A DNA stretch of 44,716 nucleotides from contig JAKISP010000035.1 of the NCBI GenBank assembly GCA_021648525.1, forward strand, positions 1-44,716, read 5' to 3'. The notes under the pieces were generated by a model. It had not been told where the DNA came from and searched no databases. It was given only the letters and a program-made list of their open reading frames with translations. The position numbers and the translations under genes are program-made. The stretch comes from Gammaproteobacteria bacterium (GTDB taxonomy: Bacteria; Pseudomonadota; Gammaproteobacteria; SZUA-140). Below are positions 1 to 44,716 of this stretch, one piece after another. Within the stretch, counting starts at the first letter, position 1. Each line of letters starts with the position of its first letter.

Positions 1-160
1 ATTCATTGGCAAGCAGGGGCTGATTGGGATAGTGCCCATTGTATTTTGCCACAATCTTGCAGATGGACGCTTGCTCGGTGGCGGACGTTTCATGGCAATG
101 CCGGGCGACGAAATCCGGTAATTTTTCTAATTTATCAATGGCATACAGTGTCGGTATGAC
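1..160 (-). other. open minus-strand frame running off the left edge, unrecognised
   Basis: On the minus strand an uninterrupted frame enters from about position 160 and runs off the window at position 1. It reads plausibly as protein, with segments such as YAIDKLEKLPDFVARHC and ICKIVAKYNGHYPNQPL. No ATG, and no start with a ribosome binding site, is visible. Upstream the same frame simply continues through the palindromic repeat at 235-322. It may be the N-terminal part of a real small gene or a frame kept open by a repeat family. I do not recognise the family. In Pseudomonas the gene after algR is hemC, but this is not HemC-like. Confidence 0.25.
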
Positions 161-183
161 GCTTTTCCCTACGCTGAAATGAA

Positions 184-204
184 ACAGCCTTAAAACAAGG
201 CTGT
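184..204. terminator. short hairpin, possible weak terminator
   Basis: A perfect 8-bp stem (ACAGCCTT / AAGGCTGT) closes a 5-nt AAAAC loop downstream of algR on the minus strand. On that strand it is followed by TTTCATTT, a poor U-tract. It could end algZR transcription weakly. It also lies inside the open frame at the left edge. Confidence 0.35.
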
Positions 205-234
205 AAAATGACTGGGATCGTACCACGAAACCAT

Positions 235-322
235 TAACCTGGAAAACGCAGTGGCGTGCGAAAAAAGTGCAATCCGGGGGGCCGTTGGCTTCCCCGGATT
301 CCACTGTGTTTCATCCAGGCTA
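235..322. repeat. 88-bp imperfect palindromic element (REP/MITE-like)
   Basis: The outer arms, 235-254 (TAACCTGGAAAACGCAGTGG) and 301-322 (reverse complement TAGCCTGGATGAAACACAGTGG), pair with few mismatches. An inner perfect 9-bp stem, AATCCGGGG (271-279) with CCCCGGATT (292-300), sits around a short loop. The whole can fold as a long two-part hairpin in RNA or as a cruciform. The motif TAGCCTGGATG...AGTGGAATCCGGG resembles dispersed intergenic repeats that I recall from many gammaproteobacterial genomes, where they give rise to spurious small ORFs. That resemblance is from memory and was not searched. It lies just past the 3' end of algR and could also act as a 3' stabiliser or terminator. 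Confidence 0.6.
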
Positions 323-382
323 CGTTGACATTAGCGTGCCGTTTTATAAAGAAAAGGGGTTATGTAGCGATTTATGGTCAAT

Positions 383-1138
383 TTAAGGAGGGGTTAGGGG
401 TGTTCCGAGTTGTTTGAGCAGGTTTTTGATTTCGCTGAGATGGCGACGGCTGATCGCCAGCGGGTCATCACAGTCGCGCAGCAAAAGCTGTGGGTGACCC
501 TGATCATCTTTGCCGATGCCGGCGAGCTGTTTTTTAAATATCAGGGTGTTGCGGTGAATACGCAGAGAGAGTGAGGCAAATTCCTGTTCGAGCGCTTTGA
601 GTGGTTCTTCGATTAGCACTTCGCCGTGCAGGTGGCGCACGGTGACATATTTATGATCGGCGCGAAAATAGAGGATCTCTTCGACTGGAATGAGCTGAAT
701 CGTTTCGCGTACGCGCGCGCTGATGTGAGTGCGCATTGCGGGTGGTTCATCGGCCTGCTGTAACGATTGCAGTTGTGCGCGGTTAAGCTGTTGCGCTTTT
801 TGTAATGCCTCTTGTAATCGGGCTTTCCGAATCGGTTTGAGCAGGTAGTCGACCGCATGTGCTTCAAAGGCGGCCAGCGCGTGGTCACCATAAGCGGTGG
901 TGAAGATCACGGCGGGCGGTCGCTCAAGATTGGCGAGGTGCAGTGCGGCTTCAACCCCATCCATCTCCGGCATGCGTATATCGAGCAGCACGATGTCGGG
1001 TTGCAGGTGCTGGCACTGTTGCAGTGTCTCTTTGCCGTTAGAGGCTTCGCCAATGACGTTGCCTTCATCAAACTCATCGATCAGGCTGCGCAGCCGTTCA
1101 CGGGCGAGGGGTTCGTCATCTGTGATCAAGATATTCAC
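383..1138 (-). CDS. algR: LytTR-family response regulator, AlgR-like
   Basis: This 251-residue protein has an N-terminal receiver domain (about 1-120) with acidic pocket DD7-8, phospho-acceptor Asp53 in LLDIRMP and the conserved Lys in LLKPI. A C-terminal LytTR DNA-binding domain (about 140-245) contains FRADHKYVTVRH and RIHRNTLI. The architecture and length match Pseudomonas AlgR, a cytoplasmic activator of alginate, type IV pilus and virulence genes. It is encoded directly after the AlgZ/FimS-like kinase with a 4-bp ATGA overlap, so the two are co-translated. Its targets here cannot be told from the window; no alginate genes are present. The symbol rests on domain structure plus the argH-algZ-algR order. 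Confidence 0.85.
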   Translation of the reverse strand: MNILITDDEPLARERLRSLIDEFDEGNVIGEASNGKETLQQCQHLQPDIVLLDIRMPEMDGVEAALHLANLERPPAVIFTTAYGDHALAAFEAHAVDYLLKPIRKARLQEALQKAQQLNRAQLQSLQQADEPPAMRTHISARVRETIQLIPVEEILYFRADHKYVTVRHLHGEVLIEEPLKALEQEFASLSLRIHRNTLIFKKQLAGIGKDDQGHPQLLLRDCDDPLAISRRHLSEIKNLLKQLGTPLTPP

Positions 1139-2211
1139 GTTTTTGCGCCGGCGAGGGGAATGCGGATGGCGACATAATATTGCTCGTCAATGGTCTCGCT
1201 GGTGAGGGATGCCTCATCGCCATAGGTCGCATGAAGGCGTTCACGAATATTCTCCAGCGCCATGTGGTTGCCATCGCGGCGGTTTGAACGTGATTTTGGT
1301 ATCGGATTGTGGATGATGAATTCGATTACATCGCCATTTTGTTTGCCACTGATCTTGATGGTGCCGGGCTGTGTGCGCGGTTCAATGCCGTGATAGACCG
1401 CATTTTCGAGCAGCGGCTGCAGCGTGAGTGAGGGCAGGGTAGCAGCCTCAGGCAGCTCGTCGATATTCCAGAGGATATGAAGTCGCTCACCCAGGCGCAG
1501 TTTTTCGATATTGAGATAGCGACGACAGAGTGCCAGCTCATCTTTGAGTGGGATCTGGTGGCCGACATCGGCGAGGCTCATGCGAAAGAGGTCGGCAAGA
1601 TCGACCGTTACCTCTTCGGCGAGGGCGGGTTGGCTGCGGGTGAGGCTGGCGATGGTGTTCATGCAGTTAAATAGAAAGTGGGGGCGGATGCGGGCCTGAA
1701 GTGCCTCGAAGCGGGCCTGCGATTCAGCTTTTATGCGGCGTGTCAGCTGATGTTGCATATAAAAATAGCGCAGTGCGATGATGCTGACGATCGCGCTGAT
1801 CGCGATATTATGAAATAAAAAGTCGGCATGAGAGGCCGTGGGTAAGGCTGACGCCAGGCCGACAAAGAGCGCCAGTCTCATGGTGACTTCTGTGAGCAGA
1901 GCTGTTACTAAAAGGATGATAATGAAGCTGGTCGTAGCGACCACGGTGTGGGTCTGCTTTTTGAAACGTGGCCGCAGTCCGCATAGCAGTGCTGCATTGA
2001 CCAGGGTTACCCATTGCACAAACATCGAGATAATGCCGAGACGTTCCCACAGGTTGTTGTTGCTGACCTGGGGTGCCAGCGCCAGCACAAAGGCGAGTAG
2101 TTCAGCGATCAGTACCACCAGAAATATTACGCGGATGTTGCAGAAATCGGGCAAAAACAGCTCATCATTGAGTGACGGTTGTTGGCTGGACGATGGCTGC
2201 TCAGGTTTCAT
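1135..2211 (-). CDS. algZ: LytS/FimS-type sensor histidine kinase, AlgZ-like
   Basis: This 358-residue inner-membrane protein has about four to five hydrophobic segments between residues 26 and 150. A His_kinase domain of the LytS class follows, with the H-box ARIRPHFLFNCMNT (His178), and then an HATPase region with N-box PLLENAVYHG. Like Pseudomonas AlgZ (FimS) it is an unorthodox kinase with no separate HisKA dimerisation domain of the usual type. It overlaps algR by 4 bp and is divergent from argH, the order seen in Pseudomonas. It probably senses a membrane or surface cue and phosphorylates or otherwise controls AlgR. No periplasmic sensor domain is visible. Confidence 0.85.
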   Translation of the reverse strand: MKPEQPSSSQQPSLNDELFLPDFCNIRVIFLVVLIAELLAFVLALAPQVSNNNLWERLGIISMFVQWVTLVNAALLCGLRPRFKKQTHTVVATTSFIIILLVTALLTEVTMRLALFVGLASALPTASHADFLFHNIAISAIVSIIALRYFYMQHQLTRRIKAESQARFEALQARIRPHFLFNCMNTIASLTRSQPALAEEVTVDLADLFRMSLADVGHQIPLKDELALCRRYLNIEKLRLGERLHILWNIDELPEAATLPSLTLQPLLENAVYHGIEPRTQPGTIKISGKQNGDVIEFIIHNPIPKSRSNRRDGNHMALENIRERLHATYGDEASLTSETIDEQYYVAIRIPLAGAKT

Positions 2212-2333
2212 GGTGGCGTCGGCTATATTAATAATTTGATTGATCGCTATGGTTATCGGGATTCAGGCAGGATTTCTACAGCAAAGCCAGCGAGATAACC
2301 TTAATGGCCGATTATTCACCGCCTGAAACTTGT

Positions 2334-2339
2334 TATACT
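2334..2339 (+). promoter_or_regulatory. candidate -10 element of the argH promoter
   Basis: A TATACT hexamer lies 36 bp before the preferred argH start in the algZ-argH divergent gap. No good TTGACA-like hexamer lies 17 bp upstream, so this is only a suggestive -10 match. Confidence 0.35.
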
Positions 2340-2374
2340 GCCGCCGCATAAGCGCACGAATCGACGGAAAAAAT

Positions 2375-3766
2375 ATGAGTATAGAAAATAACAGTAGCGA
2401 TAAACCCTGGGCTGGCCGTTTTACCGAGCCAACAGATGCCTTTGTAGAGGCCTTCACTTCATCTGTCGGCTTCGATAAACGTCTCTACAAGCATGATATT
2501 GATGGCTCGCTCGCCCATGCGCGCATGCTGACCCACGTGGGTGTATTGACAGCGGATGAGTGTGAGGCGATTGTGACCGGTCTTGAAGAGGTACGCGCAG
2601 ATATCGAAGGTGGTGCTTTTGACTGGTCAGTCGCGCTTGAAGATGTGCATATGAATATTGAGGCGAAACTAACCGACAAGATTGGTATTGCGGGTAAAAA
2701 ATTGCACACGGGTCGTTCGCGTAATGACCAGGTGGCGACCGATATTCGCCTCTACCTGCGTGACGAAATTGATCTGATCGCGACTGAGATCAAGCGCCTG
2801 CAAACGGGTCTGCTCGATCTGGCTGAGCGTGAAGCGGATGCGATCCTGCCTGGTTTTACCCATCTGCAGGTGGCGCAGCCAGTTGTCTTTGGGCACCATA
2901 TGATGGCGTGGTTTGAGATGCTAAAGCGCGATCACAGCCGTTTGATGGATTGCCGTAAGCGCGTCAATGTGATGCCGTTGGGTGCCGCAGCACTGGCGGG
3001 TACCAGTTACCCGATTGATCGTGAATTCAGCGCAAAACTACTTGGTTTTGATGGCGTCTGTGAGAATTCGCTGGATGCAGTGAGCGATCGTGACTTTGCG
3101 ATTGAATTCTGTGCCTTTGCCGCAACACTGTTGATGCACCTGTCGCGCTTTTCGGAAGAGCTGGTGATCTGGGCTTCAGCGCAGTTTGACTTTGTCGAGT
3201 TGCCAGATCGTTTCTGTACCGGTTCGTCGATCATGCCGCAGAAGAAAAACCCGGATGTGCCGGAGCTGGTGCGTGGTAAAACCGGGCGGGTCTTCGGCAG
3301 CTTGATGAGTCTACTGACCCTGATGAAAGGGCAGCCGCTCGCCTACAACAAAGACAACCAGGAAGATAAAGAGCCGTTGTTTGATTCTATTGATACGGTG
3401 CGTGGTTCGCTACGTGTCTTTGCCGACATGGTGCCAGCGATTGAGGTCAAGCGTGACAATATGGAGCGAGCCGCACTGAGTGGTTTTTCGACTGCGACTG
3501 ATCTGGCTGATTATCTGGTACGCAACGGCGTCGCTTTTCGTGATGCACATGAAGTGGTGGGTAAAGCTGTGCGCTTTGGTGTCGAAACGAACAAAGACCT
3601 TGCCGAAATGTCCTTTGAAGAGTTGTCGCAATTTTCACCTGAGATCAAACAGGATGTCTTTGAGGTGCTGACGCTGCAGGGTTCAGTCGCGGCACGTGAT
3701 CATATTGGAGGCACTGCACCTTCGCAGGTGCGTGCGGCAGTGAAGCGAGCGAGAGACAATGTTTGA
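2375..3766 (+). CDS. argH: argininosuccinate lyase
   Basis: It cleaves argininosuccinate to arginine and fumarate, the last step of arginine synthesis, as a cytoplasmic homotetramer. The fumarase/aspartase superfamily signature [11 protein letters not shown] is present, as are HTGRSRNDQ (catalytic His region) and the N-terminal WAGRF motif typical of ArgH. I place the start at the ATG at 2375 ([16 protein letters not shown]), giving 463 residues, the normal family length. An in-frame start 15 codons upstream would overlap the candidate -10 element and adds sequence with no family counterpart. The gene is transcribed away from algZ and converges on the HD-GYP regulator, with 61 bp between their stops. 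Confidence 0.95.
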
Positions 3767-3827
3767 TTGTGACGTTCACTTAAACCTGAAAAGCGCAGTT
3801 GAACTCATCGATACCACCGAACACTTG

Positions 3828-4913
3828 CTAGTCTAAATCAGCGAATTTTTTGGCGATAGCGACGAATTCCTGTTCCAGCGCAAGAAATGCGTCTACCACA
3901 TCTGGATCGAAGTGTGCTCCCTTGCCCTCAATGATAATTTTCACGGCTTTTTCATGAGAGAAGGCTGGTTTGTATACGCGTTTGCTGATCAGCGCATCAT
4001 AAACATCTGAAATTGCCATTAACCTGCCAGAAATCGGAATTTCATCGCCTTTTAGTCCATCGGGATAGCCTGAACCATCCCATTTCTCATGGTGGGTCAA
4101 TGCAATTTCACCTGCATATGCAAGAAACGAAGTGCTTCCCAGCTCTTGCTCTGCGCGATTGATCGCATCTTTGCCGTAAGCCGCGTGTCGCTTCATCTCT
4201 TGCCACTCGTCGCTATCCAGTTTGCCGGGTTTGAGTAAAATACGGTCGGGTATCCCCACTTTTCCGATATCGTGTAACGGTGCAGATTTATAGATCAGAT
4301 TAATGACTTCGTCACTAAGTGTCTGTTGGAATCTCGGATGGTCTTTGAGATGTTCAGCCAGTGCTTTAACGTAATGTTGAGTGCGGCGAATATGGTTGCC
4401 AGTTTCACTATCTCTGGTCTCTGCCAGCGATGCCAGGCAATAGATTGCGACATCCTGTGTATGTGCGATCTCCAGTGTCCGCTCCTGAACCCGCTCTTCC
4501 AGGTGTTCTTTCTGTTGTTCCAGTTCCGTTAGCGCCCGCTTCAGAGCCAGATGGGTTTTGACTCTTGCTCTGACAATGGGTGGACTGATCGGTTTGGTAA
4601 TGTAATCCACTGCGCCGAGATTAAACCCGTGGGTTTCATCCACGACATCGCGCTTAACGGTTAGAAAAATAACTGGAATAGCGCAGGTTTTTGCATTGGC
4701 TTTGAGTTTTTGACAGACTTCATAGCCATCCATACCTGGCATGAGAATATCCAGCAGTATCAGATCAGGCGGCGGATCGGAGGCCGCAATTTCCAGCGCT
4801 CGCTCACCGTTTTTGGCAACTAAAATTTTGTGTTCGCCACTGAGCAGATCGACGATCACGTTCAAGTGAAAGCGCTCATCGTCAACCACCAGGATACCAG
4901 GGATCTTATTCAT
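3828..4913 (-). CDS. response regulator with HD-GYP phosphodiesterase output (RpfG-like)
   Basis: This 361-residue cytoplasmic protein has a receiver domain at about 1-120 (DD11-12, Asp55 in LLDILMPGMDG, Lys in ITKPIS). A coiled-coil linker spans about 125-155 and an HD-GYP domain about 155-345. All the key HD-GYP parts are visible: HD at 214-215 in LHDIGKVGIPD, and HHEKWDGSGYP at 274-284. HD-GYP proteins hydrolyse cyclic di-GMP, and some hydrolyse cGAMP. The gene follows the giant hybrid kinase on the same strand after 125 bp. That suggests it is the kinase's output, as RpfC-RpfG are paired in Xanthomonas. The pairing is inference; the activity prediction rests on intact motifs. Confidence 0.9.
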   Translation of the reverse strand: MNKIPGILVVDDERFHLNVIVDLLSGEHKILVAKNGERALEIAASDPPPDLILLDILMPGMDGYEVCQKLKANAKTCAIPVIFLTVKRDVVDETHGFNLGAVDYITKPISPPIVRARVKTHLALKRALTELEQQKEHLEERVQERTLEIAHTQDVAIYCLASLAETRDSETGNHIRRTQHYVKALAEHLKDHPRFQQTLSDEVINLIYKSAPLHDIGKVGIPDRILLKPGKLDSDEWQEMKRHAAYGKDAINRAEQELGSTSFLAYAGEIALTHHEKWDGSGYPDGLKGDEIPISGRLMAISDVYDALISKRVYKPAFSHEKAVKIIIEGKGAHFDPDVVDAFLALEQEFVAIAKKFADLD

Positions 4914-5038
4914 CGCTATGTTCCTTATATTCTCTCAGAATACACCAGGCGTTCCTGCCATCAATGGTTTCAGTGGTAAAGGTTAAAAAGCATTCATTCC
5001 AGGTGTATGTTCTACGCGATATTTTAACAGGACGTCCT

Positions 5039-8000
5039 CTACATATTGTACCGGGTGTTACCAAGGATTTCCTGCAAAGTGTTCAGAGCATCGTCAAAGT
5101 CATAGTTATCGATCTGATTCTCAAGCAAGCTCACTTTGGCTTCCAGCGCATGTTGCCTGAGATAGGGTCGACACCGATCCAGACTCTCTTTTACATCAAT
5201 ACTGCCTTCAGTTAACTGGCGTTCCAGTTTTCGCGCGTACTCCGACCATTGTGCCATCTCTTCCGGTTTTTGTTCTCCGTCAGGGACTATTTTAGTCGCA
5301 GGCAAACCGGGTGAGTCAACCAGGCCATTTAACACAACACGGAATTCGTCGATAAAAGATGTTAATAATTCAGTATAAGGGTGCGTCTTGATGAGGGCCA
5401 ACTCCAACGCTTCGCATTTTTCCTCCAGCGGTTCTGCACCGATACTGCCTGCCACACTGCGCAAGGTATGCACGATACGACGTGCCCTCACCTTATCTTC
5501 CGCCTCCAGGGCATTGATGAGCGTGGTGTCATCGTCGCAATGATCTTCAACAAACTCCAGTAACAGGGTGCAAAACAGTTGACGGTTACCGCTGATTCGC
5601 AGCAGGCCCTTGTTGATATCGATACCGGGCAGGCTGGTGGGCAGCAGAAGATCACTCTCATATGATCGTATATGCTGATTAGTCACCTGCTCTGTCTGGT
5701 GCGCTGTCTGTTCTGGCAGGATAATCCATTTGCTCAAAGTAGCATACAGCAGGTTGGGGTCGATGGGTTTTGGCAGATGGTCATTCATACCTGCTTTGAG
5801 GCATTTTTCACGGTCACCGGCCATGGCATGTGCGGTCATGGCGACTATCGGTAGTTGTTTGAACTGTGGATTCTTGCGGATTATGCGTGTTGCCTGGTAA
5901 CCGTCCATATCAGGCATCTGCAGATCCATTAACACCAGATCAAATGCATTTGTATGGACCGCCTGTACCGCCATCGCACCGTTATTGGTGATGGTTACCC
6001 TGATCCCGCAGGCTTCCAGTAACTCTTGTGCTACCTGTTGGTTGATGCGGTTATCCTCCACCACGAGTACGCTGGCACCGTGCAAATCAGGTGCAATGTT
6101 GTGTTGCTGTGGTGAGGCAGGTGTACCATTAGTGGAGGGAGTCAGGGTGTCGATAATGGTATCAAAAAGTGTCGAGGGGCTCACTGGTTTGATTAGAAAG
6201 CGCTCGATACCTACCTGTGCCGCTGCATGGATCACCTCTTCCCGACCATAAGCGGTCACCATCATGATGGTCGGTAGTTGTGGCAGCCAGTTATTCTGGC
6301 GAATTAAATTGCTGCTCTCCACGCCGTCCATGCCGGGCATGTCCCAGTCCATTAATACCAGTTCATAAAATGGTTTTGATGTTTCATTGCTGGCGTGTTC
6401 CAGTTCTGCTAAAGCGGCTGCACCAGAGGCTACCGTAGTTACCTGGAAGGTGAATGACTCCAGCATCGCCTGCAAGGTTTGCCGCGTGGTTGCATTATCG
6501 TCCACCACCAGAACCCGCATGCCACGTAGATCTGGTGTGGGTATAAACGCGGTTTCTGCCTCATTACGGGAGCGTCTAAATTCGGCATTGAAATAGAATG
6601 TGCTACCGCTGCCCGGTTCACTTTTAACGCCTATTTCGCCTCCCATCATCGTCACCAGTTGTTTGCTGATCGCCAGCCCCAGGCCGGTACCACCATATTT
6701 ACGCGTAGTGGAGCCATCTGCCTGGGTAAAGGGATCAAACAGGTGAGGCACCTGGTTGTGTTCAATGCCAATACCGGTATCCTGCACTGAAAAGCGCAGC
6801 ACGACTCGCTCAGCATGCTGCTTTTGCAGTGACACCGCGACAACGATCTGACCCTGCTCGGTGAACTTCACCGCATTGCTGGTGAGATTGATCAGGACCT
6901 GCCCGAGACGTAGCGGGTCACCTACCAGACTGCGGGGAACTTCTCTGTCGATAGTGTAGATAATCTCGACCCCTTTCTCCGCTGCACGCATCGACTCCAG
7001 GTTTGAAAGGCTCTCGAATACGCCCTCCAGGAGAAAGTCAGTCTCCTCCATGTTCAGATGCCCCGCCTCTATTTTGGAAAAATCGAGAATGTCGTTGATG
7101 ACACTTAGCAGTGTGCGGGAGGAAGAGAGAATGTTATTGAGATAGTCATGTTGGCGTGGCGTGAGTTCAGTTTGATGGGCGAGGTAGGCCATACCCATGA
7201 TGGCGTTGAGTGGCGTGCGGATTTCATGGCTCATATTGGCCAGAAATTCGCTTTTGAAACGGTTGGCCAGTTCCGCTTGCTCTTTGGCATCGTGCAGGGC
7301 CTGAGCGATATTTTTTTGCTGGGTAATATCCGTCTGAGTGCCAACTGAGCGCAATGCGTTTCCCTGTGAATTGAGGGAGACGACTCCGCCCTTGGAGTGA
7401 ATATTGCGATACTCTCCATTTTTTGCGCGCAGGCGGAACTCATGTTCATAACGGGGTGTGGCTTGATCAATGGCCTCCCTCACCACTGCAATCGCAGCCT
7501 CTTTGTCATCAGGATGTAACAACGTTTTCCACGTCGTCTCATGCGCTGCAAGTTCACCAGGCGCATAGCCCAGCATGGTCATGTACCCGGGGCTGTAATA
7601 GACCTCACCTTTAGTTACATTCCAGTCCCACAAACCATCGGATGTTGCCGCCATTGCTAATTGAAAGCGCTCTTCGCTAATCCGTAGACGTTCCTTCTGC
7701 CGCTGCATGGTATAACCCCAGAGCAGTATGAGAAACAGGATAGCCATTGCGCCGATCACCACCTGCCAGAGCAGGCGATAGTCGATATGATTGATATATT
7801 TCTCCTGCATCCACTGGTCGACGATCTCATGCTTTTCAGCGGGTGTAATGAGATCAATGGCCTGGTTAAGAATGGCCAGCAATTCAGGCCAGTCCTTGCG
7901 TACCGCTAGCCCCACATTCATTACAATTGGCAGGCTACCGACGATGCGCAAATTGGTCAGTCCCATTTGATTGATCTGGTAACTGCCCGCAGTAAAGGTG

Positions 8001-10378
8001 ACGATCAGGGCATCTACGTGTCCACTGGACAGGTCAGTTAAGGCCGTCTGAATATTCTCTATTTCAATGAAATCAATTTCTGGATAGTGCTGGGCCAATT
8101 CCCAGGTGTAGCCATAACCCTTGATGACGGCAATGCGCCTGTCGGCAATATCATAAAGATCAGGGATAATAGCCGTCTGCTCAGTGCGCATAACGATCGC
8201 CAGCGGGCGACTGAGGTAAGGCCTGGTAAAGGTGTGGGTCCGGCGTATCTCCTCGTCTGCCAGGTCGCCAGAGATCACATCAATCTCACCACGCCTGGCC
8301 ATACTCAGTGCGTTCAGCCAGGTATCACTGGGTTTTCGTTCAAACTGAATCCCGATCTGTTGTTCCATGATCTCGAGTATTTCGGCAATAATGCCGACGT
8401 ATTCATTCTGTTCGGTAAAGGCCTCAAAGGGGAGCCAGTTGGGATCGCCAGTGAAGCGTATCGCTGGATGCTCCTGCAGCCAGGCGCGCGCTTGTGGGGT
8501 GAGATCGATGGCCTTGCGCTTGGGTGCTTGAGAGAAGGAGGAGGTGTCTATCGTGATCCAACGACGGCGGATCTCGATATGCTCCCTGGTGGTAATATCA
8601 TTGAGCGCTTTATCCAGAATTGTTGCCAACAGCGGCCAGTCACTGCGTACAGCAATGGATAGGCCGCTATTATCAAAAGGGGGTTTGCCTGCTACCCTGA
8701 GATTGGTAATAGCGTGTTTTTCCAACAGGTAAGTGACGACTGCCAGCGTACCGATGTAAGCATCGGCTCGTCCTTGTGACACCGACTCTAACGCTTCCAG
8801 TGTAGTGTTCACCTCCAGTAGAGGAACCCCGGGGTAATCCTTGCGCAAGGTGTCATGGTTTACGAAGTCCTGTTCAATAGCGATTGTTGCCTTGAACAGG
8901 TCGGTGTTGCTGCTGATGTCTGGGTATTCATCACGGGTAAAAATCGCCATGGATAGTTCGTTATAGGGTTGAGTAAACAGCGCGAATTGCTCGCGTTCAG
9001 GATTGCGGGAAATAGCGCTGATGGCATCCAGTTGTCTGTTTTTTAGCATCTCCAGTGTCAGTGCCCACGGATTATCCGCTATCACTTCGAATTTGATGCC
9101 CAGGCGCTGACCCAGCAACACCAGATAATCGGCGGTCAAACCCTGGTGTGTACCCTTCTCATCGACAAAATCAAAAGGTGGCCAGTCGGATTCACCTCCT
9201 ATGCGAATGAGCGGATGGTCGGCCAACCATGCCTGTTCTTCATTGCTCAGGCCAATGTGAGTCGTTGCTGCTTCAGCAACCTCATTTAAATCGAAGCGAT
9301 ATTGTTGCAGTGCTGGATTGTGTGCCTTGCTGAGCGTCCTGTAGTCAATGCTTTTTGGATCAGCCAGAATTCGCTGGAAACGATGTATGTTTTGATTGTC
9401 AATTGCAATCATATTGCTATTGAACTGCAGTTTCTCCTCCGCAAAATCGTGACCTTTCAGATAATCAAATATCATGATGACGGATTGAGCGCCATCGAAT
9501 ACATGGCCGCCGATGCTAACGTCCAATAGTCCATCAGCCAGGCCATCCATTGTGGTGGGCGTCCAGTCTATACCACCAAAAACAATCGGTTCGGTTCTAT
9601 CCAGTTGCTGGTAGTGCTGTGCCACTGCCAACGCCAGTTTGTCGTTATGACTCCAGACTATGTTGATTCCGGGGTGTTCGGTTAGCGCTTTTTCGAAACG
9701 CTGGATTGCGGTAGGGGTGACATTCGAATTCGGGAGTATATCTACCAGTGTCATGTCTGACCGAGCATTGACAATACGTTCGAGACCTTCAAGACGTCGG
9801 GCGTGGGAACGTGATTCCGCTCGCCCTGAATAGGCCAGCACCTGGAAGCCCTCGGCTCCTTTGTTTGCCACTCTGTGTGCCAGGTAGGTGATGAGCCTCA
9901 TCCCAGCCTCTTTATCATTGGGTACCACGCTGCCTACCCAGTACTGGTAGTGAATTCTTGGTAGCAGTGACTCGTTATCTAAACCCGTGTTGAGTAGCAG
10001 AGCAGGGATTTTGTGATGTTCCGCAATTTGCAGAATAGATTCGCCAATCCCCTGGAATTCCATAAATAGAATAGCATCGACGCCACTTGTGGCGGCTGTC
10101 TGTACCTGTTTGAGCATGCGACCAGTCGACATTCTGGCATGATGTACCTCAAGTTGAAGTCCAATATCATCAGCTGCGGCTTGGGCAAAAGATTCAAACC
10201 TGTCCCAGAAATCCGATGAATGAGGTAAAAAGATGGCTGCCCGAAAATCGGCTCTGGAATCAGCTCTGGCGTTGGATGTTGGGAGATCGGTCTCTACCGC
10301 CTGGGCAGCACAAAGCAGCGCTGGCATAAGCCAGAACAGTATAAAGGCCTTCCATTTCCGATAAAGTTCCCTGCCCAA
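5039..10378 (-). CDS. 1779-aa hybrid sensor kinase with three periplasmic binding-protein sensor domains
   Basis: A signal peptide (basic start, hydrophobic 11-27) precedes a type I sugar-binding-protein-like domain (about 45-345). Two successive SBP_bac_3 (amino-acid-binding-like) domains follow at about 385-610 and 630-862, then a single membrane helix (869-888). The cytoplasmic part has PAS/PAC (895-1025), HisKA with SHEIRTPLN (His1051), HATPase (N-box Asn1168, DTGIG 1200-1204), two receivers (Asp1344 and Asp1485) and an Hpt domain (His1637), ending in a helical tail. This is a complete unorthodox phosphorelay chain with BvgS/EvgS-like and LuxQ/TorS-like sensing combined. The start codon is TTG, preceded by GGAAGG at 9-nt spacing; the next Met (residue 18) would cut into the signal peptide. 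The HD-GYP gene downstream is the likely partner. Confidence 0.92.
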
Positions 10379-10496
10379 ATCCCTAGCCCTTCCAACGTTA
10401 AAAACCTGCGGTAGTGATGCTCAGATCTGTAGCGAGGAACAATGCGCAGGTAAGGGTACCCGTTAGCCGTCGGGTGAATCTCCTGCTGGCGTTTCG

Positions 10497-11303
10497 CTAT
10501 ACGCCCTGTTTCAGCCCCTTTTCAGCGCGACTCATCAATTTATCGAGATCGTCCCCTTTTTCCCAGCTACTGGTCGCGCTCTTAATGCTGAGGTTTTTGG
10601 GTTTTTTCTCCAGCGATTCGATCTGTTTGGTGAGTTTTTTAGCCAGTGCGATGGTGTCCTTCTCCGTTGTCTCAGGCAAAATTAGCAGGAACTTGTTTGT
10701 GTCGAGTCGCCCCGCCAGGTCTGCCCAGCGTAGTTGGTCATTGAGTAGCAGGCTGATGGCAACCAGCGTCTGGTCAAGCTTCTTTTTGTCTTTCACCCCG
10801 CCAGTCTGAAGAATAATGAGTGACAATGGATTGTTGTAGCGGCGGCTACGCGATACCTGAGATTCCAGTGTCTGCATCAGGCCGTGCTGGTTGAGCATAC
10901 CGGTGGTTTTGTCATGAATATTGAGGTTTTCAATTTCAACCTTCAGATGTTCATTTTCGCTGTGCAGCTGGTGCAGCTCGGTGACATCGAAAAAGTAGTG
11001 TGCAGTGATGCCTTCGTTTTCATCCGCTAGTGGCGCACGCCAGCATTTGGTCCAGCGTCGCTCATGAATAGCGGTGGCAGGTAGCTCGGCGATATTTTTT
11101 GCTTTTAACAGCGCTTTTAGCGAGTCGTTTTTCAGCGATGATGCGGTGGCCCCTTTAATCTCGCTGAAGTCGATATCGAGGTAGTTTTGTAAGGCGTTAT
11201 TAAGCCACACGATCTTTTTTTTCTTGTCAGTCAGCAGCAGTCCTACCGGTGCATCTTGCAGCACGGCGGGGATGGCATCTGAAAAGCCCTCGGGAAGTGT
11301 CAT
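10497..11303 (-). CDS. PAS domain protein with a degenerate GGDEF domain
   Basis: This 268-residue cytoplasmic protein has a PAS fold at about 10-112 (VGLLLTDKKKKIVWLNNAL...). A short coiled coil (112-130) and a GGDEF-like domain (130-265) follow. The entry motif DKTTGMLNQHG aligns with the D-LTGL-N-R region, but the signature GGDEF loop is replaced by LDTNKF at 200-205, so diguanylate cyclase activity is not expected. Such domains usually act as binding or dimerisation modules. The gene is divergent from cyaA with 290 bp between them, and is followed on the same strand by the giant kinase after 118 bp. What the PAS domain binds is unknown. Confidence 0.8.
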   Translation of the reverse strand: MTLPEGFSDAIPAVLQDAPVGLLLTDKKKKIVWLNNALQNYLDIDFSEIKGATASSLKNDSLKALLKAKNIAELPATAIHERRWTKCWRAPLADENEGITAHYFFDVTELHQLHSENEHLKVEIENLNIHDKTTGMLNQHGLMQTLESQVSRSRRYNNPLSLIILQTGGVKDKKKLDQTLVAISLLLNDQLRWADLAGRLDTNKFLLILPETTEKDTIALAKKLTKQIESLEKKPKNLSIKSATSSWEKGDDLDKLMSRAEKGLKQGV

Positions 11304-11525
11304 AACGTACTCCGAAATTGATGTTATTTAGACTGATTATGTCTGACCTTAATGCAGATTTCTATCATTGTCCGGCATGGATGTCTATTGTTTGCTGTGA
11401 ATTGGCCCGATTTATTAAATGGCATTCATTTTGTTCTTTTTATTTTTATCACGCTATTTGCAATGAATACAGGCTGATTCTGGCGGTTGTATTGATTGCT
11501 GGTTTATGTGATCTATCTCTAGGTT

Positions 11526-11554
11526 TTTACTGAAGGGCCGATACGTTTTATACC
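11526..11554 (+). promoter_or_regulatory. candidate sigma-70 promoter for cyaA
   Basis: TTTACT (11526-11531), a 17-bp spacer and TATACC (11549-11554) lie 40 bp before the preferred cyaA start. Just upstream, TTATGTGATCTA (11504-11515) contains one strong CRP half site (TGTGA at 11507-11511) but no matching right half. cAMP-CRP control of its own cyclase gene, known in E. coli, is therefore possible but not shown. The rest of the gap 11304-11525 is AT-rich, with nothing else I can support. Confidence 0.4.
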
Positions 11555-11593
11555 GGTTTTGAGTGATTTACAAGGGTTCTGGGAGGCACCGCG

Positions 11594-14434
11594 CTGGATA
11601 TCAAGACGATAAAAAAACGTTTTTTAGGCCTGAATCGTGAGCGCATAAGACGTACGCGTGATGTCCTGCGGACTCGTCAGCGAGATGTGATGGACGTTTT
11701 AACGTTGTTTTTTCACGCCAACCACCCCTCTTTTCCTGGTTATGTGTCGAAGAATACGCCGGTGGGTGTGGCAGATTATCAGCCGGGCAAAGCCACCCTT
11801 GATGCCGCTAAAAAACTGGTGCGTAGCTTTGATTATAAAAAGAAAGCGTTGCCTCGCTACGATATTCACTCGATGTTTTTGATGGGGAGTAGTGGCACAA
11901 TTGCTTACTCGGAAAGCAGTGACTTTGACATTTGGCTCTGTCACCGCCCTGACCTTGCAGGGCCGCAGCTAGATGAGCTGCAGCAAAAAGCGGAGGCGAT
12001 CGAAAAATGGGCGGATGAATTTGGACTGGAAGTGCATTTTTTTCTAATGAATGCGGAGAAGTTTAAAGAAGGCAGCGTGGCTGAACTGTCGGTTGAAAGT
12101 AGCGGTAGTGCGCAGCACCATTTATTGCTTGAAGAGTTTTACCGTACCGGCCTTTTGCTGGCAGGCAGATACCCTGTCTGGTGGTTGGTGCCGCCGAATG
12201 AAGAGAAAAACTATGATGTCTATGTGGGTCGTTTAAAACTACGGCGTGATATTCGTGATAGTGAAACCATCGACTTTGGTGGTTTGCCAGATGCGCCGGC
12301 TGAAGAGTTTCTGGGCGCGGCGTTGTGGCAGCTATACAAGGGAGTAGATTCCCCTTATAAGGCGGTGCTCAAGCTGATGTTGATGGAGACTTATGCCAGT
12401 GAATATCCCAGTGTTCGTCTGTTATGTACGCAGTTCAAACAGGAAATTCATGATGGCGAGATCGATATGGTCAGCCTTGATCCCTATATCATGCTGTATA
12501 AAAAACTGGCAAATTATCTTGATGGCCCTGAACAGCTAGAGAAGCTTGAATTGGTTCGACGTTGTTTTTATTTTAAGGTGAATGAGCAACTAGGCAAACC
12601 CGTCGATGAAAAATACATGACCTGGCAACGTGAGGTGATGGAAGAGTTGACCTCATCGTGGGGTTGGACGCAGGCCTATATGGCGATGTTGGATACGCGT
12701 GCGGAATGGAAAATTAATCGGGTGATTGATGAGCGACACAGCCTGGTTGGCGCACTAATGGAAGGGTATCAATTTCTGTCGAAATTTGCACGTGAACATG
12801 TGCAGATGTCGATGATTAGTCAGCGTGATCTGCATATTCTTGGGCGCAAACTTTATGCTGCTTTTGAGCGCAAAGCTGGCAAGGTTGATATCATTAATCG
12901 CGGTGTATCGGATGATGTAGTTGAGAGTCATTTGACCTTTTATCGTGCTAGCGGTGATGGTGGCTGGATGCTCTTTCGAGGGAATGTTGGCAGTGACGAG
13001 ATGAGAGACCATAAACCACTTAAGCGAGCACATAGTGTGGTTGAGCTGACGGCATGGTGTTTTTTTAATAGATTAGCCGATGACCGCACCGTCGTCGTGC
13101 TGCAGGGTAAAGAGATGCATATTAATATGAACGAGGTTCGTTCAATTAATCGTGTCTTTGATAATTTGTTTCCTGGTGGAAAGCTGGTTTCGAGCAGCAT
13201 GGAAGACCTGACCGATACGCCGAGAATGATACGTGCCGCACTGCTGGTGAATGTAGCGGATGAGATAATGGATGTGCATGTGCGTGATGGCAAGCATATG
13301 ACGAGTAATCGAACCGATGCGCTGAGTTACGGTGGTGTCTGTAACAACCTGATTAATTCGTTTGATTTTGTCTTCCAGACCAGCTGGCAGGAGGTGTTAA
13401 CCTTTCGCTATACAGGGCCAAAAGGGGTGCTGGATTGTCTACGTGCTTATTTTCAGTGGGCGCCACGTTCCAGGGGGATTCAGCCACCGGAAGTTAAAAT
13501 TCAGTGTGATGTATCTGGTCGAGCAATGGTGATTCAGAAACGGGTGGAAGAGCTTTTTGACGATGTGACGAGTTGTTTTTACAGTGGTTCAAACCCAGAG
13601 GCCGTGCGCTATCTTTTTTGCATTGGTCGTATTTATTACCTATTACAGATTGAAAATGATGCGCTGGCCTATACGCAGCACGAAACCTTTAATGACATAC
13701 TGAATAAGCTTTCTGAGCCGAGCGAAAACTTCACAACAGTGGCAATTGATCGTTATGCATTGAAAAACACATTAATGCCGATGGTCTTTCGCCTTAACAA
13801 AGAAGGCGTAATACAAGTCTTTTACCAGGTTGATGGTAACGCTGTTGATGTCTATGTGGTGGATGAAAATGGGTCGCTTTACTATCAACGGGTGGACGAT
13901 CAGGATCCGGAAATTTTGCTTAATCAATATCGTCGTTTTTTTGATTCAGTGACTTATCGGCAAATGATTCAGCGTGGTGATGCACCAGTAAGCGACGATG
14001 AAGGCACTTCACCCAAAATACAGTTTTTTCAGGCAGGTCGAGGTCGTGATCGGCGTTTGATGCTGCAGCGTAAGACCATCGAAAGTAATGTGGCGGTGGG
14101 CGGTTACTTTAACCTGCAGGTGATTAGTGAAAATATGGGTGATGGCAAGTCAATGTTCACCATCTACTGCAATGATGTTGAGCTGACGTCACTTGAATTT
14201 GGCGATGGCCTGTTTAGCGAAGTGGCCCGGCATGTACTGGAACAGCGTAAAAGTGGGCTGCTTTACCCTATTTATATTACGGATATCGATATTCCTGCGA
14301 CCTTGTTGGGCAGGGGCTCATCGATGAGTACGCAGACAATCAATTACCTGAATTACAAGCGATTTGTCGAAGCGAAGTTAAATGCTGAACTTAAGGCAGT
14401 GACTAGCCGAGAGAGCTGTCTTAACAGGCTCTAA
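11594..14434 (+). CDS. cyaA: class I adenylate cyclase, probable CTG start
   Basis: It makes cAMP from ATP in the cytoplasm. The catalytic nucleotidyltransferase motif is clear: GSSG followed by DFDIW at about residues 98-113, which gives the metal-binding Asp pair. The remainder matches the long class I family (Pseudomonas type, about 950 residues). The first conventional start, GTG at 11687, has no ribosome binding site. Upstream, 31 in-frame codons encode sequence that fits the family N-terminus (KKRFLGLNRERIRR...). The only start-like codon placed after a Shine-Dalgarno is CTG at 11594, 7 nt after GGGAGG (11581-11586). This gives 946 residues. A weak start would parallel the UUG start of E. 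coli cyaA. Any start other than GTG 11687 remains an inference. Confidence 0.88.
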   Translation: MDIKTIKKRFLGLNRERIRRTRDVLRTRQRDVMDVLTLFFHANHPSFPGYVSKNTPVGVADYQPGKATLDAAKKLVRSFDYKKKALPRYDIHSMFLMGSSGTIAYSESSDFDIWLCHRPDLAGPQLDELQQKAEAIEKWADEFGLEVHFFLMNAEKFKEGSVAELSVESSGSAQHHLLLEEFYRTGLLLAGRYPVWWLVPPNEEKNYDVYVGRLKLRRDIRDSETIDFGGLPDAPAEEFLGAALWQLYKGVDSPYKAVLKLMLMETYASEYPSVRLLCTQFKQEIHDGEIDMVSLDPYIMLYKKLANYLDGPEQLEKLELVRRCFYFKVNEQLGKPVDEKYMTWQREVMEELTSSWGWTQAYMAMLDTRAEWKINRVIDERHSLVGALMEGYQFLSKFAREHVQMSMISQRDLHILGRKLYAAFERKAGKVDIINRGVSDDVVESHLTFYRASGDGGWMLFRGNVGSDEMRDHKPLKRAHSVVELTAWCFFNRLADDRTVVVLQGKEMHINMNEVRSINRVFDNLFPGGKLVSSSMEDLTDTPRMIRAALLVNVADEIMDVHVRDGKHMTSNRTDALSYGGVCNNLINSFDFVFQTSWQEVLTFRYTGPKGVLDCLRAYFQWAPRSRGIQPPEVKIQCDVSGRAMVIQKRVEELFDDVTSCFYSGSNPEAVRYLFCIGRIYYLLQIENDALAYTQHETFNDILNKLSEPSENFTTVAIDRYALKNTLMPMVFRLNKEGVIQVFYQVDGNAVDVYVVDENGSLYYQRVDDQDPEILLNQYRRFFDSVTYRQMIQRGDAPVSDDEGTSPKIQFFQAGRGRDRRLMLQRKTIESNVAVGGYFNLQVISENMGDGKSMFTIYCNDVELTSLEFGDGLFSEVARHVLEQRKSGLLYPIYITDIDIPATLLGRGSSMSTQTINYLNYKRFVEAKLNAELKAVTSRESCLNRL

Positions 14435-14835
14435 TGGTCTTCACCCCTGGCGCAATGGTTGATAACTCATTAGATCCTGCTGTGTGTTGATGTTTTCCTG
14501 GCAAAATGATGCACATCGATAATCTCATGTGACCTCGGGTTAGTGAGCTATGCAGCAGCCTTTACGAACAAGGGTTCCTGGTGGTTGGTTCCTTAAGTAG
14601 TAAGCATGACGCTAAATTTTATTGCTGTATTTTATACATTTCTTTTTGTGGGTTGCAATAACTTACATTTTATGGGATAATTTAGGATGCCGAAAGGCTT
14701 TAATTTCCTAATATTACACGCAAATATGTGGCAAATGGAATCAGCCATCTAGCATTCCCTGATCATTTATATTGACCTGGACGTCGCGAATTCGGAGTCG
14801 AAAATAGTGATGTCCAAGGTGCAGTTCCAGAGTCG
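14435..14835. other. 400-bp gap between cyaA and the secreted-protein operon
   Basis: No coding sequence is supported here. The left part shows no clear terminator for cyaA. From about 14610 the sequence becomes AT-rich and carries the promoter at 14653-14681, followed by an untranslated leader of roughly 150 nt before the next gene. The leader has no RNA motif I recognise. Confidence 0.5.
14653..14681 (+). promoter_or_regulatory. sigma-70 promoter of the secreted-protein operon
   Basis: TTGCAA (14653-14658), a spacer of exactly 17 bp and GATAAT (14676-14681) form the best sigma-70 match in the window. It points at the two-gene unit beginning at about 14845 and implies a 5' leader of about 150 nt. 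Confidence 0.6.
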
Positions 14836-14844
14836 GTGCAAAAT

Positions 14845-15915
14845 ATGCTGGTGATACTCAGCAAAGCATCCGCTATGGTGACTATCATCGGCTTACTCTG
14901 CTTGGCCAGCGTGCCTTCTGTGCACGCCGCTGATTTTTCGCTGACTTTTTCGCAACCACTCATTGGCGGAACCTTTCCCGGTTCGTGTAATACGGGAACT
15001 GGTGCTGGTGGCATGTGCGAAACCGCAGGCGCGGCGCAGGAGCTAGACCCCGATATGACCCCCTTTACTCAACGCAGTGTCGCAATCGATGGCATTACTT
15101 ACTGGCATCAGATTATCGGCGATCCTGACGAGGGTTTTGCGATGGAAGTTTATATCCAGCAGTCAGGGTTCCTGATATCGGATAGTGGTGGACGCCCTTC
15201 AAATTTCCCACTTCCGGGGGTTCTGTACCGGAAAGACCTGGATGTGCAGAGTGGCAATGGTTGGGATCCGCTTGGGCTTGATCCCTCCCGGGGTTCTAAT
15301 TTTACCGGCAATGGCACTGCCGACCCCACCAGAGTTGTTATGCGGCAGGTACTGGGCGGCAGCTGGAATGAGACGACCAGTACCTGGAGCTGTGGTGCGG
15401 CAGAGTTCTGTATGGACTTTACCAAAGCAGCCCTGGAGACAAAACCCAGAATCATGCAGTTAGTTAATGATGCTTCCGAGGGGTTTACGGCCTTTTTTGA
15501 TCTGGACATGAGCAACATTAGCTACGATGACAACACCACTGCAGGTACCTTGATTAACACCGTTACGCTTCCAGAGCTAGTGGATGTGCCGGTTATTTCC
15601 ACCACTCCGATAACGAGCAATGGCAATGGCGGTAACGTTAATAATGGGGGGCGCTTTAGTATGGAATCCGATACTCAGCGTAGTACCGTTACCGGTGGTC
15701 GTTATACATACACAGATGGTTCTGGCTGGGTTAACAATGGCACCGCTGATGGTTATCAGACCTGGGAATTTAATGAAGGTCGCTATGATTATTTTGATGG
15801 CGGGTTTGACCAACTTGGGCAGACCTGGGGCAGTTATTTTGATGCCACACAGAACGCTTTTCCGGGTAACGAGAGCAAATGCGATAGTGGTGTGCTTACC
15901 GGTTCCTGTCCGTAG
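14845..15915 (+). CDS. secreted protein of unknown function, partner of the giant propeller protein
   Basis: I do not recognise the family. The protein (about 356 residues) has a clear signal peptide (MVTIIGLLCLASVPSVHA, then ADFSL), so it is exported. The mature part has paired Cys residues (CNTGTGAGGMC, CGAAEFC, a C-terminal CDSGVLTGSC) that could form disulfides. A Gly/Asn-rich linker (NGNGGNVNNGG) is followed by an aromatic/Gly-rich tail (GRYDYFDGGFDQLGQTWGSYFD). There is no C-terminal anchor. Start choice is uncertain: GTG 14836, ATG 14845 or ATG 14875 are in frame, none with a strong ribosome binding site, and all keep the signal peptide. The next gene begins 18 bp after the stop, so the two are surely co-transcribed. 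Confidence 0.75.
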   Translation: MLVILSKASAMVTIIGLLCLASVPSVHAADFSLTFSQPLIGGTFPGSCNTGTGAGGMCETAGAAQELDPDMTPFTQRSVAIDGITYWHQIIGDPDEGFAMEVYIQQSGFLISDSGGRPSNFPLPGVLYRKDLDVQSGNGWDPLGLDPSRGSNFTGNGTADPTRVVMRQVLGGSWNETTSTWSCGAAEFCMDFTKAALETKPRIMQLVNDASEGFTAFFDLDMSNISYDDNTTAGTLINTVTLPELVDVPVISTTPITSNGNGGNVNNGGRFSMESDTQRSTVTGGRYTYTDGSGWVNNGTADGYQTWEFNEGRYDYFDGGFDQLGQTWGSYFDATQNAFPGNESKCDSGVLTGSCP

Positions 15916-15933
15916 TTTGTGGAGTATGGTGTT

Positions 15934-18900
15934 ATGAAGTTTGTCCCAATAAAAATTGAACCGCGCTCAGGTTGGCTCTGTTTACTGGCAGGGGTGATAG
16001 CGCTGGCAGCGTTGCCCGCCACCGCCCAGCACAGAGCAGTTCAGTTGACCCCGGGGTTAGCCACTTCTTTTACCGATTTTGGCAAGGCGGTGAGCACCGC
16101 CGGTGATGTCAATAACGATGGTTATGATGACATGATTGTCGGTCAGCCAAACTCAGGAAGGGTATATGTTTACTATGGCTCCGCCACGGGCCAATTTGCC
16201 TCGCAAAGCGGCTCTGTTGGGACCCCTGACTGGCAGGACACGGTCAATGCGGGCAACTTTGGTAGCGCCCTAGCCGCTGGTGATTTCAATTGCGATGGCA
16301 TTGATGACATTGCGGTGGGGGCTTACGATGGGAATGCTGGCCAGTTCAGAGAAGGGCAGGTCTATGTCTATTACGGCAGCGTTACCGGCCTTGCTGCCGC
16401 CCCTGACTGGCGTGCAGAGAGCGACGCTACAAATGCCTGGTTTGGCTGGTCGGTCAGTAACGCGGGTGATGTCAACAAAGATGGCTGCAGTGATCTGCTG
16501 ATCGGCGGACGCCGTTCCGGCAACGGTACGGCCACACTTATTTTTGGCGGCGACGGTGCAGGTGGCCCCGCACCACTGCCGGACGCCGATGCCGATGGCG
16601 TTGCCCGCCCCAGCGATTTTAGCTGGTCAGTGAGCGGCACGGGTGGTCTGGGTCAATCAGTCGCTGGCATTGGCGATGTCAACAACGATACGGTCGATGA
16701 CATTCTTATTGGTTCTCGCAATGGTAATATCTACATTTACTACGGTGTTTCCGCAGGCGTCCCAAACACAATCGCCGACTGGTCGGATAGCGGTTTCGGC
16801 ACCTTTGGTCGCTCGGTCGCCAAAGCGGGCAAAATCAACGGCGACACCGTTGCTGATTTTATCGTCGGTGCGCCTACGAGCAATGGCGGGGTGGTTCATC
16901 TCTACTATGGCGCAACGGGGGGGGCCAGAACAGACGGCAATTCCGACTGGAACTACACCGTGCCCAGCGAAGGGCATTCACACGGCTCCGACACCGGTTT
17001 TGCTGCCACCATCAGCGCTGCTGGTAATGTTAATGGGGATGGCTACGATGATTTTATCGTCGGCTGGCCCGTCTATCATGGTGGTTTGACAGGCCATCTC
17101 GGGCGGGTCTATCTTTTCCATGGTGGTGCGAGTGGCCCGGCGGCTACCCCTGATGAGACCATCGACGGTGCTCAGGAAGGAGCGCAGTTTGGTATATCGG
17201 TCTCCGCCGGGAATTTCGATGGCGACACCCTGGGCGATTTTATTGTCGGTGCGTCTAGCTACTCGGTCAATCTTGGTGCCACCATAACAGGGACCGGAAC
17301 CACGTTTGCCTACCTCAGTACGCCTGCGCCTGCACACATCACCATTGATCCACCACAAAGCTACACCAACTTCCACCTCACCTCGGAGGATGGGATTACC
17401 AGGACTTCCTCTTTCAGTCTCGTGCTGGATCGTCTGCCAGGCGCCGATGTCACCATCAACATCAGCAGTAACAACCCGGCTGAAGGTGTGGTATTGCCAG
17501 CTACGTTAACCTTTACCGTTGCTGATTGGAATGTGCCTCAGGTGGTCAATATCACCGGTGTCGATGATATGCTGGCCGATGGCACAGTGCCATACACACT
17601 CAGCTTTGCGGTCAACAGTAGTGATGCGGATTATAATGGGTTGATAGTTGATGAGGTGACCGCCCGCAACGAGGACGACGATGTCGTCGCCATCATTGTC
17701 GATCCGACAATGGAACTGGTGACCACAGAAGATCTTGGCACTGCCGCCTTCACAGTCGTACTGGACGCGCAGCCCACGGCCAATGTCACCATTGACCTCA
17801 CCAGTACTAATTTGCTGGAGGGCACTATCTTCCCCGCCTCTGTCACTTTCGATACCGTTAATTTCAGAGATCCTCAAGGGGTCACCATCACGGGGGTCGA
17901 TGATGCGATCCTGGATGGCAATATTGCTTACACCATTATTACCGCCCCGGCGGTCAGTAGTGACCCGAGCTACAACAACTTTAATCCTGCTGATGTTGAA
18001 GTGACGAATCATGATAATGACCTGAATACGAGCACCATCATCCTTGAAGGTAATCAGATCGGCTCACTGTTTGGTCGGACAGTTAGCGCTGCCGGGGATA
18101 TCAACGGAGACGGTTTTGCCGACTTTATAGTGGGAGCCCCCAAACATGATAACGGTCAGAGCAACGAAGGGCGCGTTTATGTCTACTTCGGTGCACCGGA
18201 AGGCTTCTCTTCCACTCCCTGGAGCGCGGAGGTCGACCAGGCGCGTGCCGAGTTCGGTGGATCGGTTGCGAGTGCGGGGGATGTTAATGGCGATGGTTTT
18301 GCCGATATCATTGTCGGCGCGCGCAAATATGATGGTGGTGAAGACGACGAAGGACGGGTGTTTGTCTACTACGGTTCAGCAGAGGGGTTGCCCGCCACTC
18401 CCGACTGGATGGCGGAAATTGACCAGGCTGGCGCGAATTTTGGCGCGGCGGTCAGCAGTGCCGGTGATGTCAATGGTGACGGTTTTGATGACATTCTGGT
18501 GGGTGCAGACAACTATTATGCCGCCGATTTTGTTAGCCCAGGTGCCGATTTCCCGCTGTTCGTTAAAGAAGGCGCCGCATTTCTCTTCTATGGTTCGGCC
18601 AGCGGCCTACCTGATGCGGTGCTGGATGGGATTGCCCGTCTCAGTGACGGTGACGTTGCGTGGCAGGGGGAGACTGGTGGCGTGGGTGCCGTAGATACCG
18701 CTAACTATGGCCGCGCGGTGGGCAGTGCCGGTGATGTGAACTGTGACGGCTTTGCCGACATCATTGTCGGTGCTCCCAAATACAATTTGGTCTCTTTTTC
18801 CGGTTTATGGGGTCGGGTTTGGGTCTACCATGGTGGGCCGTCAGGGTTGCGCAGTGATGGCAACGCCGACTGGACGATGCTCGGTCCGCAGGAGAGTACT

Positions 18901-21900
18901 AGTTTCGGCAGTGCAGTAGACGGTGCGGGTAACGTCAATGGCGACACCCAAGATGGTAATAGCTGTGACGATGTCATTATTGGTGCTGATGGTTTCGAGA
19001 GTACCAACACTGGCCCAACAGGGCAGGCAACAGAAAATAACGAAGGGCGGGTTTATCTCTATTATGGCTCACCGACCGGCTTGACGACGACCCCCTGGAC
19101 TTATGAAAACAACCAGGCGAACGGCAAATTAGGGATTGCGTCCGCTACCGTTGGTGACCTCAATAACGATGGTTTTGCCGACATCATTGCCGGTGCGAAC
19201 CGTTACGACGGCGGTGAGACCGATGAAGGACGAATCTACATCTATTTTGGTTCTGCCTCTGGTCCCGGTAATCCGGTGACTCGGGAGATCAATCAGGCGT
19301 CCGCTCTGTTTGGCACCGCGGTGGCCGGCACGGGTGATGTGGATGGCGATGGTAACGATGATTTCATTGTGGGTGCAACCCTTTATGATGGCGACCTTCT
19401 CAACGAGGGTGCCGCCTTCCTCTACCTCAGTGACCAGCCCGCGATCAAAGTTTATCCCGCTGCAGGACTGATCACCACTGAAACAGGTGGCAGCGATAGT
19501 TTCAGCGTGGTGCTCACCGATGCCCCGACTACCAGCGTTACCATTGGCCTCTCCAGCGATCTGACAGAGGGAACGCTTAGCAGCAGTTCCTTGCTGTTTA
19601 CACCGGCAGACTGGTTTACGCCACAAACCGTCACGGTCACTGGCGTCGACGATGGCAGCATCGACGGGGGTTTTCCTTATACAGTCGTTACCGCTGCGGC
19701 GGTGAGCATGGACAGCCGTTACAGCGGCATGAATGGCGAAGACGTGGCAGTACTGAATCTGGATGATGAGCGATCGACGGTGAGTATCATTGCGAGCGAT
19801 GGCGCGGCTAGCGAGAGCGGCCCCGACAGCGGAACCTTTACCGTGTCGCGGACGGGAGGAACCCCGTCACCGCTGCTGCTCTTCTATACCGTCGGCGGAA
19901 CCGCCACCAACGGTCTCGACTATCAGAGTCTGAACGGTAGTGTCACTATCGCCGCAGGCAGCAGCAGTGCTGTGATTACGTTGACGCCGCTGCTGGACGG
20001 ATTTTTTGAAGCAAGTGAAACGGTCATCGTGACCCTGAGTGTTGCGGCTAGTTACACCGTGGGCGTGCCTGCCAGTGCCAGTGTGACGATCAGTGATGGT
20101 ACTGCCAATGGTATCACGATCAGCCCCACCAGCGGTCTGGTCACCACCGAACAGGGCGGCAACGATACCTTTACTATCGTACTGAACAGCCTGCCAACGG
20201 CGGATGTCACGATTAATTTCACCAGCGATACCCCAGGGGAAGGCAGCCCCCTCGTGAGCGGTGTCACTTTTACCACGGCTAACTGGGATACACCACAAAT
20301 CGTGACAGTTGTCGGTCAGGACGACGCGGTGGTGGATGGCGATGCGGCTTACACCATTGTTACCAGCGTTACCAGTAGTGATAGCAACTATGCAGCACTC
20401 AATCCCGCCGATGTCGCGGTGATCAATCGGGATAATGATGCTTTGCCGGTGGTGACGATAGTGACCCGAAGTGATAGTGTTTCAGAAGGCGGCTTAGCCA
20501 CTTTTAGAGTTGCGCGCGCGGGTAGTACCGCCTCGAATCTGGTGGTGAACTACAACACCAGCGGTACCGCCACCAGCGGCATCGACTACACCACACCCAG
20601 CGGCACGGTGACCATTCTTGGCGGGCAGAGTTTCCGTGATGTGAACCTGACGACGACTAGGGATCCCGATCCAGAGGGCCCGGAGACGATAACGCTCTCA
20701 CTAATCGATAGCGCCATTTACATCGTCGGTTCACCGCGTGCCGATAGCGCCACTATCCGAAATACCTCAATCATCCCGGTTAGCTTTGGTTCCGACCAGA
20801 TAGTGGCAGAGGGCACCACGGTCCGTGTGCCGGTGGTCAAACGTGAAGCAGAGAGGGCCGTCACGATAACCTATACCGTGGCAGGGTCGGCAGAGAACCC
20901 GGCTGACCATGATGCGATGGATGGTAGTATTCTGGTTGCTGGGACAGATACGACGGGTTACATCACCTTTAATACGGCGATTGATGAGCTGTCGGAGGAG
21001 GATGAAACGGTTGTTTTCACTATTCAAAGCTTATCGCCGTCGGGCGGGTTTGGCAATAAAACCATCCACACGGTCACCATTACTGATGCGAATCTGCGTC
21101 CCGCCACCACCTTCCGGGCGGTTCAAGGTGGGCTCCAGACCCATCTGGTTGTTGCCAGCAGCGGCTTTGTTACGATGACGGCCAGCGTGGCCGACCCCAA
21201 CCCGGATGACAGCCATAGCTACGACTGGAGTCTGACCAATAACAATCTGATTGATGATGATCTGGATGGTGATCCCGCGACCTTTGTTTTTGACCCCAGC
21301 GGGTTGATGCCTGGTTTTTATAAAGCGCGCATAACGGTCACCGATGATGGTAGCCCGGTGCTGGCGGTGACCAATGAACTGCTGTTGGAGGTGGTGGCGA
21401 CGGCACCCACACTCGGCGCGTTTACTGACACTGATGGGGATGGCGTCAGGGATGCCACAGAGTCTTATGATGACAGCGATGGTGATGGCATCCCCGATTA
21501 CCTCGACCCCAACGCCATTGCACCGATACCCGACAGAAACCTGCCGCTCGATGCGCTACAGCAACTGCCGGTGCAGTACAAAAGTTACGTGATGCGAACA
21601 GACCCGGGGCTGGCGTTGCGCCTGGGGGACATCGCCTTTCTTGCTGGCAACGGCTCAGCACGGGTGAGCGTCGCCGACATTGCCAACTTCGGTGATGGCG
21701 AAGGGGGGCCGGGAGCCGCTAGCGCACAGGATATCATCCCGAATAGTGGCGGTTATTTTGATTTTGAGATCACCAGCCTGCCGATTGCTGGTCGTTCGGC
21801 TAGTGTGGTCATTCCACAGTTTGAGCCGCTGCCAAGTGGTGCACAGTATCGTAAATATCATCCCGTCAACGGTTGGAATAATTTTGTCGAAGATGCCAAT

Positions 21901-22278
21901 AATTCGCTCAGCTCTGCACCGGGCATACCGGGCCTCTGCCCGATGCCGAGGGATGCAGCCTATACGCCAGGTCTTACCGTGGGTGATTTCTGTGTACAGC
22001 TGATCATCGAGGATGGTGGCCCGAATGATACCGATGGCATCGCTAACCATGTCATTGAAGACCCTGGTCAAATTGGAGTGGTCGAATCACCACCAGGCGG
22101 TGGAGGTGAGCCGCCGCCAGTGGTTACCGAGCAGCCGGGGGGCAATAGCCAATCGAGTCAATCGGGCGGCGGTGGCATTATCAACCTGACCGTTATGCTG
22201 GGACTCTTCCTGTTTATCTGGTTCAGCCTGAGAACATCTGGACGGCGTACCGGCTGGCATCGCCCCGGCGCTGGGTAG
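15934..22278 (+). CDS. 2114-aa surface protein: two seven-repeat FG-GAP propellers, Calx-beta domains, GlyGly-CTERM
   Basis: The start is ATG 15934, 9 nt after GGAG; GTG 15919 is also in frame. A signal peptide (to about residue 32) leads into seven FG-GAP repeats (about 47-463) of the type AGDVNxDGxDDxIVG...VYYGSxxG. Two about 115-residue beta domains (470-700) and seven more FG-GAP repeats (708-1170) follow. Next come two more of the about 110-residue repeats interleaved with three Calx-beta domains (about 1171-1723), then a cadherin/PKD-like domain and a thrombospondin type-3 segment DTDGDGVRDATESYDDSDGD (about 1831-1850). A choice-of-anchor U-like region with CPMPRDAAYTPGLTVGDFC comes next, and finally a GGGG stretch, hydrophobic helix and Arg-rich tail typical of GlyGly-CTERM. 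FG-GAP and TSP3 motifs bind calcium. The likely role is surface adhesion or matrix structure. Confidence 0.9.
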   Translation: MKFVPIKIEPRSGWLCLLAGVIALAALPATAQHRAVQLTPGLATSFTDFGKAVSTAGDVNNDGYDDMIVGQPNSGRVYVYYGSATGQFASQSGSVGTPDWQDTVNAGNFGSALAAGDFNCDGIDDIAVGAYDGNAGQFREGQVYVYYGSVTGLAAAPDWRAESDATNAWFGWSVSNAGDVNKDGCSDLLIGGRRSGNGTATLIFGGDGAGGPAPLPDADADGVARPSDFSWSVSGTGGLGQSVAGIGDVNNDTVDDILIGSRNGNIYIYYGVSAGVPNTIADWSDSGFGTFGRSVAKAGKINGDTVADFIVGAPTSNGGVVHLYYGATGGARTDGNSDWNYTVPSEGHSHGSDTGFAATISAAGNVNGDGYDDFIVGWPVYHGGLTGHLGRVYLFHGGASGPAATPDETIDGAQEGAQFGISVSAGNFDGDTLGDFIVGASSYSVNLGATITGTGTTFAYLSTPAPAHITIDPPQSYTNFHLTSEDGITRTSSFSLVLDRLPGADVTINISSNNPAEGVVLPATLTFTVADWNVPQVVNITGVDDMLADGTVPYTLSFAVNSSDADYNGLIVDEVTARNEDDDVVAIIVDPTMELVTTEDLGTAAFTVVLDAQPTANVTIDLTSTNLLEGTIFPASVTFDTVNFRDPQGVTITGVDDAILDGNIAYTIITAPAVSSDPSYNNFNPADVEVTNHDNDLNTSTIILEGNQIGSLFGRTVSAAGDINGDGFADFIVGAPKHDNGQSNEGRVYVYFGAPEGFSSTPWSAEVDQARAEFGGSVASAGDVNGDGFADIIVGARKYDGGEDDEGRVFVYYGSAEGLPATPDWMAEIDQAGANFGAAVSSAGDVNGDGFDDILVGADNYYAADFVSPGADFPLFVKEGAAFLFYGSASGLPDAVLDGIARLSDGDVAWQGETGGVGAVDTANYGRAVGSAGDVNCDGFADIIVGAPKYNLVSFSGLWGRVWVYHGGPSGLRSDGNADWTMLGPQESTSFGSAVDGAGNVNGDTQDGNSCDDVIIGADGFESTNTGPTGQATENNEGRVYLYYGSPTGLTTTPWTYENNQANGKLGIASATVGDLNNDGFADIIAGANRYDGGETDEGRIYIYFGSASGPGNPVTREINQASALFGTAVAGTGDVDGDGNDDFIVGATLYDGDLLNEGAAFLYLSDQPAIKVYPAAGLITTETGGSDSFSVVLTDAPTTSVTIGLSSDLTEGTLSSSSLLFTPADWFTPQTVTVTGVDDGSIDGGFPYTVVTAAAVSMDSRYSGMNGEDVAVLNLDDERSTVSIIASDGAASESGPDSGTFTVSRTGGTPSPLLLFYTVGGTATNGLDYQSLNGSVTIAAGSSSAVITLTPLLDGFFEASETVIVTLSVAASYTVGVPASASVTISDGTANGITISPTSGLVTTEQGGNDTFTIVLNSLPTADVTINFTSDTPGEGSPLVSGVTFTTANWDTPQIVTVVGQDDAVVDGDAAYTIVTSVTSSDSNYAALNPADVAVINRDNDALPVVTIVTRSDSVSEGGLATFRVARAGSTASNLVVNYNTSGTATSGIDYTTPSGTVTILGGQSFRDVNLTTTRDPDPEGPETITLSLIDSAIYIVGSPRADSATIRNTSIIPVSFGSDQIVAEGTTVRVPVVKREAERAVTITYTVAGSAENPADHDAMDGSILVAGTDTTGYITFNTAIDELSEEDETVVFTIQSLSPSGGFGNKTIHTVTITDANLRPATTFRAVQGGLQTHLVVASSGFVTMTASVADPNPDDSHSYDWSLTNNNLIDDDLDGDPATFVFDPSGLMPGFYKARITVTDDGSPVLAVTNELLLEVVATAPTLGAFTDTDGDGVRDATESYDDSDGDGIPDYLDPNAIAPIPDRNLPLDALQQLPVQYKSYVMRTDPGLALRLGDIAFLAGNGSARVSVADIANFGDGEGGPGAASAQDIIPNSGGYFDFEITSLPIAGRSASVVIPQFEPLPSGAQYRKYHPVNGWNNFVEDANNSLSSAPGIPGLCPMPRDAAYTPGLTVGDFCVQLIIEDGGPNDTDGIANHVIEDPGQIGVVESPPGGGGEPPPVVTEQPGGNSQSSQSGGGGIINLTVMLGLFLFIWFSLRTSGRRTGWHRPGAG

Positions 22279-22420
22279 TGACTAGTTTGATGGGAATCTC
22301 TGATACCGTTATTTCCATGTATTGATCTGGGGTGGGACATCGCCCAGGTTGGCTAGCCAGTTGTGGGATGGTTTCATTCCCCGCGAGCGTTTATACTTGC
22401 TCTTTTTTCCAGGAAGCACC

Positions 22421-22564
22421 ATGTTTCAATTCTCCATCACTCATGACCTATTGAGACTAGTGAGCTGCTCTGCGGTGGTTCTATGGTTAACCGGCTGTGG
22501 GCAAAAGGGTGATCTCTATCTACCTGATGAAGCCGTTCAGTTGCTGAATATAATCGTATTTTAA
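22421..22564 (+). CDS. lptM: small lipoprotein LptM/YifL-like
   Basis: This 47-residue protein has a signal sequence and the lipobox region WLTGCGQKGDLYLP, the hallmark of the LptM (formerly YifL) family encoded next to lysA in many gammaproteobacteria. After lipidation on Cys it sits at the inner leaflet of the outer membrane. In E. coli it helps the LptD-LptE lipopolysaccharide translocon mature its disulfides. The ATG at 22421 follows AGGAAG at 5-nt spacing. Its stop is followed by the lysA start after one base, so the two are translationally coupled. A TATACT at 22392-22397 may be the -10 of the operon, but its -35 is not clear. Confidence 0.85.
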   Translation: MFQFSITHDLLRLVSCSAVVLWLTGCGQKGDLYLPDEAVQLLNIIVF

Positions 22565-22565
22565 G

Positions 22566-23816
22566 ATGGATCATTTTAGTTATCACAATGGACGGCTCTG
22601 TGCCGAAAAGGTTGATCTTGCCCAGATCGCAGCCGAACACAGCACCCCCTGTTATGTCTATTCGCGCGCCACACTGGAACGCCACTGGCACGCCTTTGAT
22701 GATGTTTTTGCCGAGCACGACCATCTGATCTGTTACGCGGTCAAGGCCAACTCAAACATCGCCGTGCTGAATCTGTTTGCGCGCCTTGGTTCCGGTTTTG
22801 ATATCGTCTCGGTTGGTGAGCTGGAGCGTGTTATCAAAGCGGGTGGAGACCCTGGCAAGGTGGTCTTTTCCGGTGTCGCCAAAATGGCCTCTGAGATGCG
22901 ACGTGCGCTGGAGGCTGGTATTCTCTGTTTTAATGTTGAATCTGAGGCAGAACTGGAACGGTTAAATACGGTTGCTGCAGAGATGGGGGTGCAGGCACCG
23001 GCATCATTGCGGGTGAATCCGGATGTCGATGCCCAGACCCATCCTTATATTTCGACTGGATTGAAAGAGAATAAATTTGGTATTGATATTGCCACTGCGC
23101 CCGCAGTGGCCGCAACTGCTAACGCAATGTCAAACATCAACCTTATCGGTATCGATTGTCATATCGGTTCTCAGCTAACCGATGTTGCGCCATTTACAGC
23201 GGCCGCCGACCGACTGCTGTTATTGCTCAACCAGCTCAAAGCTAAAGGTATAGCGATACATCATCTTGATCTGGGTGGTGGGCTGGGTATCACCTATGAT
23301 GATGAGACCCCACCTCTGCCCGCTAATTATGCAAAGGCACTGCTTGATAAACTTGGTGGACTTGGTTACAAAATTATTTTAGAACCGGGACGTGCGATTG
23401 CCGGTAATGCGGGTGTGATGTTGACGCAGGTTGAGTATCTTAAAAGTAATGAACACAAAAATTTTGCGATTGTTGATGCTGGCATGAATGATCTACTGCG
23501 CCCATCGCTATATAGTGCGTGGCAAGCGATTATTCCGTTACAACAACAGTCTGCGGCTAAAAAGAAAGTTTATGATATTGTTGGCCCGGTCTGTGAAACA
23601 GGCGACTTCATTGGCAAAAAACGTGAACTTTCGGTTGAGCCTGGTGACCTGCTCGCGGTGCGCTCTTCCGGTGCTTACGGTTTTTCGATGAGTTCGACGT
23701 ATAATTCGCGCCCGCGTTGTGCCGAGGTGATGGTTGATGGTGATCAGTATTTTTTGATTCGTCGTCGCGAGACGGTTGAAGAACTCTATCGTGGCGAGTC
23801 GATCCTGCCGGATTAA
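22566..23816 (+). CDS. lysA: diaminopimelate decarboxylase
   Basis: This PLP enzyme (fold type III) of 416 residues decarboxylates meso-diaminopimelate to lysine, the last step of lysine synthesis. Visible motifs are the PLP-lysine region CYAVKANSN (Lys60), DCHIGSQL, the glycine loop LGGGLGITY, EPGRAIAGNAG and the active-site Cys region GPVCETGDF. Length is normal. It starts 1 bp after the lptM stop and is followed 6 bp after its own stop by a methyltransferase gene. The usual neighbour dapF is absent. Confidence 0.96.
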   Translation: MDHFSYHNGRLCAEKVDLAQIAAEHSTPCYVYSRATLERHWHAFDDVFAEHDHLICYAVKANSNIAVLNLFARLGSGFDIVSVGELERVIKAGGDPGKVVFSGVAKMASEMRRALEAGILCFNVESEAELERLNTVAAEMGVQAPASLRVNPDVDAQTHPYISTGLKENKFGIDIATAPAVAATANAMSNINLIGIDCHIGSQLTDVAPFTAAADRLLLLLNQLKAKGIAIHHLDLGGGLGITYDDETPPLPANYAKALLDKLGGLGYKIILEPGRAIAGNAGVMLTQVEYLKSNEHKNFAIVDAGMNDLLRPSLYSAWQAIIPLQQQSAAKKKVYDIVGPVCETGDFIGKKRELSVEPGDLLAVRSSGAYGFSMSSTYNSRPRCAEVMVDGDQYFLIRRRETVEELYRGESILPD

Positions 23817-23822
23817 TATCCC

Positions 23823-24509
23823 ATGCAGCGTATTCCCGAACCTGACTTGATGGACGACGATGTGCAGGCGCGTGCCTATGCCGAGGCTGACTTCAGCGAG
23901 CCACATGAAAACTTCATCGCACTGTTTAAACAGCAGTGGCCGGGGCGGGATATCACTGGATGTGTGCTCGATCTTGGTTGTGGCTCTGCTGATATCTCAA
24001 TCCGTTTCGCGCATGTTTTTTCCGATTGCATCATTGAAGGTATCGATGGAGCCGATGCAATGTTGGCCTATGGGGTTCGTGCTGTGTCGGAGGCTGGGTT
24101 ATCGAAACGTATCGATTTAACTCACTGCTATCTGCCAGATAAAGTGCTGATGCAGCAAACATATGATGTCGTGATCAGTAATAGTCTGTTGCACCACCTA
24201 AAAGATCCAATGACGTTGTGGCAGACGATTCGTTCCTGTGCTAAACAAAACAGCAATGCTGATAATAAGGCTGGTACGCCAGTCTTTGTGATGGATCTAA
24301 TGCGACCTGAAAATGAAGCGGAGGTGTTGCGACTGGTTAAGCAGTACGTCGCCAATGAACCTGAAGTGCTGCGCCATGATTTTCACCATTCGTTGTTTGC
24401 TGCTTATCGTATTGATGAAGTGCGGGCGCAGCTCGATACCGCTGGATTGAATGGTTTGAAGGTTGAAGCGATCAGTGACCGCCACCTGATTATTGCCGGT
24501 GTGTTGTAA
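23823..24509 (+). CDS. class I SAM-dependent methyltransferase
   Basis: This 228-residue cytoplasmic protein has a Rossmann methyltransferase core. Motif I is VLDLGCGSADISI (about 48-60), the acidic residue of motif II is in EGIDGADAML, and SNSLLHHL is the post-II segment. Substrate is unknown; the family (Methyltransf_11/25-like) covers small molecules, quinones and others. It is 6 bp downstream of lysA and is probably in the same operon. A close family link to lysine synthesis is not implied. Confidence 0.8.
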   Translation: MQRIPEPDLMDDDVQARAYAEADFSEPHENFIALFKQQWPGRDITGCVLDLGCGSADISIRFAHVFSDCIIEGIDGADAMLAYGVRAVSEAGLSKRIDLTHCYLPDKVLMQQTYDVVISNSLLHHLKDPMTLWQTIRSCAKQNSNADNKAGTPVFVMDLMRPENEAEVLRLVKQYVANEPEVLRHDFHHSLFAAYRIDEVRAQLDTAGLNGLKVEAISDRHLIIAGVL

Positions 24510-24954
24510 CACTTCCGTTAATAGTTTCTCGATATGGCTACGGATGGCATTGCGTGCGGCACTAAATACAGTGAGGATCTCCCTCGCTGCCGGTCGGCTG
24601 AGCGGAGTCGGAGAGTGGCCAGTGAATGCGTGCTAGATCGCTTCGCGATGTTTGTCGAATTACGTGAAAATTGCTAATCGAGCCTGCATCCAACGTTATT
24701 ATTGTGGCTCACTTAATGTTATCTGCACCTCATTCGAACACCTTCACCTGTTACATTAGCCGGAGATGTGAGCATTATCGAGTTAAGTTCTACCGGACAG
24801 TGAAAATCTTTGTTATTTCATGTCAACCGATTCGTCAATGCTGCGTTTGTATGTATGACAGTTGTGGAATTTTCCGCCATGCAGTACTGGACAAAGTGTC
24901 CCATAACTGGCCAGAATCAAAACCACAGGATGCAAACCATGCAGGAGAGAGGCG
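24510..24954. other. 445-bp gap upstream of the ECF sigma gene
   Basis: I see no convincing gene, terminator or promoter here. Several short frames are open but have poor composition. A minor hairpin (ATCG-CTTCG-CGAT at about 24637-24649) lacks a U-tract. An autoregulated ECF promoter would be expected in the right-hand part, but I cannot point to its -35/-10 pair. Confidence 0.4.
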
Positions 24955-25527
24955 CTGGACAACTCGGTAGCACTGGATCAATTCCTCGCAAGCGTGGAGC
25001 GGCGGGCATATCGCATGGCGATAATCGCCACCAGCAATCACGAAGATGCGCTGGACATCGTACAGGATTCCATGTTGCGTCTGGTCAGACGCTATGCCGA
25101 TCGCGATGCCGATCAGTGGGGGCCGTTATTTCACCGCATTGTGCAGAGCGTGATTCGTGACTGGTATCGGCGTACCGCTGTGCGCAATCGATTCCGGTTT
25201 TTTTTAGGCCAAAAGAGCCTGCGGGATCAGAGCGATGAAACCGCGGCGGAAGAAGATCCCATCGAAGCCCATTTTGCGACAGCCGAACCGGGGCCGGATG
25301 TACAGTTGCAGCAACAGCAGGCCATTAGGCAACTGGATGCCGCGCTGCACCGTTTGCCGCTACGCCAGCAACAGGTGTTTTTGTTGCGACAATGGGAAGG
25401 CCTTAGTGTGCGTGATACGGCGCAGGCGATGGGTTGCGGTGAAGGCAGCGTGAAAACCCATTTTTCGCGTGCACTGAAAACGTTACGTGAACAATTACAG
25501 GACCATTGGCAGGAGAATGAAGCGTGA
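24955..25527 (+). CDS. ECF-family RNA polymerase sigma factor, probable CTG start
   Basis: Region 2 (FLASVERRAYRMA, DALDIVQDSMLRLV, DWYRR) and region 4 (LPLRQQQVFLLRQWEGLSVRDTA, then a helix-turn-helix with EGSVKTHFSRALKTLR) are both complete. The only conventional start in the open frame, GTG 24994, has no ribosome binding site and cuts off the first region 2 helix (LDQFLASV). CTG at 24955 sits 7 nt after AGGAG (24943-24947) and restores it, giving 190 residues. It directs RNA polymerase to an envelope-type regulon, probably including this operon. The next gene overlaps by 4 bp (GTGA) and probably encodes its anti-sigma factor. Sigma identity is sure; the start is inferred. Confidence 0.9.
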   Translation: MDNSVALDQFLASVERRAYRMAIIATSNHEDALDIVQDSMLRLVRRYADRDADQWGPLFHRIVQSVIRDWYRRTAVRNRFRFFLGQKSLRDQSDETAAEEDPIEAHFATAEPGPDVQLQQQQAIRQLDAALHRLPLRQQQVFLLRQWEGLSVRDTAQAMGCGEGSVKTHFSRALKTLREQLQDHWQENEA

Positions 25528-25892
25528 ATGAATCCGAAGAGACAGGCCGCTTGCTGAAAATGTCGAAAGTGACACTGGATCAGGCGGCAGATGAGCTGGA
25601 TGATGCCACGCTGCGAGATCTGCGCTGCGTGCGTCGTGAAGCCCTTTTAGTGAGTCAAGCGGTTGCCAGTGGAAAACCTCCAGCCTGGTTGTTACCGATA
25701 GGCGGATTGGCTACAACGGCTACCGTGGCAGTGTTGACAGTATCGCTGTGGTGGACGCCACTGGAGAATGACCCGATTGTGCAATTTCCGCCGTTAGAAG
25801 ATCTGGCACTGCTGGGGGATGCTGAATCGCTGGAGTTTTATGAGAATTTAGATTTTTATTTATGGTTAGATGATGAAAAAGAAGCTGGGTAA
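25524..25892 (+). CDS. probable membrane anti-sigma factor
   Basis: This 122-residue protein has an N-terminal cytoplasmic part of about 60 residues, one membrane helix (about 55-77, WLLPIGGLATTATVAVLTVSL) and an acidic C-terminal part outside the cytoplasm. That topology, and the 4-bp GTGA overlap with the sigma gene, suggest an anti-sigma factor that holds the ECF sigma at the membrane. No zinc-binding ZAS motif (HxxxCxxC) is visible, so it is not a classical zinc anti-sigma. Function is by context only. Confidence 0.65.
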   Translation: MNESEETGRLLKMSKVTLDQAADELDDATLRDLRCVRREALLVSQAVASGKPPAWLLPIGGLATTATVAVLTVSLWWTPLENDPIVQFPPLEDLALLGDAESLEFYENLDFYLWLDDEKEAG

Positions 25893-26106
25893 ACACCGCG
25901 TGAATCGCATGCTTGTTTTATACATGCTGTTAACACCATGGTGTGTGGTTGCCGAGGAAACCCCCAGCCTTGAATTACTGGAATTTCTCGGTGACTGGGA
26001 AATCAGCGAAAGCGAATGGCAAGACCCGCTGGATTTTATACAGGACCTGGATGCACTGGATGCGGAAGCCCAGGCTGAAGTTGAGGAGGCACAAGATGCA
26101 CAGTAA
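25870..26106 (+). CDS. small exported acidic protein
   Basis: This 78-residue protein has a signal-like N-terminus (basic start, then MLVLYMLLTPWCVVA). The mature part is short and acidic, rich in Leu, Asp and Glu (LELLEFLGDWEISESEW...). It overlaps the preceding gene by 23 bp and the next by 11 bp, so it belongs to the ECF operon. I do not recognise the family. Its acidity contrasts with the strongly basic protein encoded next, so the two may interact; this is speculation. Confidence 0.6.
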   Translation: MMKKKLGKHRVNRMLVLYMLLTPWCVVAEETPSLELLEFLGDWEISESEWQDPLDFIQDLDALDAEAQAEVEEAQDAQ

Positions 26107-26683
26107 AAAATTAAAATACAGTGGCTGGTTGATTGCGTCTTTACTGTTAGTGTGCAGCCCAGTGCTGTCACAGGTCAGTGATACTGCGCAATCAATAAAC
26201 CAGGGTCAGGGCGCTGTTGCTAAAGGGAATGGCAAGAGCATTGCCTGGCGTTCACTGAGTGTTGATGAACAAACGTTGCTGACACCGTTTGCAAAGAACT
26301 GGGAAGGTTTTCCGCCGGCTCGCCAGCAACGCTTGCGTAAGGGTATTAAACGTTGGGCACAGCTGACACCTGAGCAACGGACACGGGCTCAAAAACGCTT
26401 TGTCCGCTGGCAGCAATTGCCACCGGAAAAACGCCAGCAGGTGCGAAATCGTTTTGAACATTTCATGTCACTGCCGTCAGCCGAGCGTAAACGGTTGCGT
26501 AAACAGTCCCGTGATTTTCGTAATTTACCCCCGGCACGGCGTGCGGTGCTGCGTGAACGTTGGCAGAAAATGCCGCCAGCGCAACGGCGTGCTGTGATGG
26601 AACGGCGACAGATGCAGCGGCAAATCAACCGGCAGCAGCGGCAGGAAATGCGTCGGCAAATGCACCATCAGCGGCGGCATTGA
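26096..26683 (+). CDS. exported DUF3106 protein
   Basis: The start is ATG 26096, after GAGGAGG at 6-nt spacing, giving 195 residues; an in-frame start further upstream would lie inside the previous gene. A signal peptide (to about residue 27, LLLVCSPVLSQ) leads to a very basic region. There LPPEKRQQVRNRF-like units of about 20 residues repeat (LTPEQRTRAQKRF, LPSAERKRLRKQ, LPPARRAVLRERW, MPPAQRRAVMERR), the hallmark of DUF3106. The tail is Gln/Arg-rich. DUF3106 proteins often sit in ECF sigma operons with Spy/CpxP-like features, which suggests a periplasmic stress role, but none is established. Confidence 0.8.
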   Translation: MHSKKLKYSGWLIASLLLVCSPVLSQVSDTAQSINQGQGAVAKGNGKSIAWRSLSVDEQTLLTPFAKNWEGFPPARQQRLRKGIKRWAQLTPEQRTRAQKRFVRWQQLPPEKRQQVRNRFEHFMSLPSAERKRLRKQSRDFRNLPPARRAVLRERWQKMPPAQRRAVMERRQMQRQINRQQRQEMRRQMHHQRRH

Positions 26684-26732
26684 GAGCACCGTTCGCAGGC
26701 CCGGGATTAGTCGTTAGTGTGCGTATAATTCA

Positions 26733-27662
26733 ATGTTTTTTTACCTGATGACTGGCGGGTACTTAAAGAGAAAATTAAGAGCAAATTATATTTTGCAGCA
26801 GTGGCATTTTGTTTTACCGCACCTTTTGGGGGTGGTTCTGGTAGGAATATCCGTTGCGGTACAAGCCGATGGTCTGCCATCGACACTCTCTTTTGAGGCG
26901 GGAGGTGACGCGTTGGGGGGGCGCGACTATTATTTTGATCTGGATTATGCATTTGTCAATGACTCACGCCTGCTGGCATCAATAGCACGGAATCATTCCA
27001 CCCGTCAGAATAACCCCATTACCATTCGCAGTGTTTTGCTGGGATTTCGTACGGATCCGCTGGAACGTCTCAGTGCTGGAATTGAGCTGGAAACCTGGGG
27101 TAAAAAAGATGCGCTGGAAACAGATACGTTGCGAGCCGTGATGGATGTCAATCTGCAACACTGGCAGTTTTCTCTGCGGCCGCAATGGCGCACGCTCACC
27201 TTTAGCACGGATTGCGTGAGAACCAGGCGACGGCGTTGTCAATCTGATGCAGAAGTGAACAGTACCGGCACAGCATTTGATGTGAGTTATTACACGGATG
27301 GGCCATGGTCGTTCTCGCTGGGTTTTGCACGCCATCAATATGATAAAAACATCACGACACTGGCATCGGAACCGCGCTGGCAGTTTTTATTTTCGGCAGC
27401 CACGCTGGACCTTTCTACCGGGCTGGAAGATCGTCGTCGCAGTGCGGCTGCTTCCTGGTTCGGCGGTAATGCTCTGTGGCGTTTTTCATGGCTTAAAAGC
27501 GTTTCCAGAGTCACGAGTGAGGCCGGGTTTGTACAGACATTGCGATTTTCCACCAGTCTTGGTGAACAGTGGCATTTGCGGTTGCGAGTGGGCAGTCAAA
27601 CGCTGGAAAAGGGTAGAGACTCTGTGTGGTTTGCAGGGACAGGGCTAGCCTATAGCTGGTAA
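26733..27662 (+). CDS. probable outer-membrane beta-barrel protein
   Basis: The sequence (up to 309 residues) has a signal region (LLGVVLVGISVAVQA, then DGLPS). Alternating hydrophobic strands and aromatic girdle residues run throughout, and the terminal residue is aromatic (GLAYSW), as in outer-membrane barrels. No named family recognised. The start is uncertain. ATG 26733 lacks a ribosome binding site and directly follows a TATAAT (26724-26729); if that hexamer is a -10, translation must begin later, for example at ATG 26748. It lies 49 bp after the DUF3106 gene and fits the envelope theme of the ECF operon. Confidence 0.7.
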   Translation: MFFYLMTGGYLKRKLRANYILQQWHFVLPHLLGVVLVGISVAVQADGLPSTLSFEAGGDALGGRDYYFDLDYAFVNDSRLLASIARNHSTRQNNPITIRSVLLGFRTDPLERLSAGIELETWGKKDALETDTLRAVMDVNLQHWQFSLRPQWRTLTFSTDCVRTRRRRCQSDAEVNSTGTAFDVSYYTDGPWSFSLGFARHQYDKNITTLASEPRWQFLFSAATLDLSTGLEDRRRSAAASWFGGNALWRFSWLKSVSRVTSEAGFVQTLRFSTSLGEQWHLRLRVGSQTLEKGRDSVWFAGTGLAYSW

Positions 27663-27797
27663 AACAGAGCTGTTTCCTGCTTCTGAATAAGGTCTGAAAA
27701 TATTTGTTGTGTCAACCAACTGATCGCTCCTGCGTTGTACGGGATGAACATTTGATTTTATCCGAATGTAAACGTACACATTGATCAGGAGATCATC

Positions 27798-29726
27798 ATG
27801 GAAATATTTTATCTGCAACGTCGGGCTACGATAGCCGCGATGCCTGGCTTGATGCGGAGCCATTTTTTATTCAGTCTGTTTTTATTGTTTGCTAGCATAT
27901 TGCTGGTGGGTTGTGGCGCATCTGGTGGCAGCGCCGCAGAGGCAGAAGGTGATGGCGAAATTATTATTGGGCTTACTGATGCAGAAGGTGATTTTGCCAG
28001 TTATACCGTGGACGTATTGTCGCTGACACTCACCAAAGCCAATGGCGCCGTAGTTGAAACACTGCCTTTATCGACCCGCGTAGACTTTGCGCAATACACC
28101 GAGATGACAGAATTCCTCACGGCGGCCACGGTGCCCAATGGTGTCTACGTCAAGGCCAGCATGGTACTGGATTACAGTGATGCCGATATCTGGGTGGAAA
28201 ATGCAGCGGGTGATGCGGTGAAGGTTAACAACATCGTCGATACAAATGGTATGGCGCTGAGACAGCTGGATGTGGCTGTAAATCTTGAAGAGCATACCAG
28301 GCTAGTGATTGCACCGGGTATCCCGAGCCATCTTACGCTGGACTTTGATCTTAAGGCCTCCAACAAGGTGCGCTTTGATGAGGCGGGTGTGCCGACACAA
28401 GTGGTCAAACCTTTTTTGTTGGCCGATGTGACGCTTGAAAACCCCAAAATACATCGCTTGCGCGGGTTGTTGGCCAGTGTCGATGTGGCGGAGAGTCGTT
28501 TTGAAATTATTTTGCGCCCGTTTCACCATCGCCTGGCGACAGATCGTCACCGTCGTCATTTTGGTCAACTGGAAGTAATCACCAACAGTGCCACACTGTT
28601 TGAAATCAACAATGATGATTATCAGGGACGGGCAGGTCTGGTCGCGCTGGAGGAGCAACCAGAATTTACCGCAACCATTGTTATCGGCAATTTAAAACTC
28701 AACCCGCGCCGTTTTGAGGCACGAGAAGTCTATGCCGGTTCTAGCGTGCCGGGTGGTGAGCTGGATGTAGTGACAGGTAATGTGATTGCGCGCAATGGTG
28801 ATTCACTCATCGTGAAAGGTGCCACTCTGATACGTGCCGGTGGTAGTGTGATTTTTAACGATGAAGTCATCGTGAATATGGGTGATTTAACTCAGGTGAA
28901 ACGTCAACTTTCCATGAGCACGGATTACGATATTGATGATGTTTCTGTGGGACAGCGAGTACGTGCGTTTGGTGTGTTGACCAATGACATAGCCAGTCAG
29001 CTGGAAATGGATGCCGGAGTGAATAACCGGGGCAGAGTGAAAATGCGTTTGACCACATTGCGCGGCACGGTGCTGGACGTGGTGAGTATTCCCGAACAGC
29101 CACTACCGTTTGTGCTCGATTTGCAGGCCATTGATGGTCGTTACACAGGTTTGTTTGATTTCAGTGGTACAGGTGATGAATCCGTGAATGATGCTGACCC
29201 TGCCTTTTATGAAATTGATGTAGCAACACTGGATGTGAGTGAACTGGCCAGCGGTACTCCGGTGAAAGTGCGCGGGTTTGTGCGACCTTTCGGAGAGGTG
29301 ACTGCCGCAGCGCCCAGTGATTTTGCAGCACACACGATTGTGGACGTAACGGCGCTGAAAGCGGTGATGACGATTGGCTGGACTCCTGCATCACTGACCG
29401 CTATTGCAAGTAGCTCTGCTGACAGTTTGACATTCAACCTGGCGGGTGTGGGCAGATTTCATCATATCTCCCGTGCCAGAGTCGCGATTGATCTCACTAC
29501 AGCGAATGCAGCACCACGCATCATACCGCGTGAAAATGGTACTGGAATGTATCGGCTGGTACAGTCGGGTACCGTTCAGGTGTATACCCGTTTCGAGAAT
29601 TTTACGGCTGATCTTGAAGCTCGCCTGCGGGATGGTGCGCTGGTGAAACATGTTGCGGCAAGTGGCCCGTATAATGATGCCCGTGTCACGATCACTGCGG
29701 GATTTGTAACGATGTTGCTCGAATAG
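27798..29726 (+). CDS. DUF4382 domain lipoprotein
   Basis: This 642-residue protein begins at ATG 27798 after AGGAG. A hydrophobic signal ends in the lipobox LLVGC (Cys39), followed by a Gly/Ser/Ala linker. DUF4382 spans about 52-215 (GEIIIGLTDAEGDFASYTVDVLSLTL...VDFAQYTE...VPNGVYVKASM). The remainder is beta-rich with repeated OB-like strands (LRGLLASVDVAES, VVTGNVIARNGDSLIVKG, LRGTVLDVVS), resembling DUF5666 domains. It is probably an outer-membrane lipoprotein facing the periplasm or the surface. No enzyme motif is visible. It closes the ECF-associated gene set before a strong terminator. Confidence 0.85.
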   Translation: MEIFYLQRRATIAAMPGLMRSHFLFSLFLLFASILLVGCGASGGSAAEAEGDGEIIIGLTDAEGDFASYTVDVLSLTLTKANGAVVETLPLSTRVDFAQYTEMTEFLTAATVPNGVYVKASMVLDYSDADIWVENAAGDAVKVNNIVDTNGMALRQLDVAVNLEEHTRLVIAPGIPSHLTLDFDLKASNKVRFDEAGVPTQVVKPFLLADVTLENPKIHRLRGLLASVDVAESRFEIILRPFHHRLATDRHRRHFGQLEVITNSATLFEINNDDYQGRAGLVALEEQPEFTATIVIGNLKLNPRRFEAREVYAGSSVPGGELDVVTGNVIARNGDSLIVKGATLIRAGGSVIFNDEVIVNMGDLTQVKRQLSMSTDYDIDDVSVGQRVRAFGVLTNDIASQLEMDAGVNNRGRVKMRLTTLRGTVLDVVSIPEQPLPFVLDLQAIDGRYTGLFDFSGTGDESVNDADPAFYEIDVATLDVSELASGTPVKVRGFVRPFGEVTAAAPSDFAAHTIVDVTALKAVMTIGWTPASLTAIASSSADSLTFNLAGVGRFHHISRARVAIDLTTANAAPRIIPRENGTGMYRLVQSGTVQVYTRFENFTADLEARLRDGALVKHVAASGPYNDARVTITAGFVTMLLE

Positions 29727-29769
29727 CCAGACAGACACGCTACGCTGGCGTTGCGGTTATGTTTTGAAG

Positions 29770-29803
29770 CAGGCTCCCTTGATAACAGGGGAGCCTGTTT
29801 TTT
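29770..29803 (+). terminator. intrinsic terminator after the DUF4382 gene
   Basis: A 9-bp GC-rich stem (CAGGCTCCC / GGGAGCCTG) closes a loop of about 10 nt and is followed by six T residues. It ends the rightward unit that starts with the ECF sigma gene. Confidence 0.85.
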
Positions 29804-29860
29804 ATGTGTTTTAGAATTTAAGCGTGCGCACGTGAATGATCTCGCTGGCATATTAAACTG

Positions 29861-30328
29861 CTAACCTGCGGCTCCACCAAACCCCTGTTGTCGCCACGCC
29901 TCATAAAGAAAAATTGCCACTGCATTAGAGAGGTTCAGGCTGCGGCTATCGGCCAGCATCGGGATGCGTAGCACCTGTTCCGTTGGCAGCGATGTTAATA
30001 GTTCTGCGGGCAGGCCGCGCGACTCGGGGCCAAAAATCAGTGCGTCGTCTGTTTGATACTCAATTTCGGTGTGATTTCGTGACCCTTTGGTGGAGCAAGC
30101 GATCAGTCGTACCGGTTTCACCTCGGTGATGAAGCCTTCGATGTCGTCATATTCTTTTATCGATGCGAATTCATGATAGTCGAGCCCGGCGCGGCGTAGC
30201 CGCTTATCGTCAAATTCAAATCCACACGGATGAATCACATGCAGCTGCGCCCCACTGTTGGCGCAAAGGCGTATAATGTTGCCAGTGTTGGGTGGAATCT
30301 CCGGCTGATAGAGTACGATATGAAACAT
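29861..30328 (-). CDS. trmL: tRNA (cytidine/uridine-34-2'-O)-methyltransferase
   Basis: This 155-residue SPOUT-class enzyme methylates the 2'-OH of wobble nucleotide 34 in tRNA-Leu isoacceptors. It matches from [24 protein letters not shown] to the trefoil-knot motifs FGPESRGLP and [16 protein letters not shown] longer in-frame ORF reaches to 30475 but adds 49 low-quality residues. I choose ATG 30328, the universal family start and family length. It is divergent from the dihydroorotate dehydrogenase gene. The 86-bp gap contains a 15-bp tandem repeat. Confidence 0.93.
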
Positions 30329-30345
30329 GACGGGAATATACCACA

Positions 30346-30375
30346 GCGTGTGGCGATATAGCGTGTGACCATATA
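30346..30375. repeat. two tandem 15-bp direct repeats in the trmL-pyrD gap
   Basis: GCGTGTGGCGATATA (30346-30360) is followed at once by GCGTGTGACCATATA (30361-30375), 13 of 15 bases identical. The second copy runs into a TATAAT hexamer (30372-30377), so it overlaps a possible -10 of the rightward gene. It could be an operator or a chance duplication. Confidence 0.45.
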
Positions 30376-30414
30376 ATGGTGAGGCGACAATTGGGCAATA
30401 ATAAGGATGGCGAG

Positions 30415-31353
30415 TTGAGTAATCAAAATGAGATGTTGGCGGTTGAGTTTTGTGGGATGAAATTTGCGACCCCACAGGTATTGCTGTCGGGTTGTGTTGG
30501 TTTTGGTGAGGAGTACACTCGCATTGAAGGGTTTTCCAATCGTGACGTGGGTGCGGTCTGTCTTAAGGGCACTACCGGCACGGCGCGTCTGGGCAATGCA
30601 CCACACCGTGTGATTGAGACGCCATCAGGGATGATTAATGCCATCGGCCTGCAAAACCCCGGTGCGCCGTATGTGGTGAATGAGATCCTGCCGACGCTCG
30701 ATTTTGACGAGACCCGTTTTATCGCCAATGTGTCAGGTTCGACCATTGAAGAATATATTGAAGTGACGCGGTTGTTTGACGATTCGCCGATCGATGCGAT
30801 TGAGATCAACATCTCCTGTCCCAATGTGAAAGAGGGTGGCGTTGCGTTTGGTAATGACCCTGAAATGTCGGCGCGGGTGGTTGAGGCGTGTCGTGCGGTG
30901 ACCAAAAAGCCATTGATCACCAAGCTCTCGCCCAATCAGACCGATATTGCCGGTAATGCCACGCGCTGCATTGAGGCCGGTACCGATGCCTTTGCGGTGA
31001 TTAATACATTAATGGGGATGGCGATCGATATCGAGCAGCGCACACCGATCATCGGCAATAACCAGGGTGGGCTCTCTGGCCCGGCGATTAAGCCGGTTGC
31101 GTTGCTGAAGACGCACCAGGTCTACCAGGTCTGCAAAGGGCACAATATTCCCATTATTGGGCAGGGTGGCATCATGACGGCGGAAGACGCAATTGAGTTT
31201 ATGATCGCCGGTGCCTCGGCAGTGGGTATTGGCACAGCGCTGTTTTATGATCCGCTGGTTTGCCCGAAGATTAATGCCGGGCTGGTTGAGTATATGGAGC
31301 GCCACTGCATGAGTAACATCTCACAACTGGTGGGGACGCTGCAGCTCAATTAA
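30415..31353 (+). CDS. pyrD: dihydroorotate dehydrogenase, class 1B type
   Basis: This 312-residue FMN enzyme oxidises dihydroorotate to orotate in pyrimidine synthesis. The catalytic base Cys is present in [11 protein letters not shown] (class 1; class 2 enzymes have Ser). [27 protein letters not shown] and GQGGI complete the FMN barrel. I choose TTG 30415, 7 nt after AAGGA, which matches the family length; ATG 30376 is in frame but overlaps a possible -10. Class 1B enzymes normally pair with PyrK to use NAD+. No pyrK is adjacent, and most gammaproteobacteria use the membrane-bound class 2 PyrD. A related dihydropyrimidine dehydrogenase role cannot be excluded. Confidence 0.85.
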
Positions 31354-31392
31354 GCTAAGTTTGTTGAGGAATAAAGTTGTAGGGAGGCGAAA

Positions 31393-31734
31393 ATGGATGA
31401 ATTAGCAGGGCGGTCGTGTGAGGCGTGTCGTGCTGGCGCACCGCAGGTAACATCGCTGCAGTGTGAAGCGTTACTGGAGCAACTGCCGCAATGGCAATTG
31501 ATCAAAGTTGATGGGGTAAAACAACTAACGCGAATCTATCTTTTTAACGGCTTTTTAGATGCGATGGCGCAGGCAGAAAAGGTTGCGGAGATTGCGGCGC
31601 AGGAAAATCATCATCCAGTCTTGCTGGTGGAGTGGGGTAAACTCACGGTAACGTGGTGGACCCATAAAATCAAAGGGTTACATGAGAATGACTTTGTCAT
31701 GGCGGCTCGTACAGAGCGTTTGTTTACGTTTTGA
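31393..31734 (+). CDS. phhB: pterin-4a-carbinolamine dehydratase
   Basis: This 113-residue cytoplasmic protein carries the family motif ENHHPVLLVEWGKLTVTWWTHKIKGLHENDF, split here as ENHHP with catalytic His residues and the downstream TWWTH...G-H-NDF segment. It dehydrates 4a-hydroxytetrahydropterin during recycling of the cofactor of aromatic amino-acid hydroxylases. In bacteria lacking a hydroxylase it may serve molybdopterin or other pterin chemistry. It lies 39 bp after pyrD, same strand, with GGGAGG upstream of its ATG. No phhA is in the window. Confidence 0.92.
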   Translation: MDELAGRSCEACRAGAPQVTSLQCEALLEQLPQWQLIKVDGVKQLTRIYLFNGFLDAMAQAEKVAEIAAQENHHPVLLVEWGKLTVTWWTHKIKGLHENDFVMAARTERLFTF

Positions 31735-31830
31735 AAGTGTGATGCTGGTCTCATCTTTAGGCCCTATATAGCGGTAATTTCACCATAAACTTTAATTCTT
31801 ACCTCATATCGGTATATAGTGGAGATAATT

Positions 31831-31959
31831 ATGAAGTTCGCGCTGACAAACCGCGTGATAAAACAAGGTTTAAGTGGGTGGTGTGGGGATGAAAAAAGGG
31901 TTCAAAAAAGAGTTCGGGCTAGCGTTAGCGCTAGGTCTCTCGCCGTTAGCGCATGCTGA
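31831..31959 (+). CDS. possible 42-aa upstream ORF overlapping the next gene
   Basis: ATG 31831 follows GGAG at 7-nt spacing, a better ribosome binding site than that of the downstream gene. The frame runs 42 codons (MKFALTNRVIKQGLSGWCGDE...) and stops inside the signal-peptide region of the next gene, which is read in another frame. It may be a leader ORF that couples translation to the next gene, or chance. The product is basic and unrecognised. Confidence 0.3.
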   Translation: MKFALTNRVIKQGLSGWCGDEKRVQKRVRASVSARSLAVSAC

Positions 31960-34309
31960 TATTACATTCGATGTGTCAACATTTGTCGATGGGGTTGATA
32001 GTAATCCTGGCGATAATATCTGCCAGACAGCCAGCAATGCCTGTAGTCTGCGTGCCGCAGTGCAGGAGGCTAATCTTCATGATGGCGTCACTACCATCAA
32101 CCTGCTGGAGGGGCTTTATACCTTAGGTGAAGGTGTTGCTGATACTGAAGGCAATAATCAGAACCCGATTGATGATAGCGCTGGGGATCTTGATATTTTC
32201 AATGGAAAAACAGTCATTATAAACGGCGTAGGTTCAAGGGTTACGGCGATTGATGGCATGAGGGAAGACCGTGTCTTTGATGTGCGTAATGGTGCCCATT
32301 TGATATTGAACGATCTCACTGTGCGTAATGGCTTCGTCTTTATTCCTGTCATTAATCCTAATGTCTTTACGATTAGAGAGGATTATAGTTCTGATGAAGC
32401 GGGTGGTGGGATTAAGGTTGATGGCACTCTCGTACGTTCAGCGCTAACCCTGAACCGAGTGGCTGTTGTCGGCAACGCGGCCTCTGTGGGCGGTGGTGGC
32501 ATTGATATTTTATCGTCGAATGTAGAGATCAACGCCAGTACAATTAATGGTAACGATGTGGTCGGTTTTGGTGGTGGGCTTAGTATCATGAATAGCCGCG
32601 TTGATATTAATGATAGTGCGATTACCAATAACATCAATGATGCCCAGACGATTATCTTTGGCGGCGGCATCTTTAATTCATCGTCGGACGGGGACGATTA
32701 CTTAAATATTACCCGTTCAACCATTTCGAGCAATAGCGCCTACCGTGATGGTGGCGGGATTTACCATCAGTTTGGTGAATTGAAGATTGTTAATTCGACC
32801 ATTAGTGGTAATACCGCCGGGAAATGGGGTGGTGGTCTGTTTAATGCGGACACGCTCTTCTGGACTGATGTGGATCTGATTCAAACCACGATTACCGATA
32901 ATGCAGCGATTGGTAATATTAACGACGATACACAGACTCAGCAGTTTCCTGATGAGCCTAAAGGGGGCGGGATTTATAATCGTGCTCAGACAGGGACGAT
33001 GGGTGCCGCACACATGAATCTGTTTAATAGTATTGTTTCAGGAAATGGCCTGGGTAATGATTGCTATAACGATCTGATGACTTCCAATACAAACAAAGCG
33101 TTTATCAACAAAGTGGGCACATTGATTTCCAATGAGTCCTGTTTGAACCTGAATGAGCCTGTACCTGCTTATGGTTTGCCGCATTTTCAGTCGTTGACTT
33201 TTAATGGTGGTGGCGCAGAGACACACGCGCTGCTGAACGCAAGTGACGCGATTCGTTTAGGGGTCATCGAATACTGCCCCGATCATGATCAGCGAAGATT
33301 TGAGCGCCGAGGTTTAAGTTGTGATAGTGGTGCCTATGAGTTTGCAGCGAATGAATTTAGTATGCCATTGGTCGAGGTTGCCATCGCGTTTGGTGGAGAG
33401 CCTTTAAATTATCGGCCTGAGGTATCTAATCTGCTGATTGATGTTGCTCCTGGGATGACAGTATCCGGTCAGCTAGTCGTTTTCGACAGGGATGAGGAGG
33501 ATCTAGCAGGTGGCTCCTATAAGCAAATTACCCCTCCCTTTACGACGAAGGGCTTTGTGACTAGCCTGGGCGAAGAGACCGGCGCATTTACCTACTCGGC
33601 AGTGGCTGGTAGCAGTGGGATTGACCAGTTTGGTTTTGAGTACTGTGATGCAGGAGGCCTTTGTGACCAGGGCGTTGTCTCCGTGCTGATTAATAATGTC
33701 GCGGTGGAGTCTGGCGTGACGGCGACGATTTCTCCTGGTGATGGAACGGTGAGCCTGGTAACAGTGATTGCGGATGCCGACCTGGTTGGCACGCTCTCTG
33801 ATGCTGATTTTGCGTTTCCGTTGGGCGCAATGTTTTTTGATGTGACCGGTATTCCTACTGATCAGAGTTCTGTGACGGTTACTCTGGTACTTCCCGCTGG
33901 TCTGGATGTAGCACAGGATGCGGTGGTGAGAAAGATGAATCGCTTTGATACCTGGATGACGCTTAGTAATATTGTGAATCCTGATTTATCATCTGCTGTT
34001 TTTACCCCAGCGGCAGGCGCTACCCCCGCGATGGTGACGCTAACACTGGTGGATAACGATATCTTTGATCTTGATAGAAGGATGGGGTCGATTAGTGACC
34101 CAGTTGCAGTGGGTGTCTCAGCAGGGCCCACAATCACAACCCCCAATCCAACCCCAACCCCAACCCCCACAAATCCAGCGCCAGCTGTCGGGACGGATGT
34201 TGCTGTTGAGGGTGGCGGTGGTGGTGGCGGTGCAGCTGGCTTAGGTTATCTCTCGGCGCTGTTATTATTAGGGTTGTGGCGACGACGTTTTAACGCGATT
34301 CAGCACTAA
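31889..34309 (+). CDS. secreted CSLREA / parallel beta-helix protein with GlyGly-CTERM anchor
   Basis: The start at ATG 31889 gives 806 residues with a signal peptide (MKKGFKKEFGLALALGLSPLAHA). A CSLREA-type N-terminal motif follows (DNICQTASNACSLRAAVQEAN). Then comes a right-handed beta-helix (about 60-420) built from repeats such as STINGN, SAITNN, STISSN and STISGNTAGKWGGGLFN, and a choice-of-anchor Q-like end (GVIEYCPDHDQRR...CDSGAYEF). A beta-rich region and a Pro/Thr linker (PTPTPTPTNPAP) lead to a classic GlyGly-CTERM: seven Gly, hydrophobic helix, RRR. Such tails are cleaved by rhombosortase and the protein is exported by type II secretion. Function is probably surface binding or polysaccharide interaction. 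It is followed by a strong terminator. Confidence 0.88.
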   Translation: MKKGFKKEFGLALALGLSPLAHADITFDVSTFVDGVDSNPGDNICQTASNACSLRAAVQEANLHDGVTTINLLEGLYTLGEGVADTEGNNQNPIDDSAGDLDIFNGKTVIINGVGSRVTAIDGMREDRVFDVRNGAHLILNDLTVRNGFVFIPVINPNVFTIREDYSSDEAGGGIKVDGTLVRSALTLNRVAVVGNAASVGGGGIDILSSNVEINASTINGNDVVGFGGGLSIMNSRVDINDSAITNNINDAQTIIFGGGIFNSSSDGDDYLNITRSTISSNSAYRDGGGIYHQFGELKIVNSTISGNTAGKWGGGLFNADTLFWTDVDLIQTTITDNAAIGNINDDTQTQQFPDEPKGGGIYNRAQTGTMGAAHMNLFNSIVSGNGLGNDCYNDLMTSNTNKAFINKVGTLISNESCLNLNEPVPAYGLPHFQSLTFNGGGAETHALLNASDAIRLGVIEYCPDHDQRRFERRGLSCDSGAYEFAANEFSMPLVEVAIAFGGEPLNYRPEVSNLLIDVAPGMTVSGQLVVFDRDEEDLAGGSYKQITPPFTTKGFVTSLGEETGAFTYSAVAGSSGIDQFGFEYCDAGGLCDQGVVSVLINNVAVESGVTATISPGDGTVSLVTVIADADLVGTLSDADFAFPLGAMFFDVTGIPTDQSSVTVTLVLPAGLDVAQDAVVRKMNRFDTWMTLSNIVNPDLSSAVFTPAAGATPAMVTLTLVDNDIFDLDRRMGSISDPVAVGVSAGPTITTPNPTPTPTPTNPAPAVGTDVAVEGGGGGGGAAGLGYLSALLLLGLWRRRFNAIQH

Positions 34310-34311
34310 AT

Positions 34312-34339
34312 AAAAAAGCCTGCATTAGCAGGCTTTTTT
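34312..34339. terminator. bidirectional intrinsic terminator
   Basis: A perfect 12-bp stem (AAAAAAGCCTGC / GCAGGCTTTTTT) closes an ATTA loop. It has A-tract and T-tract on either side, so it can stop transcription from both the beta-helix gene (plus) and the methyltransferase gene (minus). Confidence 0.88.
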
Positions 34340-34359
34340 ATTGCTGAGTCTATGGCGCT

Positions 34360-34836
34360 TTAAATCCAGCGCCGAACGCGTTTTTTATAGGCGCGGTATT
34401 CATCGCCAAATTTCTGTTCCAGATAGCGTTCCTCTGGCTTGATCAGTGTGAGTTGTATCGCGATCAAAGTAATGGGTAGCAGTGCTAGCAACCAGGCATT
34501 ATCGATCGCAAACGAGAGCCCGCCGTAGCAGAGGGTTAGCCCTGTGTAGAGCGGGTTTCGTGAATAACTGAACATACCGCTGTCGATGATCGTTGTCGTC
34601 GCCACACCCGGTTCTGAGGGTTGATTCTGTTTGCTGAGTGCCTGCTTTGAGTAGAGGATAACCAGGCTGCCGATTACCAACAGCGGTGCGCCGACCATGT
34701 GAAGGGTGGTTGAGCCACTTAATGGGCCAAAATTAAGGGTATGGTAGTAATTTAAGGCAAGCCCTGATATAAGGCTGCTGCCAAAATAGATGTCGGCAGT
34801 GCGCCATAGACTGCTGTGCGCAGCGTCAGTTGTCAC
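34360..34836 (-). CDS. isoprenylcysteine/phospholipid methyltransferase-like membrane protein
   Basis: This 158-residue protein has about four hydrophobic segments. The C-terminal signature YSRNPLYTGLTLCYGG...IKPEERYLEQKFGDEYRAYKKRVRRWI is typical of the ICMT/PEMT-like methyltransferase families, where RNPLY and EE/EYxxY bind S-adenosylmethionine. The substrate is not known in bacteria of this type. It starts at GTG 34836, with a GGGGGAA ribosome binding site. It lies 152 bp downstream of ntrC on the same strand, beyond a possible hairpin terminator. Confidence 0.82.
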   Translation of the reverse strand: MTTDAAHSSLWRTADIYFGSSLISGLALNYYHTLNFGPLSGSTTLHMVGAPLLVIGSLVILYSKQALSKQNQPSEPGVATTTIIDSGMFSYSRNPLYTGLTLCYGGLSFAIDNAWLLALLPITLIAIQLTLIKPEERYLEQKFGDEYRAYKKRVRRWI

Positions 34837-34871
34837 GAAAAGATTCCCCCAGGATGTGAAACTTAAAGACC

Positions 34872-34894
34872 GACTATTTTACTCGGAAATAGTC
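34872..34894 (-). terminator. possible hairpin terminator after ntrC
   Basis: GACTATTT (34872-34879) pairs with AAATAGTC (34887-34894) across a 7-nt loop, between ntrC and the methyltransferase gene. The following U-tract on the minus strand is weak (TCTTT), so termination would be partial. Confidence 0.35.
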
Positions 34895-34988
34895 CGGCAA
34901 GTCAGCCTAAAACAGGTTTTTATTTTTAAATCAAGGTTTTAATCTGTGGTACTCGCGGTACGTGAGGGTTGCACCGCAAGCAAAGAGG

Positions 34989-36413
34989 TTAATCTGAGGG
35001 CGGGGTATCGACTTCATCCATCTTGAGTTCTTTAATTTTACGGGTCAGGGTATTACGTCCCCAGCCGAGTAATTTAGCGGCTTCCTGACGGCGACCCCCG
35101 GTGTGTTTAAGTGCAGATTCAATCATGATGCGTTCAAAGGTGGGGACGGCTGAGTCGAGAATCTCTTTGCTGCCCTGATGTAGTTGCGCATCGGCCCAAT
35201 ATTTAAGTGCGGACTCCCAGTCGCTAGCGGAAGATTCACGGCTATTATCATTTTTCAGTTCAGGTGGCAGATCTTCCAGGTGGATGGTCTGGCCGGGTGA
35301 CATCACGGTTAACCAGCGGCAGGTATTTTCAAGCTGACGCACATTACCTGGCCACGGATATTGCGAGAGAAACTGGCTGGTCTCATCATCGAGCACCTTG
35401 AGGTCAACCGCCAGCTCTATTGCCGCGCGGTGGAGGAAATGATCGGCCATCATTTTGATGTCTTCACGGCGCTCAGAAAGCGATGGGATGTGGATGCGAA
35501 TCACATTGAGCCGGTGGTAGAGATCTTCACGAAAGAGGCCGTCACTGACGCGCTGCTCGAGGTCCTGGTGGGTGGCAGCGATAATTCGGACGTCACTTTT
35601 AACCGAGGTATGTCCGCCGACACGGTAGTATTCACCATCGGAAAGCACACGTAGCAGGCGTGTTTGAAGTTCGATCGGCATATCGCCAATCTCGTCCAGA
35701 AACAGCGTGCCACCACTGGCTTGTTCAAAACGTCCAGCGCGCGAGTTTTGTGCGCCGGTAAACGCGCCGCGTTCGTGTCCGAATAGTTCAGATTCGAGCA
35801 GATCTTTAGGAATGGCGGCGGTATTAATCGCAATAAAGGGTGATTTTGTACGTGGGCTGTGGCGATGCAGTGCCTGCGCAACGAGTTCTTTACCGGTGCC
35901 CGACTGCCCTGTAATCAGTACGGTCATATTGGAGCGTGAGAGACGACCAATGGCACGAAACACTTCCTGCATGGCGGGCGCTTCCCCAACAATGTCAGTG
36001 ACGGCTGCTTGCTCGGAACGGCTCACTTGTGTGTTGCTGGTGCGGCGACGTTGTTTGATTGCGCGCTTAACTAATTCGGTTGCTTCGTCAATATCAAACG
36101 GTTTAGGGAGATATTCAAACGCGCCACCTTCATAGGCTGCAACGGCACTATCAAGATCTGAATGACCGGTCATGATGATGGTTGGCAGGTCTGGGTAGGT
36201 AGTTTTAATCGCTTCCAGCAGTGCCAGCCCATCCATCCCCGGCATGCGAATGTCGGTGATGATAGCATCTGGCTGCTCAGTGGCAAGTTTATCAAGTACG
36301 CCAGCGGCACTTTTAAAGCAGGTGGTTTCCATCTCTGCTTTTGCTAGTGCTTTTTCGAGCACCCAGCGAATGGAGCGGTCATCATCGATGACCCAGATAT
36401 GTTCCTTACTCAT
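34989..36413 (-). CDS. ntrC: nitrogen regulation response regulator NtrC (sigma-54 activator)
   Basis: This 474-residue protein has a receiver (Asp54 in IITDIRMPGMDG). The AAA+ domain has Walker A GQSGTGKE (usually GESGTGKE) and the sigma-54 contact loop GAFTGA. The C-terminal Fis-type helix-turn-helix is GGRRQEAAKLLGWGRNTLTRKI. Phosphorylated NtrC activates sigma-54 promoters of nitrogen-assimilation genes. The start is ATG 36413, the family start; a longer in-frame ORF to 36524 runs back into ntrB. It overlaps the ntrB end by 8 bp, so translation is coupled. Confidence 0.95.
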   Translation of the reverse strand: MSKEHIWVIDDDRSIRWVLEKALAKAEMETTCFKSAAGVLDKLATEQPDAIITDIRMPGMDGLALLEAIKTTYPDLPTIIMTGHSDLDSAVAAYEGGAFEYLPKPFDIDEATELVKRAIKQRRRTSNTQVSRSEQAAVTDIVGEAPAMQEVFRAIGRLSRSNMTVLITGQSGTGKELVAQALHRHSPRTKSPFIAINTAAIPKDLLESELFGHERGAFTGAQNSRAGRFEQASGGTLFLDEIGDMPIELQTRLLRVLSDGEYYRVGGHTSVKSDVRIIAATHQDLEQRVSDGLFREDLYHRLNVIRIHIPSLSERREDIKMMADHFLHRAAIELAVDLKVLDDETSQFLSQYPWPGNVRQLENTCRWLTVMSPGQTIHLEDLPPELKNDNSRESSASDWESALKYWADAQLHQGSKEILDSAVPTFERIMIESALKHTGGRRQEAAKLLGWGRNTLTRKIKELKMDEVDTPPSD

Positions 36414-37461
36414 GTGTTCTCTCCAGTGGCAGTAACAGGGTGAATACCGTTTCACCTGCCTGGCTTGTACATTCGATAAGGCCACCATGTTGGTTGACCA
36501 GCGATTGTGCGATCGATAACCCAAGGCCCGTGCCGTCGGCGCGACCGGTCACCATGGGGTAAAAAAGTTTGTCCTGTAGCTCGGGTGGAATGCCGGGCCC
36601 ATTATCGATAATGTCGATGCGTGCGACTAATTTATGACGACGGTTACCGATAGTGAATTGTCGCTGCGTGCGCGAACGTAGCGTGATGGTGCCATGGCCA
36701 TCGAGTGCCTGCATCGCATTCCGTACCATGTTGAGCACGGCCTGAATCAGTTGCTCAGGGTCTGCATAGAGCTCCGGGATACTTGGGTCATAGTTGCGCA
36801 CGATCGCAATGCCATCGGGTGATTCAACTTCGGCGAGGGTATAGACGCGCTCCAGTACTTCATGAATATTGATCTCTTTTTTATGTGGCAACGCATTGGG
36901 ACCCAGCATGCGGCGTAGCAGATTTTGCAGGCGATCCGCCTCACCGATGATCACATTGGTGTATTCGCGTAGGCCCTCGTCATCTAGCTCCTGCTCTAGT
37001 AGCTGTGCCGCGCCTCTCAGTCCGCCGAGTGGGTTGTTGATCTCATGTGCAATACCGCGCAACAACTCTCGGCTGGTATTGTACTGTGCCAGTAGCTGCT
37101 CTTCTCGTGCGATGCGCAGGTGGCGGTCACGTTGAAATAATTCAACTAACAGCTCTGTCGTCTGGTTTTCATCACGAAGGGGGGTGATGGTGCAGTCCAC
37201 CACGATAGTGTGCATATGAACCAGATGAAGCTGTACTTCACGCTCAGTACGTGGCTGCTCGGCGTCGAGTGCATTTTTCAGCGTTGTAATGAAGGCTGCA
37301 TCGGCAGGGATTAGTTCGCGTACATTGCTTCCCTCCGCTTGCTTGGCGCTAACGGCGAGCATGACTTCGCTGGCTGAGTTTAGTTGCTTAAGGCGAAGGT
37401 TTTCATCAAACAGCAGAATTGCTGTGCTGAGATTCTCCAGGATGTATTGCCCACTTGCCAT
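36406..37461 (-). CDS. ntrB: nitrogen regulation sensor kinase NtrB (GlnL)
   Basis: This 351-residue cytoplasmic kinase has an N-terminal PAS domain (about 5-110). HisKA has the NtrB-type H-box GIAHEINNPLGGLRGAAQLL (His139), and the HATPase has NMVRNAMQAL, DNGPGIP and GTGLGLSIAQ. With PII protein it phosphorylates NtrC under nitrogen limitation and dephosphorylates it in excess. A sigma-54-type promoter lies 36-51 bp upstream and an NtrC-type palindrome about 210 bp upstream, pointing to autoregulation of ntrBC apart from readthrough from glnA. Confidence 0.95.
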   Translation of the reverse strand: MASGQYILENLSTAILLFDENLRLKQLNSASEVMLAVSAKQAEGSNVRELIPADAAFITTLKNALDAEQPRTEREVQLHLVHMHTIVVDCTITPLRDENQTTELLVELFQRDRHLRIAREEQLLAQYNTSRELLRGIAHEINNPLGGLRGAAQLLEQELDDEGLREYTNVIIGEADRLQNLLRRMLGPNALPHKKEINIHEVLERVYTLAEVESPDGIAIVRNYDPSIPELYADPEQLIQAVLNMVRNAMQALDGHGTITLRSRTQRQFTIGNRRHKLVARIDIIDNGPGIPPELQDKLFYPMVTGRADGTGLGLSIAQSLVNQHGGLIECTSQAGETVFTLLLPLERTHE

Positions 37462-37496
37462 AAGTACTAATTTAATATGAGTTGATAACGACTCAT

Positions 37497-37512
37497 TGCA
37501 AGAACTACTCCA
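37497..37512 (-). promoter_or_regulatory. candidate sigma-54 promoter of ntrBC
   Basis: On the minus strand TGGAGTAGTTCTTGCA has the invariant GG and GC spaced by exactly 10 bp and a perfect TTGCA at -12. The -24 box (TGGAG) differs from TGGCA. Transcription would start about 25 nt before the ntrB ATG. Confidence 0.5.
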
Positions 37513-37670
37513 GTTTTATGTGTCAGATCGATTTTTATTGAGACAAGATATTTTCGGCCATAACTTGAATTAGAACAGGTGGTTACATTTGTTTTTCGTT
37601 CGTGTTCCAGGTGAGGTTCAAGCCTGGGCAAGCTGGTCGTGTTAATGGTGCCCTCAATTGAGATAATAGC

Positions 37671-37687
37671 CGCACTAACCTGGTGCG
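37671..37687. promoter_or_regulatory. candidate NtrC-binding palindrome
   Basis: CGCACTAACCTGGTGCG has GCAC-N7-GTGC, the spacing and half sites of known NtrC enhancers (TGCACC-N5-GGTGCA). It lies about 190 bp upstream of the predicted ntrB transcription start, just past the DUF4124 stop. Enhancers work at that range. Confidence 0.5.
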
Positions 37688-37695
37688 ACGGCGTT

Positions 37696-38217
37696 TTAAT
37701 GGAGTATAGAGACTCGATGCAGGTAGAATATGCTGTCGTTGCTGGTGATCAGTGCTGTGCCCTCTTTATCGATAATAGTCGCGCGCAGAGTGTGGCTGCC
37801 ACGGTCAATGTTGGGTAGCATGGTTTGAGCGGAAGTAGAGGTGCTGATGGTAACACCATCGAGTAAAAGGGTGATTTGATGGCCCTTTTTGATAAATAGT
37901 GGTGGTTCGCTTGAGACTGAAACAGTGATGTTGCCGCTGTTGTCGCGAATCGTTGCTTCATTAGCAGGCTGAGCAATTTGCAGGCTGCTATAGGTGGCGA
38001 TGTCCCTGGTTTCGGCGTCAGGTTTTATCTCAACAGCCTGTTTGGGTATTGGTGGTGCGCTGAATGTTTGTGTTGGGAGTAGTGTAATTTTTTCTGCATC
38101 AGGATGTGGTGGCTGATCAGAGAAGATGACCGAGCCATCAGGCATTGTCCATTTGTATGCCGCAATGGCAGGCATTGCAAAGAGAAATGCTAGTATTAGT
38201 AATAGTCTCAAATGCAT
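37696..38217 (-). CDS. exported DUF4124 protein
   Basis: This 173-residue protein has a signal peptide (LLLILAFLFAMPAIA) and then the DUF4124 motif AAYKWTMPDGSVIFSDQPP near the mature N-terminus. A C-terminal beta domain follows (ATIRDNSGNITVSVSSEPPLF...HQITLLLDG), an Ig-like fold often seen in this family. The role is unknown. A DUF4124 gene between glnA and ntrB is a recurrent gammaproteobacterial arrangement. It is separated from glnA by a strong terminator. Confidence 0.85.
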   Translation of the reverse strand: MHLRLLLILAFLFAMPAIAAYKWTMPDGSVIFSDQPPHPDAEKITLLPTQTFSAPPIPKQAVEIKPDAETRDIATYSSLQIAQPANEATIRDNSGNITVSVSSEPPLFIKKGHQITLLLDGVTISTSTSAQTMLPNIDRGSHTLRATIIDKEGTALITSNDSIFYLHRVSILH

Positions 38218-38278
38218 TGTTTGCTCCCGGTCAGTTTTTACTCTCTGAGATTATGGCATGTCCACTAGAATGATGGGC

Positions 38279-38307
38279 AAAAAAAAGCCCTCACGCGGAG
38301 GGCTTTT
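38279..38307 (-). terminator. intrinsic terminator of glnA
   Basis: A 10-bp stem (AAAAGCCCTC / GAGGGCTTTT) with an ACGCG loop is followed on the minus strand by a run of eight T residues. It lies 23 bp after the glnA stop and insulates glnA from the DUF4124-ntrBC genes. Confidence 0.85.
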
Positions 38308-38329
38308 AATGCTTCTTCAGGTGTAAACC

Positions 38330-39736
38330 TTAGAGGCTGTAGTACATGTCGTACTCAGCTGGATGTGTGGTCATACGCAGGGTAGTCACCTCTTCCATCT
38401 TAAGTTCCATGTAGCCATCAATCATGCTGTCGGTGAATACATCACCCGCGGTGAGGAATGCACGATCGTTGTCGAGTGCTTCCAGTGACATTTCTAGAGA
38501 AGAGCTCACGGTCGCGATCTTCTTCTCTTCTTCTGCTGGTAGGTCATACAGGTCTTTATCCATCGGTTCGCCTGGGTCGATCTTGTTTTTGATGCCATCA
38601 AGACCTGCCATCATCAATGCTGCGAAGGTCAGGTAAGGGTTACCGCTTGAATCTGGAAAACGTACTTCAATACGGCGGCCTTTAGGATTTGTGACGTATG
38701 GAATACGCACAGATGCTGAACGATTACGTGCAGAATACGCTAGCATCACAGGGGCTTCAAAGCCAGGTACCAGACGCTTGTAGCTGTTGGTGCCGGCGTT
38801 TGTGAAGGCATTAAGTGCGCGCGCATGTTTGAAGATACCGCCGATGTAGTAAAGTGCATCCTGAGACAGACCGCCGTATTTATTGCCTGAGAAGATGTTT
38901 TTGCCTTTCTTCGCCAGTGACATATGAACGTGCATACCACTGCCGTTATCGCCAACCAGAGGTTTCGGCATAAAGGTGGCTGTTTTACCGTAGGCGTGAG
39001 CGATGTTCTGTACCACGTACTTAATGATTTGAACTTCATCAGCTTTGCGCAGCAGGGTGTTGAAACGGGTGCCAATTTCGCACTGTCCAGCGGTTGCCAC
39101 TTCGTGGTGATGTACTTCAACCGGGACGCCCATCTCTTCCATCGCGAGGCACATTGCTGCGCGCATGTCGTGTAGCGAATCAACGGGTGGTACGGGGAAG
39201 TAACCGCCTTTAACACCAGGGCGATGACCAATGTTGCCACCTTCGAATACGCGCTCTGAACTCCATGATGCTTCTTCAGAATCTACTTTGTAGAAAGCAC
39301 CGCTCATATCGATGCCCCAACGCACGTCGTCAAGGATAAAAAATTCTGGCTCAGGACCAAAGTAGGCGGTATCGGCGATTTTGGTTGATTTCAGATAGGC
39401 TTCCGCACGCTTTGCAAGAGAACGTGGGTCACGCTCGTAGCCTTTCATGGTATTGGGTTCGATGATGTTACAGCGTACGTTAAGAGTCGCTTCTTCGGTG
39501 AACAGATCCAGTACCGCAGTATCTGCTTCAGGCATCATGATCATGTCTGATTCGTCGATCCCTTTCCAGCCAGCGATTGAAGAGCCATCAAACATCTGCC
39601 CTTCTTTAAAGAAACCTGCGTTGGCTTCACTTGCTGGGATGGTCACGTGCTGCTCTTTGCCCTTGGTGTCGGTAAAACGCAGATCAACAAACTTAACGTC
39701 GTTGCTCTTGATCATTTTTAATACTTTTGCAGACAT
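38330..39736 (-). CDS. glnA: glutamine synthetase type I
   Basis: This 468-residue enzyme makes glutamine from glutamate, ammonia and ATP as a cytoplasmic dodecamer. Signatures are [24 protein letters not shown], the ATP-binding [17 protein letters not shown] and NRSASVRIP. The adenylylation site Tyr is in LYDLPAEE, so GlnE control is likely (GSI-beta). The start follows GGAGG at 6-nt spacing. A sigma-54 promoter lies about 60 nt upstream of the ATG. ntrBC lie downstream after a terminator and the DUF4124 gene. Confidence 0.97.
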
Positions 39737-39805
39737 TTGGTTCCTCCGATGGTGCCTAATTTAAATTATGGTCTTACGGTAAAGCTGAAATCTGTTTCCA
39801 TCAAT

Positions 39806-39821
39806 AGCATTAAATATGCCA
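39806..39821 (-). promoter_or_regulatory. sigma-54 promoter of glnA
   Basis: On the minus strand TGGCATATTTAATGCT matches TGGCAYR-N4-TTGCW closely, with GG-N10-GC spacing. The predicted start is near 39796, leaving a leader of about 60 nt. Upstream, two GTGCG half sites on the plus strand (CGCAC on minus) lie at about 39898-39925, one as TTAGTGCG, which mirrors the half site near ntrB. No full NtrC palindrome is visible. Confidence 0.65.
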
Positions 39822-39937
39822 TTTGGGGAAATCTAATTATTATTAATAAGATAGAGTGAGTCAGGGTGAAACGCGATGATTATTATTGGTTTATTTTGGT
39901 GCGTCAGGCTCTTTTTTAGTGCGTTAAGGCTATTTTG

Positions 39938-40168
39938 TTATGCCTCGCCAACCGCGATCTTTATAATGATGTCATCATCCTTTGTCTCAATCTCAATTAC
40001 CTCGTGCCCATTGATGCGGCACCAGGTGGGCAGATCATTTTTCGCGCCAGGATCGGTGCAGGTGACTTCCAGAATATCCCCTTTTGCGAGTGTTTTAATG
40101 CGGTTCTGCGCACGAATCACCGGCATTGGGCACAATAGTCGCCGTGCATCTAATGTATGAGTCGCCAT
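39938..40168 (-). CDS. tusA: TusA-family sulfur carrier protein
   Basis: This 76-residue protein has the family motif LLCPMPVIRAQN (Cys13 as the persulfide carrier in CPxP) and the typical beta-alpha-beta fold ending DIIIKIAVG. It passes sulfur as a protein persulfide to tRNA thiolation, molybdenum cofactor or dissimilatory sulfur pathways. The start is ATG 40168, overlapping the TAA of the upstream gene (TAATG). An in-frame GTG four codons earlier is less likely. Coupling to the PP-loop gene suggests that ATPase as the sulfur acceptor or user. Confidence 0.88.
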   Translation of the reverse strand: MATHTLDARRLLCPMPVIRAQNRIKTLAKGDILEVTCTDPGAKNDLPTWCRINGHEVIEIETKDDDIIIKIAVGEA

Positions 40169-41214
40169 TAGAGATACCACTCTTTAGGGATATCATCGTT
40201 GCGTAACGGGACAACGTCAAGGGTAAAAGGTGTTTCATTGTCTTTTTCGTTCACTTCGATCTGTACGCTGTCGGTATCGCGGCCCTGAGTGAAGCGTGCC
40301 ACAATCTGTGCGGCGAGCTCAAGGTCTTCGCTGCTAACGTTGCCGTCGATCAATGCCAGTGGCCCATTGTGGCTGGTGGCATGCATGTGGGTGAACTGTT
40401 TGCGATAGCCGTTCATGAAGTTGTTTTCACCCTCTTCGCGCCCGATGATCACTTTGAAATGGTCGCGTGGACGAATGTGACGGCCCACTTTGAGTAGCAT
40501 AATATCGTCAAGATCGTAGTTCTTACTGCCGCGCTGTCTCCACAGATCGCCCAGTTTAACGGAATAGGCTTCGTCGGTGAGAAAGCAGCAGCCGCCCGCC
40601 GGTTGAGCGTATTCATCGAAACCAAACTGTGCGGCGAGTGCGATTTGTGGCTTACGTGAGCGGCCGTTGAAGGCGAGTAATTTTTCACGATCAACCCACC
40701 CTTCGCGTTCTGGGAGTGTTTCGGGGAGTAGTTTGGCACACAGTGGTCGCAGCAGGCGCTCATCACTGCCGCACTGCTTTGCCACGATCGGCATGGTCTC
40801 TTTGCGTTGTGACATCGGGCGCTGGCCAATCACTTCGCCGGTAAAGATGAAATCAAACCCGTTTTCATCCATCCACTCACGTGCCTTTTTGACCATAAAT
40901 GATTTGCAGTCGAGGCACGGGTTGAGGTTTGCGCCGTAACCGTGTTTTGGATTGGTCAATACCTCTTTGTACTCTTCGATCACATCGATAATATGGAGTT
41001 TGATGCCGAGCTGCTCTGCCACCCATAGTGCGTTGTTACGTTTTTCTTTTTTCTGGCTGGATTTACGAATGGCGTGGGTGTGGCCCTCAACGCAGAAGCC
41101 GGTGTAGAAATTAATCCCTTCGACGTGTACGCCCTGTGCCTGTAATACCTTAACAGCGAGCATGGAGTCGAGCCCACCTGAGATAAGGGCGACGGCCTTT
41201 GGTTGTTTATTCAT
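40168..41214 (-). CDS. PP-loop ATPase of the tRNA-thiolation type
   Basis: This 348-residue cytoplasmic protein has an N-terminal PP-loop (ISGGLDSMLAVKVL, residues about 11-24) that activates the target base with ATP. Cys residues are found in NPCLDCKSF and AGGCCFL, and TGEVIGQRPMSQR lies in between. The C-terminal part (KVGRHIRPRDHFKVIIGREEGEN...) resembles an NFACT-R-like RNA-binding domain. It is related to MnmA/ThiI-like sulfurtransferases and often annotated as tRNA 2-thiouridylase, but it is not canonical MnmA. Translational coupling to tusA supports a tRNA (or other RNA) thiolation role with TusA as donor. The exact target base is unknown. Confidence 0.8.
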   Translation of the reverse strand: MNKQPKAVALISGGLDSMLAVKVLQAQGVHVEGINFYTGFCVEGHTHAIRKSSQKKEKRNNALWVAEQLGIKLHIIDVIEEYKEVLTNPKHGYGANLNPCLDCKSFMVKKAREWMDENGFDFIFTGEVIGQRPMSQRKETMPIVAKQCGSDERLLRPLCAKLLPETLPEREGWVDREKLLAFNGRSRKPQIALAAQFGFDEYAQPAGGCCFLTDEAYSVKLGDLWRQRGSKNYDLDDIMLLKVGRHIRPRDHFKVIIGREEGENNFMNGYRKQFTHMHATSHNGPLALIDGNVSSEDLELAAQIVARFTQGRDTDSVQIEVNEKDNETPFTLDVVPLRNDDIPKEWYL

Positions 41215-41384
41215 GAGTTACTCTGGCGTGTAGATGGTTGGTTTGCTGATAATGCCGCGTATGATAGCAAAATCTGGCGAGGCAAGAAATCGGCGCATAG
41301 CCCTGTTTTACCAGGGGTGCTCTCAATGGCTGAACGCAATGTATAAGACTGCCAGATTAATAATATTGTGACATTACCTGTGTA

Positions 41385-42828
41385 GAGTTCCCTAAAAAAT
41401 CATAACCAACTGATATATATGAGTTAATGTCAGTTTTTTGGTATAATTAAGCACGAAAACAAGCCCTTTACTCACAAAAGCCGTGCACTATGATCCGCTC
41501 CCATAGCCAAAAACAACTCTCTCTCGCTGAATTCGACTGGCCTTTTCAAACGAAAATGGATGAAAACAACCGCTGGGTGGTATTGAGTCGATGTATCCCC
41601 TGGGATCAACTAGGGGAGGGTTATCATCGTAGTCTTTCGGCTAATAAGGGGCGCCCCGCTAAAGACGCTCGCTTAGTGATTGGCGCGGTGATTATCAAGC
41701 ATAATCTTTGCCTCTCGGATGAAGAGACAGTGGCTCAGATTCAAGAGAACCCGTACCTTCAATATTTTGTTGGATTGGCGGGCTATCAATCCAACGTTCC
41801 TTTCTGAATCTTTTGAATGAAGCCCGTGAAGTTAGCGAATTTATTATTGATAAGCTCTATCCAGAAACATCGCTAAAATCAAACCCCCGCACCTATCGAC
41901 AGCAAGCTCGAAAAGCGTATTTGGGTTTAGTAAAGCAGAGACGCCCGCGTGCAAATGTACGGCGCCAGGGCATCAAGAAACAACTTCAGTATTTGAAGCG
42001 CAATCTCCAGTACATTCAATCATTGTTATCACACTGGCCGATGGGAGAGCGGTTGCCGTTATCCAATGGATTGCTTTATCGTTACTGGGTGATACAGCAC
42101 CTTTATGTGCAACAACGCGAGATGCATCAAAATAAGAGCCCACGTTGTGATGATCGTATTGTTAGTATTAGCCAACCGTATGTGCGCCCGATCATTCGGG
42201 GTAAACTCAATAAGTCAGTTGAATTTGGCGCTAAAATTAGTGTCAGCCTCACCGGCGATGGCATCGCTTGTGTGGATTACCTTCGCTGGTGTGCGTTTAA
42301 TGAAGGGCAAGACCTACCATCACAAGTGGAAGCTTATTATCAACGACATGGGGTCTACCCAGAAGCGGTATTAGCGGATCCAGTGTATGGCACACGAGCC
42401 AATCGAGCTTATCTCAAAGGGTTCGGCATTCGTTATTCAGGAAAGCCATTGGGTCGCCCTAAAAAAGTGACTGAAGAAAATAAAGCGGCACTAAAAAAAC
42501 AAAAAGCCCAGCGACGAGAGGATTATCGCCAGCGCATTCCCGTTGAAGGTAAGTTTGGCCAGGGAAAGCGGGGCTATGACCTTGGTTATATTAAAACGAA
42601 GCGAGCAGATACCTCCGAGGCCTACATCAACAGTATTTTCCTGGTGATGAACCTACTGGTCTTGCTGAGGATCTTTTTTGCCCATCATAAAGTACTGTTT
42701 AGGGTGCTGATCAAGAAACTTGACCAACATCTACCGTTGCTGCATTTGAAATCAAAATCCGCGAGGCCTTCGAGACCACGATTTGAAACGATGGGCTCAA
42801 AATCAATGCTGAGTTTTTGAGGAAACTC
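41385..42828 (+). mobile_element. IS5-type insertion sequence, internally deleted but with both ends
   Basis: Imperfect terminal inverted repeats bound the element: TAGAGTTCCCTAAAAAA at 41383-41399 and TTTTTGAGGAAACTCTA at 42814-42830. Both outer ends read TA, so a TA target duplication with termini at GAGTT is the simplest reading. Between them lies one transposase reading unit, broken by an internal deletion. A TATAAT at 41442-41447 may be the element's -10. It could still be moved in trans by an intact relative. Confidence 0.75.
41490..42820 (+). pseudogene. IS5-family (DUF772 + DDE) transposase with internal deletion
   Basis: The first part (41490-41807) encodes the N-terminal DUF772-type domain ending ENPYLQYFVGLAGYQSNVPF, then a stop. 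The second part resumes in another frame at NLLNEAREVSEFIIDKLYP (from about 41804) and runs to 42820 through ADPVYGTRANRAYL and PVEGKFGQGKRGYDL, which carry the second Asp and the Glu of the DDE triad. In intact relatives the two parts are joined by a stretch of roughly 75-110 residues that includes the first catalytic Asp (a DATVAD-like motif). That stretch is missing here, so the product cannot be an active transposase. The size of the missing part is from memory of the family. Confidence 0.85.
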
Positions 42829-42913
42829 TAAATAACCCATAGTCGATTTTTCGAATTTGGGACACTAAGAGATTTCTGGGTGTTTTGTTCTGGTGGTTAT
42901 CTGGGAGGTGAAA

Positions 42914-43894
42914 ATGGCGACATTTACCAAACATGGCGACGGTCAGTGGCAGACAAAGCTCCGCAAGAAGGGGTACCCTGTCCAATCCAAAACATTCAAA
43001 ACCAAAGTCAGAGCTGTGCAATAGGCTCGTAATGTCGAATCAGAAATGGAGCGGGGCGTGTTCTTGTCTACCTCGATTGCGGAAAACACCCTCCTCTCCG
43101 AACTCGTCGACCGTTATCTCACTGAAGTAGCCCCCAGTAAAAAATCCGAAGCGGATATCAAAGTGCGTGGCAAGTTGCTCAAAGGTAAACTGGGTGATCA
43201 TGTATTGGCAGCGATTACACCGCTTACCGTAAAAGAGTTCCGCGATATGCGGCTGGAAACGGTCAAAGGCGACACGGTGCGCAAAGAGATCTCGCTGTTG
43301 AGTCGCATATTGAAGCTGGCCCAGCAAGAGTGGGATATCTATCTGCCTCGCGGCAACCCCGTTGATTCAGTGGGTTTGCCACCCAAGGGCAAAGGGCGTG
43401 ACCGTCGTTTACAGCTGGGTGAAGAAGAGCGTCTACTAAAAGAGGCCAAAGAATATGGTGGTTATATTGAAGATATTATCCATCTAGCGCTAGAGACCGG
43501 AGCGCGTCGCGGTGAGCTAGTCAATCTGCAATGGGCGAACATCAAGATGCTCAAGCGCACTGCGATTTTGAGTGGCACTAAAAATGGCGATGATCGAGAA
43601 ATACCGCTTTTTTCCAAAGCAGTAGCGGTGATCGAGCGGCAGCCCCACCCTATCACTGGTTTTCTCTTCCCTATTCGGGGTGATTCCGTCACCCAGGCCT
43701 TCACTCGTGTCTGTAAAAACGCCAAGATCAAAGGTCTGCGCTTTCATGACCTGCGCCACGAAGCCATCAGTCGCTTTTTTGAATTGGGATTGGAGACCAT
43801 GGAGGTCTCCGCGATCACTGGTCACAAAGACCTGGCTATGCTCAAGCGTTATACTCATTTAAAGGCTGAAGACTTGGCGAAAAAGCTAGGATAA
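42914..43894 (+). pseudogene. tyrosine recombinase/integrase with in-frame amber codon
   Basis: ATG 42914 follows GGGAGG and opens a 327-codon frame. It begins MATFTKHGDGQWQTKLRKKG (Arm-type DNA-binding N-terminus) and is interrupted only by TAG at codon 37 (43022-43024), where relatives usually have Trp. The rest is intact. The core-binding domain comes first, then the catalytic residues: Arg in TGARRGELVNLQW, HDLRHEAISR, His in ITGHKDLAML and Tyr in KRYTHL. Translation could restart at ATG 43046 and give a 282-residue protein without the Arm-binding part. It probably mobilised the island to its right. Decay, readthrough or a shortened enzyme are all possible. Confidence 0.85.
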
Positions 43895-43963
43895 AGCAAA
43901 GTAAGATTACGCGGATGGTCGGGTAGCCAAAACAATTAAAATAATGAAGTGGGGATGGTTTAA

Positions 43964-44589
43964 GTGACAGACTAGTTTTTTGAAAAACCAATCTTGAACT
44001 CTCCATATGAGTATCCAAATACTCACTGGGAGCTTGATGAATCGGGACAGCCGACACAGAAAGTAGTAAATGCTCGTCGTAGGGCAGAATTTATTACGCC
44101 TATCCCTAAGCCTCGAAAACGTAAGGGGCCGATTGAACAGGCTCAAATGGACTTGGGCTCGGCAATTGGTTCAGGCGATGATGTACAACAATACGATCCT
44201 ACTCCAATTATCAACCAGCTCCGTAGTCATGTGGATGAGTGGCGAAAGCTGAAAGATCCAAATAGTTGGGGAGTTACACCGGAAACGGCGAGGTTGCTGC
44301 AACATTGGCGGCATCACAGCTTTAATGAAATACGTCCGTTTTTCTGCCAAATAGAAGCCGTGGAAGTGGCGATCTGGCTGACAGAAGTGGCCCCAAAGAT
44401 GGGCAATAAAGGCAAGATTTTTCTAAATCATCTGGATAGCGCCAACAATGATGCAAACCCAGAATTGATGAGGCTGGCATTAAAGCTTGCCACCGGTGCA
44501 GGTAAAACCACAGTCATGGCGATGATTATTGCTTGGCAGACAATAAATGCGGTACGTCGATCTAATAGTAAAAAATACTCCCGAGGTTT
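43964..44589 (+). pseudogene. N-terminal fragment of a type III-like restriction helicase, amber at codon 4, cut by IS66
   Basis: GTG 43964, 8 nt after GGGGA, opens MTD-stop-FFEKPILNSPYEYPNTHWEL. The segment FFEKPILNSPYEYP is the usual start of this Res/DEAD-like family, so TAG at 43973-43975 interrupts codon 4; restart at TTG 43994 is possible. The fragment includes the lead-in region and Walker A LATGAGKTTVMAM and stops in KKYSRG, where relatives continue with F and the helicase core. The break coincides with an IS66 end at 44590. The full gene would be well over 800 residues, so this is a non-functional remnant unless the rest is read from beyond the IS. Confidence 0.82.
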
Positions 44590-44716
44590 GTAAGCGCAAA
44601 ACAAACCACAGGGTTACACTTTAATACTTCATCAGATCTTGGCTAATGACACCTGGTAAGAGTGCTTCGATGGCTGCGACTGTTTCAGCCTTTGGCAGTT
44701 CGGTGAACAGATACCT
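44590..44716 (-). mobile_element. end of an IS66-family element
   Basis: The sequence from 44590 begins GTAAGCGCAAAACAAACC, matching the GTAAGCG terminal repeat typical of IS66 elements. It abuts the broken restriction gene exactly, and the C-terminus of an IS66 tnpC begins 31 bp inside. IS66 elements make 8-bp target duplications, so CGAGGTTT (44582-44589) should recur at the far end, outside the window. Confidence 0.75.
44621..44716 (-). CDS. tnpC: IS66 transposase TnpC, C-terminal part
   Basis: The last 31 residues are visible and end at the TAA at 44621-44623. RYLFTELPKAETVAAIEALLP is typical of the C-terminal tail of IS66 transposases (YLxxLFTELPxAxT...EALLPW). The rest of the gene lies to the right of the window, so its integrity cannot be judged. 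Confidence 0.75.
   Translation of the reverse strand, partial: RYLFTELPKAETVAAIEALLPGVISQDLMKY

Follow-up and report, generated by a model that had tools for sequence, protein, structure and literature searches.

Tandem seven-blade FG-GAP propellers have been known in bacteria since 2011 (PMC3192720). In that study the Rhodobacterales HTCC2654 entries, with fourteen FG-GAP repeats, were taken as two seven-blade integrin-like propellers with a calcium motif in the 1,2-loop, and a strand before blade 1 was predicted to close blade 7. The two propeller sets of these entries are described as closely spaced, and a membrane-anchoring hydrophobic segment is reported to be lacking. The bacterial propellers described there carry a calcium-binding DxDxDG-like loop in all seven blades; metazoan integrins have only three or four calcium sites. 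Other described proteins offer models for how such a protein may work at the cell surface. The matrix adhesins Bap1 and RbmC have a Sec signal, are exported by type II secretion and bind biofilm exopolysaccharide by their propeller (PMC10102183; PMC4551309). For VesB, a GlyGly-CTERM protein, cleavage by rhombosortase, attachment of glycerophosphoethanolamine and type II export have been shown (PMC6219818).

The window analyzed here is a stretch of 44,716 nucleotides from a marine gammaproteobacterium (GCA_021648525.1 JAKISP010000035.1:1-44716). It encodes a large secreted protein, P0001, which is apparently the second gene of a two-gene operon with P0002 (Table 1). The plus-strand frame is open from a GTG at 15919 to 22278. 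The ATG at 15934, from which the sequence-only reading began, is the better choice of start, with GTGGAG about 10 bases upstream and a signal-peptide-like stretch after it. Elsewhere in the window, a 1,779-amino-acid hybrid histidine kinase with periplasmic-binding, SBP, PAS, two receiver and Hpt domains lies at 5039-10378.

Table 1. Features of the P0001 locus, numbered from the first nucleotide of the window
Feature	Position	Strand	Basis
Islet (approximate extent)	14435..22376		cyaA-lysA gap of 243-273 bp in six congeneric genomes
P0002, secreted, 359 aa; apparent partner of P0001 in an operon	14836..15915	+	same order in L026
P0001, large secreted protein	15934..22278	+	open frame; 2,114 aa from ATG, 2,119 aa from GTG 15919
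Predicted Sec signal peptide, residues 6-36, ...ALPATA/Q	15934..16026	+	read from sequence
Propeller 1, residues 37-470, candidate closing strand and seven FG-GAP blades	16027..17328	+	blade profile; integrin alpha matches
R1 and R2, inter-propeller beta domains of ~115 residues each	17332..18024	+	mutual identity 42%
Propeller 2, residues 703-1174, candidate closing strand and seven FG-GAP blades	18025..19440	+	blade profile; integrin alpha matches
R3, Calx-beta 1, R4	19441..20439	+	R3/R4 47-52% identical to R2; Calx-beta match at residues 1305-1393
Two further Calx-beta-like domains	20443..21090	+	three Calx-beta stretches in protein; C1-C3 alignment
Ig/PKD-like segment, then Asp-rich DTDGDG...DSDGDG stretch	21091..21507	+	read from sequence
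Choice-of-anchor U domain (NF041766)	21751..22080	+	38.9 bits, cut-off 32
GlyGly-CTERM-like tail, GGGG-hydrophobic-RR, ~ten residues beyond RR	22165..22275	+	sequence

The FG-GAP cores of P0001 fall into two blocks, with starts at residues 61, 120, 182, 251, 303, 368 and 430 in the first and at 725, 786, 848, 937, 1003, 1078 and 1138 in the second. A blade profile finds these same fourteen units and none elsewhere in the protein, at 42-65 bits in propeller 1 and 43-75 bits in propeller 2 (42-75 bits overall), but as this profile was built from the fourteen units of P0001 itself, the independent tests are the Pfam FG-GAP and PDB sequence searches. Pfam FG-GAP matches P0001 with E=4.7e-71. Each block searched alone against PDB sequences finds integrin alpha chains only (the best E-value is 1.4e-14 with block 1 and 2.9e-21 with block 2), as does a profile of eight bacterial propellers. 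In the orthologue from the MAG SZUA-128 (L026), which is 80% identical over its full length, the blade profile gives fourteen matches of 40-77 bits each. The count is thus exactly seven plus seven units, as given by the sequence-only reading, and profiles, orthologue and integrin homology support two complete seven-blade blocks in P0001.

In both blocks blade 7 is short and stops just past its third strand, and ahead of blade 1 there is a segment that resembles a strand (HRAVQLT in propeller 1, STIILEG in propeller 2). Each of these segments is a candidate for the strand that would close the seventh blade and so the ring, as happens in integrins. The case for ring closure comes from sequence, because AlphaFold2 on the double-propeller region (residues 37-1180, two-sequence alignment) gave a mean pLDDT of 27. 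The division into two blocks given by the sequence-only reading holds, but the block limits shift to those in Table 1 once the closing strands are counted.

A canonical DxNxDG or DxDxDG loop is present in nine of the fourteen blades, three of seven in propeller 1 and six of seven in propeller 2; four of the five degenerate loops are in propeller 1. The calcium-rich design that had been proposed is therefore a fair description of propeller 2 and a weaker one of propeller 1, and calcium binding by the propellers is predicted from these loops. Since not every blade has its loop, P0001 falls outside the stricter bacterial subset of PMC3192720. The missing loops count against membership of that subset only, because metazoan integrins carry three or four sites.

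Bacterial proteins with two propellers are not new, and P0001 is an unusual and distinctive member of the family by its spacer domains and probable anchor. It shares with the HTCC2654 entries the fourteen repeats, the calcium motif and the candidate closing strands. It differs from them in that its rings are 232 residues apart (R1-R2), five of its calcium loops are degenerate, and the chain runs on into Calx-beta and choice-of-anchor domains to end in a hydrophobic tail. To the N-terminal propeller of integrin alpha it is related by the seven FG-GAP blades, with significant matches to alpha-V, alpha-IIb, alpha-5 and alpha-4; unlike integrin alpha, P0001 has two propellers, no recognized thigh or calf domains, and another stalk and anchor. 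Fourteen blades each are also found by the blade profile in proteins of a Melioribacteraceae MAG (L027) and a Borrarchaeum MAG (L028). A multi-propeller FG-GAP protein of a Pseudomonadales MAG (L032) shows up to 20 blade matches in one frame.

The ~110-residue beta domains noticed at the outset between and after the propellers are real, as are the Calx-beta-like domains, of which there are three. Pfam Calx-beta (PF03160) matches P0001 in three stretches (E=4.7e-20, 72 bits, cut-off 27). The placing of repeats between and after the propellers stands as first described; their exact order is R-R between and R-Calx-R-Calx-Calx after. The R copies are 42-52% identical to one another. A PDB sequence search gave no match for R1-R2, and no Pfam model reaches its cut-off on the R family. 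For kinship of the R domain with Calx-beta, profile comparison gives a probability of 6%, and two of nine copies match Calx-beta (best E=0.0036).

Beyond the stalk, the Choice-of-anchor U model is over its cut-off, and reaches 53 bits for the whole frame; a PDB sequence search of the C-terminal region gave no match. The tail displays, in both species, a glycine motif, a hydrophobic stretch and a basic cluster in that order, as do VesB-type substrates of rhombosortase. It differs from theirs in length, since GlyGly-CTERM proteins have zero to five residues after the basic cluster (PMC3237569), and P0001 is not an enzyme as VesB is. The GlyGly-CTERM model TIGR03501 has six matches in the genome, none at the P0001 tail, and the tail alone gives only a weak match to the SVAGG variant (E=0.37). 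The same genome encodes a rhombosortase (TIGR03902, 173 bits, cut-off 84) and the type II secretin GspD (594 bits, cut-off 351). The GlyGly-CTERM anchor that had been read from the tail is plausible, although the tail scores below the model. To cross the outer membrane, a protein with the GlyGly motif needs another secretion signal as well (PMC13393428). Export of P0001 by type II secretion and its attachment to lipid are predicted from motif and gene content. The window also encodes another choice-of-anchor protein, of 811 amino acids with choice_anch_Q and U domains and a GGGGGGG tail, at 31874-34309.

P0001 is under purifying selection, with a dN/dS of about 0.12 against the SZUA-128 orthologue (about 0.11 for propeller 1 and 0.09 for propeller 2), values that are rough since synonymous sites are near saturation. 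The order cyaA-P0002-P0001 recurs in SZUA-128. Six other congeneric genomes have cyaA immediately followed by a short lipoprotein gene, with an LptM-like GCGQKGDLY motif, and lysA, with 243-273 bp from cyaA to lysA; the P0002-P0001 islet is thus present in two of the eight genomes examined at this site and absent from six. Homology of the right flank picks up again near 22376, and P0001 has 56% G+C, against 50.5% for the window. A 47-amino-acid LptM-like lipoprotein with a GCGQKGDLY motif is encoded at 22421-22564, between P0001 and lysA. A plasmid or phage origin was considered and rejected: no plasmid location reaches 80% coverage of P0001, and plasmids and phages yielded no match to P0002. 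Rfam and promoter/terminator scans revealed nothing that alters the reading.

The preferred interpretation, with a probability of roughly 55%, is that P0001 is a large protein that acts at the cell surface as an adhesin or as a matrix linker, lipid-anchored and calcium-stabilized, with two integrin-alpha-like propellers on a stalk. The two seven-blade propellers would stand outside the cell, at the free end of the stalk of R and Calx-beta-like domains. The pair would bind a ligand in two copies, with a polysaccharide or a matrix protein as the likeliest candidates, and with two binding rings one P0001 molecule could cross-link. Ligand binding and an adhesive role are suggested here by analogy; the adhesin or scaffold role proposed by the sequence-only reading is reasonable. 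Published parallels are Bap1 and RbmC, which P0001 resembles in Sec signal, beta-propeller and (for P0001, predicted) type II export; in this comparison, drawn from the literature only, they differ by a single eight-blade propeller and beta-prism domains, and no GlyGly tail is reported for them.

In favor of an adhesin are the seven plus seven blades in two species, the PDB matches to integrin alpha chains only, the nine canonical loops, purifying selection on both propellers, the choice-of-anchor domain, the rhombosortase and GspD of the genome, the published cases of VesB, Bap1 and RbmC, and a paralogue in the same genome that has propellers, a choice-of-anchor end and a GGGGG tail. Counted against it are the FG-GAP and VCBS propellers of enzymes and toxins in the literature, the eight blades of the Bap1/RbmC propeller, and a P0001 tail that is below the GlyGly-CTERM model and continues past the basic residues. 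The paralogue, a protein of 2,973 amino acids (L073:4862-13780, G000 C46), matches FG-GAP, FG-GAP_3, LVIVD and Calx-beta and possibly forms three propellers. Its choice-of-anchor end is like that of P0001, and a divergent gene of the P0002 family lies 669 bp away.

The propellers could instead be receptor modules for nutrients or glycans, so that the protein would capture substrate at the cell surface to be taken up or broken down. VCBS-type propellers are typically tied to carbohydrate recognition (PMC9218822), and GlyGly-CTERM proteins of known function are often enzymes (PMC13393428). However, Pfam and NCBIfam searches found no catalytic domain in P0001, and the pair is flanked by cyaA, lptM and lysA, with no transporter or hydrolase gene next to it. 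A receptor is unlikely.

The end of P0002 is separated from the ATG of P0001 by 18 bases, and the protein is 70% identical to its orthologue in SZUA-128. P0002 falls into no Pfam or NCBIfam family, and searches of Pfam, NCBIfam and PDB sequences with its family gave isolated single-member matches only and nothing consistent. The structure model of P0002 has a mean pLDDT of 70, with a core at about residues 151-230 at about 89-95; Foldseek of the model against the PDB gave no fold assignment (best match E=0.48). At the loci collected for comparison, iterated profile searches yielded a family of 47 members, multi-copy in this genus, in which His, Pro, Lys and Gly columns are invariant. Several members are solitary at a conserved gpsA-linked site. 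At L044:535-3021 (G002 C11), a P0002-like domain directly follows, in frame, a choice-of-anchor protein whose tail is GGGG; this may be a fusion or a lost stop.

A neighbor with a GlyGly-like tail is found for nine of the 47 P0002-family genes and for ten of 291 other open reading frames at the same loci, an association that is suggestive only, as four of the nine loci (the window, L026, L073 and L114) were chosen for P0001 or its paralogue and the tail rule, a crude one, picks up ordinary membrane proteins as well. Together with the close spacing, the gene order kept in two species and the in-frame arrangement in G002, this association has prompted the idea that P0001 and P0002 are a two-component unit, in which P0002 would serve P0001 as its ligand, its chaperone or its cap. 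The bias in loci and tail rule weighs against this idea, as does the solitary state of most family members, and it is rather improbable. A bolder version is still more doubtful, namely that the P0002 family is a new small secreted class serving rhombosortase-anchored propeller proteins, and that the cyaA-lysA islet is a surface module of two genes that can be swapped, with a propeller pair that would bind its own partner protein.

The sequence-only reading also saw in P0001 the duplication of a propeller-plus-repeat unit, which predicts R1-R3 and R2-R4 as the closest R pairs. R2-R4 is the closest pair of all, but R1-R3 (43% identity) and R1-R2 (42%) are the two least similar. When the blades of propeller 1 are paired in order with those of propeller 2, the score of 659 ranks 86 of 5,040 pairings (77 of 720 without blade 7), which is only modestly better than random. 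On blade cores the rank is 1,081 of 5,040, without register signal, and blade P1.5 is closer to P2.4 than to P2.5. In the tree the two propellers of P0001 are sisters (84/82 support), and the pair adjoins a propeller of the paralogue (91/93); the propeller stems measure 1.21 and 0.97, roughly tenfold the branches since the species split (about 0.1). Blade pairing, stems and R pairing speak against a recent duplication of the whole unit, and any duplication of the propellers would be old. Despite the sister grouping, the rank of the in-order pairing and the R2-R4 pair, duplication of the whole unit inside the P0001 gene is the least probable of these proposals.

P0001 represents a clean bacterial case of two full integrin-type propellers, separated by a spacer and with a probable surface anchor of the kind reported lacking in the 2011 examples. 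The uncharacterized, multi-copy secreted P0002 family, which is sometimes found beside such surface proteins, is the part that most deserves follow-up.

Follow-up and report, generated by a model that had tools for sequence, protein, structure and literature searches.

A conserved ECF sigma operon with a DUF3106 protein, its promoter shared with DUF4382 lipoprotein genes, and a probable CTG start of the sigma gene

In the present study, we analyzed a stretch of 44,716 nucleotides (the window; contig JAKISP010000035.1 of a Gammaproteobacteria bacterium) and found a conserved operon under a promoter that also precedes DUF4382 lipoprotein genes, in linked and in unlinked copies. We propose, with a probability of about 0.6, that the operon works as a self-amplifying envelope-stress switch comparable to CnrYXH or RseAB, in which the sigma gene has a conserved weak start codon. 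The stress switch is conserved and apparently undescribed. All results on the sigma locus are computational, and the counts over relatives were taken irrespective of taxonomic relatedness. The features of the locus are as follows.

24821..24847, + strand: promoter P1, an exact match to TGTCAACC-N14-GCGTT, 5' of the sigma operon
24943..24947, + strand: Shine-Dalgarno sequence AGGAG, 7 nt before the CTG
24955..25527, + strand: ECF sigma factor gene (NF006550 match), probable CTG start at 24955-24957
25524..25892, + strand: single-TM DUF3619-like anti-sigma candidate (by gene order), with an acidic, predicted periplasmic tail ending in an FYxWL motif
25870..26106, + strand: small acidic exported protein with the motif (P)S/DxELLEFLGxWE..DGxWxDP
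26096..26683, + strand: basic exported helical-repeat protein, DUF3106 (Pfam 2e-29, all-helical model)
26733..27662, + strand: 14-strand outer-membrane beta-barrel (model, OmpG match, C-terminal Trp)
27710..27736, + strand: promoter P2, same motif as P1, 5' of the lipoprotein gene
27798..29726, + strand: DUF4382 lipoprotein (Pfam 8.2e-7)
29766..29801, + strand: intrinsic-terminator-like stem of 16 pairs with a T-rich tail

An earlier sequence-only reading of this DNA had described six genes, four of them overlapping, as one ECF sigma operon for an envelope set ending at a terminator. All six genes were found on the + strand as listed, the overlaps lie at 25524-25527 (sigma/anti-sigma), 25870-25892 (anti-sigma/acidic) and 26096-26106 (acidic/DUF3106), and the terminator-like stem closes the block. 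A sigma-controlled envelope module is retained, but not the single operon: a second copy of the sigma promoter (P2) stands before the lipoprotein gene, and the block therefore consists of two transcription units.

The core of the operon comprises the sigma factor, the DUF3619-like one-TM protein, usually the acidic export, and the basic DUF3106 export. It was complete in 161 of the 168 fetched loci, with an identical gene order in all 161. The sigma factor matched NCBIfam NF006550 (PRK09047) with 223 bits against a curated cut-off of 173; its region 4_2 scored 62.6 bits, over the cut-off, and region 2 fell just under it (23.6 vs 24.0). The one-TM protein was the second gene in every complete core. 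In the window, its match to DUF3619 (PF12279) remained below the cut-off of 22.2 (10.3 bits, E 0.97), and 13 of 16 aligned relatives matched at E <= 0.01 (best 5.1e-7). It is a candidate anti-sigma factor by its place in the operon, its single TM segment and the conservation of motifs in its N-terminal part and its tail. No stop-to-stop frame in the fetched loci matched two of the core families, as a natural fusion would. In the papers searched, there was no mention of DUF3106, DUF3619 or PRK09047, and DUF4382 appeared in a single paper, which agrees with the earlier statement that the module has no assigned function.

The start of the sigma gene was then considered. The frame contains no ATG, GTG or TTG before GTG 24994, yet conserved sigma sequence lies 5' of that codon, and the start is probably CTG 24955. 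The interval of the sequence-only reading begins at this same position. Among 147 distinct relatives, 86 carried CTG at the start position, and these 86 showed a purine-rich, AGGAG-like peak at -12 to -9. A cultured carrier, Pleionea mediterranea DSM 25350, also has this CTG. It is improbable, in our estimate, that CTG 24955 serves as a plain leucine codon, with translation beginning upstream or at GTG 24994. Such a reading could draw on the 65 of 90 CTG genes in which the open frame contains an ATG, GTG or TTG up to 40 codons further upstream, and on the relatives that lack a start-like codon there. The CUG is not universal: in 52 of 145 sigma rows, the codon was neither CTG nor one of the standard starts. 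Against it, a Shine-Dalgarno score of at least 4 was observed at 67 of the 86 conserved CTGs vs 68 of 440 other candidate starts, and codon periodicity was absent from the DNA upstream of the CTG and present in codons 2-10. Moreover, where no standard start preceded the anchor, CTG stood exactly there in 20 of 28 genes; CTG made up 86 of the 95 Leu-type codons at this position vs 48% of 2681 Leu codons inside these genes; and nine relatives had ATG, GTG or TTG in its place. Gene callers limited to ATG, GTG and TTG would assign a wrong start to these sigma factors, as was seen in the open reading frame list of the window.

Conserved non-standard starts occur in infC and other genes. The infC-type genes resemble the sigma gene in that a regulatory gene retains a weak start codon in different species, and differ in that the codon here is CUG and the gene an ECF sigma factor. 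According to an excerpt of one report (PMC5622118), only 2 of 61,358 reconstructed AUG starts switched to CUG and CUG-started genes are few, and CUG initiation is described in a passage of another (PMC11497404) as unstable and inefficient. A text search for the CUG start codon together with a bacterial sigma factor found no paper.

The promoter pattern TGTCAACC-N14-GCGTT occurred exactly twice in the 3.36-Mb genome, at P1 and P2. P1 was conserved in a DNA alignment of four close relatives, and equivalent sites lay 5' of sigma in many others. Across 1.79 Mb of fetched loci, the strict pattern gave 155 sites vs 3 for the reversed pattern. In 370 genomes, with kinship ignored, the promoter was present in 62 of 106 with DUF3106 vs 14 of 264 without it (p 4.5e-28); the strict site was absent from the other 44 DUF3106 genomes. 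It preceded all 16 linked lipoprotein genes and, more widely, 22 of the 29 DUF4382 lipoprotein genes with readable upstream DNA, 7 being without it. Thirteen of the promoter-bearing lipoprotein genes were on another contig than DUF3106, which indicates that the regulation outlives the linkage. These results show that the shared motif is enriched at the proposed targets. We infer that the sigma factor recognizes this promoter and thereby governs its own gene and that of the lipoprotein, with the barrel reached by read-through.

A looser pattern was not above chance in the own genome (4 sites vs 5 in controls), and its two extra sites, which lie in or against other genes, were set aside as probable chance matches. 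The second DUF4382 gene of this genome had no exact promoter site. Among relatives, the other first genes 3' of the promoter encoded exported or surface proteins, among them charged repeats, EF-hand proteins, one LTXXQ-like protein and Slp lipoproteins. The charged RD-repeat protein found there had no match in the own genome in a search run without a positive control. In a literature search with the promoter letters and "sigma", the 20 matches listed, of 470, were unrelated.

The barrel had no Pfam or NCBIfam match. Its model showed the 14 strands of an outer-membrane barrel (mean pLDDT 87.4) and matched the porin OmpG in structure (TM-score, normalized by target length, of up to 0.71), although the identity was only about 11%; 26 of the 27 complete sequences of the family end in Trp. 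The lipoprotein matched DUF4382 (PF14321) with 29.8 bits against a cut-off of 25 (E 8.2e-7), and its Cys39 was invariant in 15 aligned members. Both genes had been counted as members of the envelope set. They are present, but as accessories: the barrel occurred in 28 and the lipoprotein in 16 of the 168 fetched loci. The supposed linkage of the two genes to the sigma genes in related genomes held in part. Every one of the 16 linked lipoproteins follows a barrel and carries the promoter, but the 13 promoter-bearing ones on other contigs are unlinked. For the barrel, the association is weaker: DUF3106 was present in 29 of 31 barrel genomes, but the promoter stood at only 2 of 12 barrels located away from the operon. 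One could also suppose that the barrel and the lipoprotein together are the output machine: a substrate would be exported or imported through an outer-membrane channel, with the lipoprotein at the surface or in the periplasm, and the upstream genes would be its switch only. The constant order of the two genes and the OmpG-like topology would fit, but 12 of the 28 barrel loci had no lipoprotein nearby, at least 133 loci had the switch and neither gene, and the promoter was missing at 10 of the 12 distant barrels; we regard this as unlikely.

Of the 161 complete cores, 126 contained the acidic protein, whose motif is conserved; it was negatively charged in 126 of 128 cases. DUF3106 was positively charged in 162 of 167 and the anti-sigma tail negatively in 161 of 164. 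The sequence-only reading had suggested that the acidic and basic exports look like a pair. The contrast is indeed a family trait of consistent sign, but the charges of the two did not covary (Spearman 0.12, p 0.17), and 36 operons had no detectable acidic gene, 27 of them without room for one. The more general acid/base pair appears to be the anti-sigma tail and DUF3106, whose charges did not covary either (Spearman -0.07, p 0.38). A duplication linking the tail and the acidic protein would have been proof of mimicry, but homology between them was not supported: the profile score of 10.5 was reached by 5 of 60 column-permuted controls.

The DUF3106 protein matched its family (PF11304) with 102.6 bits against a cut-off of 24.3 (2e-29) and was modeled as all-helical (mean pLDDT 85.8). 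A Foldseek search of the model against the PDB returned nothing at E <= 0.001 (best E 0.94), and no RseB/MucB family matched at E <= 1. A somewhat doubtful alternative would make DUF3106 an effector rather than a sensor, and the acidic protein likewise: a sigma-induced, chaperone-like periplasmic pair in the manner of Spy/LTXXQ, in which the acidic member keeps its basic partner in a soluble or inactive state until it is required. Consistent with this, charged helical exports are found among the other promoter targets, one of them matching LTXXQ below the cut-off (0.0024), as is a protein in which a weak DUF3106 stretch is joined to an EF-hand. DUF3106 was also more basic where the acidic gene was present (mean +15.5, 128 proteins) than where it was not (+9.8, 39 proteins), a difference confounded by relatedness. 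However, as a regulator should, DUF3106 stays in the sigma/anti-sigma operon in 161 of 168 loci, while the presence of the barrel and the lipoprotein varies.

The envelope-stress switch that we favor has known counterparts. In CnrYXH of Cupriavidus metallidurans, CnrX is the periplasmic partner. That system likewise has an ECF sigma factor and a one-TM anti-sigma factor with a short domain; here, in contrast, the partner is DUF3106, and there are an additional acidic export, an own promoter, a CTG start and own targets. No metal-resistance genes were noticed in the fetched operons. CnrY is named a class II anti-sigma factor in an extract of PMC7406223. According to PMC8103513, RpoE-RseA-RseB of Escherichia coli is also an autoregulated envelope sigma system with a membrane anti-sigma factor, RseA, bound by the operon-encoded periplasmic RseB; DUF3106 differs as a small all-helical repeat protein that gave no match to the MucB/RseB family. 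The SbrI-SbrR pair of Pseudomonas aeruginosa is similar by description, an ECF sigma and anti-sigma factor with a proposed role in cell-envelope stress (PMC10418997). None of the 80 named loci fetched was a named Pseudomonas locus.

In the proposed mechanism, the sigma factor would recognize both P1 and P2, driving from the first its own operon and, by read-through, the barrel, and from the second the lipoprotein. The N-terminal domain of the anti-sigma factor would hold sigma in the cytoplasm, with the acidic FYxWL tail in the periplasm, where basic DUF3106 may bind it, much as RseB binds RseA or CnrX acts with CnrY, and may protect it. Sensing, an inferred step of the switch, would consist of envelope damage titrating DUF3106 away, so that loss of the anti-sigma factor releases sigma. 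By competing for DUF3106, the small acidic protein could tune the response, and the CUG start would keep sigma synthesis below anti-sigma synthesis. More speculatively, CUG initiation conserved across the family might be a translational throttle, possibly sensitive to fidelity (e.g., to the IF3 level), coupled to a three-part charge-based switch in the periplasm, in which DUF3106 shuttles between the acidic anti-sigma tail and an acidic protein of the same operon that serves as a dedicated decoy.

A deeply conserved CUG start, if true, would be unusual. Collectively, the switch would bring many unannotated proteins, including DUF3106, DUF3619-like, DUF4382 and charged repeat exports, under one regulator open to testing, whose promoter can be read directly from DNA and scanned for in any genome.

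On the forward strand, the window carried, in order, an ECF sigma gene, a one-TM protein, a 78-residue acidic export, a DUF3106 export, a barrel, a DUF4382 lipoprotein and a terminator-like stem; ORFs, family profiles and the stem confirmed the gene-by-gene description in the sequence-only reading. The one-TM anti-sigma candidate scored under the DUF3619 cut-off, and 13 of 16 relatives matched DUF3619. The barrel had no match in Pfam or NCBIfam. Its predicted structure had 14 strands (mean pLDDT 87.4), OmpG chains were among the best PDB matches of the model, and 26 of the 27 complete members of its family had Trp as the C-terminal residue. The model of the DUF3106 protein was an all-helical repeat fold at mean pLDDT 85.8, and its PDB search gave nothing at E ≤ 0.001. 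The module was flanked by two exported proteins of very large size (15919-22278 and 31874-34309). Judged by the look of the sequence, we take one to contain many repeats resembling FG-GAP and Calx-beta, and the other presumably begins with a CSLREA-like stretch and ends in Gly-rich, TM and Arg-rich segments.

Two exact matches to one promoter pattern were observed in the module:

24821-24847, forward strand, promoter TGTCAACC-N14-GCGTT, 5' of the sigma gene
27710-27736, forward strand, promoter TGTCAACC-N14-GCGTT, 5' of the DUF4382 lipoprotein gene

The module thus comprised two transcription units with one promoter type. A window scan allowing up to 3 mismatches found 3 sites where 1.3 were expected, these two being the only exact ones. 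Across the whole 3.36-Mb genome, TGTCAACC-N11-14-TGCGTT recovered only the same two sites, with 0 for the reversed control; the own-genome control for the fixed-spacing pattern gave 1 site. The looser pattern GTCAACC-N14-16-CGTT gave 4 sites versus 5 controls in this genome and was therefore uninformative genome-wide. In 168 loci, it gave 155 sites versus 3 for its reversal and lay 5' of all 16 linked lipoprotein genes. The strict pattern gave 58 sites versus 2 controls in 52 genomes (50 with DUF3106) and 111 versus 19 in 370 class genomes, where 62 of the 106 DUF3106 carriers had it versus 14 of the 264 non-carriers (p 4.5e-28, kinship ignored). Some whole-genome sites fell within genes and probably arose by chance.

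The loci comprised 88 anchored on DUF3106 matches (28 from one search, 60 mostly from the top of the 370-genome class list) and 80 from named organisms anchored on sigma, with six identical sigma proteins common to both sets. Sigma, the one-TM protein and DUF3106 were all present in 161 of 168 loci (82/88 DUF3106-anchored, 79/80 sigma-anchored), and order and strand were identical in all 161. The acidic gene was detected in 126 of these complete cores. In L082, L085, L109 and L125, the anti-sigma match spanned only about 150 nt, followed by a gap before the acidic gene; there the anti-sigma may be encoded in a split frame or have another build. Carriers in the sigma-anchored set included Gammaproteobacteria and Nitrospira, the latter with the complete chromosome FP929003; a few records were labelled Delta-, Zetaproteobacteria or Myxococcota (MAG labels as given in the records). 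None of 9 congeneric genomes had DUF3106, compared with 2 of 10 from the rest of the family and 106 of 370 in the class; the system is patchy among close relatives of the source genome.

With 15 lipoproteins as queries against the 370 genomes, the lipoprotein was found in 30, 26 of them with DUF3106. The strict promoter preceded 22 of the 29 lipoprotein genes with readable upstream DNA, 9 on the DUF3106 contig and 13 on a different one; a one-letter variant was present in 4 of the other 7. Among the 13, the G083 contig begins within a barrel and may be the same locus split by assembly, and some of the other off-contig cases sit on short contigs. The upstream sites suggest that the lipoprotein is a regulon member irrespective of position. 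The barrel was found in 31 of the 370 genomes (29 with DUF3106), and the promoter at only 2 of 12 barrels remote from the operon; the barrel appears to be a weaker member than the lipoprotein. A second DUF4382 lipoprotein gene of the source genome (locus L001, contig C22, 39485-39868) had no exact site.

The loci contained 147 distinct promoter sites: 83 directly 5' of sigma, 14 5' of the lipoprotein, 1 before DUF3106, 38 before an extra gene or leader and then sigma, and 11 others. By a strict rule, 12 of the 38 extra genes encoded charged RGDRI-type repeat exports, and more resembled these by eye. Read individually, the first genes 3' of the promoter encoded exported proteins: RD-repeat, EF-hand and glycine-rich exports, Slp-family lipoproteins (one Slp match at 4.7e-46), another DUF4382 protein and a protein with a sub-threshold LTXXQ match. 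Tandem RGDRIxxRLDR repeat genes lay directly 3' of the promoter in L034, L073, L083, L089, L153, L164, L239 and others, often heading the sigma operon; for one of these exported products, apolipoprotein similarity was weak and below the cut-off. The Slp-family outer-membrane lipoprotein genes with the promoter upstream (L116:935-1498, and L140 by eye) came from Pleionea sediminis and a MAG.

In the sigma frame of the window, the first ATG, GTG or TTG is GTG 24994, and the conserved LDxFLASVE sequence starts 5' of it. A CTG at 24955-24957 sits 7 nt after AGGAG, and the gene probably starts at this CTG. Among 164 sigma frames, 147 were distinct with the N-terminal anchor, the others being duplicates or lacking the anchor. 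The codon six before the anchor was CTG in 86, TTG in 6, ATG in 2, GTG in 1, CTT in 2 and CTC in 1, the rest being other codons. CTG occupied this position in 59 of 80 sigma-anchored loci and in 20 of 28 genes without ATG, GTG or TTG before the anchor. A Shine-Dalgarno score of at least 4 was observed for 67 of the 86 CTGs versus 68 of 440 other candidate starts. Entropy hardly differed between codon positions upstream (1.88/1.93/1.94), and a three-base period was evident from codon 2 onward (1.20/0.88/1.65). CTG made up 86 of 95 Leu-type codons at the start position versus 48% of 2681 Leu codons within genes (binomial p 7e-19, kinship ignored). The CTG sigmas had a median pairwise identity of 0.53 (minimum 0.40), and the sigma tree required CTG to change to or from another codon at least 20 times, indicating that CTG was lost or gained repeatedly. 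Against a CTG start, 65 of 90 CTG genes had some ATG, GTG or TTG within 40 codons upstream. Passages of PMC5622118 and PMC11497404 describe CUG starts as rare and weak. In the clade of L086/L168, L178 and L185, ATA replaced CTG after the Shine-Dalgarno sequence.

Net charge was negative for the final 45 residues of the one-TM protein in 161 of 164 cases and for the acidic protein without its signal in 126 of 128; DUF3106 was net positive in 162 of 167. An (E/D)-rich...FYxWL motif in the anti-sigma tail and ELLEFLGxWE in the acidic protein were strongly conserved. These charges and motifs would fit binding of the acidic anti-sigma tail by a basic periplasmic protein, for which the small acidic export competes. 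The acidic and basic exports had been read as a pair; their opposite charge held as a family trait, but no charge covariation between the putative partners was found, and no acidic gene was detected in 36 operons (gap ≤200 nt in 27). The anti-sigma tail and acidic protein profiles had no significant similarity.

DUF3106, DUF3619 and PRK09047 were not mentioned in the literature searched, the main ECF re-classification lying outside that search; the sigma group may already have an ECF number there. CnrX is the operon-encoded periplasmic partner of CnrY. The consulted passages describe CnrY as a class II anti-sigma (PMC7406223) and RseA-RseB as an anti-sigma in the membrane whose periplasmic partner is encoded in its operon (PMC8103513), and the present putative membrane anti-sigma resembles both systems in having a candidate periplasmic partner from the same operon. 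The DUF3106 protein falls outside the RseB family (no profile match). SbrI-SbrR, likened by its described role (PMC10418997), is a possible functional parallel. By analogy, the mechanism would most likely pair an anti-sigma in the membrane with a periplasmic protein made from its own operon.
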